A stretch of DNA of 64,000 bases, from positions 1 to 64,000 of the forward strand of contig JANWWZ010000015.1 of the NCBI GenBank assembly GCA_025057115.1, given 5' to 3'. The stretch's first letter is position 1; the number at the start of each line of letters is the position of its first letter. Under the pieces are notes generated by a model. That model was not told the DNA's origin and ran no database searches. It was given only the letters and a program-made list of their open reading frames with translations. Of the stretch, positions 1 to 64,000 are shown one piece after another. The position numbers and the translations under genes were made by a program. Source of the DNA: Bernardetiaceae bacterium (GTDB lineage: Bacteria; Bacteroidota; Bacteroidia; Cytophagales; Thermoflexibacteraceae).

Positions 1-2
1 AT

Positions 3-293
3 GTACGCATCATACACTATTCAGGAAGTGATAAACCTTGGTATGGTTATACGGATCATCACTATTATCAGGAATATTTTAATTATTTGAGAGATATTCC
101 ACCGAAGATCCGCAACAAATTATCGTCTTTTACTTTTTTGCTCGAAGCAGAACGGCACAATAAAGAACTTGATTATAAAGCTGCTACTCTCTCCTTATTA
201 AAATCTGTACTCTATTATCCCTTGTTCATAGAAACTTACGGCAAATTAGCTTATACTTTATTCAAATGGGTGAAAACTAAAGCTCAAACATAA
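3..293 (+). CDS. C-terminal end of a GT8-family glycosyltransferase (5' end outside window)
   Basis: The frame is open from the window edge to a TAA at 291-293, so this is the last 96 codons of a longer gene. It begins with a HYSGSDKPW segment, which matches the HxxGxxKPW motif near the C-terminus of GT8 (LgtC-like) retaining glycosyltransferases; that motif binds the nucleotide-sugar diphosphate. The rest is a basic, helical tail ending in KTKAQT. A TTG at 87 could be read as the start of a 68-residue protein, but the motif lies upstream of it in the same frame. The next transferase gene starts 5 bases after the stop, so the genes are probably one operon for surface glycan assembly. The donor and acceptor sugars cannot be told from this fragment. 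Confidence 0.75.
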   Translation, partial: VRIIHYSGSDKPWYGYTDHHYYQEYFNYLRDIPPKIRNKLSSFTFLLEAERHNKELDYKAATLSLLKSVLYYPLFIETYGKLAYTLFKWVKTKAQT

Positions 294-298
294 TAACC

Positions 299-1279
299 AT
301 GTCTCTCGCCCCCATTGTCCTTTTCGTTTACAAACGTCCTTGGCACACTCAGCAAACTCTCGAAGCACTGGCTGCTAATGAACTAGCAGATCAATCTATA
401 CTTTACATCTTCGCTGATGGACCCCAAACCGATGCCACTGAAGAGCAAAAAGAAAAAATCCGCCAAGTGCGGGAACTGATTCGCAGTCGAAAGTGGTGCA
501 AAGAAGTCCACATTGTTGAACGCCAACGCAACTGGGGACTGGCAGACAATATCATAGACGGCGTTACCCAAATTGTAAACCGATACGGGCGCATCATCGT
601 ACTGGAAGATGATCTGGTAACTTCCCCCGGCTTTCTGCGCTACATGAACGAAGCGCTGGAACTCTACGCCAACGAACCCCGCGTAATGCATATTTCGGGG
701 TATATGTTTCCAGTGGAAGGAAAATTGCCCGATACATTTTTTTACAATGCCAATTCTTGCTGGGGTTGGGCTACTTGGGCACGAGCGTGGAAATATTTTA
801 TTAATGATCCTTTGTATTTGTACAGACAAGTAACCAAAAGCAAAAATTCTATTCGTCGATTTAACATAGAAAATAGTTGTCCTTTTACTTCCCAGTTAGA
901 AGCCAATATTATCGGAACTCTAAAAACTTGGTGTGTGCGTTGGTATGCTAGTTTTTTTATTGCTGGTGGGTATGCTTTGTATCCACGTTGTTCTTTGGTA
1001 AACAACATTGGGCATGATAGCAGTGGAGAACATTGCAATGCAGAAGGACAAAATGTGTATTATTGCAAAGAGCTTGCCTTGCATATTCCAGTTCAAAAGC
1101 AACCTGTTAAAGAAAATTTGTTAGTTCGGCAACTGATGCAAGATTTTTACAAAAACCGACTTAAAATAGAACCTTTCGAACCTCCTTCTCCTTATAGCTT
1201 TAAAAATAAACTCGCAAAATGTTTACCTAACGGAGTAGTAAAATTTTATCGTTGGCTAAAAAATTACACGGGCAAATGA
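299..1279 (+). CDS. Glycosyltransferase, GT-A fold (GT2/GNT-I-like sugar transferase)
   Basis: A 326-residue protein. The N-terminus (PIVLFVYKRPWHTQQTLEAL) is a GT-A opening strand and helix; IFADGP is at about residues 37-42, and the metal-binding acidic motif VLEDD is at 101-105, playing the DxD role. An aromatic CWGWATW segment follows at about 150-157, typical of bacterial sugar transferases often annotated as HlpA-like or GNT-I-like. The C-terminal 100 residues are basic and helical. It probably transfers a nucleotide-activated sugar at the cytoplasmic face of the membrane during polysaccharide or glycan synthesis. It sits 5 bases after a GT8 gene and overlaps the next gene by ATGA, so the three are likely co-translated. 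Substrate unknown. Confidence 0.8.
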   Translation: MSLAPIVLFVYKRPWHTQQTLEALAANELADQSILYIFADGPQTDATEEQKEKIRQVRELIRSRKWCKEVHIVERQRNWGLADNIIDGVTQIVNRYGRIIVLEDDLVTSPGFLRYMNEALELYANEPRVMHISGYMFPVEGKLPDTFFYNANSCWGWATWARAWKYFINDPLYLYRQVTKSKNSIRRFNIENSCPFTSQLEANIIGTLKTWCVRWYASFFIAGGYALYPRCSLVNNIGHDSSGEHCNAEGQNVYYCKELALHIPVQKQPVKENLLVRQLMQDFYKNRLKIEPFEPPSPYSFKNKLAKCLPNGVVKFYRWLKNYTGK

Positions 1280-2106
1280 ATAATTTAGTTCCAGCCATAT
1301 TTGTTCCTGCTTACAAGTCTCAACTTTCAAAAAGTGAGCTAATTTCTTTTAGACAACTTTTGAAAGTGCTCGGTAAATATCCTATTTATATGTTTCACCC
1401 TGAGCACTTACCCCTTGAAAATTATCAAAAAATCATCGCCACTTTTCCCAATCTACAAGTAAGATACCAAGCATGGCCAGCCTACTTTTTTCAAAATCCA
1501 GCTACGTATAGTGAAATGTTAAAGGACGTTGCATTTTATAATTTTTTTATTCAGCGCGGGCACGACTATTTGCTAATTTATCAACTTGATGCCTACGTAT
1601 TTCGAGATGAACTCATGGAGTGGATTCAAAAAGGTTACGACTACATAGGTGCTCCATGGTTTAGCAACTATACTGAAGCATCTCCAGACGATGAAATAAT
1701 AGGAGTAGGGAACGGAGGTTTTTCGTTGCGACGCATCTCAACTGCTATCAAAGTGTTGCAAAAATGGCACCGCTTCCAAAAGCGATATACATGGCTGGGT
1801 AAATGGCTGCGCCAAGACCGCGCTTTTCATCTGGCTAAATGGAGTATGGGAATTTATACCCAAGAAGACATTAGCGTTATTTTGCTAAAAAATGTAACGG
1901 AAGACTGTTTCTGGACGGAATATCTTACAAAAGCATTTCCCCTTCGCATAGCTCCTCCAGAAGAAGCCATGTTTTTTAGCTTTGAAGCCAATCCTTCACA
2001 GCTGTACGAAAAAACAGGAAAGAGGCTTCCCTTCGGCTGCCATGCGTGGGAAAGATATGAACCAGCATTTTGGCGTCAGTTCATCGATGTAGAGAATGAA
2101 AAGTAA
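1276..2106 (+). CDS. DUF5672 family protein (putative glycosyltransferase)
   Basis: A 276-residue protein whose ATG overlaps the preceding stop as ATGA (1276-1279). A longer reading from a TTG at 1252 is less likely. The sequence shows the DUF5672 hallmarks: an N-terminal VPAYK segment, YQLDAY at about 102-107, DYIGAPWF at about 122-129 and GNGGFSLR at about 145-152. Members are found in glycan gene clusters and resemble GT-A enzymes, with the LDAY acidic residue standing where a DxD-like motif would. The role as a glycosyltransferase is inferred from family and context. It is the last gene of the operon; a hairpin without a strong T tract follows at 2120-2147, and beyond it lies decayed mobile DNA. 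Confidence 0.75.
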   Translation: MNNLVPAIFVPAYKSQLSKSELISFRQLLKVLGKYPIYMFHPEHLPLENYQKIIATFPNLQVRYQAWPAYFFQNPATYSEMLKDVAFYNFFIQRGHDYLLIYQLDAYVFRDELMEWIQKGYDYIGAPWFSNYTEASPDDEIIGVGNGGFSLRRISTAIKVLQKWHRFQKRYTWLGKWLRQDRAFHLAKWSMGIYTQEDISVILLKNVTEDCFWTEYLTKAFPLRIAPPEEAMFFSFEANPSQLYEKTGKRLPFGCHAWERYEPAFWRQFIDVENEK

Positions 2107-2119
2107 AAAACCGCTGCAT

Positions 2120-2147
2120 TCTATCAAAAATTCTCTAATTTGATAGA
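2120..2147 (+). terminator. Weak hairpin after the glycosyltransferase operon
   Basis: TCTATCAAA and TTTGATAGA form a perfect 9-base-pair stem around a 10-base loop, 13 bases after the DUF5672 stop. The T tract that follows is poor (GATGATTTTGGG), so this may be a weak terminator or just a 3' stabilising hairpin. Confidence 0.35.
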
Positions 2148-2239
2148 GATGATTTTGGGAGTAAATGAATGAGTTGTTGCACATTTTATATTATATGTAT
2201 GCTTTCTATGAGTAGCAGCAAAAATTGAAGCATTCATAG

Positions 2240-2606
2240 CGTTCAAATAGATATGTTTTGTGGGCGAAAATGTCACAAACACTGAATAGTGTATGTATAC
2301 GACCCCAGAATATTGGCTTATGCACTAAGGAAGAGAAATGCTCCTATGGTCAAGAAACTTTATCACACTCAAACATTATCCAATAAATGCGATTACAGAT
2401 AACTAGAATAAGGTTTGCAGAATTTAGCAAAGAAAATCATCAAGTCAGTAAACTCAGCAGATTGAAGGGATAAATACTTGCTGACGATTAGTCCGAAAAA
2501 CTACTTGTTTCTCCGAAAAAGAACCTTATCACGATGCTTCTGTTAAAATTATGTTTCAATATAGAAATTATCGCCATCACGCCAGTGTAAAAACACAAGA
2601 TGTTTT
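2240..2606 (+). pseudogene. IS1-like transposase remnant, copy 1
   Basis: Pieced across frames, this reads as a broken IS1-family transposase. The clearest part, at about 2462-2590, gives RLVRKTTCFSEKEPYHDAS followed by YRNYRHH, matching the IS1 C-terminal signature (IERxN...LRxR...RKTxxFSKS..xH). Upstream, RILAYALRKRNAPMVKKLYH corresponds to the EILAYVGKRNTPTVEKFYQK segment of the copy at 4929-5340. At DNA level the two copies align over about 340 bases, and both appear to lack the middle of the catalytic region. Stops and frameshifts exclude activity. Confidence 0.65.
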
Positions 2607-2624
2607 TATAAGTAGTTAAAAATC

Positions 2625-3094
2625 AATCGGATTTTGACAAGGCTTTTGAAGGAGTGGAGAACTTAGTAATAGATTGTACGGAAATTGCTGAAAATCAAGA
2701 GAAACAGTGGATATATTACTCAGGCAAAAAACGACATACGATAACTACTTACCATTAGTGATAGCAAGAAGTGGATGTTGTATATAGATAAATTGTGGTG
2801 GAGCAATGTACATGATGTAACGAGTTTTAAATGAATTCTTAATTTTAGAGGTAAGCGAATACATGTAGATTTAAGATTCAAAGTATGGAAAATATCATGT
2901 GTAACGCATTGGTTGCAAAACCTTGTAAAAAGCCCGAAGGAAAACTGCTAGATGAGTTTGAGAAAAGCGTAAACAACACGTTCTCAAGTTTTAAGGTAAG
3001 AGTAGAAAATGCGTTAGCAGGTTGTAAAAACTTTTTCATTAACCAAATTAAGAGTGGTACGAAGGATAGAGAACAAATATTAGAAAATTTTTAG
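2625..3094 (+). pseudogene. IS5-family transposase remnant
   Basis: Three fragments of one DDE transposase in shifting frames. At about 2657-2752: LVIDCTEIAENQEKQW then YYSGKKRHTITTYH, the first catalytic Asp region and the SGKKKRHT motif typical of IS5-family (ISL2-like) enzymes. At about 2760-2829: SNVHDVTSFK, the VHD motif containing the second catalytic Asp. At 2885-3094: KKPEGKLLDEFEKSVNN then SFKVRVENALAGCKNF, the final Glu region (normally RIxVEHAIGGxKRF). In-frame stops separate the pieces and the N-terminus is missing, so the gene is dead. The 69-codon open frame at 2885 is the C-terminal relic, not an independent gene. Confidence 0.75.
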
Positions 3095-3263
3095 CTAAGG
3101 TTTACAGAATCGCAAATCAAAATTATCAATCAATTGATTATCAGTGAATTAGCTTACAAAAAGTCTAATAAACATTTGTTCTTGAAACAACAGCGGCAAC
3201 AAGGACAATTATCTCCAATTTTGTACCTCACTTGAGGCAAACGCTGTTATAAGTTTATCATTC

Positions 3264-4433
3264 TTATTCTCTGCCATATTGTTCATCAAATTTGTCAATT
3301 ATTTCGATGAACTCAGGTGGTAATCTGTCTTCCACAAAGTCAACGATTTCTTGTGGGATATGCTTGTAGTAAGCCGAAGCGATACCGCCTGTTATGCAAG
3401 CAATGGTGTCGCTGTCGCCACCGATTGAAATTGCAAGCCTGATGGCATTTTCAAAGTCTGTACTTTCAAGAAACGCTACAATCGCTTGGGGAACTGAACC
3501 TTGACAAGTTTCATTAAATTGGTAAGTAGGTCTTATTTCATCAAGTGTAAAATCAAGATTGTAGTTGAAAGTCTCTGTTATGTAGTTTTTAATCTCTTGT
3601 TTTGACTTTCCACGTCTTGCGAGAAAAATTGCTGCTGCTGTTGCTTGTGCTCCTTTAATTCCTTCAGGGTGGTTGTGTGTAACTTCAGCTGACTGTTTGG
3701 CAACTTTCAATACAGTTTCAATGTCATTAAATGCAAAACCAACCGCACTTACCCGCATTGCTGAGCCGTTACCAAAACTTCCATAAGGTTTTAAATCGTT
3801 CTCGTTTACTTGTAACCAACTTCTGAAAAAACCACCGTAACCACGTCCCGGATATCCTCTTCCATATTTCCAAATTGTCTCGGCAAAATCTTTTTTGTTC
3901 AGAATGCAATCCGCAACTGCAATAGTTAAAACCGTGTCATCTGTAAAATCACATTTTGGATTAAATAAATCAAAATTTGTGGTTTTTACATTGTTCCATT
4001 CAAACACTGAACCAATTACATCACCAATTACTGCACCGATTATCGTTCTATATGGCTTTTTAGTACTCGGTTGTTTCAAGCCATGGGATTCTAAGGCGTT
4101 AGCTGACTTGGTAGCATCTAAATCTTCAGGTTCAGAATGCTTTGACGAGTCTTTGTCTTCAGTATTTTCATTTTCATTTGTTTTATAGCTATAGCAATCG
4201 AGTTGCTCAATAAATTTTATTTTTTTGCGCGTTAAAGTAAGGAACGCTTTAATTTCTTTTTTTCCGATAGTTTCAAACTCTCCCCAAAGACTCTTACTCC
4301 AACCTTCGTGTATATGAATTACTCTCTTACTTCTCATGTAATCCTTTTCAGTTACTATTTTGCAAGTTATCATACTACAAGCATTTCCAATTTCAGGAAT
4401 CTGGTAGTAGTAGTGATGTTCTTTCCAATTCAT
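3264..4433 (-). CDS. ADP-ribosylglycohydrolase family protein with an N-terminal extension
   Basis: A 389-residue protein. Residues about 130-385 form an ADP-ribosylglycohydrolase (ARH/DraG) domain: IIGAVIGDVIGSVFEW at 131-146, the metal-binding FTDDT at 163-167, GNGSAMR at 221-227, HNHPEG at 253-258, and the second metal site GGDSDT at 338-343. These residues hold the binuclear magnesium centre that cleaves ADP-ribose from modified targets, and all are present, so the enzyme is probably active. Residues 1-85 are an unrecognised basic beta-rich region, followed by a Lys/Glu/Asp/Ser-rich linker (about 86-126). Such enzymes reverse ADP-ribosylation by toxins or regulators, or clear ADP-ribose adducts. 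The ATG overlaps the stop of an upstream broken frame as ATGA. The gene lies between IS remnants and is probably acquired. Natural substrate unknown. Confidence 0.85.
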   Translation of the reverse strand: MNWKEHHYYYQIPEIGNACSMITCKIVTEKDYMRSKRVIHIHEGWSKSLWGEFETIGKKEIKAFLTLTRKKIKFIEQLDCYSYKTNENENTEDKDSSKHSEPEDLDATKSANALESHGLKQPSTKKPYRTIIGAVIGDVIGSVFEWNNVKTTNFDLFNPKCDFTDDTVLTIAVADCILNKKDFAETIWKYGRGYPGRGYGGFFRSWLQVNENDLKPYGSFGNGSAMRVSAVGFAFNDIETVLKVAKQSAEVTHNHPEGIKGAQATAAAIFLARRGKSKQEIKNYITETFNYNLDFTLDEIRPTYQFNETCQGSVPQAIVAFLESTDFENAIRLAISIGGDSDTIACITGGIASAYYKHIPQEIVDFVEDRLPPEFIEIIDKFDEQYGRE

Positions 4434-4693
4434 AGTTGAGTTTTTGTTATATTGTCTGTCTTGTAGAAGTTAGTGAATTGAAGACAGTTAGTTTCTAAAA
4501 AGTTTAAGACGTGATGTGGAATTTCAGCCTTGTTTTTTCGTCCTAATAATTCATTACTGTTGAGCCAAAACTCTGCATAGCCATCTATCAACAAAATAAA
4601 ACAATGATAATCGCAGTAAAGGACCGTTTTGCCTTTTGCTTATTTCAATCTGTCAGCCAGTTTGGGTACTTTTATCAGATGTGGCATTGTCAT
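4430..4693 (-). pseudogene. Small frame with one internal stop, coupled to the ADP-ribosylglycohydrolase gene
   Basis: From an ATG at 4693 the minus strand reads MTMPHLIKVPKLADRLK, then a TAA, then 69 further codons with no stop (AKGKTVLYCDYHCFILLIDG onward, ending NITKTQL). The final TGA at 4432-4430 overlaps the ATG of the downstream gene. Total length is 88 codons in one frame with a single interruption. The protein-like composition and exact coupling suggest a recently broken gene rather than chance. No ATG follows the TAA; two adjacent TTG codons could restart translation inside the ILLIDG segment. The family is not recognised. A sequencing or assembly error at the TAA is also possible. 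Confidence 0.5.
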
Positions 4694-4892
4694 TGTTATT
4701 TAAACTACCCAACGTGCACAACTTGCGCGTATCTTCATAGAAATACTATAGATTTGCAGTGATACAAGCAAGGGCAACTGGATGTTTTTTGGCATTTTGA
4801 TAATAAAATTAGTTAGCTGCTATCAGCAAAAAATGCACAAAATGAGTTAAGAAGGACTCATTTAAATTAAAAGTCGAGCAAAATGAAACAAC

Positions 4893-4908
4893 TTATGCGC
4901 GCGCATAA
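4893..4908. repeat. 16-base perfect palindrome
   Basis: TTATGCGCGCGCATAA is a perfect 16-base palindrome in the non-coding gap between the broken small frame and the second IS1-like remnant. It could be an operator, a remnant of IS end sequence, or chance. Apart from this site nothing is recognised in 4694-4928. Confidence 0.4.
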
Positions 4909-4928
4909 AATGGTTGTTCGGTGGTGGT

Positions 4929-5340
4929 TCAGAAGGGATGATAGCGGTAATTTCTACCTTGAAATATAACTTTAATAGAAGCCTCATAGTAAAGTTCTTT
5001 TTGGGAGAAGCAAGTAGTTTTTCTCACTAATCCTCTGTTTCTGATTCGCAAGTAAGCATTTACTCCTTTAATCTGCTTGGTGGCCGCCTTACCGACTTGA
5101 CGATTTTGCTTACTAAATACTTCCGAAAATCCTTCTTCCAGCTATTATTTGCAAATGTTCGAGTTTTTGGTAAAATTTCTCGACTGTAGGGGTATTTCTC
5201 TTCCCTACATAAGCCAGTATTTCATTCGTCTGGAGAGCATCTGCATACATCATCCAGTGTTTGTAACGTTTTCACCCTGCATACGAACGCGCTTTAATTT
5301 CGGCTATCAGGGTTTTTATACAACAATTCACTCCCAAGAC
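4929..5340 (-). pseudogene. IS1-like transposase remnant, copy 2
   Basis: On the minus strand the best-preserved piece, ending at a TGA at 4931-4929, reads through TKQIKGVNAYLRIRNRGLV and RKTTCFSQKELYYEAS to YRYHPF, a good match to the C-terminus of IS1-family transposases. Upstream, in another frame, KRYKHWMM and LQTNEILAYVGKRN correspond to the QRYxC zinc-ribbon end and the ELDExWxFVG region, with the key residues lost. The sequence is homologous over about 340 bases to the copy at 2240-2606, which lies in opposite orientation. Stops and a deletion in the middle make it inactive. Apparent plus-strand frames here are its shadows. Confidence 0.7.
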
Positions 5341-5479
5341 CTTTTTATTGGGGCTCCTTGAGATACTTGTAGTGAATCTGAAAAAGTTCGTACTGGGTCT
5401 TTTACAGTGCTAAGGCGAGGAGAGGGATCTAACGCAAGAAAGCAAGCCCTAAAACCACAAAAATTACTTATTACCTTTG

Positions 5480-5553
5480 CTCCTCCTCCAGGGCTCGAAC
5501 CTGGGACCCCATGATTAACAGTCATGTGCTCTAACCTGCTGAGCTAAGGAGGA
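5480..5553 (-). tRNA. tRNA-Asn (GUU)
   Basis: On the minus strand a complete 74-base cloverleaf: acceptor stem TCCTCCT/AGGAGGA, D arm GCTC...GAGC, anticodon stem CATGA/TCATG with loop CTGTTAA (anticodon GTT), T arm CCAGG-TTCGAGC-CCTGG, discriminator G. CCA is not encoded. It lies 71 bases downstream of mutS2 and its 3' end faces the decayed island; no direct repeat of its 3' end was seen in the island by eye. Confidence 0.95.
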
Positions 5554-5624
5554 GTTTGTTGCAGCGCAGCAAAGATAGGACATTTACCAATTGCTTACAA
5601 CAGTTAAGCACAAAATTTTTAATG

Positions 5625-8045
5625 TTAGCGCAAGGTTACTAGAGTAATACCTGCCCCTCCGCGATCGGCATGTTCATCCTGTAGATGAAGTACTTCCTTG
5701 CGCTTGCGCAAATGTTCTCGAATGACATTGCGCAGTATTCCATCTCCTTTGCCGTGAATAATGCGCAAATGTTGGTGATTGAGCATAATAGCATCGTCAA
5801 TAAACTGCTCTACTTGGGCTAGGGCTTCTTCAGCACGACATCCGCGAATATCTAACTCCAAACTAAAACGCGCCATTTTTTCGCTTAAATCAATTCTAGG
5901 CAAGGTTACAGAGGCAGTAGGTTTTTCTGGCATGAGTTGACGATAACTTTGGCGGCTAATTTTCTCTAATCTATCTAGCTTCACAGTGGATTTCAACTCT
6001 CCAATGGAAATAGTCGCTTCTTTGCCTTTGATTGAAATTACCTGACCTAGCGTATCAGTACCTTTGAGCCGTATGTAATCGCCAGGCTGAATGGGAGTAG
6101 TTTCTAGTTCAACAGTGTTGGTAGGAGCCTCATCAGAAATAGCAGGGGGAATCTGTTCGGGTTGCAACTGCTGCCGAAACTCTTCTAGCTCCTGCCTAAG
6201 TTGTCGAGTAACTTCTTTGGCAGCTTGCTGCTGACGGATTTGGCGAATCGTGTTTTCAATTTTTTGGTTAGCTTCCTGAAGCAACTGTTGAGCTTGTGCT
6301 TTGGCTTCGTTGAGGAGTTGCTTGCGATGAGTTTCTAAAAAATGGCGCAAGCGAGCATATTCCGCTTGGGTGTGAGCAAGTTGGGCTCGTTCCGCTTGCA
6401 GTTGCGCACTTTTCTCGCGGTAAAACTGCCGTTCAATCTCCAGATCTCTGAGCAGTTTTTCCATGTCGATTTTTTCTTTGCCGAGTTTTTCACGGGCTTT
6501 TTGGATTACCCAACGCGGCAACCCAATTTTCTGGGCAATTTCTAAGGCAAACGAACTTCCAGGTTTGCCAATTTCCAGCTCAAAAAGCGGCTCTAAAGCC
6601 TCCACATTATAGCGCATGGCACCGTTGATAATGCCAGAGGTATGCTCGGCAAAGAGTTTTAAATTAGCATAGTGAGTAGTAATTACTCCATACACCTTCT
6701 TTTGATTGAGTTGCTCTAAAATCGCCTCGGCAATGGCACCGCCAAGTTGGGGCTCCGTTCCAGTGCCAAACTCATCAATAAGACACAGGGAATGTTCATC
6801 GGCCAGTTCTAAGAAAGCCTTCATGTTTTTTAGATGGGAGCTATACGTACTCAGATCATTGTCAATGGATTGTTCATCGCCGATGTCTATAAAAAATCGT
6901 TGAAAGATGCCAGCTTGCGAACCTTCTTCTACAGGAACGGGAATGCCGCATTGCAACATGTATTGCAAGAGCCCTACTGTTTTCAGGCATATGGATTTTC
7001 CCCCTGCATTGGGTCCGGAAATGAGCAAAATGCGATTTTTTTCATCTAGTCTAATGTTCAGCGGTACAATTTTTTTTCCTATTTCTTGCAAATGTTGTTC
7101 TAGCAGGGGATGCCGGGCTCCCATCCATTGCAAAGCAGGTTTATTGTGAAGTTGGGGAAAAATGGCTCGCCACTGAAGAGCAAACCTTGCCTTAGCACGG
7201 ATAAAGTCTATTAATCCTAAAAAAAAGTAACCTTTTTTGAGCTTCTCTACGTGAGGACGAAGTTGAGCAGTCAGTTGGGTGAGGATGCGAATTACTTCGC
7301 GGCGTTCTTGGGCTATTAGCTCGCGAATTTCGTTGTTCATTTCCACTACTTCTGCTGGCTCTATAAAAATCGTTTGCCCGCTGGCTGAGGTATCGTGCAC
7401 AATGCCTTTCATCCGCCGTTTGTGTTCTACAGGCAAGGGAATTACTAACCTTCCTTCGCGAATGGTGGGCTGCGCATCTTCGGCGGCAAAGCCCTCTGTT
7501 TTCAATTGACGCAGCAACTGGTCGATTTTTTTGCGCAGTTGCATTTGTTGCTCTATGATGGCGCGGCGAATTTGTTGCAACTGCGGCGAGGCATTGTCGC
7601 GTACTTTTCCGCGCTCATCTATGAGGCGTTCTATCTGAGCAAGCAAACTTTTTTCTACTACTACCTCTCCGATGAGTTCTTTTAAGTGAGGAATTTCTTG
7701 AGTTGGCTTTTTGTCAATAATTTCTACACATTGGTACAAGGTAGTTAATGAAAGGCGCAAGTTGTAAAATTCCTCCTCTGACAAAAAGGCTCCTTCGATG
7801 GCAGCTTTTTGAAGGCTTGGGTTGACATCCAGAAAATGACTTTCGGGAAGGTGCTCCCCGGCAGCCATCATTCTTTTGAGCTCTTCAGTTTGCCGATGAA
7901 GTTTTTGCACTATCTCGTAGCGATTGCTTGGACGCATGCGCTCCACAAAGGCACGCCCCAAAGGTCCGTTGCAAAGTGCTGCTAGCTGTTGACGAATCTT
8001 ATCAAAGCCAATTTTTTCTTCAAAATTGTTGGGGTAGAGCATCAT
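5625..8045 (-). CDS. mutS2: Endonuclease MutS2
   Basis: An 806-residue protein if started at the ATG at 8045 (LYPNNFEEKIGFDKIRQQL, the usual MutS2 N-terminus); the extra 38 codons upstream are probably untranslated. Domains: MutS-like core and lever helices up to about 320, ATPase with Walker A GPNAGGKS at about 344-351, signature STYSSHL, Walker B CLIDEFGTGTEP near 421-432, a long coiled-coil clamp (about 490-640), and a C-terminal Smr nuclease domain (LDIRGCRAEEAL, HGKGDGILR) from about 734. MutS2 acts on branched DNA and suppresses recombination, and in some bacteria rescues collided ribosomes; it does not do mismatch repair. It is transcribed divergently from the adenylate cyclase gene; a TAACTTTG element just before the start may be its -7 box. 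Confidence 0.95.
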   Translation of the reverse strand: MMLYPNNFEEKIGFDKIRQQLAALCNGPLGRAFVERMRPSNRYEIVQKLHRQTEELKRMMAAGEHLPESHFLDVNPSLQKAAIEGAFLSEEEFYNLRLSLTTLYQCVEIIDKKPTQEIPHLKELIGEVVVEKSLLAQIERLIDERGKVRDNASPQLQQIRRAIIEQQMQLRKKIDQLLRQLKTEGFAAEDAQPTIREGRLVIPLPVEHKRRMKGIVHDTSASGQTIFIEPAEVVEMNNEIRELIAQERREVIRILTQLTAQLRPHVEKLKKGYFFLGLIDFIRAKARFALQWRAIFPQLHNKPALQWMGARHPLLEQHLQEIGKKIVPLNIRLDEKNRILLISGPNAGGKSICLKTVGLLQYMLQCGIPVPVEEGSQAGIFQRFFIDIGDEQSIDNDLSTYSSHLKNMKAFLELADEHSLCLIDEFGTGTEPQLGGAIAEAILEQLNQKKVYGVITTHYANLKLFAEHTSGIINGAMRYNVEALEPLFELEIGKPGSSFALEIAQKIGLPRWVIQKAREKLGKEKIDMEKLLRDLEIERQFYREKSAQLQAERAQLAHTQAEYARLRHFLETHRKQLLNEAKAQAQQLLQEANQKIENTIRQIRQQQAAKEVTRQLRQELEEFRQQLQPEQIPPAISDEAPTNTVELETTPIQPGDYIRLKGTDTLGQVISIKGKEATISIGELKSTVKLDRLEKISRQSYRQLMPEKPTASVTLPRIDLSEKMARFSLELDIRGCRAEEALAQVEQFIDDAIMLNHQHLRIIHGKGDGILRNVIREHLRKRKEVLHLQDEHADRGGAGITLVTLR

Positions 8046-8136
8046 TGCAAAGTTAGCCGATTTGAATTTTGCTTGTGCTAAGGCTACATTTTTTGCAAGG
8101 TAATTAGTTAAATTGCATCTAAAGTGAGAAAACATC

Positions 8137-9789
8137 ATGCAGAGGTCCCTTCTTGGCAAGTGGATAGTAGTACTATGGGGCTGCTTTTGCTGCTGCGCTA
8201 CTTATGGACAGCAAAGCAGCACGGCAGAGTTAGAAAAAAAGTACAAAACAGCCATTAGTAAAAAAAATTTCAAGCAGGCTGCTGAAATAGCTCTTGAACT
8301 AGGTAATCGGTATGAGTCCCAGCGACAATTTGCCCAAGCTATCGATGCCTTTACCAATGCAATTGCTGCTGCTCGAAAAATAGACAACACTGCTTTGCTA
8401 GCCCGAAGTTACGAAGAATTAGGCTCAGCATACGCTTTGTCATCGCGGCGTGAGGTAGTGCGCACCATCAATAACCTACAACAAGCATTCGAGTATTACC
8501 AATTACTCAACAATACGGAAGGCGAACGAGGCGCGGCTCGTGTCCGCTTCAAACAAGGACTGGCTTATTACGATGCAGGAAAGTTTCGCGAAGCCCAAGT
8601 AAGATTACAAGAAGCCCTTGAACTAGCTTCTGAAATAGGCTACAACGACATTCAAGCTCAATCGCGTACCTACTTAAACCGCCTCCAATCCTCTTTAGAG
8701 CCTCCTACAGCTTCAAGGACCTCCCCCGCTACTGTTTCGGCAGTTGCCACAGAAGCAGCAGCGGTAACGGAAGAAGCTCGAAAGTTAGAAGCCGAGATTG
8801 CAGATCTGCAAAACCGATTGCGAGACAGCATTCGCTTACAGGAAGCGGAGAAACAAAAACTTCGCATGTCGCTGCTGATCAAAGAGCGCGAACAAGCAAG
8901 AATTCAGCAAGATTTAGCCCGGACAGAGGCTTCCCTGCAACAAGCCAAAGAAATTTTGCGCCTCAAAGAAGAAACCATCGCTGCCCAGCAAAAAACTACT
9001 CAGGCAATTTTAGCAGCGGCTGCTGCACTGTCTTTGCTGCTAATTGCTGCTTTGTTTTTCATGATCCGCATCAGGCAAGCCAACCGCAAGCTCAAGGCGC
9101 AAAAGTTGCAAATAGAAGCACAAGCAAAAGAGCTCCAAGCCGAAAAAGCCAAATCTGAAGCCTTGTTGCTCAACATCTTACCCCGTGAAATTGCAGAAGA
9201 GCTCAAAGAAAAGAAACAAGCCACGCCGCGCTACTATAAAATGGTAACTGTTCTGTTTTGCGATTTCAAGGGGTTTACTGAGTACACTGAAAGGCATAGC
9301 GCTGCTGAAGTAGTCAAAGAACTCAACGAGTGCTTTTCTGCTTTTGACGATATTTGTACGCGCTATAACTTGGAAAAAATCAAAACTATTGGCGATGCCT
9401 ATATGTGTGCAGGCGGAATTCCTCAACCTAACACTACCAATGCTGCCGATGCAGTGCTAGCAGGCTTGGCTATGCAAGAGTTCATGCAAAAACGCAACTA
9501 TCAAAAGCGCCTCAAAGGCGAGCCTTATTTAGAGCTCCGCGTAGGCATCCACACAGGTCCAGTACTAGCAGGGGTAGTAGGTAAAAAGAAATTCGCCTAT
9601 GACATTTGGGGCAATACGGTCAATATCGCTGCTCGGATGGAATCCACTTGCGAGCCTGGAAAAATAAATATTTCTGAAGCTACGTATATGCACATTAAAG
9701 ATAGATTTTACTGCCGCTATCGCGGCGAAATCGAAGCCAAAGGTATTGGTAAAATGGATATGTACTTTGTAGAGGAGGTAGTCGGATGA
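8137..9789 (+). CDS. Membrane class III adenylate cyclase with TPR-like periplasmic domain
   Basis: A 550-residue protein: signal peptide (1-24), a periplasmic TPR-like helical region (about 30-185), a coiled coil (210-290), one membrane segment (about 288-311), a second coiled coil with the LLLNILP motif (343-349) that often precedes bacterial cyclase domains, and a class III nucleotide cyclase domain (365-550). Metal-binding Asp376 (VLFCDFKGFT) and Asp420 (TIGDAYM) are present. Lys416 and Asp489 (FAYDIWGN) match the adenine-specifying pair, and Asn496 and Arg500 the transition-state residues, so ATP is the predicted substrate and cAMP the product. The layout suggests a receptor coupling an envelope signal to cAMP. 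The stop overlaps the start of the next gene as ATGA. The signal sensed is unknown. Confidence 0.9.
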   Translation: MQRSLLGKWIVVLWGCFCCCATYGQQSSTAELEKKYKTAISKKNFKQAAEIALELGNRYESQRQFAQAIDAFTNAIAAARKIDNTALLARSYEELGSAYALSSRREVVRTINNLQQAFEYYQLLNNTEGERGAARVRFKQGLAYYDAGKFREAQVRLQEALELASEIGYNDIQAQSRTYLNRLQSSLEPPTASRTSPATVSAVATEAAAVTEEARKLEAEIADLQNRLRDSIRLQEAEKQKLRMSLLIKEREQARIQQDLARTEASLQQAKEILRLKEETIAAQQKTTQAILAAAAALSLLLIAALFFMIRIRQANRKLKAQKLQIEAQAKELQAEKAKSEALLLNILPREIAEELKEKKQATPRYYKMVTVLFCDFKGFTEYTERHSAAEVVKELNECFSAFDDICTRYNLEKIKTIGDAYMCAGGIPQPNTTNAADAVLAGLAMQEFMQKRNYQKRLKGEPYLELRVGIHTGPVLAGVVGKKKFAYDIWGNTVNIAARMESTCEPGKINISEATYMHIKDRFYCRYRGEIEAKGIGKMDMYFVEEVVG

Positions 9790-11225
9790 GCCATATTATT
9801 TTAAAAACGCTTCTACCTGGTTTGCACTGGGTAGAAATTCCAGCTATAGGGTTGCGCATGCAATGCGGCTGCCCACCCGATGCCAACAAATACCTTCGCG
9901 TAGCAGGGTTCATTTCCCAAGATCTACATGGAGAAACAGGACCTAATGCCATCCTGCTTGCTGACCGCATCCAAGCACCTTGCCCCCAAAAAAATTGGGT
10001 GCTGCCCAATGCGGCAGAATTTCCCTTGATGCATATTTTTTACTTGCAAGGTTGGCAAATTCCTGGACATCCCAACAATGATGGACGCAAACCGCTACTG
10101 ATTGGACAACCCGATGAAATAGAACGCCAACTCCAATACCTCTACTATGGAAACTATGGTTTAGATTCCATAGAAGCAATGCAAGCCGCTGGCATGAGTT
10201 ACAATGAGGCTACTGCCTTCTGGTATGCCAAACAGCATTTCGCCTTTGGAAAAATATGCCCTATGCACGAATGGGTACGCACTATCCCCTTACCTGACTA
10301 CCAACCTGTAGCTATTGCAGAAAACTGCTACTTACAGCGAATTGCTCCTAATCATTTTGCTCTTTCTTACCAAGAAGAGAGAATAGAAATTCAATTGGCT
10401 ATTGAGGTGTTTCCTTCGGCGTATTCCTTGCCTCCTGTAACACTTCCCGACTCTTCACAAAATTGCATTTTGCTTCACATAGGCGAAGGCGATGGCTGGG
10501 ATCACACCCGTCCCTGTATGGCTTCAGCATTGCTCTTTGGCAATCAATATTATTTAATCGATGCCGGACCTAATGTATGGCAAAATTGGGAACGCACAGG
10601 CAAAACTATCCACGATGTGGCAGGAGTCATTCTCACCCATGCTCACGACGACCACGCCATCGGTTTAATACAAGCCCTTGCCTATGGCGTACAGTTAACA
10701 GTGTACTGTAGCAATTTCGTAGAAGCTCATTTTCGGCAAAAGATGAGCATGCTTTTAGGAGTTACTTTTGCAGAGCTAGATCAATTTTTCAATTTTCAGC
10801 GCCTTCAAATGCACACCTGGAATACTATTGCATCTCATCATGGAGCCCTTCTAGAGGCAATGCCTTGCCATTCCCTTCATCCTATTGAAACCCATATTTA
10901 CTACTTCCGCCACACCGATGCAGCTGGCAGAGAAAAAACATATGGGCATTTAACCGATATTCTTTCTGAAAAAGTAATGCGGCAAATGGAACAGCATTGC
11001 CCTAGCGAGCATCGTTGGTTATTTGATTTTGTGAGAAAGCAATATTATTTACTTGCTGATGTAAAAAAAATAGACATTGGCGGTGGCGCTTCGCATGGCA
11101 TGGCAGAAGATTTTGCCCACGACCCCACCCCTGTAAAAATTTGGGGACACTTGCACCGCCCTCTAACAGGTCGAGAGTTGGAAATAGGGCAAGCCCGCCA
11201 CTTTGGCATGTGGGATGTATTATGA
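9786..11225 (+). CDS. MBL-fold metallohydrolase coupled to the adenylate cyclase
   Basis: A 479-residue protein with no signal peptide. The N-terminal about 220 residues match no domain I can name. The C-terminal half is a metallo-beta-lactamase fold: LIDAGPN at about 257-263, the metal motif THAHDDH at 284-290, and downstream His in GASHGMAEDF and WGHLHRP that may complete the site. The start overlaps the cyclase stop by four bases, so the two proteins are made together. Family enzymes hydrolyse many ester and phosphodiester bonds; a role in breaking down or responding to cAMP is an inference from context only. The sequence is not the classical class II cAMP phosphodiesterase motif (HxHLDH). 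No terminator is evident in the 131-base gap that follows. Confidence 0.7.
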   Translation: MSHIILKTLLPGLHWVEIPAIGLRMQCGCPPDANKYLRVAGFISQDLHGETGPNAILLADRIQAPCPQKNWVLPNAAEFPLMHIFYLQGWQIPGHPNNDGRKPLLIGQPDEIERQLQYLYYGNYGLDSIEAMQAAGMSYNEATAFWYAKQHFAFGKICPMHEWVRTIPLPDYQPVAIAENCYLQRIAPNHFALSYQEERIEIQLAIEVFPSAYSLPPVTLPDSSQNCILLHIGEGDGWDHTRPCMASALLFGNQYYLIDAGPNVWQNWERTGKTIHDVAGVILTHAHDDHAIGLIQALAYGVQLTVYCSNFVEAHFRQKMSMLLGVTFAELDQFFNFQRLQMHTWNTIASHHGALLEAMPCHSLHPIETHIYYFRHTDAAGREKTYGHLTDILSEKVMRQMEQHCPSEHRWLFDFVRKQYYLLADVKKIDIGGGASHGMAEDFAHDPTPVKIWGHLHRPLTGRELEIGQARHFGMWDVL

Positions 11226-11356
11226 ACTTCCCCCTCTCTAAACTCAGCAAAACACCAATAGCGTAGCTTTTTTCACCGAAGCGAAACTTGCGCATCCAGA
11301 GCTGCTAGTATTTTGAGCAAAATTCCCTACTTTATAGCAGTTCAATTCTCAATCCT

Positions 11357-14300
11357 ATGCAGAAATGGTTGATATGGGCAGCAGTTCTACTGACTGCTTG
11401 CAACCGCTATCAAAAGCAATTTACCCTCCTTCCTGTTGAAGAAACCAGCATAACCTTTTCCAACCGCATCACTGAGTCAGATACGATGAACATTCTGGAT
11501 TTTGAGTACATCTACAATGGCGGAGGAGTGGCTATCGCCGACTTCAACAACGATGGCTTGCAAGATGTCTATTTTACTGGTAACATGGTAGCTAATAAAC
11601 TTTACCTTAACAAAGGAAACTTTCAATTTGACGATGTTACTGACAAAGCAGGAGTAGCAGCCGCTGACCGTTGGTGTTCTGGCGTGGCAGTAGTGGATAT
11701 TAACACCGACGGTTGGAACGACCTTTACGTATGCGCTACCGTCCATCCTCATCCAGCAAAGCGCGCTAATTTGCTGTTTGTTAATCAAGGGGTGCGCAAT
11801 GGCGTACCTATTTTTAAAGAAATGGCTCAAGCGTACGGCATTGCAGACACTACTCATACTACTAACGCTGCTTTCTTTGACTATGACAACGACGGCGACC
11901 TAGACCTATTTTTGCTAGTCAATGAAATGTCACAAACCACTTATCCCAATAAGTACCGCAAAAAAGTAACAGATGGTAGCGCAGTTACTACTGACCGACT
12001 CTATCGCAACGACTACGACAGCCTTCTAGGACATGCTCGTTTTACAAACGTTTCAAAACAAGCAGGGATTGTGCTAGAAGGATTTGGGTTAGGAGTAAAT
12101 ATTTGCGACATCAACCGCGATGGATGGAAGGATATTTACATTACTAATGATTATTTAACCAACGATGTCTTTTATATTAACAACCGAGACGGCACCTTTA
12201 CCGACCATGCTGCTAGCATGTTCATGCATACCTGTCACTCGGCAATGGGAAACGACGTGGCAGATATCAATAATGATGGATTAGCAGACATTATTGCCCT
12301 TGATATGTTGCCAGAGGACAACCGCCGCAAAAAACAGATGCTCGCTCCCGCTAATTACTTCCATTATATCAACAATGCCTTGTACGGCTATCAGCACCAA
12401 TATGTGCGCAATACCCTGCAAATCAATCAAGGCACTCCTCCAGGAACCTCTCTACCCGTTTTTTCAGATATTGCCATGCTAGCAGGCATTGCAGAAACCG
12501 ACTGGAGCTGGGCACCTCTGGTGGCTGATTTTGATAGCGACGGTCTGCGGGATATCATCGTTACCAATGGCTTTCCCAAAGACATTACCGACCGCGACTT
12601 TGCCTCCTACCGCGCTGCAATGGCTATGTTTGCTCCTAAGTATATTTTACTTGACCAAATTCCACGCATTAAGTTAAAAAATTACGCCTTTAAAAACAAA
12701 GGAAACGGACTTTTTGAAAAAGTAACCGACCAATGGGGTATTACTCAGCCCAGTTTTTCCAATGGTGCCGCCTTCGCAGATTTAGATAATGACGGTGATT
12801 TAGACTATGTGGTCAATAATATTGACGACTCGGCTCATGTTTATAGAAATAATCTCATCGAACAACGCCTTCCTAATCGGAATTACTTGCGCATTAAGTT
12901 TCGGGGCAGCCCCCTTAATCCCATGGGCTTGGGAGCTATTGTAGAAATATATTACGGAGCCCAACAGCAATTTTACGAACACACAATTTACCGCGGTTAT
13001 CTCTCCAGCATGGAAAATGCCGCCCACTTTGGCTTGGGAGCTAGCCAGCAAATAGATTCCTTAAAAATCACTTGGCAGGATGGCAAAGCACAAATCTTGA
13101 AAAATATCCCTGTTAATCAAGTCATTACTCTTGAGTGGAAAAACGCTACGCCAGCCCCTCTCACTAAAAAAGAAACTTCCCCTCCCCTTTTTAATCCCGT
13201 CCAAGCAATTGACTACCGCCATGACGAACTAGATTACATCGACTTTAATGTGCAAAAACTACTGCCTCACAAACTTTCCCAATACGGTCCAGCTCTAGGG
13301 GTAACTGATGCTAATGGGGATGGATTAGAAGATCTTTTCATTGCTGGCAGCTACCAACGCAAAGGACGATTTTTTTTGCAACAATCCGATGGCACTTTCG
13401 TAATGCAAGACCTAATTGCAGATGCCGATAGTGTTGAAAAAATTTACGAAGATATGGGCGTGTTATTTTTTGATGCTGATGGGGATGGAGATGAAGACCT
13501 CTATATCGCCAGCGGCGGAAATGAGCAACCCCAGAGCGTAAATGCTTACCGCGACCGATTTTATCTCCATCAACAAGGCAAGTTTATACCGCAGCCTACG
13601 GCAATTCCTTCTTTAACCGCAAGTGCTTCTTGCGTTAAAGCAGCTGATTTTGACGGCGATGGCGATTTGGATTTATTCGTTGGAGGCAGGCATACTCCCC
13701 ATCGCTATCCACAGCCAGCAAGTAGTTTCTTGCTTCGCAATGATACTCCTGCTGGGGGTCCAGTGCAATTTAACGACGTTACTCAACAGCTTGCTCCTGC
13801 TTTAGAAAACATCGGCATGATTTGCGATGCCCTCTGGACGGATTTTGACAACGACAATGACCCGGACCTCTTGCTTGCAGGCGAGTGGATGCCTTTAATC
13901 TTGCTACAAAATCATCAAGGAAGATTGACTCCATTGAGCCACACAGGGCTAGAGCGCTTTACAGGTTGGTGGAATAGCCTTACAGGAGCAGATTTCGACA
14001 ACGATGGCGATATTGACTATCTTGCAGGTAATTTCGGACTGAATAACCTCTTTCGCGCTACTGAACAACACCCAGCGCGCATATATGCAGCCGACTTCAA
14101 TAACGACGGAAACTACGATGCTATTCCTACAGCTTATTTTCTCGATGACGCTGGTCAGCTGCGCGAATTCCCTTTTTTTGGAAGGGATGATATGATCAAA
14201 CAAATGCTTTTTATCAAGGCTAAGTTTACCAGCTATAAAGCCTTTGCCGGAGCCGATATTGTACAAACATTAGGAGCGGATACGCTCAAGAAAGCCAGCA

Positions 14301-14872
14301 GGTGGGAAGCCAATTTTCTCGCTTCGGCATACGTGCAAAACAAAGGCAATGGCAAGTTTGAAGTGCATCCCCTCCCTTTGCAAGCTCAGTATAGTCCTGT
14401 TTTTGGCATGTTAGCTGATGACTTCGATGGCGATGGCAATGCCGATGCACTTTTAGTAGGCAACGACTACGGCACCGAGGTTATGAACGGAAGGCAAGAC
14501 GCCCTCTACGGTTTAATGCTCAAAGGCGATGGCAAAGGCAACTTTACTCCTTTGTCTATTAGCCAAAGTGGTTGGTTTGTGCCAGAGGATGGCAAAGCCC
14601 TGATACGAGTGGCTAGCGCGGATGGACAGCCTTTGTTTGTGGCAAGCCGCAACCAACATAACCTCCTTTCTTTCCGCAGTCGGTTGGTTTACAGAAAGAT
14701 AACTCCACCTACTGGCGCGACGGCAGCTCTGCTCACGCTCTCCAATGGAAAAGTGCAGCGCCGCGAAATCTACTATGGCAGCTCGTTCCTCTCTCAAAAT
14801 AGCCGCTATCTTTGGCTTACCGAAGCAATCAAAAAAGTAGAGTTTATTACCTATAAACGCCATCAACCATGA
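11357..14872 (+). CDS. FG-GAP/VCBS repeat lipoprotein, CRTAC1 family with ASPIC/UnbV domain
   Basis: An 1171-residue lipoprotein: signal peptide with lipobox ending at Cys15 (VLLTAC). Many integrin-alpha-like FG-GAP/VCBS blades carry calcium-binding loops such as DFNNDGLQD, DYDNDGDLDLF, DFDGDGDLDLF and DFDNDGDID, on both sides of an ASPIC/UnbV domain (about residues 505-600, RNYLRIKF to VITLEW). The two sets suggest two beta-propellers anchored at the cell envelope and stabilised by calcium. The stop overlaps the start of the following haloperoxidase-like gene as ATGA. CRTAC1-like proteins next to vanadium-dependent haloperoxidase homologues are, to my knowledge, a recurring pair in Bacteroidota. 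Function unknown; adhesion or protein interaction at the surface is the general expectation. Confidence 0.85.
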   Translation: MQKWLIWAAVLLTACNRYQKQFTLLPVEETSITFSNRITESDTMNILDFEYIYNGGGVAIADFNNDGLQDVYFTGNMVANKLYLNKGNFQFDDVTDKAGVAAADRWCSGVAVVDINTDGWNDLYVCATVHPHPAKRANLLFVNQGVRNGVPIFKEMAQAYGIADTTHTTNAAFFDYDNDGDLDLFLLVNEMSQTTYPNKYRKKVTDGSAVTTDRLYRNDYDSLLGHARFTNVSKQAGIVLEGFGLGVNICDINRDGWKDIYITNDYLTNDVFYINNRDGTFTDHAASMFMHTCHSAMGNDVADINNDGLADIIALDMLPEDNRRKKQMLAPANYFHYINNALYGYQHQYVRNTLQINQGTPPGTSLPVFSDIAMLAGIAETDWSWAPLVADFDSDGLRDIIVTNGFPKDITDRDFASYRAAMAMFAPKYILLDQIPRIKLKNYAFKNKGNGLFEKVTDQWGITQPSFSNGAAFADLDNDGDLDYVVNNIDDSAHVYRNNLIEQRLPNRNYLRIKFRGSPLNPMGLGAIVEIYYGAQQQFYEHTIYRGYLSSMENAAHFGLGASQQIDSLKITWQDGKAQILKNIPVNQVITLEWKNATPAPLTKKETSPPLFNPVQAIDYRHDELDYIDFNVQKLLPHKLSQYGPALGVTDANGDGLEDLFIAGSYQRKGRFFLQQSDGTFVMQDLIADADSVEKIYEDMGVLFFDADGDGDEDLYIASGGNEQPQSVNAYRDRFYLHQQGKFIPQPTAIPSLTASASCVKAADFDGDGDLDLFVGGRHTPHRYPQPASSFLLRNDTPAGGPVQFNDVTQQLAPALENIGMICDALWTDFDNDNDPDLLLAGEWMPLILLQNHQGRLTPLSHTGLERFTGWWNSLTGADFDNDGDIDYLAGNFGLNNLFRATEQHPARIYAADFNNDGNYDAIPTAYFLDDAGQLREFPFFGRDDMIKQMLFIKAKFTSYKAFAGADIVQTLGADTLKKASRWEANFLASAYVQNKGNGKFEVHPLPLQAQYSPVFGMLADDFDGDGNADALLVGNDYGTEVMNGRQDALYGLMLKGDGKGNFTPLSISQSGWFVPEDGKALIRVASADGQPLFVASRNQHNLLSFRSRLVYRKITPPTGATAALLTLSNGKVQRREIYYGSSFLSQNSRYLWLTEAIKKVEFITYKRHQP

Positions 14873-16227
14873 AAATTAGCCATCCTTTTCCAGTAGTATT
14901 GATTATCAGCGCGCTGGCGGGGACTCTTTCCTGCCAACAGCAAAACACCGCTACCAAGCAGTTGAAAATTTCTCCCAATTCACCTGATTTGATCCACGGT
15001 GCTTTGCAAGAAATAACCGATGTGGTGGTATATGACATTTTTTCCCCTCCTGTAGCTAGTAGAATTTATGCCTATGTAGCTTTGGCAGGGTATGAAGCAG
15101 CTCGCTGGCAAGATACGGCTAGGTACCCTTCTATTACGGCGCGTCTGCGCGGTTTTGATCCCATGCCTATGCCCAAGGAGCCCATCAATCAAGTGGCAGC
15201 ATTGGCAGCCGTAAAAGCCATGTTCACAGTAGCCCGAAGAGTAACCTTTTCCCATGATTCCCTTAATGCATATGAAAATAAAGTACTGGCAGGAGTGCGA
15301 GCCAGCGGCATTGCAGAAGAACTTTTACAACAAGCCATTACCTTCGGCGAGTCTGTTGGTAAAACCATCCTCAAACGCGCTGACAAAGACCAGTACAGGG
15401 AAACGCGTGGCTATCCTCGTTATACAGTAACAAAGCGCGAAGAGGTATGGAACCCTACTCCCCCTGACTACACCGATGCTATGGAACCTTATTGGCGCTA
15501 CATTCATACCCTGGCTTTGGATTCTGCTAACCAGTTTAAGCCTCCTCGTCCCATCCCTTATTCAAACAAAAAAGAGAGTCCTTACTTTAAAGAAGTCTTG
15601 GACATCTACCAAACTTCTCAACAGCTTACCCAAGAGCAAAAAGAAATAGCCTACTTTTGGGATGACAATCCTTTTGTCTCTCATCACAAGGGACATGCAG
15701 TATTCAATTCCAAAAAACTCACTCCTGGGGGGCATTGGATGATGATAGCTTCCCAGATTGCTCGCAATACGGGCGCCGATGCTGCGCGCACTGCTTATAC
15801 ACTTGCAGCAGTTTCTGTAGCACTTTTTGATGGTTTTATTGCTTGCTGGGAGGAGAAGTATTCCAGCAACATGCCTCGTCCTATTTCAGTAATTAATCGC
15901 TATTTGCAGGAAAATTGGGAGCCATTTTTGCAAACACCTCCTTTTCCAGAGTACACCAGCGGACATAGCGTAATTTCCAACGCAGCTGCCGAGGTGATGA
16001 CCGCCCTCTACGGCGATAATTTTGCCTACAACGACAGCACTGAACTGCCCTATGGTCGCAAAGTGAGAAGTTTCAAGTCTTTTCGGCAAGCAGCCTCTGA
16101 GTGTTCTATTAGCCGTTTATACGGCGGTATTCACTACCGCACTACTCTTAGCATTAGCGCTGAACAGGGCAAACAAATTGGCAAGTACGTACTAACCAAA
16201 GTGTATTTTGGGCAACAAAATCATTAA
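14869..16227 (+). CDS. Vanadium-dependent haloperoxidase / PAP2-type lipoprotein
   Basis: A 452-residue lipoprotein with lipobox Cys22 (GTLSC). The oxyanion-binding residues of the vanadium haloperoxidase and PAP2 acid phosphatase superfamily appear in order: KYSSNMPRP at about residues 329-337 (Lys and Arg), EYTSGHS near 362-368 (Ser-Gly-His), and SRLYGGIHYR near 414-423 (Arg and the apical His). The enzyme could oxidise halides with peroxide or act as a phosphatase; sequence alone does not decide. It is translationally coupled to the CRTAC1-like gene, so the two probably work together at the outer membrane. No metal or halide specificity is claimed. Confidence 0.8.
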   Translation: MKISHPFPVVLIISALAGTLSCQQQNTATKQLKISPNSPDLIHGALQEITDVVVYDIFSPPVASRIYAYVALAGYEAARWQDTARYPSITARLRGFDPMPMPKEPINQVAALAAVKAMFTVARRVTFSHDSLNAYENKVLAGVRASGIAEELLQQAITFGESVGKTILKRADKDQYRETRGYPRYTVTKREEVWNPTPPDYTDAMEPYWRYIHTLALDSANQFKPPRPIPYSNKKESPYFKEVLDIYQTSQQLTQEQKEIAYFWDDNPFVSHHKGHAVFNSKKLTPGGHWMMIASQIARNTGADAARTAYTLAAVSVALFDGFIACWEEKYSSNMPRPISVINRYLQENWEPFLQTPPFPEYTSGHSVISNAAAEVMTALYGDNFAYNDSTELPYGRKVRSFKSFRQAASECSISRLYGGIHYRTTLSISAEQGKQIGKYVLTKVYFGQQNH

Positions 16228-16476
16228 GGGTAGGAGAGTAATTTCTCGCTTGATAGAGGTGTCTTATCACATTAAGGATAGCTGATTTTTTTCCTTGCGT
16301 GGAAAGAAAATCAAGTAACTAACAGGGACAGTGACAGGTTAGGAAGGGGAACCAAGCTCCGAGTGGCATTTTCTTAAGAATTTTGAAAGAAGTGGTCGTC
16401 TAACCCGCCATTGCATTTGCCAAATTTGCCTTCATTAGTGAATCTGGCAAGACATGACCTTAAAAAAAATAAGCAA
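16228..16476. other. Non-coding gap with an imperfect hairpin and a sequence shared with 24150-24240
   Basis: No gene is seen. An imperfect hairpin (GATTTTTTTCC / GGAAAGAAAATC, about 16283-16312) follows the haloperoxidase stop. At about 16350-16460 there is GGGGAACCAAGCTCCG and, later, GAATCTGGCAAGACATGACCTTAAAAA; a similar pair occurs in the decayed transposase region near 24150-24240, so this may be a trace of the same mobile element. Confidence 0.35.
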
Positions 16477-16911
16477 CTACTGAAGCTCGTTAGGGGTTTG
16501 CTGCAAGGCTTCCTCCATAGTGTCGCAATAGCGAATGTCGTAATCCTCAAAGCGAAATTCGGGATGTTCTTTCAAAATATTCTTGCGACCTATTTCAACT
16601 GCCTTGCGAAAAAAGGCATCTTGTGGCAATAGTTTTCTATAGGTCTGTAATCCATATTGCTTCATTTCCCTTTTCCATTCCACGTGATACCACACCATCG
16701 AGGCTTGGTGAAACACCTTGAGATTGCGCTTGTCCAAAATCATTTTGTGAATTTTGAACGGGTGGGCTTTGATGTAATTACCTATGCAGCTGAGCGTTTC
16801 CCGAAATTCTTTTGCTGGCACATAATCCATTTTGAGGATACAGACGACTGTGCCTGATTCTTCCAATACTTCTACTTGGGCATATTTGGTATCTAAAAGT
16901 CGAGTAGCCAT
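16477..16911 (-). CDS. Conserved hypothetical protein, possibly SpoIIAA/STAS-like
   Basis: A 144-residue soluble protein with no signal peptide or membrane segment. The pattern is an N-terminal strand pair (VEVLEESGTVVCILKMDYV), a helix, a strand ending in a DKR turn (KMILDKRNLKVF), and a helix-rich second half. This resembles the alpha/beta order of SpoIIAA-like or STAS-like domains common in Cytophagales, but the match is by eye and weak. It is transcribed in the same direction as the MscS gene upstream, separated by 140 bases with no clear hairpin. No function is assigned. Confidence 0.55.
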   Translation of the reverse strand: MATRLLDTKYAQVEVLEESGTVVCILKMDYVPAKEFRETLSCIGNYIKAHPFKIHKMILDKRNLKVFHQASMVWYHVEWKREMKQYGLQTYRKLLPQDAFFRKAVEIGRKNILKEHPEFRFEDYDIRYCDTMEEALQQTPNELQ

Positions 16912-17051
16912 CTAAAAAATGAGCTTTTTACAGAGACAAATATACCAAAAATGCGCGAGATGATCAGGAACGTCTACATTTTGCCGCAATAGGTAATTTG
17001 ATTGGAAGCGGCTAAAATTCAAGCTAACGTTAAAAGCAAAACGGTTTTTGA

Positions 17052-18740
17052 TTAATGCAATCCATCTTCAAGGGAAGGTTTTAAATGCCGTTGAATGTAA
17101 TTGTCGGCAATTTTGAGGTATTCTTGTGTGGTCAGGTTGCGCAAGGTAATGGCATTTTGGTGGTCGGTATGTATTTTTTCTACATACAAGCTGGTGCTTG
17201 GGAAGGCAAACTTCACTCCCATTTCAGCGGCCAGTCTAATAATGTGCAAAATTAGTTCTTCGCGAATCATCAGCTCTAGCCTGATGTTGGTAACACTAAT
17301 GAATACTTGAAAGCGTATTTGAATGGCGTAATCGGTAAAGTCATATAAGGTAGTCCAAATATCGTCTGGGTGGATATTGGGATGGGCAGTAGCCAAGTTG
17401 CGCAATGCCTGTGTAAAGGCTTCTACCAAAGCAGGAGGCGTATCATAAGTGATATTAATCATGGTTCTGAAGCGATGTTTTTGCCGCATACCCATGTTTT
17501 CGATAGTCATATCGGCTAGCTTGCCATTGGGAATTACCGTTACAGAGTTGGCAAAAGTGCGTATGTGAGTACTTCTAAAGCCAATGTATTCCACTTGACC
17601 ATCTACTTTATCGCCAATAATCCAATCGCCACTTTTAAAAGGTTTGTCTAAAAATATCATCACAGAACCGAAGAGATTTTTCAAGGTATCTTGCGCTGCC
17701 AGAGCTACTGCCAAACCACCAATAGAAAGACCTGCAATTACACCAGCTACGTTGAGGTTAAAGATGTACTGAAATAGGTAAATGCCTGTACCAAAAACAA
17801 TGAGAACTCGCACAACTCGTTTAATCAAAAGAGCAAGGGGCGCGTTGTAATTCCAATCATTTTTTTGGCAAATCTTGACAACATAAAAATCGACAAGTTT
17901 GACTGCTTTGTAAGCAACGGTGGCAAATTGAATTGTCCAGATCACTGTTAGGGTAGGATACGCATAGCGCATGTAAGAAATGGGCAAATGCAAAGCAGGA
18001 AGCAAAACATTCAGAGCAAATAGGACTAATGCCATTATTAAAGGCTTTATGACAGGTATCAAATAGTTTTCAGCAAACTCGACTTTGTCCCTCTTAATAA
18101 GCACTTTAAGCGGCAGGCGAATGAGTACAAGGGCTGCAAGGGTATATACTATGAAAGTGAGCGCTAGCAAAATGCTCAATCCTGCCCATTGCCATGCAGT
18201 GAGCATCAAAAAAGTTTGCGGAGGGTTAAATAAATCGATGCCAAAAGTTTCTCTCGTGTCAATAATAAAAACAATTCGATAAAGTTCTGGAATAGAATTG
18301 ATGGTTTCTTTTGAATAGAACCAATTATTGCCGATTTTTTCCAAATAAACAGGATATCCCAAGTGGCTAAACAAAAAGTACGTGTCAGGGTTTGACAAAG
18401 TGCTATCGCGGTAGTCGGCCACGTCGGGGATGGCGTTATAGTCGATGTACTTGCCCAAGCCATCGTATATTTCCTTTAGCATTCGAGCCCGTTGGATGCG
18501 TTCCTTTTCGGCAAGTTCTTGCCGCAACTCTGGGTGATTGAAAGGCGCTGCCGCCGACTTGGGAAAAATTCTCACTATTTTTTTAGTTTCTCCATACCCT
18601 AAGTTTTTCAAATGAGTTTCTACGGCTTCTCGTGGCGTACTCAACTGAACTGATTGCCCCACTGCGGATTTAGACCAAAACAAACATATGCCAATTAAAT
18701 AAGCAGCTAAGGATACTTTTTTTAGCATATTAGCTTGCAT
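17052..18740 (-). CDS. MscS-family mechanosensitive ion channel
   Basis: A 562-residue protein from the ATG at 18740 (another ATG lies at 18728). It has a signal peptide ending SAVGQS, a periplasmic N-terminal domain of about 170 residues, four membrane segments, and the MscS pore and beta domain: the Gly/Ala-rich pore helix GVIAGLSIGGLAVALAAQDT, then LFGSVMIFLDKPFKSGDWI and the GFRSTHIRTF and IPNGKL segments. The channel opens under membrane tension to release solutes during osmotic downshock. It is larger than minimal MscS (about 286 residues) because of the extra domain and helices. A minus-strand promoter candidate lies at 18768-18799, overlapping that of the divergent thioredoxin gene. 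Confidence 0.9.
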   Translation of the reverse strand: MQANMLKKVSLAAYLIGICLFWSKSAVGQSVQLSTPREAVETHLKNLGYGETKKIVRIFPKSAAAPFNHPELRQELAEKERIQRARMLKEIYDGLGKYIDYNAIPDVADYRDSTLSNPDTYFLFSHLGYPVYLEKIGNNWFYSKETINSIPELYRIVFIIDTRETFGIDLFNPPQTFLMLTAWQWAGLSILLALTFIVYTLAALVLIRLPLKVLIKRDKVEFAENYLIPVIKPLIMALVLFALNVLLPALHLPISYMRYAYPTLTVIWTIQFATVAYKAVKLVDFYVVKICQKNDWNYNAPLALLIKRVVRVLIVFGTGIYLFQYIFNLNVAGVIAGLSIGGLAVALAAQDTLKNLFGSVMIFLDKPFKSGDWIIGDKVDGQVEYIGFRSTHIRTFANSVTVIPNGKLADMTIENMGMRQKHRFRTMINITYDTPPALVEAFTQALRNLATAHPNIHPDDIWTTLYDFTDYAIQIRFQVFISVTNIRLELMIREELILHIIRLAAEMGVKFAFPSTSLYVEKIHTDHQNAITLRNLTTQEYLKIADNYIQRHLKPSLEDGLH

Positions 18741-18767
18741 ACTCACACAATTCTTGCAAAAGATAAA

Positions 18768-18799
18768 CAAAGATAACCGCCTAACCCGTAACTTTGCAA
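18768..18799 (-). promoter_or_regulatory. Candidate promoter for the MscS gene, overlapping the thioredoxin start region
   Basis: On the minus strand TTG (18799-18797), a 21-base spacer, then TATCTTTG (18775-18768) fit the Bacteroidota vegetative promoter (TTG / TAnnTTTG, spacing about 19-21). On the plus strand TAACTTTG at 18789-18796 is a -7-like element just 4 bases before the thioredoxin ATG, which would give a nearly leaderless transcript. The two elements share bases. Confidence 0.4.
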
Positions 18800-18800
18800 T

Positions 18801-19295
18801 ATGAAAACAACCTGTTGGCTGGGGGGGTTAGCGGCTCTGTTATTATTCAGCTGCACTGAAGAGCAAAAAGGCATTCCCAAGGGCAGCCTAGCCCCCGATT
18901 TTGAAGCACTAGATTTACAGGGAATCCCTCGCCGATTGAGCGACTTTAAAGGCAAGGTAGTCATGTTGTACTTTTGGGCGGACTGGTGCCCTACTTGTCG
19001 CAAGGAATTCCCTGAAACACAGGCGTATTATCAAAAAATACAAAACAACAATTTTGAATTGCTAGCCATTAACGTGGCACAGCCTAGCAAGGTATCCCGA
19101 GAATTTCAACAAAAGTACAAAGCCACTTTTCCCATGCTTCTTGATACTGCTGGCACCATTTCCAGGCAATATGGTGTAGAGGAACTTCCTACAAATTACT
19201 TTATCGATCCGCAGGGAAAAGTTGCTCGCCGCATCGTAGGATGGGTAGGAGAGCAGCAAGTAAGAGTGATGATCAACCAATTGTCAAAAAAGTAA
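18801..19295 (+). CDS. TlpA/ResA-like thioredoxin-fold lipoprotein
   Basis: A 164-residue lipoprotein with lipobox Cys18 (ALLLFSC). The fold is AhpC/TSA-like thioredoxin: APDFEALDLQG at 31-41, the active site WADWCPTCRKEF with Cys63 and Cys66, and the cis-Pro segment ELPTNYFIDPQG. Such envelope-anchored oxidoreductases reduce disulfides in the periplasm, often for cytochrome c maturation or metal-site assembly. A NosL-like copper lipoprotein begins 6 bases after its stop, so delivery of reduced thiols or copper to an envelope target is a reasonable inference. No cytochrome maturation gene is nearby. Confidence 0.85.
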   Translation: MKTTCWLGGLAALLLFSCTEEQKGIPKGSLAPDFEALDLQGIPRRLSDFKGKVVMLYFWADWCPTCRKEFPETQAYYQKIQNNNFELLAINVAQPSKVSREFQQKYKATFPMLLDTAGTISRQYGVEELPTNYFIDPQGKVARRIVGWVGEQQVRVMINQLSKK

Positions 19296-19301
19296 TATAC
19301 C

Positions 19302-19751
19302 ATGAAAAGCGTTGTTTATTACCTTGCTGCAGCAGTATTGTTAATTTTTTCTGCTGCCTGTTCTGAAAATCCTTCAGAAAATACTCGTTGCGCACAATGT
19401 GGCATGCCATCTGAAAAATACCCTCAATGGCGTGGAAAAATAGTAACTGCCTCTCAAGTAAAATACTTTTGTTCTCCTAAATGCCTTTTCATCCATAGCC
19501 ATGCGCATGCACCTGCTTTAGCAGATAGCATATGGCTCACCGACTATTATCAGCAACATTGGATAGATGCTCGCAAAGCCTATTACGTGATGGGCAGCGA
19601 CATCATCGGACCTATGGGACCTGACTTTGTCCCACTTTCCACCTTACAAGAAGCACAAGACTTCATGAAAGAACACCAAGGCAAACAAATTTTTACTTTC
19701 ACCGAAATTACTCCCGAAACAATAAAGCAACTCAACGAGGCATCGCATTAG
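19302..19751 (+). CDS. NosL-family copper-binding lipoprotein
   Basis: A 149-residue lipoprotein with lipobox Cys20 (FSAAC). It carries the NosL features: CAQCGMPSEKYPQW near 30-43, a FCSPKC pair near 56-61, the WIDARKAYYVMGSD segment, GPMG, and a C-terminal AQDFMKEHQGKQ helix. NosL binds Cu(I) and supplies copper to nitrous-oxide reductase; relatives outside nos operons serve as general envelope copper carriers. No nosZ is in the window, so the target is open. It is co-transcribed with the TlpA-like gene (6-base gap). Confidence 0.8.
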   Translation: MKSVVYYLAAAVLLIFSAACSENPSENTRCAQCGMPSEKYPQWRGKIVTASQVKYFCSPKCLFIHSHAHAPALADSIWLTDYYQQHWIDARKAYYVMGSDIIGPMGPDFVPLSTLQEAQDFMKEHQGKQIFTFTEITPETIKQLNEASH

Positions 19752-19871
19752 CCAGATTCAATTCTGGCTAACTTGCTCAACATGAGAATGCTTTTTTTTA
19801 CTTTTAGCAAGCTAGCTTGACAAATTTAAAATGGAAGCAATTGCAGCTGTTTCACTATTTCTAACCATTTT

Positions 19872-20519
19872 TCATTTTTTGTTAGCGCTTGGAAATATCC
19901 TTTCATAAATAAGAGGTGTGCTGTAGGGAGTTACTTGCTTGCCTTGGCGAATGAGCAGTTCCATTACTTCTAGTTTATCTCTGCCAATAGTTTCCTCTAA
20001 AGTAAAGCTACCTCCTGGAAATTCAGTAGTAGCCTTAAGGTAAAAGCCGCCTTTAGTCTGTGTGTAAACTGCGGGTTTAAAAGTAGGGGACGGCTGCAGG
20101 GTCAAGTAATCAAAACGAAGGGTAGGATTATCATTTCGCACTGTTGTGGGGTCGAGTTCTTTGGGAAGTTGCATAGCATGCAGTTTTACTTTTCCCTCAG
20201 GCAAAGCCTCAAAGAAAAACAAATACGGTTTGACAATCGTATCGCCTTCAGAATATTTGTAATAACTTTCCTCCAGCAGAAAAAAACCGTTTAGCGGGTT
20301 AGGCAAATTATCTATCTTTTCATTAGCCACCCTATTGACGTGTTTGGCATAGGGATGCACTAAAGTGCCTTTTTTTCGCTCTTTCTCCACTTGTCGGCGG
20401 TTATCAAAATCGCCAGTAATGTAACTTTTAAATACATGGATAGGGTGATCCTGGGGAATTTGAGCGCTCAAAGGCAATCCTAACAAACAAAACATTCCTA
20501 TTTGAATAAGCAGTTTCAT
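19872..20519 (-). CDS. Hypothetical secreted protein, weak resemblance to CpcT/CpeT
   Basis: A 215-residue protein from the ATG at 20519; a TTG three codons upstream would also be open. Signal peptide MKLLIQIGMFCLLGLPLSAQ, then a beta-rich domain with GDFDNRRQ near the N-terminus and GFFLLEESYYKY followed by KPYLFFFEALPEG. The order (G.FDN..Q, then L.E.SYY...PY....) recalls CpcT/CpeT-like proteins, which in non-photosynthetic bacteria have no known role. The match is weak and no chromophore function is implied. It is convergent with nosL across 120 bases and divergent from rpsA. Confidence 0.5.
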   Translation of the reverse strand: MKLLIQIGMFCLLGLPLSAQIPQDHPIHVFKSYITGDFDNRRQVEKERKKGTLVHPYAKHVNRVANEKIDNLPNPLNGFFLLEESYYKYSEGDTIVKPYLFFFEALPEGKVKLHAMQLPKELDPTTVRNDNPTLRFDYLTLQPSPTFKPAVYTQTKGGFYLKATTEFPGGSFTLEETIGRDKLEVMELLIRQGKQVTPYSTPLIYERIFPSANKK

Positions 20520-20562
20520 ACCGAGCAAATTACATCTTTGTTACCATAAGGACAATATTTTC

Positions 20563-20592
20563 TTGTGCTTCACTACAAATGTTCTATATTTG
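20563..20592 (+). promoter_or_regulatory. Vegetative promoter of rpsA
   Basis: TTG at 20563-20565, a 19-base spacer, then TATATTTG at 20585-20592: a full match to the Bacteroidota housekeeping promoter (TTG / TAnnTTTG). Transcription would start near 20598, giving a leader of about 90 bases before the rpsA ATG. Confidence 0.65.
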
Positions 20593-20596
20593 CAGT

Positions 20597-20667
20597 CCTT
20601 TCGGGTGAAAGGGCGGTTTTCCGCGATGGTTGAACCAAAAGCCTGCATTTAAGCGCCACTATGCAGG
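20597..20667 (+). promoter_or_regulatory. Three-hairpin leader of rpsA
   Basis: Three perfect stems follow the promoter in a row: CCTTTC/GAAAGG with loop GGGT (20597-20612), GCGG/CCGC with loop TTTT (20613-20624), and CCTGCAT/ATGCAGG with a 12-base loop (20642-20667). The ATG of rpsA lies 24 bases after the last stem. S1 autoregulates through its own leader in E. coli; a comparable role here is an inference. Confidence 0.5.
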
Positions 20668-20691
20668 TGTATTAAAGGCGCATGACCATTC

Positions 20692-23884
<3,193 letters not shown>

Positions 23885-23904
23885 CCGATTTTCAACAGTA
23901 CAGT

Positions 23905-24262
23905 TGCTTTGCATCCACCACTTTTAGAGCATGTCTAGGTTTCAGAAGAGCAAAAACCATGGATAAAATTAGTCGGATAAATTAGTGGTCCAACCTAACA
24001 GCAGAGCATGGTGGTGGATGCACGTGGGCTGCCACGATGGCTACAGGAGCTAACGAAAACGATGCCAAAGCAGGGCTAAAGCGATTGCCCGTACTTAAAA
24101 AGTACAAAATCTTACGATATATTTCAAGAAGGATGGTGGCAAGTTGAGGGAAACCAAGCTCCGCTTAGCTTAAACTCTCCGTTCCACTGTTGCATTCATC
24201 AGACGTGAATTTGCAAAATGCAACCTTAAAAAGGTGAAAGTTGATGGGAGTTTCAAGCCCTG
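23905..24262 (+). pseudogene. Decayed DDE transposase (IS4/IS5-type) remnant
   Basis: In the 380-base gap after enolase, one frame at about 24011-24036 reads VVDARGLP and, after a one-base shift, the next (24037 onward) reads MATGANENDAKAGLKRLPVL then KKYKILRYISRR before a stop. This follows the DDE transposase pattern (VVDxxGLPxxVxVTxANxxDxxAGLxxL). Nothing else in the gap is coding. The rest of the enzyme is lost. A 12-base inverted repeat (TGCATCCACCAC at 23910-23921, its complement at 24011-24022) lies inside. Confidence 0.6.
23910..24022. repeat. 12-base inverted repeat within the transposase remnant
   Basis: TGCATCCACCAC (23910-23921) is perfectly complementary to GTGGTGGATGCA (24011-24022), about 90 bases apart. 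The right arm overlaps the VVDARG codons of the dead transposase, so the left arm may come from an inverted fragment of the same element. Confidence 0.4.
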
Positions 24263-24264
24263 CG

Positions 24265-25164
24265 CTAATTCATTTGAGGCACTACATCCTTTATTTTGCC
24301 TGGCAGTTTTTTACCTAGTAAGGTTTCCATTTCTTTGGCGATGGCGATAATATCCCCAAGGTGAATACCTGTGCGTATTCCCATTTCCTCCAGCATGTGA
24401 ATAGTATCTTCAGTAGCAATGTTGCCCGTAGCTCCCCTAATGAATGGGCAGCCACCTAGCCCACCAAAAGCAGTATCGAAATGGCGTACGCCTAAACGCA
24501 TGGCAGCCAGTAAATTAGCCAATCCCTTGCCTTCGGTATCGTGAAGGTGCAATATTACTGGTACATTTCCCGCCATTTCTAGAATTTTTCCCACTAGGTC
24601 TTCTATTTGCCTGGGGTCGCCCATGCCTGTGCTATCAGCGAGAGCTATTTCATCAATGCCCAAATCCAAGTGGCGCTTACTAAGGTCTATAACGCGTTGA
24701 GCAGGAATTTCACCTTCATAGCGACAACCAAAGGCACATTGCAAACCTCCTCTTACGCGCAAACCTGCTGCTTTGGCAGTGCGAACCATTTTTTCAAACT
24801 CTTCCATTGCTTCTTGCAAGCTTTTGTTGGCATTGCGTCGGCTATGGGTATCGCTAGCAGAAATAGAAGCAGCAACGTGGGTCATACCCGCTTCGATAGC
24901 GCGTTCTACGCCTTTCAAGTTTAACACTAAGGCATTGAGCAACACATCAGGACGCTTTTCCACAGCAGCAAACACAGCCGCCGTATCTGCCATTTGCGGC
25001 ACTAACTTGGCATTGACAAAGGAACCTATTTGAATGCGTTTTACACCAGCTTTCATTAACCGATGCACAATTTCTACCTTTTTTTCTGTAGGTATTACTA
25101 CCGTTTCAGTTTGCAATCCATCGCGCAAGCCCTGTTCTTCTAAAATCACTTCAGTAGGATACAT
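24265..25164 (-). CDS. Hydroxymethylglutaryl-CoA lyase
   Basis: A 300-residue TIM-barrel enzyme splitting HMG-CoA into acetyl-CoA and acetoacetate. The ATG at 25164 (MYPTEVILEEQGLRDGLQ) is preferred over GTG codons upstream. Family residues: catalytic Arg/Asp in GLRDGLQ, the metal-binding HLHDTEGKG, and the signature GLGGCPFIRGATGNIATED with the conserved Cys. It is used in leucine breakdown and ketone-body metabolism and, by consuming HMG-CoA, draws on the same substrate as the HMG-CoA reductase encoded 2 kb away. It is divergent from the acyl-CoA reductase gene across 71 bases; TAATTTTG on the minus strand near 25192-25199 could be a -7 box. Confidence 0.9.
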   Translation of the reverse strand: MYPTEVILEEQGLRDGLQTETVVIPTEKKVEIVHRLMKAGVKRIQIGSFVNAKLVPQMADTAAVFAAVEKRPDVLLNALVLNLKGVERAIEAGMTHVAASISASDTHSRRNANKSLQEAMEEFEKMVRTAKAAGLRVRGGLQCAFGCRYEGEIPAQRVIDLSKRHLDLGIDEIALADSTGMGDPRQIEDLVGKILEMAGNVPVILHLHDTEGKGLANLLAAMRLGVRHFDTAFGGLGGCPFIRGATGNIATEDTIHMLEEMGIRTGIHLGDIIAIAKEMETLLGKKLPGKIKDVVPQMN

Positions 25165-25235
25165 GTTGCATCTAATTTTTGATTGCACCACAAAATTAGG
25201 ACTTTTGCAAGCCGATAGCTGGCAGCAAAAAATCT

Positions 25236-26249
25236 ATGGCTTGTGAAGTTAGTGCAAAAGCCTTCCTCAAACTGGGTCAGAAACTCAAGGAAATGCCTGA
25301 AAGTCAATTGAAATGGCTTTGTGCTGAAGCCTCGGCGCGCAATAGCTGGTTTATTGAGCCTCATGTAAAAGCAGCTGTTGAAGGCATTATCCACATGCTT
25401 GAGCCGAATACTTTTATAGAATGGATCAACCGCTATCCTCAAACTGTTCAACAACCCAAGACAGTGGGAGTTATCATGGCGGGAAATATTCCCTTGGCAG
25501 GCTTTCATGACTTCCTTTGTGTGCTAGTGAGCGGACATCGCATCGCTGCTAAACTAAGTTCCCAAGACAATTTTTTGCTCCCTCAACTGGCTAAAATGCT
25601 TTTCGAGATTGAGCCCGAACTAGCACAAAGAGTAGAATGGGCAGAGCAACTCAAAGGCGTAGATGCTATTATTGCTACGGGCAGCAACAATACTGCACGG
25701 TATTTCGAGTATTACTTCGGCAAGTATCCGCATATTATTCGGCGCAACCGCGTCTCTGCTGCTGTTTTGGAGGGAAACGAAACCTCACAAGAGTTAGCAG
25801 ATCTTGCCAAAGACGCGCTGCTTTACTTTGGAATGGGCTGCCGTAGCATTGCCAAATTACTCGTCCCTGAAGGATACGACCTAAAAGCCTTTTTGCATCA
25901 AACAGAACAGCTAGCGGACTTAGTGGATAGTCATAAATATCGCAACAACTACGATTATCACAAATCCATTTTTCTAGTCAATCGGAGACCCCACCTTGAC
26001 AGTGGCGTATTATTGCTTACCGAAGATGAAGCCTTCGCTTCGCCAGTTTCGGTTGTGTACTACCAAACTTACCGCAACTTAGACCAAGTGGCTGAGTTGT
26101 TAAAAGTCCATGCTGACCAGCTTCAGTGCGTAGCTGCTCGAAATCAACACCTCTTCAGCAGAACAGTGAGTTTCGGACAAGCCCAGCGGCCTACAGTAGC
26201 TGACTACGCCGATGGCAAAGACACGATGGAATTTCTTTTACAACTCTAA
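25236..26249 (+). CDS. LuxC-family acyl-CoA reductase
   Basis: A 337-residue soluble protein of the LuxC (PF05893) acyl-CoA reductase type. Recognisable segments: VGVIMAGNIPLAGFHDFLC near 75-93, the glycine-rich nucleotide segment IIATGSNNTARYFEYYF, RNRVSAAVLEGNE, and the active-site region FGMGCRSIAKLLVPEGY with the Cys expected to form the acyl-enzyme. Such proteins reduce fatty acyl-CoA or acyl-enzyme to aldehyde with NADPH; in Bacteroidota the physiological role is unclear. It is shorter than Vibrio LuxC (about 480 residues). The next gene, IPP isomerase, starts 111 bases downstream. Confidence 0.8.
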   Translation: MACEVSAKAFLKLGQKLKEMPESQLKWLCAEASARNSWFIEPHVKAAVEGIIHMLEPNTFIEWINRYPQTVQQPKTVGVIMAGNIPLAGFHDFLCVLVSGHRIAAKLSSQDNFLLPQLAKMLFEIEPELAQRVEWAEQLKGVDAIIATGSNNTARYFEYYFGKYPHIIRRNRVSAAVLEGNETSQELADLAKDALLYFGMGCRSIAKLLVPEGYDLKAFLHQTEQLADLVDSHKYRNNYDYHKSIFLVNRRPHLDSGVLLLTEDEAFASPVSVVYYQTYRNLDQVAELLKVHADQLQCVAARNQHLFSRTVSFGQAQRPTVADYADGKDTMEFLLQL

Positions 26250-26360
26250 CGGGCTTTAGGCAAAACTTTTCAGCTACTGGGCAAACAATTTACTTGCCGT
26301 TTTGCTTTATAAATACGAATCAGTTTTTTTGTTAAAGAGCCAGTTTCCACAAATTTTGCT

Positions 26361-27410
26361 TTGAAAACAATAGTCTTGGAACATACACCGAAGTCATTTA
26401 CAGATTCCAGAGCAGAAAGCCGCAAAAGAGACCATATTGAAATGGCTTTTCGCTCACAAGTGGTGCAGGCGCAGCTAGATCATCGGTTTTACTACGAACC
26501 CTTGCTAGCAGCCCATCCCAACACCCTTCCTCCCTTAACTTTTTTAGGAAAGACCCTGCGCGCACCCCTGTGGATTTCTAGCATGACAGGAGGCACTGCC
26601 ATGGCGCGTAAAATCAACACCAACCTAGCCAGAGCCTGTGGCGAGTTTGGCTTAGGAATGGGGCTGGGTTCATGCCGCTGCTTGCTCTACTCTAATGAGC
26701 ATTTTGAGGATTTCAACGTTCGCCCTATTATGGGTGATGAAGTGCCTCTTTTTGCCAACTTAGGCATTGCCCAAGTAGAGCAGTTATTAGAAAAACATCA
26801 ATGGCACTTAGCCGAAGAAATGGTAGCTCGCCTTCAAGCTGATGGATTAATTATCCACGTCAATCCTACACAGGAATGGCTACAACCTGAAGGCGATCAG
26901 TTGCGTCGTCCACCGCTGCAGGTAATAGAAGAAGTGCTCTCTCTTACTCATTTGCCTTTGATAGTCAAAGAAGTGGGGCAAGGCATGGGTCCTGAAAGCC
27001 TCAAAGCGCTGTTCCGCTTGCCGCTAGCAGCCATTGACTTTGCTGCCGCCGGAGGAACTAACTTCGCCTTGCTGGAACTTCTTCGCTCGGAGGAGGAATA
27101 CCAACAAGCATACGAATGCATTGTGACTATTGGGCACTCAGCGCAGGAAATGGTAACTTTTGCCAACCAGGTTATCAGCGATTTGGGAATGCAATGCCGC
27201 TGCAGGCAAGTTATTATCTCTGGTGGAGTGCGCAATTTTCTGGATGGTTACTATCTAATTGAGCAACTGCAAGTGCCTGCCGTCTACGGACAGGCATCGG
27301 GTTTTCTCAAGTATGCAAAAGAAAGCTATGAACTATTGCAGCGCTATATCACTCTGCAAATTAGGGGCTATGCCTATGCAAAACAGTATTTGAAAGTGCG
27401 CAAACTGTAA
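26361..27410 (+). CDS. fni: Type 2 isopentenyl-diphosphate delta-isomerase
   Basis: A 349-residue FMN- and NADPH-dependent TIM-barrel enzyme that interconverts IPP and DMAPP. Motifs: RKRDHIEMAF near 22-31, the FMN-binding SSMTGG near 73-78, HVNPTQEW, VKEVGQGM, AAGGTNF and SGGVRNF. The only workable start is TTG at 26361; the first in-frame ATG (M28, in EMAF) would remove the conserved RKxDHI segment, and no ATG lies upstream before the stop at 26310. It precedes HMG-CoA reductase and the GHMP kinases, placing it in the mevalonate route, where an isomerase is essential because only IPP is made directly. Confidence 0.92.
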   Translation: MKTIVLEHTPKSFTDSRAESRKRDHIEMAFRSQVVQAQLDHRFYYEPLLAAHPNTLPPLTFLGKTLRAPLWISSMTGGTAMARKINTNLARACGEFGLGMGLGSCRCLLYSNEHFEDFNVRPIMGDEVPLFANLGIAQVEQLLEKHQWHLAEEMVARLQADGLIIHVNPTQEWLQPEGDQLRRPPLQVIEEVLSLTHLPLIVKEVGQGMGPESLKALFRLPLAAIDFAAAGGTNFALLELLRSEEEYQQAYECIVTIGHSAQEMVTFANQVISDLGMQCRCRQVIISGGVRNFLDGYYLIEQLQVPAVYGQASGFLKYAKESYELLQRYITLQIRGYAYAKQYLKVRKL

Positions 27411-27462
27411 CAAACAACGCCTTAACGCACAGTTTCTATTTACAAACTTTTTGCAAATTGCT

Positions 27463-28824
27463 ATGCAAGCCATTTCAGGGTACTCCAAACTGAGCAAGGA
27501 AGAAAAATTAGAGTGGTTAGCTCGCCAAGTAAGCCATGAGCCCGAGGCTTTTATTGCCGAAATGAAAAGTTATTGGCACAACGACCACTCAGTGCAAAAG
27601 CTCTTTGACGAGTTTAGTGAAAATACACTGACTAACTTTTACATGCCTTTTGGCATTGTGCCTAATGTACTGCTCAACGGTGAACTTTACGCTGTGCCGA
27701 TGGTCATAGAGGAAAGTTCAGTAGTGGCAGCGGCTGCACAAAGTGCTAAATTTTGGCTCACGCGCGGCGGTTTCAAAGCCCAAGTGCTCGGCACAAAGAA
27801 AATTGGGCAAGTCCATTTTCTCTGGGAAGGCGACTTCCTCAAACTAGATGTGCTCTTTGAGGACTTGAAAGAGAAAATGCTCGACAACACCGCCTTGATT
27901 ACCAAAAACATGCGCCAGCGCGGAGGAGGCATTCTAGATATTGAACTCGTCAACATGACGCACATAGAGCCGCACTACTACCAGTTTAAGGCAACGTTTG
28001 AAACTTGCGACTCGATGGGAGCTAACTTCATCAATACTTGCCTAGAGGAGTTTGCCCGCACCTTCAAACAATGGGCAGCAGTGCAAGAAGGCTTTACGGA
28101 AAAAGAGCGCAACCCTCTGATTATCATGTCCATTCTTTCCAATTACACCCCAGAGTGCCTAGTAAAGGCATGGGTAGAGTGCCCTGTAGCTGAGTTAGGT
28201 TCCTTTGAAGGCATGGATGCTGAAATGTTTGCCTTCAAATTCCAAAAAGCCATCACGATTGCCAAAAATGACGTCTATCGCGCCACTACCCACAACAAAG
28301 GCATTTTCAATGGCATTGATGCGGTAGCCCTTGCCACAGGAAATGATTTTAGAGCTGTAGAAGCCTGTGGGCATGTTTATGCCGCCCGCGACGGCAAATA
28401 TCGCAGCCTTACTGACTGTACGGTAGAAAATGGCATATTCCGTTTTTGGATTACCGTTCCGCTGGCATTGGGTACAGTAGGCGGACTGACAAGCCTTCAT
28501 CCCATTGTGCGCCGCTCGTTCGAAATTTTAGGTTACCCCAATGCCCAAAAACTTATGCAGATCACGGCTGCTATCGGGCTGGCACAAAATTTTGCAGCAG
28601 TTAAATCGCTGGTTACTACAGGGATCCAAAAAGGACATATGAAAATGCATTTGCTCAACATTCTCAGGCATTTCGGAGCCACTGAAGAAGAAACCAAAGC
28701 GGCAATAGAACATTTTAAGCACCACGTAGTTTCTTTCAGCGCAGTACGCGACCTGTTAGACAAGTGGCGCGAAGCAGCAGAAATTAAACGCAACCACGAT
28801 ACTGACTCAACAGCAACGGTATAA
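27463..28824 (+). CDS. mvaA: Hydroxymethylglutaryl-CoA reductase, class II type
   Basis: A 453-residue enzyme reducing HMG-CoA to mevalonate. Start at the ATG at 27463 (MQAISGYSKLSKEEK); a TTG four codons earlier is also open. Class II features: catalytic Glu in MVIEESSVVAAAA (near 83), ETCDSMGANFINT, NDVYRATTHNKGIFNGIDAV, GTVGG, and a C-terminal GHMKMH with the likely catalytic His. Some class II enzymes run in the degradative direction, but the downstream kinases and decarboxylase make a biosynthetic role the better reading. It lies 52 bases after fni and 24 bases before the next kinase, so probably one operon. Confidence 0.92.
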   Translation: MQAISGYSKLSKEEKLEWLARQVSHEPEAFIAEMKSYWHNDHSVQKLFDEFSENTLTNFYMPFGIVPNVLLNGELYAVPMVIEESSVVAAAAQSAKFWLTRGGFKAQVLGTKKIGQVHFLWEGDFLKLDVLFEDLKEKMLDNTALITKNMRQRGGGILDIELVNMTHIEPHYYQFKATFETCDSMGANFINTCLEEFARTFKQWAAVQEGFTEKERNPLIIMSILSNYTPECLVKAWVECPVAELGSFEGMDAEMFAFKFQKAITIAKNDVYRATTHNKGIFNGIDAVALATGNDFRAVEACGHVYAARDGKYRSLTDCTVENGIFRFWITVPLALGTVGGLTSLHPIVRRSFEILGYPNAQKLMQITAAIGLAQNFAAVKSLVTTGIQKGHMKMHLLNILRHFGATEEETKAAIEHFKHHVVSFSAVRDLLDKWREAAEIKRNHDTDSTATV

Positions 28825-28848
28825 AAATAAAACCTGGCGCAATCAGCT

Positions 28849-29826
28849 ATGCAATTCTTCTACGGCAGCGGCAAACTACTGCTTAGCGGGGAGTATTACG
28901 TGCTTGATGGCGCATTAGCCTTAGCTATGCCTACTCGCTTTGGGCAGTTACTCAAGGTTACTTATCACCCTTCCCAGCACAAAGTTTTGCACTGGAAAAG
29001 CTACGACAATGAAGGGAATCTCTGGTTTGAAGCCCGTTTCGATACCGAAACCTTTGATTGCTTAGACCGATACATTTCCCAAAAGTCGCTCCTGTTGCAA
29101 AAAATACTCCGCATGGCACGACGCTTAGCAGGTAACTTTCTCAAAGGAAGAGAATACGTGCTGGTAGAAACTTACTTAGAATTTCCACGCTGGTGGGGGT
29201 TGGGAAGCAGTAGTACTCTTATTCACACTATTGCACAATGGGCAGGCGTAAATCCCTTTGAGCTCTTGTTTAGCACTTTAGGCGGTTCGGGATATGACGT
29301 AGCCTGTGCGCAAGCAAAAGGACCTATTCTGTACAAAAAATCAGAACAAGGTCCTCTACCTCGATCAGTGGAATTTGACCCGCCCTTCAAACATCACCTT
29401 TACTTTGTTTATTTGGGCAAAAAACAGTCTTCAGCCAAAGCCATCGAATACTACCAATCTTTAGGTCATAACAAGGCAGCTTTTGTAGAGCAGCTGACGC
29501 GCATTACAGAAGAGTTGCTCCAAGCCCGCACATTGGAAGAATTCGACGCCCTTATAGAAAAACACGAGCAAGTTATTGCCGAAAGTCTTCAGTTGAAACG
29601 GGTAAAAGACCTGTTTTTCAGCGACTTTTGGGGGCAAGTCAAGTCTTTAGGCGCATGGGGGGGCGATTTTGTTCTAGCCACCAGCCAGCGCAGTGAGCAA
29701 GAAACCCGCCGTTATTTTGCTTCCAAAGGATTTGACATCATGCTCACTTATGCAGAAATGATCAAAGAGCCTACAAGTGAAGTGGTAACCGATTACAGGC
29801 ATGGCGCTACTGCAACAATCTCCTAA
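28849..29826 (+). CDS. GHMP kinase, GYDIA type (probable phosphomevalonate kinase)
   Basis: A 325-residue GHMP-superfamily kinase. GSGKLLLSGEYYVLDGALAL at the N-terminus, the phosphate loop WWGLGSSSTLIH near 115-126, and GGSGYDVACA near 145-154, the GYDIA-type signature that names the family. It sits between HMG-CoA reductase and diphosphomevalonate decarboxylase, with mevalonate kinase also present, leaving phosphomevalonate kinase as the unassigned step; that role is an inference from position and fold. The gene overlaps the start of mvaD by 26 bases, implying tight coupling. Confidence 0.8.
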   Translation: MQFFYGSGKLLLSGEYYVLDGALALAMPTRFGQLLKVTYHPSQHKVLHWKSYDNEGNLWFEARFDTETFDCLDRYISQKSLLLQKILRMARRLAGNFLKGREYVLVETYLEFPRWWGLGSSSTLIHTIAQWAGVNPFELLFSTLGGSGYDVACAQAKGPILYKKSEQGPLPRSVEFDPPFKHHLYFVYLGKKQSSAKAIEYYQSLGHNKAAFVEQLTRITEELLQARTLEEFDALIEKHEQVIAESLQLKRVKDLFFSDFWGQVKSLGAWGGDFVLATSQRSEQETRRYFASKGFDIMLTYAEMIKEPTSEVVTDYRHGATATIS

Positions 29827-30904
29827 ATTTGCAACAACAATTGCTTCCACCAGCTTGGAACACCAACAAGGGCATATTCACTGGCGCGTGCCTTCTAACA
29901 TTGCACTGATTAAGTATTGGGGCAAGCGCGGTGTACAGTTACCTCAAAATCCCTCTTTGAGCTTCACCCTGCAGCATGCCTACACTGAAATGCAACTCGA
30001 CTTTCGTCCTTCCAGCACGGGCAAGCGCATCGTGGAGTTTTACTTCGAGGGCATGCCCAATGAAAAATTTAGGGCAAAGATTGTACAATTTTTAGAAACT
30101 TACCCCGAAGAATTCACCTTTACAGAAAAGCTACACCTGACCTTTCACTCCATAAACTCCTTTCCGCATTCTGCAGGCATTGCTTCTTCGGCTTCTAGCA
30201 TGGGCGCGCTAGCTCTTTGCTTAGTGAGCCTTGCCCAAAAGTGCGGAATAGATTGGGGCAGACTAGAAACCACTTGGCAAAAGGCTTCTTATTGGGCTCG
30301 GCTGGCTTCTGGAAGTGCTTGCCGCTCCATCTATGGCGGGTATGTACTTTGGGGAGCTGTGCCAGAACTTCCCCACAGTTCTGATTTGTATGCCTTGCCG
30401 CTTTCGCAAGAAAATATACACCCCATTTTTGCCAATTTCTGCGACAGCATTTTAATCATAAGCGCAGAAGAAAAAGCCGTTTCTAGCCGCGCTGGGCATG
30501 CCCTTATGAACGGACATCCTTTTGCTGAGGCTAGATACCAACAAGCTCGCACACACTTGAAGCAGTTGTTAGAAGCCCTTGCCATGGGCAATTTGGAAAA
30601 GTTTATAACTATTGTTGAAAATGAAGCTCTTACTTTGCACGGGCTGATGATGAACTCCTATCCTTCTTTTATCCTCATGAAACCCGCTACCCTTGCCGTT
30701 ATCGAGCAATTGCGCAATTTCCGCCGCCAGAGAGAGATTCCTCTTGCTTTTACTCTGGATGCAGGTCCTAATGTACATGTATTGTATCCTGCCGCTTTTC
30801 GGCAAGAAGTGCGCAATTTCATTGATGAAGAGTTAGTGAAGTATTGTCAGCAAAACCGTTATATCCACGATGAAGTGGGTACAGGTCCCATACTATTCCA
30901 ATAA
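29801..30904 (+). CDS. mvaD: Diphosphomevalonate decarboxylase
   Basis: A 367-residue GHMP enzyme converting mevalonate 5-diphosphate to IPP. Motifs: VPSNIALIKYWGKRG near 30-44, the ATP loop HSAGIASSASS near 123-133, RLASGSACRSIYGG, and TLDAGPN near the C-terminus with the catalytic Asp. The ATG at 29801 overlaps the preceding gene by 26 bases; a TTG at 29854 would avoid the overlap but is less likely. The mevalonate kinase gene follows 13 bases after the stop. Confidence 0.93.
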   Translation: MALLQQSPKFATTIASTSLEHQQGHIHWRVPSNIALIKYWGKRGVQLPQNPSLSFTLQHAYTEMQLDFRPSSTGKRIVEFYFEGMPNEKFRAKIVQFLETYPEEFTFTEKLHLTFHSINSFPHSAGIASSASSMGALALCLVSLAQKCGIDWGRLETTWQKASYWARLASGSACRSIYGGYVLWGAVPELPHSSDLYALPLSQENIHPIFANFCDSILIISAEEKAVSSRAGHALMNGHPFAEARYQQARTHLKQLLEALAMGNLEKFITIVENEALTLHGLMMNSYPSFILMKPATLAVIEQLRNFRRQREIPLAFTLDAGPNVHVLYPAAFRQEVRNFIDEELVKYCQQNRYIHDEVGTGPILFQ

Positions 30905-30917
30905 TTGCGGCAAGGCT

Positions 30918-31874
30918 ATGTATTACACCGTTGCGCAGTCGCCTGTTTTTCACTCCAAGATCCTTCTTTTTGGCGAATATAGTCTTATCCTCAATTCTAT
31001 GGGACTTGCCTTGCCTTACCCGCTTTTTGAGGGCAGGCTAGTGCTCAAGCACATTGCCGAAAGTTCGCGGCGCATCGATCAATCCAATCGAGAACTAAAG
31101 GCATTTTGCGACTACATGAAACTTCGCAAACGTCAACAGGCTCTTAGCTTCGACTTTGACATTAATTCCATGGAGTTTGACGTAGCCCAAGGGCTTTACT
31201 TTCAGTCCAATATTCCTCAAGGCTTTGGCGTAGGTAGCTCTGGGGCTCTTACCGCTGCTCTTTACGAGCGCTATGTATATGACAAAATCCTGCACAACGG
31301 TCAACCCACTAATGAAGAAATAGTGCGGCTCAAGAAGATATTTTCAGAGATGGAGTCGCATTTTCATGGTTCTAGTTCGGGAGTAGATCCACTAATATGC
31401 TATTTAAACATGCCTTTGCTCATTCGCAGCAAAACGCAAATCGAACCTGTGGACTTGCCTCCTCCCGCTACCACTGATGGCGGCATTTTCCTACTCAACA
31501 CCGGCAGACCGCGCAAAACAGAGCCACTGGTGAATCTGTTTTTAGAAAAAATGCAACACGCAGAATTTGCGGACCTATGCCGCTACCAGTTAATTCCACA
31601 TAACGAAAATTGCATTCGTTATTTTCTCACAGGGCAGATCGAAGAACTGTTTAAAGAATTAGCCCAACTTTCAGCTTTCCAGTTGCGGTATTTTACTCCA
31701 ATGATTCCACCGCTGTTCCGTCCTATCTGGCAGTTTGGAATAGAGTCTGGATTGTATTACCTCAAACTTTGCGGCGCAGGCGGCGGTGGATTCATTCTTG
31801 GATTTACACAAAATTTTTGCCTTGCACGTGGGCACTTAGAAGATTATCAATCCCGAATTGCATATCGTTTGTAA
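30918..31874 (+). CDS. Mevalonate kinase-like GHMP kinase
   Basis: A 318-residue GHMP kinase from the ATG at 30918 (MYYTVAQSPVFHSKILLFGEY); the longer frame from 30870 would overlap mvaD and lacks similarity. Phosphate loop QGFGVGSSGALTAALY near 101-116, SSSGVDPLICYLN with the likely catalytic Asp, and the C-terminal glycine motif CGAGGGGFILGF. These fit mevalonate kinase, which makes mevalonate 5-phosphate. It closes the mevalonate gene run. Mevalonate and phosphomevalonate kinase are hard to separate by eye, so the two kinase roles here could be swapped. Confidence 0.82.
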   Translation: MYYTVAQSPVFHSKILLFGEYSLILNSMGLALPYPLFEGRLVLKHIAESSRRIDQSNRELKAFCDYMKLRKRQQALSFDFDINSMEFDVAQGLYFQSNIPQGFGVGSSGALTAALYERYVYDKILHNGQPTNEEIVRLKKIFSEMESHFHGSSSGVDPLICYLNMPLLIRSKTQIEPVDLPPPATTDGGIFLLNTGRPRKTEPLVNLFLEKMQHAEFADLCRYQLIPHNENCIRYFLTGQIEELFKELAQLSAFQLRYFTPMIPPLFRPIWQFGIESGLYYLKLCGAGGGGFILGFTQNFCLARGHLEDYQSRIAYRL

Positions 31875-31889
31875 AAACTCCATATTACT

Positions 31890-32750
31890 ATGGGCAAACT
31901 ATGGATAGCTTTGCTTGTAATTTTCACTACTTTGATGCAGGACAATCCCGCTTACTTACTCTATGATAGCAGTGGAAAAGTAGTTCCTTACAGCCAGTTG
32001 CTTACCGCTGCTACAAAAGCCGATGTGATACTTTTTGGTGAAAGTCACAACAATCCCATTTGCCATTGGCTGCAATTGCGCTTGACCAAAGACCTTCACA
32101 AAAATTTAGGTAACAAGCTCGTCTTAGCGGCTGAAATGTTTGAGGCAGATGATCAACTGGTACTGAATGAATACCTGGCAGGACTTATCAAGGAAAACAA
32201 TTTTGAAAAAGAAGCCAAGATTTGGAACAATTACGCCACCGATTACAAGCCATTAGTAAACTTTGCCAAGCAAAACCACTTGGCTTTTATTGCAAGCAAT
32301 ATCCCGCGCCGTTACGCAGCCATGGTGGCTATGCAAGGACTGGAAAGTTTGGAAAAACTGGAAGCCGAAGCAAAAAGAATATTGCCCCCGCTGCCCATTC
32401 CACTAGACCGAGAACTACCTAGCTACAAAAAAATCGCAACCATGATGGGTGGACACGCAGGCACTTCCGCTGAAAATATGGTAGCTGCTCAAGCCATCAA
32501 AGATGCCACCATGGGCTACCGCATCGCACAAGCATGGGAAAAAGGCAAAGTGATTCTCCACCTCAATGGTTCTTATCACTCAGACAATTACGAAGGCATT
32601 GTTTGGTATCTCAATCGGTATAAGCCTGGACTCAATCTACTTACCATTAGCATTTCTGAACAAGAAGACATCACTGCTCTAGCCCAAGAAGCTCATAACA
32701 AAGCTCATTTTATTGTTGCCGTTCCAGCAGATATGACCAAAACTTATTAG
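31890..32750 (+). CDS. ChaN-family (heme-binding uptake) secreted protein
   Basis: A 286-residue protein with an N-terminal hydrophobic export segment (WIALLVIFTTLM). The domain matches ChaN / Haem_bd_uptake (PF04187): VILFGESHNNPICHWLQ near 44-60, LAAEMFEADDQLVL, FIASNIPRRYAAMVA and the C-terminal ILHLNGSYHSDNYEGI. Campylobacter ChaN binds heme as a dimer and is linked to iron uptake; elsewhere the role is unproven. The conserved GESHxN and His suggest a catalytic or metal site. It starts 15 bases after the mevalonate kinase gene, so it may be read from the same transcript although unrelated in function. Confidence 0.75.
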   Translation: MGKLWIALLVIFTTLMQDNPAYLLYDSSGKVVPYSQLLTAATKADVILFGESHNNPICHWLQLRLTKDLHKNLGNKLVLAAEMFEADDQLVLNEYLAGLIKENNFEKEAKIWNNYATDYKPLVNFAKQNHLAFIASNIPRRYAAMVAMQGLESLEKLEAEAKRILPPLPIPLDRELPSYKKIATMMGGHAGTSAENMVAAQAIKDATMGYRIAQAWEKGKVILHLNGSYHSDNYEGIVWYLNRYKPGLNLLTISISEQEDITALAQEAHNKAHFIVAVPADMTKTY

Positions 32751-32809
32751 CTGTGTCGGTAGTTTGCATAAATTGTTATTTTTATCAGTGGATGCAACCA
32801 ACTAAGCGC

Positions 32810-33445
32810 ATGAAAAATTTTTGTTTAGGAGTAGTAGTGTTCTTGGGGCTGGCCTGCTCTCCTACTGCTAAAGAAAAACAAGGACAAACTGCAGAAGCAT
32901 CTCAAAAAACCCAGTATGTTCCCGAAAGAGAGCTCAAATACGTTGAATATGCTGAAGATGTCAATGCAGGTAAAATTCCGGTAGATACCCTTAAAACTTC
33001 CGCTCGCAGAGAAGCCAGCGGCAAGGTAGGTAACGTAGAAGTCAAAATTAATTATGGTTCTCCAGGAGTGCGCGGGCGCGTTATCTGGAACGGATTAGTA
33101 GCCTATGATCAAGTATGGGTAACAGGTGCTCACACCGCCACGCGCGTCGATTTTAGCCACCCCGTAATTATTGGCAATAAGGAAATTCCTGCAGGAGCTT
33201 ACGGCTTTTTTTCTATCCCTTCCGCCAGCGAATGGACCCTTATTCTAAACCGCAATTACGACCAGCACCTAACTGATAACTACAAGGAAAGCGAAGATGT
33301 GGTGCGCATTCAGGTAAAACCAGTAGAACATCCAATAGTACAGCGGCTTACCTACTCCGTAGAAAAAATCTCTGACAAAGAAGGTGCAATTGCAGTGTGT
33401 TGGGAAAAAATCAAAGTAGCTATGCCTTTTCGCGTTAAGGAATGA
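32810..33445 (+). CDS. DUF2911 lipoprotein
   Basis: A 211-residue lipoprotein. The ATG at 32810 gives a signal peptide with lipobox Cys16 (VFLGLAC); a GTG at 32753 or ATG at 32792 would only lengthen the leader. The C-terminal domain carries the DUF2911 pattern: VEVKINYGSPGVRGR, WVTGAHTATRVDFSHPV, IPAGAYGFFSIPSASEWTLI, and a terminal strand VCWEKIKVAMPF. Function unknown; the family is common in Bacteroidota as secreted or lipid-anchored beta proteins. It follows the ChaN-like gene by 59 bases and ends before a strong bidirectional terminator. Confidence 0.8.
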   Translation: MKNFCLGVVVFLGLACSPTAKEKQGQTAEASQKTQYVPERELKYVEYAEDVNAGKIPVDTLKTSARREASGKVGNVEVKINYGSPGVRGRVIWNGLVAYDQVWVTGAHTATRVDFSHPVIIGNKEIPAGAYGFFSIPSASEWTLILNRNYDQHLTDNYKESEDVVRIQVKPVEHPIVQRLTYSVEKISDKEGAIAVCWEKIKVAMPFRVKE

Positions 33446-33537
33446 ACGAAGTGCTTATTGACTGCTTTGCCCTGCGAATGTTTTGCCTATGCACTACTTT
33501 GCACGGTGAAAACTTTTTTAACGACAATTGCAAAAAC

Positions 33538-33578
33538 AAAAACTCTGACACGACCATTGTCGTGGTCAGAGTTTTTTT
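33538..33578. terminator. Bidirectional terminator between DUF2911 and the beta-synthase genes
   Basis: AAACTCTGAC-ACGAC pairs with GTCGTGGTCAGAGTTT (one bulged base) around a CATT loop, followed by a T run on the plus strand and, read from the other side, by T-rich sequence. It separates two convergent genes. Confidence 0.85.
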
Positions 33579-33597
33579 AATGACGCACCACCAAGCG

Positions 33598-34971
33598 TTA
33601 GGCAGTCAATGCCATGAGCAAATCATGCTGGGTGATAATATGAACTTGATTGTTTTCATCGCGGACAAGGAGTGCTTTATTATCCTTGTCGATTAATCCA
33701 GAAAGCACGTCGATGGTATTGTCTATACCCACGAATCGGAAAGGAGGTCCCATGACTTCTGCTACGGGTAGGTCTTTGGCTTCGGGGTTGTCGATGAGCA
33801 AGTTAAGTAGTGCACTGTCGTTGAGGCTACCCACAAAGTGGTCATTTTCCACCACTGGCAATTGCGAAATGCCCTCTTGATTGAGCAATTTAATGGCATA
33901 TCCCACCGTATCAGTTTTTTTGACCGTGATGAGCCTAGAAGCTCCATTGCGCGTGCGGATAATATCCCGAGCAGTGGCGTATTGTCGTTTTTCTAAAAAT
34001 CCATGGTCTTTCATCCAAACATCATTGTAAATTTTATTTAAGTAGCGCGTGCCGTGATCAGGTAAAATCACTACCATCACATCTTCTTCTTTGAGGTGAT
34101 GGCGTGCATACTCTAAAGCACCATACACAGCCGAGCCACAACTCCAACCGACGAACAAGCCCTCTTCTTTTGCCAGCCGCCGCGCCATAATAGCTGCATC
34201 TTTGTCGGTTACTTTAATGAACAAATCGATGAGGTTAAAATCCACGTTTTTAGGCAGAATATCCTCGCCAATGCCTTCGGTAAGGTAAGGATAAATTTCG
34301 TTTTCGTCGAAAATGCCTGTTTCTTTGTACTTTTTAAAGACAGATCCGTAAGTATCAATGCCGATGGTAACTATGCTAGGCTTGTGCAACTTCAAGTATT
34401 TAGAAACACCGCAAATGGTACCTCCTGTGCCTACTCCTGCCACCAAGTGCGTAATTTTTCCTTCTGTATCGCGCCAAATCTCTGGTCCTGTAGTATCGTA
34501 ATGGGCAGCTGTGTTGGAAAGGTTGTCATATTGGTTGGGATAGAAGGAGTTAGGTATTTCTTGATTCAGCCGGCGGGCTACGGAGTAATAAGAGCGCGGG
34601 TCATTGGGCTCCACATTAGTAGGACACACTACCACTTCAGCGCCGAGGGCGCGTAAAATGTTAATTTTTTCTTGCGACTGTTTGTCCGAAACGGTAAAAA
34701 TACATTTATAGCCTTTTACAACCGCTACTAAAGCCAAGCCCATGCCTGTATTGCCTGAGGTAGCTTCTATGATCGTGCCCCCAGGTTTAAGTTTGCCTTC
34801 GCGTTCAGCGTCTTCAATCATGCGCAGGGCAATGCGGTCTTTTACCGAATTGCCAGGATTGAAATACTCTACTTTTGCCAACACGGTGCCTTTAATGCCT
34901 TCCGTTACGCGATTGAGCTTAATTAAAGGTGTGTTGCCAATGGTATCAACAATGGATTGATAATACCTCAT
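33598..34971 (-). CDS. Pyridoxal-phosphate beta-synthase with C-terminal CBS domains (cystathionine beta-synthase-like)
   Basis: A 457-residue protein from the ATG at 34971. Residues 1-320 form the fold-type II PLP domain: PLP Lys44 in PGNSVKDRIALR, the phosphate loop SGNTGMGLA (72-80), VGTGGTI and the C-terminal GWSCGSAVYG. Residues about 335-457 are two CBS domains (ISQLPVVENDHFVGSL, ALLVRDENNQVHIITQHDLL), as in cystathionine beta-synthase, where they regulate activity. It likely makes cystathionine or cysteine from serine derivatives. There is no N-terminal heme-binding segment. It is divergent from proC across 77 bases. Confidence 0.88.
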   Translation of the reverse strand: MRYYQSIVDTIGNTPLIKLNRVTEGIKGTVLAKVEYFNPGNSVKDRIALRMIEDAEREGKLKPGGTIIEATSGNTGMGLALVAVVKGYKCIFTVSDKQSQEKINILRALGAEVVVCPTNVEPNDPRSYYSVARRLNQEIPNSFYPNQYDNLSNTAAHYDTTGPEIWRDTEGKITHLVAGVGTGGTICGVSKYLKLHKPSIVTIGIDTYGSVFKKYKETGIFDENEIYPYLTEGIGEDILPKNVDFNLIDLFIKVTDKDAAIMARRLAKEEGLFVGWSCGSAVYGALEYARHHLKEEDVMVVILPDHGTRYLNKIYNDVWMKDHGFLEKRQYATARDIIRTRNGASRLITVKKTDTVGYAIKLLNQEGISQLPVVENDHFVGSLNDSALLNLLIDNPEAKDLPVAEVMGPPFRFVGIDNTIDVLSGLIDKDNKALLVRDENNQVHIITQHDLLMALTA

Positions 34972-35048
34972 GTGTTTACTAAAAAATTGCAAACAAAATT
35001 AGTCATTTTTTTCTGCTATTTTTGACGTTGGCAAATTGAATTTGTAAT

Positions 35049-35849
35049 ATGAACATACTCATTGCAGGCGGTGGCAATATGGGCAAAACTTATGCAGACG
35101 CTTTCATTGCCAACCACGCTCTTGCAAAAGAAGAACTCTATATTTTGGAACACTCCCCTGAAAAAGTAGCTTATTTCAAATCACTGGGTTTTGAAAATGT
35201 TTTTTTTCAACCTGATGGCTATGTAAGCCACATGGATATTGTCATATTAGCCATTAAACCACAAGATAGGCACGAGCTTTTTCCAAAAATCGCTCCCTTT
35301 ATTCACTCTCGGCAAATTGTTCTTTCTATCATGGCGGGGGTTACGATGCAAACCATAGCCCAATCCTTGCCCACTCCTAAAATTGTCCGCGCAATGCCCA
35401 ACCTTCCAGCCCAAATTGGCATGGGAATGACGGGTTTTACTTCCACCGACGCCGTTACCAAAGAAGAGATTTTTAACATACAAAACCTGCTCAATACCAC
35501 TGGAAAAACGCTCTATTTCGACGATGAAAGCAAACTAGACGCTGTTACTGCTATCTCAGGTAGCGGACCAGCATACGTTTTTTACTTCATGGATGCAATG
35601 ATCCAAACAGCAATGCAAATGGGCTTTACCAAAGTACAAGCCGAGTTAATGGTAGAACAAACCTTTATGGGAGCAGTGCACTTGCTCAATACGTACCGAC
35701 TTAGCTGCAAAGAGTGGATAAGTAAGGTAGCTTCTAAAGGAGGCACTACGGAGGCTGCTTTGCACCAATTTGACCAACATCAACTCCAACACAGCATTTG
35801 CAAAGGACTGCAAGCTGCTCTGCAACGCGCCGTTGAGCTAGGGCAATAG
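35049..35849 (+). CDS. proC: Pyrroline-5-carboxylate reductase
   Basis: A 266-residue NAD(P)H-dependent enzyme for the last step of proline synthesis. N-terminal nucleotide-binding MNILIAGGGNMGKTYADAF, AIKPQD, IVRAMPNLPAQIGMG, the signature SGSGPAYVFYFMDAM and the substrate-binding SKGGTTEAAL. Length is normal. A TATTTTTG element near 35022 could be a -7 box but no properly spaced TTG accompanies it. It is a single gene, convergent with the macroglobulin gene. Confidence 0.95.
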   Translation: MNILIAGGGNMGKTYADAFIANHALAKEELYILEHSPEKVAYFKSLGFENVFFQPDGYVSHMDIVILAIKPQDRHELFPKIAPFIHSRQIVLSIMAGVTMQTIAQSLPTPKIVRAMPNLPAQIGMGMTGFTSTDAVTKEEIFNIQNLLNTTGKTLYFDDESKLDAVTAISGSGPAYVFYFMDAMIQTAMQMGFTKVQAELMVEQTFMGAVHLLNTYRLSCKEWISKVASKGGTTEAALHQFDQHQLQHSICKGLQAALQRAVELGQ

Positions 35850-36027
35850 CACTTCTGGGCTTATGCCGAGAGTTGACCTTTGCTAACTTTTGCCGCTACC
35901 CAGTTAAGTGCTGAAAGCAAGAATTCTCGACGGCGAAAAGTCGATTTTTTTTGTTTGTTTCAAATTTTTTGCTTGGCGTTGTTAATAGTTGGCATAGAGT
36001 TACTGCTATACCAGTAAAAATTCCTGA

Positions 36028-36054
36028 CTGCCTGATAAAAAAGCTATCAGGCAG
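36028..36054. terminator. Hairpin between proC and the macroglobulin gene
   Basis: CTGCCTGATA and TATCAGGCAG make a perfect 10-base-pair stem with a 7-base loop. T-rich sequence follows on the minus strand (GGAATTTTTAC), fewer Ts on the plus. It probably ends the macroglobulin transcript and may serve both genes. Confidence 0.55.
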
Positions 36055-36071
36055 GTCTTGGTTGTACTCGG

Positions 36072-39000
36072 CTATTCTACTATTTTCACTCGGATGCCTT
36101 TGGAATGGCTAGTGAATTCTGGAGCGTACATGCATTGAGCTGTGGCTACGCCGTTGGAAAAATCGCCTACTTGGCTAGCGCGCAAGCTGTATTCAATAAC
36201 CGAAGTTCCCTTAGGCAGCCAGCTGAAGAAAAAGTCAATAGCACTGTCGCGAATGTTCCTGTAACATTCCGTGTAGTCATCATAACCACTTTGAGTATCT
36301 AGGGGCTCAAAAGCAGCAGCGCGCATGTCCTTGAGATGAACGTACTCCATAGGACGATCAGCTTGCAATTCAATCCGCACTCTTATTTTATCACCGATTT
36401 TCACCAGCGTTTGCTCAGTGAGAGGCTGGAGAACTATTCCTTTTTCGGTAACGCGTTCGATGTAAAGTTGCTTGCTCAACTTAAGGGGTGTTTCAGCAGG
36501 GGTCACTTTGTCCAAGCTCTCAAAATACTGCCAGTATAAACTACCCCAAGCAATGCCCTTACCGAACTTGGTAATAGTTACCTTACCCATTTCAGGGTTG
36601 ATTTCCTTGCCAGTCCATTTGACTTGGAAGTAGCCCGTTCCTGCTTCTACTTTTATTTGCTCCATTTTGGCAGGGTTAATCTCTTGAGAGCCTACGTAAA
36701 TATTTGCCGTAGCTGGTTCGGTGAGCCAATTGTCTCCTTGCAACAAAAGGGCGTAAATGGCTTCTGCCGTAGCTTTGGTAGTGGACCAATCTTGGGTTTG
36801 TTTTTGCTTCAGCAGCCAAATTTTTAGGTCGTTAACTGCTCTGTCGTCGCTGGCGACCTCACTGAAAACCTCAATCATAAGCGATTGAGTTTCAATAGGC
36901 AATTCATACCACCAATAGCCGTAGTTGGCTTTCCAGTACATGCCCATTTCCTGATTTATAATAGCGCGCTCTTTTAGTGATTGGGCAATGGTTTGGGCTA
37001 TTGCTTTCCTACCATTGCGATGCAAGGTAAGGGCTGCCATTCCTTGTACGTAAAGCCCTGCCTTATTCCAATGCTTTTCAGCTTGGTTCAAAAAATAGTT
37101 GATAGCTGTTTTGTATTCTGGCTTTGAGGGTTTGATATCGAGAAAAAAGCTACGGGCATATAAATAGTGATAGGCTTCATAGCTAATGTTCAAATCTGCC
37201 AGCTTGATTTTTCCTTCTTTCTCCATTTTTTGAAGCCGTTGGTAATCTTCAAAAATTTGCCGGTCGAGGAACTTAAGCGCTCGTAGTGCTATTTCATAAG
37301 CTGTATTAGGCTTAGTTAAAAGAGAATGAGGTTGAACATTAGCCAGTGCATCGGGAGAGAGATTAATGACTCCTAAGTGCTTGAGATGACCCAGCCCTGC
37401 TAGGATGTGCTGCGTTACCCATCGGCTTGCAGGCATTCCCTCAAACCAAGGGAAGCTACCATCGGAGTATTGTATTCTCTCCAACTTGGCAAGGGCATTT
37501 TCCAGCTCCTGACTCATGCGCACAAGGTCGAAGAGAACAGCAATAGTGCGCTTGCGGTCAGCTTCGTTGAAGGCTTGGCGCACCCATGGAGTTTCCTGCA
37601 AGAGTAAGTATTTCAACCATTCATTTTTTTGCAAGTTAGAAGCCAGAGCAGAGCCACCTTCTTGCTTTTGCCAAGCATCAAATACTTCCTTAATTTTTGG
37701 ATGGCTGTTTACTATATGCGCAGCAATGCTATTGGCATAAAATCGGCTAAAAGTTTGTTCGGCGCACTCGTGTGGATACTCCATCAGGTAAGGTAGTGCT
37801 TGTAAGGCATACCAAGTCGGATTGTTAGTAAATTCAAAAGTAAGGCTGTGGTGTTGTAAACTCTGGCTGGTGAGATGAGTTAAATTCTTCAGTTCAAAGG
37901 TTTTGGTTTGCCCATCCCGAACAGATAAGGGCAAAGTTTCCGTAAGCAAGATTCGGTCAGTGAGCACGGGTAGGGTCCTTTCCTCTCCATCGGAAAAGCT
38001 ACCTGCTCTGGCGACGATGCGGTAAGTAATTGCCTGTACCGTTTCATTTGGAATTTGTATTTCCCATTTGAGGGGGATGCTCTGACCTTGAGCCACAACA
38101 AAGGTTTTCTTAGAGCGCATTTGAGCAATAGCTTCAGCAGACATGGCTTCTACCATGCGAGGGTACATTTGTACATCAATCGGCTGCATGGTAATTGCAT
38201 CAAAAAATTGAATTTGCGCCTCTCCGCTAAGAGCATGATCGCTTAGGTTAATGATTTTAGCAGTAAAAGTCATTTGATCGCCCTGGCGGAAGAAACGCGG
38301 CGGATTAGGGGCTATCATCAGCTCTTTTTGTGTTACTACCTCCTTTTGTACAAAGCCGTAGCGCATGTCTTTTTTATGCGCAAAGCCCAACAGTTTCCAA
38401 CGGGTAAGCGACTCGGGGACTGTAAATTGAATAATCAGGTTGCCTTCTTCATCGGTCTGCAGGTGGGGATAGAAAAATGCCGTTTCTCTAAAGTCGCGCC
38501 GTATGGAAACTTGAGTGGGTTCTTTCGCTTCCATGGGAAGCACTTGGGTGGATTTTTCCCCTTCCTCTAGGCGAGTTGATTCAGCTACTCCACTACCATT
38601 TGCCTCAATGCTCTCAGCTCTTTCTGTGCCATTTCTTAGGCTACGCATGACGCGGCTGTCATATAGGTCAGGGTCATAATCATAGAACTCGCCATCTGAC
38701 TCATCATAGAGAAAACGTCGGAGGTAATTGTCTACTATTTTCTCGTCAAGCCATCGAAGTTGATCGTAGTAGCGCACTTGTAGGCTGCCTACATCTGGAT
38801 TATTGCCCATGAGGCTAAAAAGTTGCTTGCCGAATTTTTTTTCATACCAACTATGGGCGATGCCAAATAAAGGCGGTTCGGGAAAATAAAAGTTGTGCTT
38901 TTCAAAGGCGTCTAATGAAGCGTCGTAGAGCGTTGCCACCATTTCAGCCGTAGCGCGATCTGCTGTGCCATCTCTGTTGCTAATTTTTAGGCGCCATTCC

Positions 39001-42000
39001 TCTTTCTGGCCAGGATTGAGCTTGTTGCGGAAGGTTTCAAAAGTGATGTTAAGTTGTTTATCGGTATGGGGTACTTGTATTAGCCGATTGAATTGATAAA
39101 AGCGCCCATTGCGAATCATAGTAACGCGCATGGCTACGTTGCCTGTGTGCCTTTGCTCAATAGCAAAGGTTTGAATCTGCACTTGATTGTTTATTTTTAA
39201 CCAATGAGAAGAAGCCACTTGCTCGGCTACTTCCGTTTCGTAGCGAATATAGGCATCTGTAAAACTACTTCCGATTTGCCAGCGCGCTACGTCAGAAGGT
39301 TCTACTACTTCATCGCTTCCATTCACCGATGGCAAATTTGCTGTCCACAGCGCAATGGGGTAAGGGGGGGGTCCACTTTTCTGGGAATACACCGTAAAAT
39401 AACTGCGACTTATTACATCGCTGCCGAAGGGGTCTTTAGCACTAATTTCCAAGAGATACCCTCCAACTTCTTGCAAAGGCAGAGTTATTTCGGGTTGTTT
39501 TTGCGTATCAAAGTTGTATGAAATAACGGTTTTCTCTACTTCCCAGTTAGGCATTATATCTTCGCTGGCGTAGGGGTCATTGGGAAACAGCTTGTAAAAC
39601 TCTTCTTTGCTCATTGCAAACAAGTCTGGAGGTTCCCATAAGCGCTGCCGAAAAATGCGGTCAGGAGACTTGAGTTTGATGAGTTTGGCAGTACCTTGTA
39701 TGGCAATATTTTGCTGCTCGGCATTTAAAGCCATAATCTTCACTTGCTGGCTGCCTTTTTCTAGTGCAACTTTTTCTGGGATTTCTGCATTGAGTCTAAT
39801 GGCTTGGTGACCGATAAAAATATTCTTTGTTGCGCTTTGCGTCTCGCCATTAATGTCAGTTACTTCTACGGTGATTTCAAAATTAAACACAGGTTGCAAG
39901 CTGCTGGCAATGGTCTTATCAGGCAGGGCAGAAAACCGAATGCTAAACTTTCCTTGCTGAGAAGTTTTCAAGGTGCCTGATGCAATTTCGGTAGGGGTTT
40001 CTTGGACGTATCGCTCCCACCACCAAGCACTGACATAGTATGGCTTCCGCACAACGCGGTACTTTACTGTAGCATTGTCAAGGGCGGCTCCTGAATAGGC
40101 TTGGGCAATTCCCGTAACTTCTACTTGCTGACCCAACTTAACCGCCTGAGCCAGTGAATTGATGTTTACTTCAAAATTAGGTCGCTTGTATTCTTCCACC
40201 CTTAAGCGTTGCGCAGTTTGAAGTGCAGTGAGGTATATTTTACCGAGAGGGATATTAGTAGGAATGAGAAAACTTCCACTTCCACTGCCAAATTCGTTAA
40301 TTGTAACTTCTTGGCTTGCTAGCGAATCTTGGGAATAGTTTTTGAGTGAAACAATTACTTTTCCCGCATTTTTCACAGGACGGCGTTGACCGTTAAATTG
40401 TTTAGTGAGCAGGATTTTATAATAAATAGTTTGTCCAGGTCGGTAAATGCTGCGATCCGTAAAAAAGTGAACGCTGGTAGTGGTATCCTCTTTAGCAGTA
40501 GAATAATAATCTGCATTAGAAGCAAATATGACGTTGTTTTGCGAGGCATTGTCTAGGCGATCTTTCCCGTTGGGATGGATAAAGTTAATGAGGACGTATC
40601 CATAAGAGGAGGTCTCAAAATCAATAGGTTTTGTTTCAATATATCGCTCAACGCGCACCATTCCTTCTGCATCAGTGGTAAGGGTTTGGTACAATAGGCT
40701 TTTGTAGCGGGATCGACGGTAGTTATATTGTTGCAAAATCACTTCTACCTTTGCTCCAGCAATAGGCGCTCCTGTGGTGCGATCAACGAGTAGGTACTCT
40801 AAAAAATTGTTCCGAGTGCGCTCTACAAAAGCCATGTCGCTAATGGTGATCACGGCATAGGCTACCTTCTTGCCTTCGTTGTTACTTTCAAATGTCGGAT
40901 TGTTTGCAAGAACAAGTAAATACTTGCCCCAAGAAAGCGCTGGAGCGGCTATTTCGACAGCATGTTTTTGCATATCGCCTTCGTCGGGAGGCAGGGTTAC
41001 CCTCCAAGTGATGCCATCTTGAGCAATTAAGTTTTGTATATCTTTTCTAGAGCCTTCTTCCTCTATTTTCTGCCAATCTTGGTCGGTTAAAGAAATAGCT
41101 TTGCACCAGAGTTTTGACAAGTTTCTGTAAGTTAGCAAAAAGCGAAAAGGTTGGTTGGCAGCATTGACGGCTTCCACCTCAACAGAGAAACTATCTTCCT
41201 TCAGTTGCCGGATTAGCCTTTGGCAGTTGTTTGCCCCTTGCGTGTTCGGGTATTTTTTAACAGTACTTTCTGCAATTTCTAAGGCTGTTTTTAGCATGAA
41301 GCGATGAGGATCACCGGGTATTAAACGGTTGAATTTTTGTCCTCTTTCCAGGTAGAGGGCTGCTTGCTCATATGCAAAATCAGCTACAAGAGGAGTGTTG
41401 GCGTAAGTCTTTTGCGCTTGAATTAATGCTTGTTCATATGCCTCGTCTTTATCGGATAAAGTGGCATACTTGTACATGAGCTCGAGGCGTTTTAGGTCTA
41501 AATCCGCCAATGCTTCCCAATGGTTGGACCGTCGGTGGAATGTTGCTAGCTGTTGCAGAATAATGATAGCAGAAAGCTGCGTATTGGCAGTGTCTTTGGT
41601 GTCGAAGGTGAGTTTTTCAAACTGAGAGAGCGGAGCAAACAACTCCACAGCGTTGATTTCAAAATTGTGCGCTGTTTTTTCGTAATTAGCTTCAGGTTGG
41701 ATGAGATAATCAATAGCAGCATGTGCTAAAAAGTCGTAAAGAGTAGGGCGATAGCGATGAGTAGGGCTTATTTTTAAATCGCTTTCGCTGGGATTTACTT
41801 CTGTACTGAACAGCTCGCGCCACTGTTGTATGGGAATTTTTTGCAAGCTATCCGCATCTTCCAAAGATGCCAAGTATAGGCGGTGAATTTCTGCTTTTAA
41901 CTTTTTGGCACTCCATTTTAACGGGTTAGAGGAGGTGTCTTCCTCAACTAAAAAATAGTCATCTGATATTTGCCGAGAGTAATGAATGTAGTTCTCTGCC

Positions 42001-42365
42001 AAGAAGTAATAAAGCAGTTGTTTAACAGGAGTGGGTTGTTGCTGGGCTTCTTGGTATATGGCTTTAAATAACTTTTGTTCATCTTCTTCAACATCGGCGC
42101 GCAAGTAAATTTCTTGCATAAATGCTTTTACTTGTTGAGGGTAGTTCTTCTGTGCAACGGCGTGGTGGTAGATCTCTTTCACTTTAGCAAGTGCTTGTTT
42201 TTCAAGCCCTTCCTCTAGAAGAGAGTCCACCAATTTCCACATGTGGCGGTAGTAGAGCGAGTCAGTAGGCATAGGAGCGGTTAATCGGTTAGATGAAGGT
42301 ATTTGCAGGGAAGCCATTCCTAGCCACAAGGATACTAAGCTCCAAAAAAGTGAGAAAAAGTACAT
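36072..42365 (-). CDS. Bacterial alpha-2-macroglobulin family protein with thioester motif
   Basis: A 2097-residue exported protein from the ATG at 42365 (signal peptide MYFFSLFWSLVSLWLGM; no lipobox Cys). An N-terminal helical repeat region (about 40-390) precedes the macroglobulin part: a carboxypeptidase-regulatory-like strand region (RTTGAPIAGAKVEVI), the MG2 motif FTDRSIYRPGQ near 635-645, a low-complexity Asp/Glu/Ser-rich linker near 1240-1290 that could be the bait region, the A2M domain, and CAEQ at 1534-1537, the CxEQ thioester motif, followed by the helical thioester domain. Such proteins trap proteases in the periplasm or at the surface. The Cys and Gln needed for the thioester are present. 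No penicillin-binding protein partner gene is adjacent, unlike the E. coli pair. Confidence 0.9.
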   Translation of the reverse strand: MYFFSLFWSLVSLWLGMASLQIPSSNRLTAPMPTDSLYYRHMWKLVDSLLEEGLEKQALAKVKEIYHHAVAQKNYPQQVKAFMQEIYLRADVEEDEQKLFKAIYQEAQQQPTPVKQLLYYFLAENYIHYSRQISDDYFLVEEDTSSNPLKWSAKKLKAEIHRLYLASLEDADSLQKIPIQQWRELFSTEVNPSESDLKISPTHRYRPTLYDFLAHAAIDYLIQPEANYEKTAHNFEINAVELFAPLSQFEKLTFDTKDTANTQLSAIIILQQLATFHRRSNHWEALADLDLKRLELMYKYATLSDKDEAYEQALIQAQKTYANTPLVADFAYEQAALYLERGQKFNRLIPGDPHRFMLKTALEIAESTVKKYPNTQGANNCQRLIRQLKEDSFSVEVEAVNAANQPFRFLLTYRNLSKLWCKAISLTDQDWQKIEEEGSRKDIQNLIAQDGITWRVTLPPDEGDMQKHAVEIAAPALSWGKYLLVLANNPTFESNNEGKKVAYAVITISDMAFVERTRNNFLEYLLVDRTTGAPIAGAKVEVILQQYNYRRSRYKSLLYQTLTTDAEGMVRVERYIETKPIDFETSSYGYVLINFIHPNGKDRLDNASQNNVIFASNADYYSTAKEDTTTSVHFFTDRSIYRPGQTIYYKILLTKQFNGQRRPVKNAGKVIVSLKNYSQDSLASQEVTINEFGSGSGSFLIPTNIPLGKIYLTALQTAQRLRVEEYKRPNFEVNINSLAQAVKLGQQVEVTGIAQAYSGAALDNATVKYRVVRKPYYVSAWWWERYVQETPTEIASGTLKTSQQGKFSIRFSALPDKTIASSLQPVFNFEITVEVTDINGETQSATKNIFIGHQAIRLNAEIPEKVALEKGSQQVKIMALNAEQQNIAIQGTAKLIKLKSPDRIFRQRLWEPPDLFAMSKEEFYKLFPNDPYASEDIMPNWEVEKTVISYNFDTQKQPEITLPLQEVGGYLLEISAKDPFGSDVISRSYFTVYSQKSGPPPYPIALWTANLPSVNGSDEVVEPSDVARWQIGSSFTDAYIRYETEVAEQVASSHWLKINNQVQIQTFAIEQRHTGNVAMRVTMIRNGRFYQFNRLIQVPHTDKQLNITFETFRNKLNPGQKEEWRLKISNRDGTADRATAEMVATLYDASLDAFEKHNFYFPEPPLFGIAHSWYEKKFGKQLFSLMGNNPDVGSLQVRYYDQLRWLDEKIVDNYLRRFLYDESDGEFYDYDPDLYDSRVMRSLRNGTERAESIEANGSGVAESTRLEEGEKSTQVLPMEAKEPTQVSIRRDFRETAFFYPHLQTDEEGNLIIQFTVPESLTRWKLLGFAHKKDMRYGFVQKEVVTQKELMIAPNPPRFFRQGDQMTFTAKIINLSDHALSGEAQIQFFDAITMQPIDVQMYPRMVEAMSAEAIAQMRSKKTFVVAQGQSIPLKWEIQIPNETVQAITYRIVARAGSFSDGEERTLPVLTDRILLTETLPLSVRDGQTKTFELKNLTHLTSQSLQHHSLTFEFTNNPTWYALQALPYLMEYPHECAEQTFSRFYANSIAAHIVNSHPKIKEVFDAWQKQEGGSALASNLQKNEWLKYLLLQETPWVRQAFNEADRKRTIAVLFDLVRMSQELENALAKLERIQYSDGSFPWFEGMPASRWVTQHILAGLGHLKHLGVINLSPDALANVQPHSLLTKPNTAYEIALRALKFLDRQIFEDYQRLQKMEKEGKIKLADLNISYEAYHYLYARSFFLDIKPSKPEYKTAINYFLNQAEKHWNKAGLYVQGMAALTLHRNGRKAIAQTIAQSLKERAIINQEMGMYWKANYGYWWYELPIETQSLMIEVFSEVASDDRAVNDLKIWLLKQKQTQDWSTTKATAEAIYALLLQGDNWLTEPATANIYVGSQEINPAKMEQIKVEAGTGYFQVKWTGKEINPEMGKVTITKFGKGIAWGSLYWQYFESLDKVTPAETPLKLSKQLYIERVTEKGIVLQPLTEQTLVKIGDKIRVRIELQADRPMEYVHLKDMRAAAFEPLDTQSGYDDYTECYRNIRDSAIDFFFSWLPKGTSVIEYSLRASQVGDFSNGVATAQCMYAPEFTSHSKGIRVKIVE

Positions 42366-42473
42366 ACGCAATTCCAATTTATGAACTAATTTATCTAAGG
42401 TGCAGGTGCTAGCTTCGAGCCATCTAGCAAAGCTGCCTTGAAACAATCCCAAATCATACCAAATTATCAAAAA

Positions 42474-43574
42474 ATGGGGATTTTTAACATTTTTTCAAAC
42501 ATTCACAGGGCGCAGACGCTACCTAAAGAGTTTTACACTGAACCTGCGTACTTTGAAGTGTCTAAAGAAAGAATTTTTGCCTGTTCATGGCAATGGGTTG
42601 GTGATAATTCAGCAGTGCAATTTCCTCAACAAGTGCAGCCTTTCACCTTGCTGGAAGGCTATTTAAACGAACCGTTATTGCTTGTCCGCGATGAAAATAA
42701 CCTCCTACATTGCTTGAGCAATGTTTGCACGCATCGCGGTAAAATACTCGTAGAGCAGCCAGGCAAGTGTCGCAAAATTATTTGCGGCTATCATGGACGG
42801 CGGTTTGCCCTCAACGGTCAGTTTGAATACATGCCAGATTTTAAAAACGTAGAAAATTTTCCTTCTCCTGAAGATAATTTAGCGCAAGTAAAATTGATAC
42901 AGTGGCATAGATTTCTGTTTGTATCGCTTGCACCGCAATGGGATCTCCTCCCCGTACTTGCTGAAATTGATCGGCGCATCAGTTTTTTGGACTTCTCCCG
43001 TTTCCGATATGACCCTCTTACTTCAAGAGATTATCTGGTACGAGCCCATTGGGCGCTCTACTGCGAAAATTACTTGGAAGGTTTTCACATTCCCTTTGTA
43101 CATCCAGACTTAAATCAATTCCTAGACGTTGCCACTTACAGCACAGAAATTTACGACTTTATGAACTTGCAAATAGGTTACGCAAACAAAGGTTCAGATT
43201 GCTTTGACTTGCCCAAGGAACATCCCGATCAAGGCAAGGAGGTGGCTGCTTACTACTTTTGGATATTTCCCAACTTAATGTTGAACTTTTATCCTTGGGG
43301 GCTTTCCGTCAATGTAGTCAAACCCCTGCAACTTAACTTGTGCAAAGTGAGCTTCATTACTTACGTTTACGATCCTCAGCGGTTTACCCAAACAGTGGCA
43401 GCCCAAACCGACAAAGTAGAACGAGAAGACGAAGCAGTAGTAGAAAGTGTTCAGCAAGGCATTTATTCGCGGTTCTACAAGGCAGGTCGTTATTCTCCAA
43501 GGTACGAAACCGGTGTGCACCACTTTCATCAATTAATTGCCCGGTGCATGAACAATATACAAAATATTCAATAA
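42474..43574 (+). CDS. Rieske non-heme iron oxygenase, alpha-subunit type
   Basis: A 366-residue protein from the ATG at 42474; a TTG 12 codons upstream is less likely. Rieske [2Fe-2S] ligands: Cys85 and His87 (CTHRGK), Cys104 and His107 (CGYHGRRF). The catalytic mononuclear iron site follows in NYLEGFHIPFVH, with a later Asp in EREDEAV. This is a ring-hydroxylating or N-demethylating oxygenase large subunit, closest in appearance to the glycine-betaine/carnitine monooxygenase type. No ferredoxin or reductase gene is adjacent, so electrons must come from elsewhere. It is divergent from the macroglobulin gene and 31 bases before the sensor-kinase-like gene. Substrate unknown. Confidence 0.85.
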   Translation: MGIFNIFSNIHRAQTLPKEFYTEPAYFEVSKERIFACSWQWVGDNSAVQFPQQVQPFTLLEGYLNEPLLLVRDENNLLHCLSNVCTHRGKILVEQPGKCRKIICGYHGRRFALNGQFEYMPDFKNVENFPSPEDNLAQVKLIQWHRFLFVSLAPQWDLLPVLAEIDRRISFLDFSRFRYDPLTSRDYLVRAHWALYCENYLEGFHIPFVHPDLNQFLDVATYSTEIYDFMNLQIGYANKGSDCFDLPKEHPDQGKEVAAYYFWIFPNLMLNFYPWGLSVNVVKPLQLNLCKVSFITYVYDPQRFTQTVAAQTDKVEREDEAVVESVQQGIYSRFYKAGRYSPRYETGVHHFHQLIARCMNNIQNIQ

Positions 43575-43605
43575 AGTTAGTAAATTGAGCTAAATTATAT
43601 GCGCC

Positions 43606-45846
43606 ATGAAATGCTCAAAAGCAATTGTCTTCCGCAGCGAAAAGGAGCTTTTTCGGGCAATTGCATTTTTAGTACTGCTAACATTACTCAGCGCTCCAAA
43701 GTTGATTTTTGCTCAAAAAGCAGAGTATAAAGTAGAAATTCTTAGCGAGGAAGGTACTTTCCTTCCTTTAGACGGGAATTTAGTATTCAACAAACAAGAA
43801 GTGGCTACCATTCGCAAAGGAAAGGGTTTAGTATTACTGCCTCGCAGCGCCCAATGGATTTTTGATATCAAAGCCAATTTGCAAACCGATGGCACCATTC
43901 TATACCAGCCCATTTATAAAGGATGGACTATCAACAAGGAAAAAAACGTTATTCACGTTAAACTGCAAAAAGTGCGACCCGTAACTTTGGTAATTACTTA
44001 TCCCAACAGCAAACCTGTAAAAAAAGCTACTGTAGTCTTCAAAGGTCCCAACAATAGCGATACGTTGCAGCTAGAAGATGCCAATAATGGACTAATTAAA
44101 TTTATCGTGCCCGACCACGTGAACTTCTTTACTGATAAGAGCTATGCTTTTTTAGTAGATGGAGTACCTGCTACTGTAACTTCTGAACAAAATAACATTG
44201 TTAGAATCACAGCGGAATATCCTCAAGTGGCGGGAAGAAAATCCTCTATAGGCACGCCAACCTCAGAAGAAGCGCGTCTTATGTTGATAGACCACTCTTC
44301 TAAACAACCCTTAGCCCATAAAAAATTTCAGGTAGGCGACCAAACTTTAGTTACTGATGAAAATGGGATCCTTAGTGTTGCCATTACTAACGACTTGGAT
44401 ATCAAAAATTACGACATTATTAACCAAGTTGTAGATGAGAAAGCTGGAGTGGTTAAATTATTCATCAAATACAATCGACACCTTACAACTGAAGCAGATC
44501 CAAACCTTGATGCGGAGATGCTTTCTCTAGAGTCCCAATTAGAAGCCCTTATCAAGATACTTGGGGAACGCAATCACCTCATGGAGCAGACCATAGAAAA
44601 AATCAAATTGCGCATCAATGCTGACCGCAGCTTTACCAAAGAGCAACGCGAACGACTTAACCGCCAAATTCAAATCTTGGAAAATATCACCAACCAGAAC
44701 GACATTGCTTATAGAAAAGCACACCAAGAAATTAAGAATATTCTTAGCCAAATTGGCAAAAAGCCGCTGCTGACTGACACCATCATGGAAAGAGAACTTT
44801 CGATGATGAACGAAAAACTCAAACAGGTGGAGCAGGATAGACAACGCATCATGCAAGAACAACGTCAGTCGGAGGAAAAGTCTAGGCGTCAATTGATTGC
44901 CATTTCTAGTGTAGCCTTTTTGCTACTCCTGCTGGCAATGATATTTTTCCTAATTGGCAAAAACATCAAACGCCAGAAAGAAGAGCTTGCCCGCAGAATG
45001 GAAGAAATTAAACAGCAAAATGAAAAAATACGCCAGCAAAACGAACTTTTACTTACCCAGCAAGAAGAAATTGCCCGAAAAAACCTTCGCTTGAAAGAGC
45101 TCAACGAAGAGAAAAATAGCTTAGTGGACATCGTAGCACGGGATCTTAAATCGTCTCTTAGCAAAGTAGCCAACGTTGCGCAACTTTTACCCGTAGTAGG
45201 CGAATTAAACCAAGACCAACGCAATTATGTCGATATAATTCGCAAAGCTGCTTTAGAAGGTACGCGCTTTATTGACGACCTGCTGGATATCAACGCCATT
45301 GAACAAGGACAGACTGCCGCTCTATCTCCTGAAAAAATTAGCTTAGCCATCTTTCTGCCTGAACTGCTTAGAAGTTTTCGCACGCAAGCAGATAGAAAAA
45401 ACATTCGCTTGCACTTCCAGAACAATGCCGAAGATGGAATTATTTACACTGACAGAGAATATCTCCGACGTGTGGTAGAAAATCTTATATCTAATGCAAT
45501 TAAGTTTTCTCCTCAAGGCAAAGATGTTTACTTAAAAATCAGAACCCTTGACGAATACTGTTGCATTTCAGTAAAAGACGAAGGTCCAGGTCTTACAGAG
45601 GAAGACCACAAGCGACTTTTCAAAAAGTTTCAGCGGCTTTCGGCAAAACCTACTGGCGGCGAGAATTCAACAGGCTTGGGGTTAGCTATTGCCAAACTCT
45701 TAGTGCATCGATTAGGAGGTAGTATAGCCGTAAGCAGTATACCCAACAAGGGAGCTGAATTTACCGTCATGCTTCCTAAAACTTCTCTACCTGCAAAAGC
45801 CGATCAAGAACCAAGCATTCAACAACCTACCCTAAATTTTGCTTAA
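43606..45846 (+). CDS. Sensor histidine kinase-like protein lacking the phosphoacceptor His
   Basis: A 746-residue membrane protein: signal segment (about 18-36), beta-rich periplasmic repeats (about 40-310) resembling carboxypeptidase-regulatory folds, a long helical region (315-427), a membrane segment (about 430-452), a cytoplasmic coiled coil (453-505), a HisKA-like helix pair, and a HATPase domain (about 615-730) with ENLISNAIKFSP, VKDEGPGL and NSTGLGLAIAKL. Where relatives read AHDLKSPL, this protein reads ARDLKSSL: residue 512 is Arg (codon CGG at 45139-45141). The ATP-binding site looks intact but the residue normally phosphorylated is missing. It may signal by another route, act as a regulator of another kinase, or be decaying. 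No response regulator gene is next to it. Confidence 0.85.
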   Translation: MKCSKAIVFRSEKELFRAIAFLVLLTLLSAPKLIFAQKAEYKVEILSEEGTFLPLDGNLVFNKQEVATIRKGKGLVLLPRSAQWIFDIKANLQTDGTILYQPIYKGWTINKEKNVIHVKLQKVRPVTLVITYPNSKPVKKATVVFKGPNNSDTLQLEDANNGLIKFIVPDHVNFFTDKSYAFLVDGVPATVTSEQNNIVRITAEYPQVAGRKSSIGTPTSEEARLMLIDHSSKQPLAHKKFQVGDQTLVTDENGILSVAITNDLDIKNYDIINQVVDEKAGVVKLFIKYNRHLTTEADPNLDAEMLSLESQLEALIKILGERNHLMEQTIEKIKLRINADRSFTKEQRERLNRQIQILENITNQNDIAYRKAHQEIKNILSQIGKKPLLTDTIMERELSMMNEKLKQVEQDRQRIMQEQRQSEEKSRRQLIAISSVAFLLLLLAMIFFLIGKNIKRQKEELARRMEEIKQQNEKIRQQNELLLTQQEEIARKNLRLKELNEEKNSLVDIVARDLKSSLSKVANVAQLLPVVGELNQDQRNYVDIIRKAALEGTRFIDDLLDINAIEQGQTAALSPEKISLAIFLPELLRSFRTQADRKNIRLHFQNNAEDGIIYTDREYLRRVVENLISNAIKFSPQGKDVYLKIRTLDEYCCISVKDEGPGLTEEDHKRLFKKFQRLSAKPTGGENSTGLGLAIAKLLVHRLGGSIAVSSIPNKGAEFTVMLPKTSLPAKADQEPSIQQPTLNFA

Positions 45847-45919
45847 AAGACTGTCGAACTCAATCTAGCAACCTACTACTGCTTACCCAATTGAGGAAAG
45901 GGGAAAAAGTCGTTTTTTT

Positions 45920-46540
45920 TTACGCAAAGAGCTCTACTACCTCTTTGCCTTGCGGCAAATGCAATGCCTGCAAACCTGCTTTGCGCGCTCCTTCCACATG
46001 CTGAAGCGTGTCATCGATAAAGAGAGTTTCTTGTGGTTTTAACCCATGCTTTTCTATTAAGTAGAGAAAAATTTCCGCGTTAGGCTTGCGCATACCAAGC
46101 AAATGAGAATAATAGTCCTGTTCAAAAAAAGAGCTGAAACTCTCGATGCCATGCTGTTGTTGCATAAGACTGTCAAAAGCAGCTTTGTGGATGGCATTGG
46201 TGTTGCTCAGAAGAAAAATCCGCCGTTTTTTGCCTATCTCTTCAAGTAAAGCAAGCCTATGTTGAGGAAAATCTATTAGCATAGCGTTCCAACAGCGGTC
46301 TATTTCCGCATCACTCAAATCCGTTTGAAGTTCTTGGCGAAGCTGCTGACGAAATTGCTCGGGAGTAATTTTTCCGATTTCAAAAGCGTCAAACAAGGCA
46401 GACTGTTTGTGCTGGCTGTACCAGCGTGAAAAATCCTTGCCAATGGCTTCTGAAAAAGCGGCAATAGTGCGAGGAATATCTATGTTAAGAAGCACCCCTC
46501 CTAAGTCAAAAATAATGTTAGGGAAGTCTCTTGGAAGCAT
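45920..46540 (-). CDS. HAD-family phosphatase (YihX-like, subfamily IA)
   Basis: A 206-residue HAD hydrolase. Motif I FDLGGVLLNID with nucleophile Asp12; a helical cap (about 20-90); motif II FLLSNTNAIH; motif III/IV LGMRKPNAEIF and TLFIDDTLQHVEGARKAGL. This is the pattern of YihX-type sugar-phosphate phosphatases and other soluble HAD-IA enzymes; the substrate cannot be predicted. It is convergent with the sensor-kinase-like gene and divergent from the lipoprotein gene at 46611. Confidence 0.85.
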   Translation of the reverse strand: MLPRDFPNIIFDLGGVLLNIDIPRTIAAFSEAIGKDFSRWYSQHKQSALFDAFEIGKITPEQFRQQLRQELQTDLSDAEIDRCWNAMLIDFPQHRLALLEEIGKKRRIFLLSNTNAIHKAAFDSLMQQQHGIESFSSFFEQDYYSHLLGMRKPNAEIFLYLIEKHGLKPQETLFIDDTLQHVEGARKAGLQALHLPQGKEVVELFA

Positions 46541-46610
46541 TGCTTTTTGAATTTACTAGCCAAGTTGCGATAATTTTTTGTATTCTCGGCGGGGGAAGCT
46601 ATTTTTAGCC

Positions 46611-47672
46611 ATGCGCAGATTATCAAACGCATTGGCAGGGTGGATTTTTGCATGGGGGCTGCAAAGTTGCGCTGCCCTGCCTGACCTTTCAGAGTACGCC
46701 CGTCAAACCCAGCAGCTGGCCAGTGCCATCAACCGCACTTACGTTCAGACAGAAACCGATTTAAGGCAGCGCTATGCCCAAATCAATCGCCGCCATGTGG
46801 TGGATACCTTGCGCCGCTCTTGGCAACCTACTCAGCAAGCACTGGCTGCCATGACTGCCTACGCGGATGCTCTTGCCAAATGCACCGCTACTAACAATGA
46901 TCCTAAAGCTATTGCTCAACTAGGAACCCAACTCAATCGGCTAGCAACCACAGCGCGGAACTTTCTGCCTTTGCAAGGCAGAGCTGCTGGAGAAATAGCC
47001 ACCACAGCTGTTTTTCTCATCCGCCAAGCACAACTGGCTGCCACAAGGCGCAAACTTGCCTACCTGTTACAAGAGGCAGACACGGTCATACAGCGCATTG
47101 CTATCCTGCTCAAAGAAAACCTTACTGACTTGCAGCGCATTCACCGCCTTGTACTGGAAGAGGAGTACGATGATTTAGCTCTAAAGTACGCCAAAACAGT
47201 ACGCCAATACGAAGAACGCCTCAAAATTAACGAAGGACTAATGCCTGAACTGCTAGCTATCGCCCAATATAAACAAGCAAAGTTACAGTCGCGGAAGGCG
47301 AATCTGCTGGCAGAGATTAACATAGACCGCAATCCCATTCAAAACACTTCGGAGGAGGAGCTCGTCAAAAAGCGCGAAACCGACCTTATGCAGGTTTACC
47401 ACGCCAATCAAGAGTTTTTAAAAAGCAATGAAACAATTTACAAAGAATATTTGCAAAGTGTTTCAGCTATTAACGAGCGAATGAGCCAATCTGATTGGCT
47501 TTACTTTAGTGCCATCAATGCCTTGCAAAGTTGGGCGCAAACTCATGCTTCACTTAAGCAGTTAAATGCCATTGGAAAGGCTTTTAGCTTAGCTGAATTT
47601 ATAACAGCAGTGCAAAATATTCAGCAAATTTACGCTGCTTATGAACGTCCTTTTAATCCACCACGAAAATGA
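46611..47672 (+). CDS. Unrecognised coiled-coil lipoprotein
   Basis: A 353-residue protein from the ATG at 46611, which gives a signal peptide and lipobox Cys20 (GLQSC); a TTG 11 codons upstream is also open. After the lipidation site it is almost wholly helical, rich in Gln, Ala, Leu, Arg and Glu, with heptad-like stretches (QLASAINRTYVQTETDLRQR, TVRQYEERLKINEGLMPEL). No domain is recognised. The stop overlaps the start of the next gene as ATGA, and that protein is also coiled-coil, so the two may form a complex spanning the envelope if the second partner is reached. Function unknown. Confidence 0.65.
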   Translation: MRRLSNALAGWIFAWGLQSCAALPDLSEYARQTQQLASAINRTYVQTETDLRQRYAQINRRHVVDTLRRSWQPTQQALAAMTAYADALAKCTATNNDPKAIAQLGTQLNRLATTARNFLPLQGRAAGEIATTAVFLIRQAQLAATRRKLAYLLQEADTVIQRIAILLKENLTDLQRIHRLVLEEEYDDLALKYAKTVRQYEERLKINEGLMPELLAIAQYKQAKLQSRKANLLAEINIDRNPIQNTSEEELVKKRETDLMQVYHANQEFLKSNETIYKEYLQSVSAINERMSQSDWLYFSAINALQSWAQTHASLKQLNAIGKAFSLAEFITAVQNIQQIYAAYERPFNPPRK

Positions 47673-48190
47673 GCAAAATCAACTGGGCAGCTAAGCTCTT
47701 AGACCTTACTGAGAAAGCAGAAGCAGCTATTGCAAACAAAAATTTAGAAGAGCAGATGAAAGTTCGCCAAGAACTGCGCGACTTTCTGCATCACCCCGAA
47801 GTGCCTCTTGAAGTAATGAATATTGCCAAGGCATTTAAAGAAGACCTTTCAGCAGCTATAGTGGACGGTTCCATTAGAAACATCCAAGCCCGTAGCCAAG
47901 AACTCCGCCAACTGACTGCTGCACTAGGTGCCATTACTGCTGAGGTGCAAAATATTCGCCAAGTAGTTTTGGCAGCCGCTTTGCGAATCAGCGATGGCAT
48001 TCAGCAAGCGCTTACTGCTTGGCAAGAGTTTCAAAAAATTGAAAGCCAGTTAAAGGCAAAGTTTAACTCCCCACAAGACGTAGAAACGCTGGAAAAACTG
48101 CAAACGGTTTTCCAGTCCCTTCGCAAAACCCAAGAAGTAGTACAAAACTTCAAAAAAGAAGTTATCGACAAGCACAAAGCCGATTCGTGA
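47669..48190 (+). CDS. Unrecognised small coiled-coil protein
   Basis: A 173-residue soluble protein without signal peptide or membrane segment, nearly all helix, rich in Gln, Lys, Glu, Leu and Ala (for example KNLEEQMKVRQELRDFLH and KLQTVFQSLRKTQEVVQNF). It overlaps the lipoprotein gene by four bases. The family is not recognised. Together with its neighbour it forms a two-gene unit, convergent with the porin gene 24 bases away; no terminator is visible between them. Confidence 0.6.
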   Translation: MSKINWAAKLLDLTEKAEAAIANKNLEEQMKVRQELRDFLHHPEVPLEVMNIAKAFKEDLSAAIVDGSIRNIQARSQELRQLTAALGAITAEVQNIRQVVLAAALRISDGIQQALTAWQEFQKIESQLKAKFNSPQDVETLEKLQTVFQSLRKTQEVVQNFKKEVIDKHKADS

Positions 48191-48214
48191 GCTGGATCAA
48201 CAAGTCGAGCAAGT

Positions 48215-49786
48215 TTATATAGAAAAACCAGCCGAGATAGTCAAGCCGATGCGGTTGCTGTTCATATCTACAACGGGTTCATGTTGTGGCAAGCGATACA
48301 CGCGATAGCGGCTTTCAAAAGAGCTAGTAATAATGGCAATATCGAGGTAAAAGTCGCGCTTTCGCAGACCGCCTCCAAAGGTAATAAAGTGTCGGCTGCG
48401 GTCTTCATTTGAGTTGCGCAAAGGGTTTTGATAGTGCGCATATCCTCCCCTAAGGCGAAAGGTTCCTAAGCGCGCTTCGCCTCCTACCCTAATATTGAGC
48501 ACAGTGCGATAAATAGAAGCAATGGTAGCATTATCGCCTGCAAAAGAAAAGTTGACACTTGGGTTGGAAAAGCGCGTAGCACTGTAATTGACCATTTCAG
48601 CATCTGCAGAAATAAAACCGCGTTTTCCTATGATCAAAGCCGCTCCTGCATTGAGCCGCATAGGCGTGCGCATGGTGTAATGCGACTGGATTACATCCGT
48701 GCGAGCTCGCTCTCTGGAAAGTACCCGAATAACTGGCTGACCGTTGCGATACTCGATGTAGGGATAATTGTTGTACAGCACGCTAAGTTCGGCTTCATAC
48801 AGATCGTTTATGCGGTATACAGTGGGAGTGGTGAAAGAAGCGCCGATGCGAAAAAAATCCGTTGCGCGAAGGATGAAACCTATGTTAGCATTAATACCAG
48901 TGCCATTTTGTCGATTTTTTTCAATCAATTCTAAATTGTTGAGAGGTAATCGCCTTCCATCGGGCAATGGAGTGGTGCTGTTGATAACGTGTTCGGTATA
49001 TCGCTTGTCTTGGGCATATCGCAAAGTGGCAATGCCTATGCCCGCTCCTAGATAAAAACGATCCTTGAAATTGGCGCCGTAAGAAATATTCCACTGGCTT
49101 TGCGCTCCGCTCCGCTTGATATTTTCCGCCTGAACAGTAGGAGCTAAAGGCACGAAGGACTCGTAAGAATTTCTCTTGGTAACATCGCCAAAGAAGGGAT
49201 TAATTAAGTAAGTAGCGTAAGCAAGCCCTTCCAAGGTAAAGATGCCGTTGCGCAGTTCGTCGTCTAATTCACTCCAAGGCACGCGACCATCTGTGCGGTT
49301 TAAAAAATAATCTACAATGGAATTTTTGGTGTTAGTGCCTCGGTAGTCGATTAATTCTTGAAAATCGTTGTTGCGCGTCAAAGTAATGGCAAAAGTTGCC
49401 CCACGAAACGTGCTTTCTCCTCCTCGGTCAGAGGAAAAATGCAGTCCCAAATGGTTCAAATTCACATTCAGATTGCCTGCTGTGGTAGTTTCTCCCAGAA
49501 ACTTACTGGTAGTATTGGCAATATTAGTCGTTAAGCTAAAAGTCATCTCTGACTTTCGAAGCAAGCCCAACCCTGCAGGATTGATAAAAGCTGCTGTAAC
49601 ATCGCCTCCTAAAGCGGTATTGGCTCCTGCTAGTCCCTGAAAACGAGCAGTGCCCCCAAAGCGCGTTTGAGAAAACCGCAAGGCATCGTTGTAGTAGCCC
49701 AAGGCGCCTGGAGCAATATTTTGCCCTACTGCCCAAAGGGGGATCATCCACAAGCTGACCGCAAAGGGTATAAACAAAGTGCGCAT
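48215..49786 (-). CDS. OmpP1/FadL/TodX-family outer membrane transport protein
   Basis: A 523-residue outer membrane beta-barrel protein from the ATG at 49786 (signal peptide MRTLFIPFAVSLWMIPLWAVGQN). The N-terminal hatch segment (GLAGANTALGGDVTAAFINPAGLGLL) is the FadL/OmpP1 signature; alternating strands fill the rest, and the last residue follows an aromatic pattern (GLTISAGFSI) suited to barrel assembly. Relatives import hydrophobic compounds such as long-chain fatty acids or aromatics. Substrate unknown. It is divergent from lpdA. Confidence 0.82.
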   Translation of the reverse strand: MRTLFIPFAVSLWMIPLWAVGQNIAPGALGYYNDALRFSQTRFGGTARFQGLAGANTALGGDVTAAFINPAGLGLLRKSEMTFSLTTNIANTTSKFLGETTTAGNLNVNLNHLGLHFSSDRGGESTFRGATFAITLTRNNDFQELIDYRGTNTKNSIVDYFLNRTDGRVPWSELDDELRNGIFTLEGLAYATYLINPFFGDVTKRNSYESFVPLAPTVQAENIKRSGAQSQWNISYGANFKDRFYLGAGIGIATLRYAQDKRYTEHVINSTTPLPDGRRLPLNNLELIEKNRQNGTGINANIGFILRATDFFRIGASFTTPTVYRINDLYEAELSVLYNNYPYIEYRNGQPVIRVLSRERARTDVIQSHYTMRTPMRLNAGAALIIGKRGFISADAEMVNYSATRFSNPSVNFSFAGDNATIASIYRTVLNIRVGGEARLGTFRLRGGYAHYQNPLRNSNEDRSRHFITFGGGLRKRDFYLDIAIITSSFESRYRVYRLPQHEPVVDMNSNRIGLTISAGFSI

Positions 49787-50004
49787 GGCTGGTTCAAAAT
49801 TTATCACTCTTGCAAGTTATAGCTAATGTAATAGCAATTTACTTGCATTTTTGAAATAAGCTGTAAGATTGTGGTGTGTTTCTCCAGCGGTAGGGCGTTA
49901 GTTACACAAATTTGTCCATTCATGTTAGCCAAAGCACACCTTCCCGACATTTGCGCTTATTTTTGCAACAGCTTCACTTATTCTACACACAAAGTCAATA
50001 AGTT

Positions 50005-51399
50005 ATGTCTTCCAAATACGACCTAATCGTTATCGGCAGCGGTCCAGGGGGCTACGTAGCTGCCATTCGCGCCTCTCAGCTAGGTATGAAAGTAGCAGTA
50101 GTAGAAAAGGAGGAATTAGGCGGCATTTGCCTTAACTGGGGTTGCATTCCTACTAAAGCACTGCTGAAAAGCGCCCAAGTGTTTGAATACATTAAACATG
50201 CTAAAGACTATGGCATTGAGGTAAAAGAGGCGGCTGTGGATTTTCAAGGCATGATCAAGCGCAGCCGTAGCGTTGCTGGTGGCATGAGCAAAGGCATTGA
50301 GTTTCTCTTTCGCAAGAACAACATTACAAAATTAATGGGCTTTGGCAAGGTCAAGCCAGGAAAGAAAGTAGAGGTAACTGCCGCCGATGGCACTAAAACT
50401 GAATATAGCGCAGACCACATCATTATAGCAACGGGAGGGCGCAGCCGCGAACTGCCCGGCGTTAAGATAGACAACCAAAAAGTAATAGGCTACCGAAAAG
50501 CTATGTCCTTAGAAAAGCAACCCAGTACCATGCTCATCATTGGCTCGGGAGCTATTGGGGTGGAGTTTGCTTATTTTTACAACACCATCGGCACTAAAGT
50601 AACGCTGGTAGAATACATGCCTAACATCGTGCCCTTAGAAGACGAGGAAATTTCTAAACATTTAGAAAAAACTTTTCGCAAAGCGGGCATGAACATCCTC
50701 ACTTCTTCTACAGTAGAATCAGTGGATACTTCTGGCCAAGGTTGCCGAGTAAAAGTAAAAACTCCTAACGGCTATGAAGAAATTTACTGCGACATTGTCC
50801 TTTCTGCGGTAGGCATCACTACAAACATAGAAGGCATAGGACTGGAAGAAGTAGGCATTGCTCACGAAAAAGGCAAAGTGTTAGTAGATGATTTTTATCG
50901 CACTAACGTACCAGGTTACTATGCTATTGGAGATATTGTGAAAGGTCCCGCTTTGGCGCATGTAGCTTCAGCAGAAGGCATTATTTGCGTGGAGAAAATT
51001 GCAGGTCACCATCCTGAGCCATTAAATTACGGCAATATTCCCTCTTGCATTTACTGTACTCCTGAGATAGCCTCCGTAGGGATGACGGAAAAAGCAGCTC
51101 GCGAGGCAGGTTATCAAATTCGCGTGGGCAGGTTTCCCTTTACCGCTTCAGGAAAAGCAAGCGCAGCAGGAGCCAAAGAAGGCTTTGTAAAAGTAATTTT
51201 CGATGCCAAGTACGGCGAATGGCTAGGCTGCCACATGATTGGAGCTAACGTAACAGAAATGATTGCCGAAGTAGTAGTAGCACGTAAGTTAGAAACTACA
51301 GGACATGAAATCATTAAATCTGTCCATCCGCATCCTACTATGTCAGAGGCTATCATGGAAGCCACTGCGGATGCTTATGGAGAAGTAATCCACTTATAA
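50005..51399 (+). CDS. lpdA: Dihydrolipoyl dehydrogenase
   Basis: A 464-residue flavoprotein, the E3 component of 2-oxoacid dehydrogenase complexes and the glycine cleavage system. FAD-binding IGSGPGGYVAAIRA at the N-terminus; redox pair Cys42/Cys47 in GGICLNWGCIPTK; NAD-binding IIGSGAIGVEFAYF; second FAD segment GYYAIGDIVKGPALAHVA; and the C-terminal catalytic HPHPTMSE. It reoxidises dihydrolipoamide and makes NADH. No E1 or E2 gene is adjacent, so it may serve several complexes. A TATTTTTG element near 49960 could be its -7 box. A hairpin follows the stop. Confidence 0.96.
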   Translation: MSSKYDLIVIGSGPGGYVAAIRASQLGMKVAVVEKEELGGICLNWGCIPTKALLKSAQVFEYIKHAKDYGIEVKEAAVDFQGMIKRSRSVAGGMSKGIEFLFRKNNITKLMGFGKVKPGKKVEVTAADGTKTEYSADHIIIATGGRSRELPGVKIDNQKVIGYRKAMSLEKQPSTMLIIGSGAIGVEFAYFYNTIGTKVTLVEYMPNIVPLEDEEISKHLEKTFRKAGMNILTSSTVESVDTSGQGCRVKVKTPNGYEEIYCDIVLSAVGITTNIEGIGLEEVGIAHEKGKVLVDDFYRTNVPGYYAIGDIVKGPALAHVASAEGIICVEKIAGHHPEPLNYGNIPSCIYCTPEIASVGMTEKAAREAGYQIRVGRFPFTASGKASAAGAKEGFVKVIFDAKYGEWLGCHMIGANVTEMIAEVVVARKLETTGHEIIKSVHPHPTMSEAIMEATADAYGEVIHL

Positions 51400-51422
51400 T
51401 AGCTACCTATTTTCTTGCAAAC

Positions 51423-51470
51423 GAGACGCAAATAATGGCAAAAGGCTATTGTTTGCGTCTCTTTCATTTC
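51423..51470 (+). terminator. Terminator hairpin after lpdA
   Basis: GAGACGCAAA pairs with TTTGCGTCTC (10 base pairs, with further partial pairing inside) followed by CTTTCATTT. The T tract is interrupted, so termination strength is uncertain. It sits between lpdA and the convergent RidA-like gene. Confidence 0.6.
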
Positions 51471-51590
51471 CATGTAAAGGTTCTCATTTGAAAAATTTCC
51501 CTGATTCAACTACACCATCAAAAAACTGCTGGCATCTAGAGCTAAAAGCCTCCTACAACTTTTTTGAGCAAGTTTAGAAAGCATTTCAAT

Positions 51591-52085
51591 TCATTTTTCC
51601 ACTGCGATAGCTTCTATCTCTATCAAATAGTCGGCAGATACAAGAGAGTGCACCCCAAGAGTACTCCGAGCTACTTTGATAGGATTATTGGCATGGTTAA
51701 AAAATAATTTGTAGGCTTCAAACCAGCCGTTATAATCAGGTTGGTTGCCTTTATAGGGGTCTGGAGCTATGTAGACGCGTAGAAAGACGACGTTGCTCAA
51801 ATCCATATCGGCTTGTTTGAGAATGCCTTCGATGCGTTTTAAAATGCTAATGCTTTGCGTATACGTATCGCCAAATCTTTGCCTGGTGCCTGGAGCGGCA
51901 GTGCTATCAGCAACTGCGGCTACGATGCCACTAGTGTGCACCCACCGCTTACCCGCAGGAATTTCTACCCCTTGCAAAATTGGAGAATTGGGATTGTTGT
52001 CAAAACGCTGCACTGATTGCCCTTGTGCATCGTAAACAGCACACAAGAAAAGTAAAAATATCCAACCAAAACTTTCTTTTGTCAT
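51591..52085 (-). CDS. Secreted RidA (YjgF/UK114) family protein
   Basis: A 164-residue protein with a signal peptide (MTKESFGWIFLLFLCAVYDAQGQ) before a RidA domain: VHTSGIVAAV, the long helix ILKRIEGILKQADMDLSNVV, VYIAPDP, and the C-terminal ARSTLGVHSLVSADYLIEIEAIAV with the conserved Arg and Glu. Typical RidA is cytoplasmic, about 130 residues, and hydrolyses enamine/imine intermediates from PLP enzymes. Export here means a different substrate or a structural role. It is a single gene, divergent from the giant surface protein. Confidence 0.82.
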   Translation of the reverse strand: MTKESFGWIFLLFLCAVYDAQGQSVQRFDNNPNSPILQGVEIPAGKRWVHTSGIVAAVADSTAAPGTRQRFGDTYTQSISILKRIEGILKQADMDLSNVVFLRVYIAPDPYKGNQPDYNGWFEAYKLFFNHANNPIKVARSTLGVHSLVSADYLIEIEAIAVEK

Positions 52086-52273
52086 ATTTTAATCTTTTCT
52101 TCTCCTGCAGGTAAGTTAGGTGAATTTCTAAGAATAACGCAAAAAAAATTTCTGCGATCGTGATTATAACTCTGCTAATCAGCGATCTATAAGGCGAAAT
52201 CTCCTCCTATGTGCCAATTTTGAAATTCCCAGCATCGGGCTTGAATTAAATGTTTTATTAAAATAATCCAAAA

Positions 52274-55200
52274 ATGCATATGAAAATGAAAAATCTACTA
52301 GCTTTAAAGGTTCTACTTACCACCCTATTAGGTAGCACAAATCTACTTGCCCAAACTGCTACTACTTGGACAGGAAACACTTCCAGCGCATGGAACGTGG
52401 ATAGTAACTGGACAAATGGAGTTCCTACCGCCACTTCAACAGTAACAATTGGTAGCGCATCGAATAACCCCATTTTGCCGAGCAATGTTACTATTGCTCA
52501 ATTAACGCTCAATGATGGTGCTGATCTCAACTTGGGCAGTCATACGCTAACTATTACAAGTGGCATTACTAGTCAAAACAGTGGCTCAACTAAAACAGTA
52601 CGAAACGGCAATGTTGTTTTGGGTTCGGCATCTACTCCTGCAACTTTATTTCGAATGCGCCGCGTAAGCATGGGAACCTCTTCTCAACCCGTTAATTTTA
52701 CCTCCCATGTAACGGCTATTACTGACTATTGGGATGATAACGATTATTATGGAACATTTATTCTCCACTTGAGGAATAATGGTACAGCTAATATTCTATT
52801 AGGTGGAAGAGGTAATACATTTCACAGTAATACAGAAATCTACCAGTATGGTCCTTCTACGGGTGGTCCTTCGGATGATGGAGTATTTACTATTGGCTGC
52901 TACTCTCCCAATACCAATCAGCCTACGCGCTTTAAAGGTCCCACTACTATCCATCGCATGGCAAATCATAACAGAGAGCTATATGTAGCGCGAGCATCTG
53001 ATCCAAGTTCAAATAATGACGTTATTTTTGAACAAGATGTAACTTTTATCAATCAAGGCAGTGCAGGAAGTATTCAACTAGCTCGCTTACACGGAAAGGT
53101 GCGTTTTGAAGGCAATTTAAATATTCAGAATATTAGTTCGACCTTTTCTACACATGAGTGGAATGATGGTAGTGTTTCTACTCACGCTGTCACTTTAAGC
53201 AGCAACACTGCTATTAATACCACTGGAAGTACTGGCGGTACTATCAGAATCAGAAAACTTACTCAAGAACCTGGTTTTACAGGAACCCATACTTTCCAAA
53301 TAGCTAATCACTGCCAGCTAGATATTGCGTTTCACAATGTTGATGGTAATGGTGCCACTACTGAATTATATGGCAATGTAGTTTTCCAACTTTCCAACGT
53401 AAGCGCGGGGGAGGGTATTCGAGTTGCTCAAAACTCAGGATGTCAAGCTATTTTTCACGGCAATGTGAGTATCATTAATAATGGTAGCACAATTAGTAAC
53501 CTTTTCCGATGCGCCCACTCAGGGAGTGTAACTATTAATGGAAATGTTACCATTTCTAGCAGTGGTGGTAGCGGCAATAGAATTATCTCTATAGCTGATG
53601 GGACGACAGGTAGTGGAACAGTTTTATTAGCTGCTAACCGCAGTATTAATGCCTCTGGAGTAACCGTAGGTCAGTTAAATATTAATCGCGTTACTCAAAT
53701 CTCTGGCACTAATGCACAAACTCATAACATTGCCGTACCTACTACGGTAGATGTTTACATGCGCAACAATACCCTTCACGGTAACCTTACCGTAACTGGT
53801 AATAGAGTACAACTTATTGGCAATACCTTAGGCTCTACTGCAGCTAATACCATTGCTATCACCCTAACTGGCTCCAACGCTAACGGCAGTGGGAATAATA
53901 CGTACAATGGTAGTGTTACGTTTACCTACCAAAGTAGTAGTTCATTGCAATGGAACTGCTCAGGACATAGTGATGGTGTAGTAGGAGGACCTGACACATT
54001 TAATGCCAATGCTACTTTTGTAAACAATGGTTCAGGAAGTGATAAAATAATGACTATTGCCTCTAGTAGCATAGGTAATATGTTTCATGGAAGTACTACT
54101 TTTACTAACAACGGTGGCTTAATCTTTTTGGCAGGCATGAGCCCTACTGCCTTTTCTGCTACAGTAACTTCTTCTGCCACTTTTAATGGTCCAGTAATTT
54201 TTAACAACTACTCCAACGGAGGTACCGAGAGCGGACGTGATGGAGCTATTTCTATTGCGCGCAGTGGAGGGGCAAGAGTCGTCTTCAAAAACAGTGTAAG
54301 TTTCAATAACTTCGTTAGTAACAGCGCACAAGGCGCCATTACTGTAGCCACCTACGGAGGAGTTACTTTTGAAGGCAACATCACCATTAACCAAAGTGGT
54401 GGTTCTTCCGCTTTCAATACGCATCAACAACATTTTCAAGCCAATGGAAGGATATTTATGGAAGGCGGGGCTAACCAAACCCTTACCAGCAATCAACCTG
54501 TAGTGTTTCGCTACTTGCAAATTAACAAAATCGGTGGCTCCAGACTCATTTTGAATAGCGATGTAGAAATCAGCCGCAACACAAATGTCGCCACTTCTTC
54601 TCCAGAGCTAGTTCTTACATCAGGTCTAATTGAATTAGGTAACCATAACCTTACTCTCGTCCATGATCCAAGCTGGCCTGCTTTGCTCAATGGTGGTAGC
54701 GCTAATAGCTACGTAATTGCAACAGGTTCGGGAAGATTCTTCCGAAGAGTAGCTAATTCAGCTACGTTATTCCCTGTAGGGACTTCAAGTAGTTACCTGC
54801 CTTTAACTATTACCAATAGTGGCACTGCTGATATGTTTGGCGTTCGTGTGGTAAATTTAAGTGCTGCACCTTATAACATTAACAGTTACTTTGTATCTCA
54901 TGGTTGGGACGTAATAGAAAACACTAATGGAGGCAGTGCAAACGCCCTTACTGCTCAGTGGAACGCCGCTAACGAACTGACTAACTTTAACCGCAACCAG
55001 TCAGCTTTTTATCGCTGGAATGGGAGCTGGTTTAGCTGTTTAGAAGCTCAAAACGCCGCCTCGGGCAGCGGACCCTATAGTCGTAATATTTCAGGTCTTA
55101 ATGCTACCAACTCCGTAGGAATCTTTGCAATAGCTACTGCTTTTGCAGATGCAGACGTATCAGCTACCAACGTTATTTCAGTAAGTGCTTGCGGAGGCTT

Positions 55201-58200
55201 TAACTTAAATGCTAATGTCAATCCATTTACTGGTCCAGGCCAATGGTCGCAAGTAAGCGGTCCTACTACAGTAACTTTTGCTGATCCTACCTCTCCCACT
55301 TCGTCAGTTTCTGGCATGACCAACGGCACCTACGTGCTGCGTTGGACTACTTCGCATGGTTGTTCTAATGCATTTAGTGATGTAACAGTAAACTTTACGT
55401 ATACCGCCCCTGTGCCGGTGGCTAACTGTACTTGGACAGGAGCCGCTAACAACGGGGTGTGGAGCGATTGCGCCAATTGGCTAAATAATGATGTACCTGG
55501 TGAAATTTCTCCTGGTGTCTTTAGCAATGTTACTATTCCAGGCGGTCTAACTACCATGTATCCTACTCTGCAGTCCAATGTAACAGTAAATAACTTTACC
55601 ATGACCGCTGGAGCAAGTATCAATTTGGCTACCTTCACCCTCCAAATAAGAGGTACAAGTGCTGTTGCAGGTAGCACTATTACCTCTAACGGAGGCATGA
55701 TACATAAAACTAGCAACAGCAATGATACCTGGAATGGAGGCAATACATTTAATGGCTCTCTTACCATTCGCCACAGTGGAAATGGCGGCGTACTTACTTT
55801 AGCTAATAATTCAGGCAACACTTTCAATAGTACCGTCGGCAGTGGAGGCATCGCCGCACATACTTATGTTTTCGACATTGCCCACTCTGCAGCAGAGATA
55901 GTACTAAGTCCTCCCACTATTACCAACACAGTAACAGGCAATTTAGAGTTCAAAAGTGTTCGAAATTCAGATTTTCAAGCAGGTAGTCTCAGCTTTGTAA
56001 CTAACAATATTCACTCCACCGTAAAAGCTACAGACTTACAGCCTACCCGCAGGGTCATAATACATAATTACACCATTAACCGCAGCCCTACATCATTTAC
56101 TCTTACGCTTTATGGTTTGTTTACAGTAAATAATACCATTACCCTGACCAATGGACGTACTTTGCTGGCGGATGGAACTAATTTGTTACTCGCCAATAGC
56201 AACCCAACAGCTATTGTAGGTGTTACGGGTCCTACTCAGGATGGAATAGAAATAGCGCCAGGGGATATTTATAATCAAGGTTCATCTTTTGCAGGTACGG
56301 GTACCTTTAGCTGGTCATGTGCTCCTAATGCTACGCCTTACCGCTTCCCTACTGGCTTTGGAGGTTGGAATGCAGGCAATTCTCGTTGGGGTAGAATGTC
56401 AGCATTTACTTTTACCTTGCAAAGTGGCTCAGATATTATTACTGTGCGAAGTGTAGGTTTTATTCCTCCTGCCCAAACCTATGACCCTGTAACAAATGCC
56501 CGCACAGGTAATATTAACTTTGAACATGTCAATTTGCAGTGGTTAGTCACTTGCGCCAATCCTTCTTCTAGCCTACAGTTTACAAATGTATTATTGCCAT
56601 GGCGGCAATACGGTCCTGGAGATAATTTTGAACAATCTACTTTTGTTCGCGGACGCAGTGGCATTGTGCGCTACCATCATGGTTTGGCGAAATGGGAATG
56701 TATAATGCCAGTAGGGACGCCTACTAGCTTTGCTACTGACCAGTATAGTCATACTGCTACTACAGTTTTGACGAAAACTAACAGTACCAACTTAGGCGTT
56801 TTCTCTGTGGGTTCCGTAACGTCTAACGTTAGCCTAACTCCTGCAGCCCAGAATACACCCTGCCGCACTATTACGCTGAATGCTTCGGCAAATTTGGGCA
56901 GTCCAGCAGGTGGACAATGGGTATTTATCAGTGGACCTTCTACCCCTGTGATTGCCAACCCTACCCAGCCCATTACGCAAGCAGTAGGCGCTACAGCAGA
57001 CGGCAACTACACTTTTGAATGGCGTCGGTTTAGTCCAGAGTGTGGAGGAACACTTACCACCCCTATTCATGGAGCTTCGGTTACCATTAATGTAACCGGC
57101 TCAGGTACAGCTACGGCAGGAGCTACTTCCACCTGGACGGGAATTGTTAGCAGTGCGTGGAATGATTGTGCCAACTGGAGTGATGGCGTTCCCAGTACAA
57201 TCACAAACGTTACCATTCCTTCTAGCGCTCCTCACTGGCCTCAGCTTTCCTCTGACGTAAATATTAACCGAATAGTAACCAATGCTGGAGCACAAATTAA
57301 TTTGCAAAACTTCAAGCTCACAACCACTAATCGCACCGATCCTGGCGATCCTACTACCATTGCCTTTTCTGCTCGCAACATTTTCCAAAACACTACTATT
57401 CACTCCACTACAGGAGTTACTAATTTCCACTTGAGCAACAATAGCGCTGCATATATCATTGGTCCGCTTTCTCAGTTCCGCAGTTGTACCTTTACAGGTG
57501 ATATTAACTTATTGGAGACCAGTAACCACAATATTCAAGTCGATAATGGAGGCAACACCTTCCAAGAGCGAGCGCGCTTGAGCAACACTAGTCGCTCAGA
57601 ATGGCGCTGGGGAGTAGCCGCCGAAGGAGGAAAAGATGTGTTTGAAAAAGATACTTGGATAGAAGTTAATGACCAGTTTACGGCTTCTAGACAGGGACCT
57701 CTCCCCTTGTATGGGTCTTCTTACAATACTGTCTTTAATCCTGTTTGGACGGGTGGAACGCTTCCTACTACCGTGCCTTATATCAGTCCACCGTATTACG
57801 TGCCAGGCAGTGGTGCACCATATACGGGTGTCAAAGTAGGTTTTCCAAACTATCCGCGCAATGATATTCACCCTACTAACCACCCCGACCCTGCTGTTAA
57901 CGCAGCTAACTTTGCTACTAATCAAGCTAACGCAGCCGCCAACGCCGCCGATGAAGCTCAAAGCGAAGCCAATATTGCGCAAGCCACTCAAAATGCGCGC
58001 GACGCTGCCAACCGAGCTTTTTCGGCTATTGGTACTCTCACCAGTGAAATTAATACCATTAATACTATCGTAGCCGATTCACCTATCCCAACTGCTGCTT
58101 TGCCATGTGCCAACGCCGCTGCTATCACTGCTGCTCATAACGCCCTTACAACTGCTATCAACGATGCCAACTCATTCAAAAATGGAGCGCTCCAAACAGC

Positions 58201-61200
58201 AGCTAATAATGCCGAAGCAGCAGCAAATGATACTAATTTAGCTACTAGCACCCCTGGTCAGGACAACGCCGCTGCCAATGCCGCTAACTCAGCGGCTAAT
58301 ACTGCTCAAACTCACCGCACCAACATGTGGACCGCACTGAATAACTACTTATCGGCTATCAACACATGTATTAATGCTTATAACTCTTCCGCCAGCAGTG
58401 CTAGTGCTTTGCTCAACACAGGCGTTATTAGCATGGCTTATAACACCGCAAATAATGAATTTAAGCAAAACACCTACGTAAATGCCATTAACAACGGACG
58501 CGTATTCTTTGCCTTTGAAAACGGTTCAAGTGTTCGGTTTGGTGGCACTACTCCTAATCCAGCCTTAGTAGCTGATTTTAACAACAGCAGCAGTGGTGGT
58601 AACTGGGGAGCAATTAACGTAGCACGCCGAGGTACAGCTTTGTTCAACGTGCAAGCAGTGCTTCGCCAAAACACCAATATCCGAGATGAATTTGCTGCCA
58701 TCCGCATTTATCGCGAAAACACTACTGCCGGTGCGGTTACCTTCAATAATAACTTGACTGTCAACGGCGCTGGACAAGGCTTCATCTATTTCGGTGAAGT
58801 AGGGCAAGGAGTAGCCAATGGTGTTACCCTCAATGCTGACTTTATAGTAGATAGCAACCTCAGTGATGCTACTACTGACCATATCCACAATGGTGGATTA
58901 TTCATTAACAACTTTACTAAAAATAGTGCTTCGCCGTTTACTATCATTACCGAAGCCAACGGCAGGTTGAGCATGGAAATGACCAACGTATTTAATGGAA
59001 ATGCCGTACTGGAGAACCGAAGCACAGGCAACGGTCAGCGGATTAGTCACACCAATGCTGCTTCTTCTACTACTTTCAATGGCAATGTTACCCTCCGCAA
59101 TACTGCCGTTTCTATGATGCATATTTCAGGAATGGGCAACGTGCAATTTAATGGCAATTTAGTAGTAGAAAATACCTTTAACTTCCTCACCTCAGTTAAT
59201 GATCCTAATCGCTGTGGCATATGCATCGGGCAGCATTCCTCTGCCAGTGCTAGCGGAACTACTACTTTAGCAGCTGGCAAAACAATTACGGTAGGTCCCA
59301 ATGGATATGCTTCTGGAACGCTGTTGTTGCAGCGCTTTACACAACAGGGCACAGGTACTACGCAAAATATTACTCTCACTTCGCCACAAAGCGAGATTAG
59401 CCTTATGCAAAGTACCTTCCATAGCTCTGTAACACTGGAAGCACCAGAGTTGCGCATTAGGAACTCAATCTTTCAACCTACAGCCGCCGATGGAACGGCA
59501 TTTACACACTTGATAGTCAATGCGCGCGGCGAGAATTCTGGTGGCAATACTTTCCACGAGCCTACTACTCTTGAACTGCGCGGAGTGCGTTCAGCTACCC
59601 TTAATCCAGTGTGGACCATCGGAGAAACTGACAAAGACGACTTCCTCGACGAGGTAACCTTTATTAACTCAGGCGATGCAAGCCATTTCAACATTGCTAA
59701 TCGCAACTCTGGACACGTATTTGTGCGCAAAGTAACCTTTATTAATGGAAAGAACTCGAGTACTTCTTCCGATATCTTAGGGGAACGCAACCGAATGAGA
59801 ATTGCTCAAAGTAGTACAGCTAACGTTGTTTTCCAAAACGATGTAGTGGTAGAAAATCGGCAAAGCACTGAAGGTGAAATTGCCTTTGCTCGCAACGGAG
59901 AGATCACCATTCACGGCAATCTTTCTCTTAGCAACGTAAAAGGGCAATTGCTCTTCGGGGGCGGAGATATCAATCAACCTACTTTAGCCACTGAAGTAGG
60001 AAAAGTTACGCTTAACGGCACTTTAACCCTACAAAATGGTTGGCAAAAAGGCATGCTCATGTTGCGCCACTTTGTTTCTAACAACACAGCGCCAATTACT
60101 TTAGTGCTGCCAGCCACTAATCCAGATAACACTGCTTACGATAACACCTTAGTAATCGGCAAAAACGGCAGTGGACGCAGCCATTTCAAAGCTAGTTCTT
60201 TTACAGCCAAAGCTCGCGTCTTGCTGCTCAATGGTGCTACTTATGAAGGTACTAACTTGTTGTTTGAAAAGCTAGGGGCAGGGGTTAATGAGTGCCAAGG
60301 AGATAATGATTTTCAAGGCATTTCTAAGTTTGTCAATCACTCCACGAGCAACTTTGTACTGGCGCGCAGCGAGCCAGATATCTTTGGCAATAACGTTACC
60401 TTCGAAGAAATCGGTGATGGACGCATTAACCCCGCCTTTAAGGGCATCAATCAGTTCAAAGGAGATATCACCGTTATCAGTCCTAATGATCGCAACTTTG
60501 AATTTTCTCGCGATATTGGCTCTGAGCCTGCTTCGGGAATTGTTCAAATTGCGGGGGCTAGCACGCAAAACCTAGTTAACAATATTTCTAACCCAGTCCG
60601 TGAAATTTCTTTCCGCGCACTGGAGATGAACCAAGTAACGGGTTCTTCCTTGCTTATCCCTAACCGAAACTTTACTATTCGGACTTCGGCTGTATTTAAA
60701 CGCGGAAAAATTCAACTCAATGACAAAATATTAACCATTCTCAACCATACTAATCCTGCCAGTGTGGCAGTAGTAGGTAGTAACCTAGACGACAGCTACG
60801 TAATGACTAACAGTACAGGCACTGTACGGCGTACTGTAGTAGCTGCTGGCTCTTCTTCAGTAACAGTACTTTTCCCTGTGGGCAATACTACTAGTTATTT
60901 AGCTTTGGGTTTGCGCCAAAACGGTGCTGCTGCTGTAACAGATGTTTACAATGTACGCGTACGCGATGGTGTACACGTTACTTATGATGCTTCTAACAAT
61001 CCTACGGGCAGTGCTATTAATCGCTTATTTATCAACGGCGCGTGGGTTGTAACGGAAAACGTTAATGGAGGTACCAATGCGGAAGCCTTCTTGTATTGGA
61101 AAGACGACGATGAATTGCCCTACTTCCAACGAACCCAGTGCGCTATTATGCGTTACAACAAACATACTAACAAATGGCGTTGTACCCAAGGTATGGGCAA

Positions 61201-63343
61201 CGTAAACGGCTCTAGTGGTTCGCTCTTCTGGCGTATTTCGGGAGGCACCGCTACAGAAATTAACGATGTAGGGGTGTTCTCTGTGGCTTCCGTGATTGCT
61301 CTTGCCACTACGCCTATTACCACCTGTGGTAGTGGACCCGTAACTATGAACGCCGTTCCGCTTAATGATGCTGGTGTGAATGCGGTTTCTCCCTTTGAAG
61401 GCGAGTGGTCTTTCGTTTCAGCCTCTGATAATAGCTTAATCACTATTCCACCCGCTGAGAAGAATAAATGGAATGCTACCATTCCCGGCTTGCAAGCAGG
61501 CGTAACCTATACCTTTAAATGGACGCTGGTAGGATTAGAGGGAGCCTGTACGCCAGGACCGAGCATCGACGTAACAGTGATTGTAGATCCGAGCACCCCT
61601 ATTAATGGCGTGCTAGTGCGCTGGACGGGTAACGCTAACAATAGCGATTGGTTTGACTGCCGCAACTGGGACCGCTTATTCGTTCCCAACAATACCCACG
61701 ATGTAGAAATTAGAAACGTAAGCACAGCTATTCCCGCTCCCGGGCTGAATATGACCGACCCTAATGGACTGCCTAACTACACCACTACGGGTACTAATAC
61801 TTATCCCATCATCGCTAATGCTACTGCTTATTGCCGCAACCTGATTATTTTCCCGGGCGCTTCAGTAACAGTACAAAATGGCGGTGAAATTAATGTAGTG
61901 CAAAGTGTTACCAACAACCACACCTTTGCCATTCAGAATGGAGGTAGAGGCGTTATTGGACTGGATTTGATCAATACGCAAACCTTTACCAATCAAGGTG
62001 AGGTGTATATTGGACGCAGTCTATTGCACAACCATACCGCTCCGCTCAACCATACTACTGGAGATATCATCTTCAATGGAGCCACTAATGGTTTCATAGG
62101 CGGCACACAACCTCTGCACTTGCACCGCGTCTTTGTAGAAAAGGTAGGAGGTCTGGCTTCTACTCTCACTCTTACCCAGCCTCTGACTATCCAAAACCGT
62201 TTGCAACTCACTACTGGAAAAGTGATTTCCAGCGCTACTAATATGCTATTCCTGCCCGTTGGAACTATTTGCAACGACGGCAACCCGCAGAGCTTTGTAG
62301 AAGGTCCCATTCGGCGATTTGTGGGCAATAATCAAAATTTTGTATTCCCTACTGGACGTGGCAACCGCTGGGCTCGCATCTCAGTCACTGACCTTATTAA
62401 TGCAGGTGCTTCAGATCATTTCACAGCAGAGTATTTCACTAATAACCCTTATCCCAACGGCAATGCGTTCATGTGTCCTCCTGGTCCTAACTCCCTTGCG
62501 CCCCAACTCGACCACGTGAGTTATGTAGAACACTGGACTCTTGACCGCAATACTGGCGGAACGGTGCAGGCTAAAGTAGCTCTTTACTGGGAAAGCCCCG
62601 CTCCTAACGCTAGCGACATTAAATTGTTCTCCAATCTTTACGTAGCGCGTTACAACGGCTCTTGTTGGGAAAATCGCGGTGGCAACTTATATGGTACTCT
62701 ATCAGCAGGGAGAGTGGAAACTCCTTCGCGCCAAAATCTATTCAGCCCCTGGACCATTTCCACTGATTTAGACGAACCTTTGCAGCCTTTGCCTGTAGAG
62801 TTAGTCTCTCTAAAAGCTGAGCTTACACCTGAAGGGCAAGGATTGATTAGTTGGACTACTTCTTGGGAAAAAGAAGCAGCCTATTTTGAGGTGCAACGCT
62901 CCGCTAATGGCAAAGATTTCGAACCACTGGGTAGAGTAACAGCTAAAGGCTTCAGCCGCGCACAACAGCACTACCAATTTATTGACCCACGCCCATTGAC
63001 AGGGGTCAATTACTATCGCCTTCGTCAAGTAGATGTAGATGGAAGCTATAAGTTCAGTCCGATAGTAGATTTAGTGGTAGCTTCTAAGGAGGTATTTTCG
63101 TTAGAGGTATATCCCAACCCAACAAGTGGTTATGAGTTGAAAGCCAATTTGCAGGCTCCTTACGCTGAGCGTTCTACGTTGAGCATTTACGATTTGACTG
63201 GTAGGCTCATATGGCGCCAAAATGTTGAAATTGTGCAAGGTAGAAATCAGTGGCAGATAGAGGTAGTTAAACACCTAGCAAAAGGCATGTATATTTTACA
63301 AGTAGATGCCATTCGGTGTGCGGCTCGCTTTGTAGTGGATTGA
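52274..63343 (+). CDS. Giant T9SS-exported surface protein with beta-helix-like repeats
   Basis: A 3689-residue protein. Signal peptide (KVLLTTLLGSTNLLAQ). Four WTG/W/NW modules open at about residues 30, 1052, 1617 and 3115 (TTWTGNTSSAWNVDSNW, CTWTGAANNGVWSDCANW, STWTGIVSSAWNDCANW, VRWTGNANNSDWFDCRNW). Between them lie long Asn/Thr/Ser/Gly-rich stretches with a recurring F-x-G-N-V-T-I-x-N motif, typical of parallel beta-helix adhesins, and bridging FPxG segments (FPVGTSSSYLPL, FPVGNTTSYLAL, FPTGRGNRWARI). An Ala/Asn-rich helical segment (about 1872-2053) interrupts the beta pattern. An Ig-like domain (about 3500-3600) precedes a C-terminal T9SS type A sorting domain (VYPNPTSGYELKA, LSIYDLTGRLIW, KGMYILQV). 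The protein is likely exported by T9SS and attached to the surface as an adhesin or matrix component. The ATG at 52280 or 52286 could also be used. Confidence 0.88.
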   Translation: MHMKMKNLLALKVLLTTLLGSTNLLAQTATTWTGNTSSAWNVDSNWTNGVPTATSTVTIGSASNNPILPSNVTIAQLTLNDGADLNLGSHTLTITSGITSQNSGSTKTVRNGNVVLGSASTPATLFRMRRVSMGTSSQPVNFTSHVTAITDYWDDNDYYGTFILHLRNNGTANILLGGRGNTFHSNTEIYQYGPSTGGPSDDGVFTIGCYSPNTNQPTRFKGPTTIHRMANHNRELYVARASDPSSNNDVIFEQDVTFINQGSAGSIQLARLHGKVRFEGNLNIQNISSTFSTHEWNDGSVSTHAVTLSSNTAINTTGSTGGTIRIRKLTQEPGFTGTHTFQIANHCQLDIAFHNVDGNGATTELYGNVVFQLSNVSAGEGIRVAQNSGCQAIFHGNVSIINNGSTISNLFRCAHSGSVTINGNVTISSSGGSGNRIISIADGTTGSGTVLLAANRSINASGVTVGQLNINRVTQISGTNAQTHNIAVPTTVDVYMRNNTLHGNLTVTGNRVQLIGNTLGSTAANTIAITLTGSNANGSGNNTYNGSVTFTYQSSSSLQWNCSGHSDGVVGGPDTFNANATFVNNGSGSDKIMTIASSSIGNMFHGSTTFTNNGGLIFLAGMSPTAFSATVTSSATFNGPVIFNNYSNGGTESGRDGAISIARSGGARVVFKNSVSFNNFVSNSAQGAITVATYGGVTFEGNITINQSGGSSAFNTHQQHFQANGRIFMEGGANQTLTSNQPVVFRYLQINKIGGSRLILNSDVEISRNTNVATSSPELVLTSGLIELGNHNLTLVHDPSWPALLNGGSANSYVIATGSGRFFRRVANSATLFPVGTSSSYLPLTITNSGTADMFGVRVVNLSAAPYNINSYFVSHGWDVIENTNGGSANALTAQWNAANELTNFNRNQSAFYRWNGSWFSCLEAQNAASGSGPYSRNISGLNATNSVGIFAIATAFADADVSATNVISVSACGGFNLNANVNPFTGPGQWSQVSGPTTVTFADPTSPTSSVSGMTNGTYVLRWTTSHGCSNAFSDVTVNFTYTAPVPVANCTWTGAANNGVWSDCANWLNNDVPGEISPGVFSNVTIPGGLTTMYPTLQSNVTVNNFTMTAGASINLATFTLQIRGTSAVAGSTITSNGGMIHKTSNSNDTWNGGNTFNGSLTIRHSGNGGVLTLANNSGNTFNSTVGSGGIAAHTYVFDIAHSAAEIVLSPPTITNTVTGNLEFKSVRNSDFQAGSLSFVTNNIHSTVKATDLQPTRRVIIHNYTINRSPTSFTLTLYGLFTVNNTITLTNGRTLLADGTNLLLANSNPTAIVGVTGPTQDGIEIAPGDIYNQGSSFAGTGTFSWSCAPNATPYRFPTGFGGWNAGNSRWGRMSAFTFTLQSGSDIITVRSVGFIPPAQTYDPVTNARTGNINFEHVNLQWLVTCANPSSSLQFTNVLLPWRQYGPGDNFEQSTFVRGRSGIVRYHHGLAKWECIMPVGTPTSFATDQYSHTATTVLTKTNSTNLGVFSVGSVTSNVSLTPAAQNTPCRTITLNASANLGSPAGGQWVFISGPSTPVIANPTQPITQAVGATADGNYTFEWRRFSPECGGTLTTPIHGASVTINVTGSGTATAGATSTWTGIVSSAWNDCANWSDGVPSTITNVTIPSSAPHWPQLSSDVNINRIVTNAGAQINLQNFKLTTTNRTDPGDPTTIAFSARNIFQNTTIHSTTGVTNFHLSNNSAAYIIGPLSQFRSCTFTGDINLLETSNHNIQVDNGGNTFQERARLSNTSRSEWRWGVAAEGGKDVFEKDTWIEVNDQFTASRQGPLPLYGSSYNTVFNPVWTGGTLPTTVPYISPPYYVPGSGAPYTGVKVGFPNYPRNDIHPTNHPDPAVNAANFATNQANAAANAADEAQSEANIAQATQNARDAANRAFSAIGTLTSEINTINTIVADSPIPTAALPCANAAAITAAHNALTTAINDANSFKNGALQTAANNAEAAANDTNLATSTPGQDNAAANAANSAANTAQTHRTNMWTALNNYLSAINTCINAYNSSASSASALLNTGVISMAYNTANNEFKQNTYVNAINNGRVFFAFENGSSVRFGGTTPNPALVADFNNSSSGGNWGAINVARRGTALFNVQAVLRQNTNIRDEFAAIRIYRENTTAGAVTFNNNLTVNGAGQGFIYFGEVGQGVANGVTLNADFIVDSNLSDATTDHIHNGGLFINNFTKNSASPFTIITEANGRLSMEMTNVFNGNAVLENRSTGNGQRISHTNAASSTTFNGNVTLRNTAVSMMHISGMGNVQFNGNLVVENTFNFLTSVNDPNRCGICIGQHSSASASGTTTLAAGKTITVGPNGYASGTLLLQRFTQQGTGTTQNITLTSPQSEISLMQSTFHSSVTLEAPELRIRNSIFQPTAADGTAFTHLIVNARGENSGGNTFHEPTTLELRGVRSATLNPVWTIGETDKDDFLDEVTFINSGDASHFNIANRNSGHVFVRKVTFINGKNSSTSSDILGERNRMRIAQSSTANVVFQNDVVVENRQSTEGEIAFARNGEITIHGNLSLSNVKGQLLFGGGDINQPTLATEVGKVTLNGTLTLQNGWQKGMLMLRHFVSNNTAPITLVLPATNPDNTAYDNTLVIGKNGSGRSHFKASSFTAKARVLLLNGATYEGTNLLFEKLGAGVNECQGDNDFQGISKFVNHSTSNFVLARSEPDIFGNNVTFEEIGDGRINPAFKGINQFKGDITVISPNDRNFEFSRDIGSEPASGIVQIAGASTQNLVNNISNPVREISFRALEMNQVTGSSLLIPNRNFTIRTSAVFKRGKIQLNDKILTILNHTNPASVAVVGSNLDDSYVMTNSTGTVRRTVVAAGSSSVTVLFPVGNTTSYLALGLRQNGAAAVTDVYNVRVRDGVHVTYDASNNPTGSAINRLFINGAWVVTENVNGGTNAEAFLYWKDDDELPYFQRTQCAIMRYNKHTNKWRCTQGMGNVNGSSGSLFWRISGGTATEINDVGVFSVASVIALATTPITTCGSGPVTMNAVPLNDAGVNAVSPFEGEWSFVSASDNSLITIPPAEKNKWNATIPGLQAGVTYTFKWTLVGLEGACTPGPSIDVTVIVDPSTPINGVLVRWTGNANNSDWFDCRNWDRLFVPNNTHDVEIRNVSTAIPAPGLNMTDPNGLPNYTTTGTNTYPIIANATAYCRNLIIFPGASVTVQNGGEINVVQSVTNNHTFAIQNGGRGVIGLDLINTQTFTNQGEVYIGRSLLHNHTAPLNHTTGDIIFNGATNGFIGGTQPLHLHRVFVEKVGGLASTLTLTQPLTIQNRLQLTTGKVISSATNMLFLPVGTICNDGNPQSFVEGPIRRFVGNNQNFVFPTGRGNRWARISVTDLINAGASDHFTAEYFTNNPYPNGNAFMCPPGPNSLAPQLDHVSYVEHWTLDRNTGGTVQAKVALYWESPAPNASDIKLFSNLYVARYNGSCWENRGGNLYGTLSAGRVETPSRQNLFSPWTISTDLDEPLQPLPVELVSLKAELTPEGQGLISWTTSWEKEAAYFEVQRSANGKDFEPLGRVTAKGFSRAQQHYQFIDPRPLTGVNYYRLRQVDVDGSYKFSPIVDLVVASKEVFSLEVYPNPTSGYELKANLQAPYAERSTLSIYDLTGRLIWRQNVEIVQGRNQWQIEVVKHLAKGMYILQVDAIRCAARFVVD

Positions 63344-63362
63344 TACCAGGATTGATTCAGTT

Positions 63363-63397
63363 AAATCCCTGCGGGAAGTACCAGCAGGGATTTTTTT
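63363..63397 (+). terminator. Terminator of the giant surface-protein gene
   Basis: AAATCCCTGC and GCAGGGATTT form a perfect 10-base-pair stem with an 11-base loop, continuing into a run of seven T (from 63391). It lies 20 bases after the stop. Confidence 0.9.
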
Positions 63398-63468
63398 ATT
63401 GAACAAAACGCAGGTTATTTCAACAAGGAACACCTATTAAAATAAACCACAGGCAGCAATCAAAAATT

Positions 63469-63505
63469 AATGCCCCTTCACTTGGCTGAGAAAGGGGCAT
63501 TTTTA
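63469..63505. terminator. Terminator of the SusD-like gene, possibly bidirectional
   Basis: AATGCCCCTT and AAGGGGCATT form a 10-base-pair stem. On the minus strand it follows the SusD-like stop and is followed by TTAATTTTTG; on the plus strand TTTTA follows. Confidence 0.8.
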
Positions 63506-63525
63506 CTCAATCCAGATTGGATAGA

Positions 63526-63999
63526 TTAATAACCCGGATTCTGGGTCAAACGAGGATTAGCATCAATTTGTGCCTGTGGAATAGGGAACAACCTGCGGAA
63601 AGGTTGACTTGCTGGCTTATTAGTCCATGGATCGTTAAAGCGATTATGGCGAATTAAGTCAGTGCGACGCGTAGCTTCCCAGCCTAACTCTACTGCTCTT
63701 TCGCGCAAGATTTGGGCGCGGAAGGTATCACGAGTAAAATTAGCTGGTGACAAAGGACGAGGCGGATTAATAGAACGATTCCGCACTTGGTTAACCAAAT
63801 TAACTGCCTCCGCTGTAGGACCGCTTAGCTCATTAATCGCTTCGGCTTTCATGAGCAACACATCCGCATAGCGGAAGATAAAGTAGTCATTGCCAGCATC
63901 TCCCCCATTTTGGTTAGGGTCAATTTGCCATTTTAAAATGCGCACTCCTGCTCCTTCGGAAGCGTTTACTAGTGGCACTTCGCGAGTGAAAATCAATGG
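63526..63999 (-). CDS. SusD/RagB-family outer membrane lipoprotein, C-terminal part (gene continues past the window)
   Basis: The frame is open from the stop at 63528-63526 to the window end, so only the last 157 codons are visible; a TTG at 63996 is not the start. SusD C-terminal features: FRYADVLLMKAEAINEL, VNQVRNRS, ILRERAVELGWEATRRTDLIR, and the ending FPIPQAQIDANPRLTQNPGY. SusD-like lipoproteins bind glycans or other nutrients at the cell surface and lid a TonB-dependent SusC-like channel, usually encoded just upstream, outside this window. The nutrient is unknown. Confidence 0.9.
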   Translation of the reverse strand, partial: PLIFTREVPLVNASEGAGVRILKWQIDPNQNGGDAGNDYFIFRYADVLLMKAEAINELSGPTAEAVNLVNQVRNRSINPPRPLSPANFTRDTFRAQILRERAVELGWEATRRTDLIRHNRFNDPWTNKPASQPFRRLFPIPQAQIDANPRLTQNPGY

Positions 64000-64000
64000 G

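Follow-up and report, generated by a model that had tools for sequence, protein, structure and literature searches.

A putative pseudo-histidine kinase with Arg in place of the phosphoacceptor His, and a second His-less kinase in the same Bernardetiaceae genome

What a sensor kinase may still do once its phosphoacceptor His has been replaced is the question raised by a gene in the window analysed here, which is the whole stretch of 64,000 nucleotides from a Bernardetiaceae bacterium (genome G000). In the established chemistry of HisKA domains, Arg cannot accept a phosphoryl group in the usual way, and a homodimer of this protein would be incapable of autophosphorylation.

The kinase gene and its two replaced residues

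The features of the gene are collected in Table 1. With Pfam, HATPase_c was matched at 95.9 bits (cut-off 26.4), while HisKA reached 23.4 bits at residues 503-568, under its cut-off of 26.9, and yet the orthology to His-bearing kinases is clear. Judged as a HisKA kinase, the protein lacks the acceptor His and has the ATP-binding boxes of the CA domain. The sensor region (residues about 38-290) matched no Pfam family, no PAS family was among the Pfam matches of the protein, and NCBIfam gave no specific name, since the 25 matches listed of 71 were all under their cut-offs. No Rfam match to an RNA element was obtained in 42400-46600, and the promoter and terminator scan of 43400-46100, with sigma-70-type promoters only, found neither. 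The AlphaFold2 model (16 sequences; pLDDT 70.4, pTM 0.35) placed beta-strand domains at about 38-289, followed by helices and a coiled coil up to about 420, one long helix at 422-531 running through Arg512, and the CA domain further on. In the sensor region the pLDDT per block was mostly 70-87, with weak stretches, and the model appears safe for domain-level statements only.

Table 1. Features of the kinase gene and of its product, with positions in the window
Feature	Position	Strand	Remarks
Putative pseudo-histidine kinase gene	43606..45846	+	746 aa, stop codon included; open frame, HATPase_c, syntenic orthologues
Predicted periplasmic sensor, beta-strand domains	43717..44475	+	Residues about 38-290; AlphaFold2 model
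Transmembrane helix	44905..44958	+	Residues about 434-451; hydrophobic run within predicted helix
DHp (HisKA-like) domain	45076..45333	+	Residues 491-576; HisKA sub-cut-off, congener identity 79-81%
Codon CGG, Arg512 at phosphoacceptor His site	45139..45141	+	Read from sequence and alignment
Codon TCT, Ser517 at conserved Pro site (His+5)	45154..45156	+	Alignment
CA (ATP-binding) domain, boxes intact	45334..45783	+	Residues 577-726; Pfam HATPase_c at 616-726

The first-pass annotation had read ARDLKSSL where AHDLKSPL is expected, with the ATPase motifs all present, and both observations were borne out. Positions 45139-45141 are CGG and encode Arg512 within IVARDLKSSLSK. For an alignment with the window kinase, 16 closer relatives were picked from the 29 other loci matched, and a column from residue 490 onward was taken as near-invariant when at least 15 of the 16 relatives agreed. 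Among the 43 such columns, the window kinase departed at only two, H512R and P517S, and the same result was given by a second alignment. Since these were the only departures and none was in the CA domain, the ATPase motifs are present. The other 16 sequences departed at 0 to 8 of the near-invariant columns each; two departures are not many, and the unusual point is which two columns are concerned. Where the window kinase has CGG and TCT, the three congeners use CAT, CAT and CAC for His and CCG, CCT and CCG for Pro, respectively, which makes at least three base changes across the two codons, two of them in the His codon, without a frame shift. A pseudo-histidine kinase is a protein with the kinase fold that lacks a residue needed for kinase function, and the window protein has this fold and lacks the His; from its sequence we read it as a new member of this established kind.

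Orthologues 59-61% identical to the window kinase were found in three congeneric genomes (G001, G002 and G003), and beside all three the upstream Rieske oxygenase gene and the downstream HAD hydrolase gene are kept. The H-box of each is AHDLKSPL. For a wider comparison, 30 loci were taken among a larger number of matches listed, and the H-box was readable in 29 of them (L029 is a broken frame), with His in 27, Arg in the window kinase and Gln in one other, L030. In a further set of 75 loci, 37 were read, including L061-L063, which are records of earlier loci; the His motif was recognised by pattern in 36, and the remaining one, L065, has His in the alignment. Since the congeneric orthologues and the more distant relatives read have His, the residue was lost on the lineage to the window genome. 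The first-pass annotation had held that His in all orthologues at residue 512 would speak against its reading. His is indeed what was found, in 3/3 congeners and in the distant relatives read, and instead of removing the finding this dates the loss to the window lineage. At the same locus, G001 and G002 have between the kinase and HAD genes a further gene, which matches DUF4178 weakly and begins like a zinc ribbon. This gene is missing at window 45847-45919, where G003 shows a shorter frame only, and a search of G000 without a positive control gave no match to it.

A second His-less kinase in the same genome

PF02518 was matched 27 times in G000, and five of these matches are presumably not kinases (GyrB, MutL, HtpG, ParE-like and RsbW-like). 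In the other 22 kinases the His was recognisable in 20, five of which (L044, L046, L048, L049 and L053) were read by eye as the pattern did not fit. The second His-less kinase is L030 (also recorded as L039, L058 and L344:6476-8683), a TPR-sensor kinase on another contig (G000:C33:276475-278679). Its H-box is AQDLKLSV, with Gln at the His site and Ser in place of the Pro. The first-pass annotation had missed both the Pro loss of the window kinase and this second kinase. Besides itself, the window kinase matched only L030 in G000 at E <= 1e-30 (27 of 43 candidates scored). We take its neighbours to be an SRP54-like gene on one side and a cysteine-rich oxidoreductase-like gene on the other. Its orthologues in G001 and G002 read AHDLKTPL and keep the His, and G003 has no orthologue at E <= 1e-60. 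L030 departed at 6 of 41 near-invariant columns and its two orthologues at 0 and 4, and it is thereby less clean than the window kinase.

The congeners were compared through their best PF02518 matches (30 of 54 in G001, 30 of 36 in G002 and 30 of 39 in G003). After dropping the GyrB rows L225 and L250 and the short or interrupted frames L239, L240, L245, L253 and L255, His was present in all of the 83 remaining kinases (30, 29 and 24) within the best 30 per genome. The hypergeometric probability of 2/22 His-less kinases in G000 versus 0/83 in the congeners is 0.042, as a post hoc figure with orthologues treated as independent. In bacteria generally, HisKA domains without His make up 0.9% (722 of 76,471) according to the available part of PMC12632262. 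At this base rate the probability of at least two in 22 is 0.018, with the kinases taken as independent and all 22 assumed to be of the HisKA type, which not all of them are.

A maximum-likelihood tree was constructed from 105 DHp-CA sequences (22 G000 and 83 congener kinases). Both His-less kinases fell into one 12-row group with a support of 93/97, under the tool's mark for a sure branch, and each was placed inside its own orthologue group with a support of 100/99 and 100/100. The group was drawn from the kinases examined, and further congener kinases could belong to it. Its branching order is unsure since long branches were flagged, L181 and L182 among them. His and Pro are absent in both G000 members of the group and kept in the ten members from the three congeners. 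An ancestral loss common to both kinases was rejected, because the congeneric orthologues have His and the tree requires two changes; judged from these sequences, the two His losses are separate. It is unusual that both residues are lost in both subfamily members of one species while the orthologues in sister species are intact. The literature on pseudo-histidine kinases, searched by protein kind, does not show that such parallel loss is unreported, and nothing relevant was found on Arg replacement in histidine kinases of Bacteroidetes. The parallel loss in the nearest paralogue suggests that a whole signalling branch has been rewired or switched off here.

Two other stretches were observed in the congeners. 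At G003:C15:50-56 kb (L029, L245, L251 and L255) lies a kinase cluster with short or interrupted frames that is apparently decaying, two stretches of which were matched by the window kinase. At G001:C2:382-388 kb several kinase and receiver matches are packed densely, and among them L182, a frame of 408 aa that combines receiver and kinase domains, belongs to the same subfamily as the His-less kinases.

Conservation, partners and possible roles

Amino-acid identity to the congeners was 79-81% in the DHp domain, 69-71% in the CA domain, 66-69% in the coil, 62% in the membrane linker and 51-52% in the sensor, and the DHp domain was the most conserved of these five regions. In the DHp region, 13-16 of the 25 fourfold-degenerate third positions differed between the window gene and its congeners. 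With the specificity residues of EnvZ taken from the available text of PMC2991266, the helix-1 counterparts of T250, R251, L254, E257 and M258 were identical in the four species, and the counterpart of A255 had V for I. Altogether six of seven helix-1 positions (His+7, +8, +11, +12, +14, +15 and the phosphatase position +4) were identical, with this one V for I. Relative rates on the G000 branch were calculated for the 17 kinases matched in both G001 and G002, the window kinase included. For DHp the extremes were 0.41 and 5.27 (median 1.99), and for CA they were 0.42 and 6.37 (median 1.90); the lowest pair is that of L046, which shares 36% DHp identity with its G001 match and was probably paired with a wrong orthologue. 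With 2.26 for DHp the window kinase ranked 11 of 17, and its CA value, 1.90, is the median itself. Since both values are within the range of the 17 kinases, its evolution is not unusually fast, and the protein is not visibly decaying. If the His was lost late on the branch, this conservation would have been built up while the His was still there.

A response regulator adjoining the kinase gene was rejected as a partner, since the 24 receiver matches of G000 all lie outside its contig, C6. This contig has no other HATPase match. Pfam assigned two of the three flanking genes to the Rieske oxygenases and HAD hydrolases, and gave no family above cut-off for the gene at 46578. Upstream, a very large ORF (36072-42470, minus strand, 2132 aa), which we assume to be an alpha-2-macroglobulin-type protein, is also kept next to this locus in G002 and G003. 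Decay of a receiver in G000 was also rejected, as the phosphorylatable Asp is kept in 24/24 receiver domains (L136 included); the receiver comparison covered 115 of 116 matches, L341 of G003, a frame with stops, being left out. Three receiver groups common to the three congeners, those of L163, L280 and L282, have no reciprocal best match in G000, and a further group, L143, is matched by L136 at 94-96%. L163 is near a kinase (L223) and L280 is a hybrid kinase. L282 (L330 and L303 in the other congeners), presumably a LytTR regulator, has no kinase among its surrounding ORFs in G002 and is at most a candidate lost partner. The closest paralogue, considered as a natural His-bearing partner, was rejected because this paralogue, L030, is itself His-less.

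As the tentatively best explanation, the window protein may be a pseudo-histidine kinase that acts as a signal-gated negative regulator, a phosphatase or a sink, rather than as a phosphodonor. It would still sense through its periplasmic domain, dimerise and bind ATP, and would dock a presumed response regulator that its orthologues phosphorylate. The His+1 Asp and the His+4 Ser are kept. Without the Pro, the bent, asymmetric kinase state should be hindered; the helix kink behind asymmetric bending in CpxA is due to this conserved residue, and other kinases are also kinked by Pro, as described in the available part of PMC3904827. The phosphorylated regulator would then be dephosphorylated or sequestered, gated by the signal. 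This is our first choice since the kept ATP boxes, docking positions, Asp and Ser together with the lost Pro fit a symmetric, non-kinase docking. Thr at His+4 matters in HK853 and EnvZ; against the phosphatase reading, this position is Ser here and Ala in several relatives. In the accessible portions of the literature, the conserved His contributes to HisKA phosphatase activity and is not essential for it (PMC12632262). Against the phosphatase reading, removal of the His in HK853 H260A diminishes this activity (PMC5727384), DivL has neither kinase nor phosphatase activity (PMC4211667), and phosphatase activity as the general role of His-less kinases is argued against (PMC12632262). If the loss is recent, the conservation would reflect earlier selection. 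That both subfamily members of this one species were separately converted alike into regulator-reading pseudokinases, with loss of His and Pro, a retained ATP site and, for the window kinase at least, a retained docking surface, is a rather doubtful extension.

Nearly as likely as the phosphatase or sink reading is early erosion, in which the pathway would have lost its use, perhaps with its response regulator, as the genome shrank; the catalytic residues would have been the first to go, and the gene, now functionless, would be departing. At 3.0 Mb, G000 is smaller than its three congeners (3.3-4.0 Mb), and the subfamily has suffered losses elsewhere: G003 is without an L030 orthologue at the threshold given above, and five of its kinase frames are the short or interrupted ones dropped from the census, of which L245 lies within a stretch matched by the window kinase. 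The receiver L282/L330/L303 without a reciprocal best match in G000 and the six departures of L030 also agree with erosion. It is opposed by the mere two departures and ordinary rate of the window protein, the open frames of both His-less genes and the receiver Asp kept throughout G000. The first-pass annotation had suggested a regulator that binds another kinase or a ligand-gated scaffold; the docking positions, ATP boxes and ordinary rate fit this suggestion, but they also fit a recent loss with decay ahead, so that the suggestion has partial support.

Action through a heterodimer, in which the protein would use its intact CA domain to phosphorylate a different kinase on its His or would modulate that kinase, is less likely than these two, and we consider it improbable. 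The CA boxes and the 20 His-bearing kinases of the genome would allow it, and ChrS/HrrS heterodimers are described in the available part of PMC9491836; the lack of a second HATPase match on the contig and the His-less state of the nearest paralogue oppose it, and since both lack the His, the window kinase and L030 would be unable to phosphorylate each other. It is highly improbable that a residue nearby has taken over as phosphoacceptor or that another chemistry is used: Ser516, Ser517 and Ser519 are on the same helix, but Ser516 and Ser519 also occur in the His-bearing congeners, and the accessible portions of the histidine kinase literature consulted gave no HisKA precedent. An assembly or sequencing error, for which a sequence known from one genome of the species leaves room, is the least credible of all, because two codons are altered in frame, by three or more base changes, and the identical pair of losses recurs in a second kinase on another contig. 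A single-base error was rejected as unlikely, as two bases of codon 512 are changed and Pro517 became Ser.

Comparison with known systems

By fold, the nearest solved structures were HK853 complexes; of the 50 matches listed, DivL (4q20) took ranks 16-17 and RetS appeared from rank 24 onward. By sequence, DivL 4q20 was matched at 1.1e-20, ninth of 27 distinct sequences. These matches reflect the common kinase fold and are no evidence of a common role. Pseudo-histidine kinases are already known, and DivL is a natural precedent that is fixed across a wide group. If the conversion of both subfamily members is true, one genus would show a whole subfamily in the course of changing from donors to readers or phosphatases. 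Since the His-bearing orthologues occupy the same locus in the congeners, the forms before and after the loss can be compared side by side, and with a second, parallel case in this genome it can be tested directly whether acceptor loss leads to a regulator or is a mere prelude to gene loss.

DivL of Caulobacter resembles the window kinase in having a HisKA-type DHp and CA fold with the phosphoacceptor His replaced. According to the available text of PMC4211667, it carries Tyr where the His would be (one homologue has Ala), has PAS domains, binds ATP weakly, and binds a phosphorylated regulator specifically without kinase or phosphatase activity; its substitution is kept across alphaproteobacterial homologues. 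The window kinase has Arg at the site, no PAS match and intact ATP boxes, and its loss is found in one species only. RetS of Pseudomonas, the kinase-dead regulator of GacS, likewise uses the kinase fold as a regulator and not as a phosphodonor, whereas it keeps the His and has a degenerate HATPase (PMC5992135, as far as available), which is the reverse of the window kinase. The laboratory-evolved ChrS pseudokinase of Corynebacterium glutamicum also went from kinase to pseudokinase, and it gave a higher heme tolerance than the deletion via a paralogous kinase, as reported in the available part of PMC9491836; its CA domain was lost by frameshift, while the window kinase has an intact CA domain and has lost the acceptor. 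Compared with His-less HisKA domains in general, G000 differs in having two such proteins among its 22 kinases, which belong to a single subfamily and also lack the Pro.
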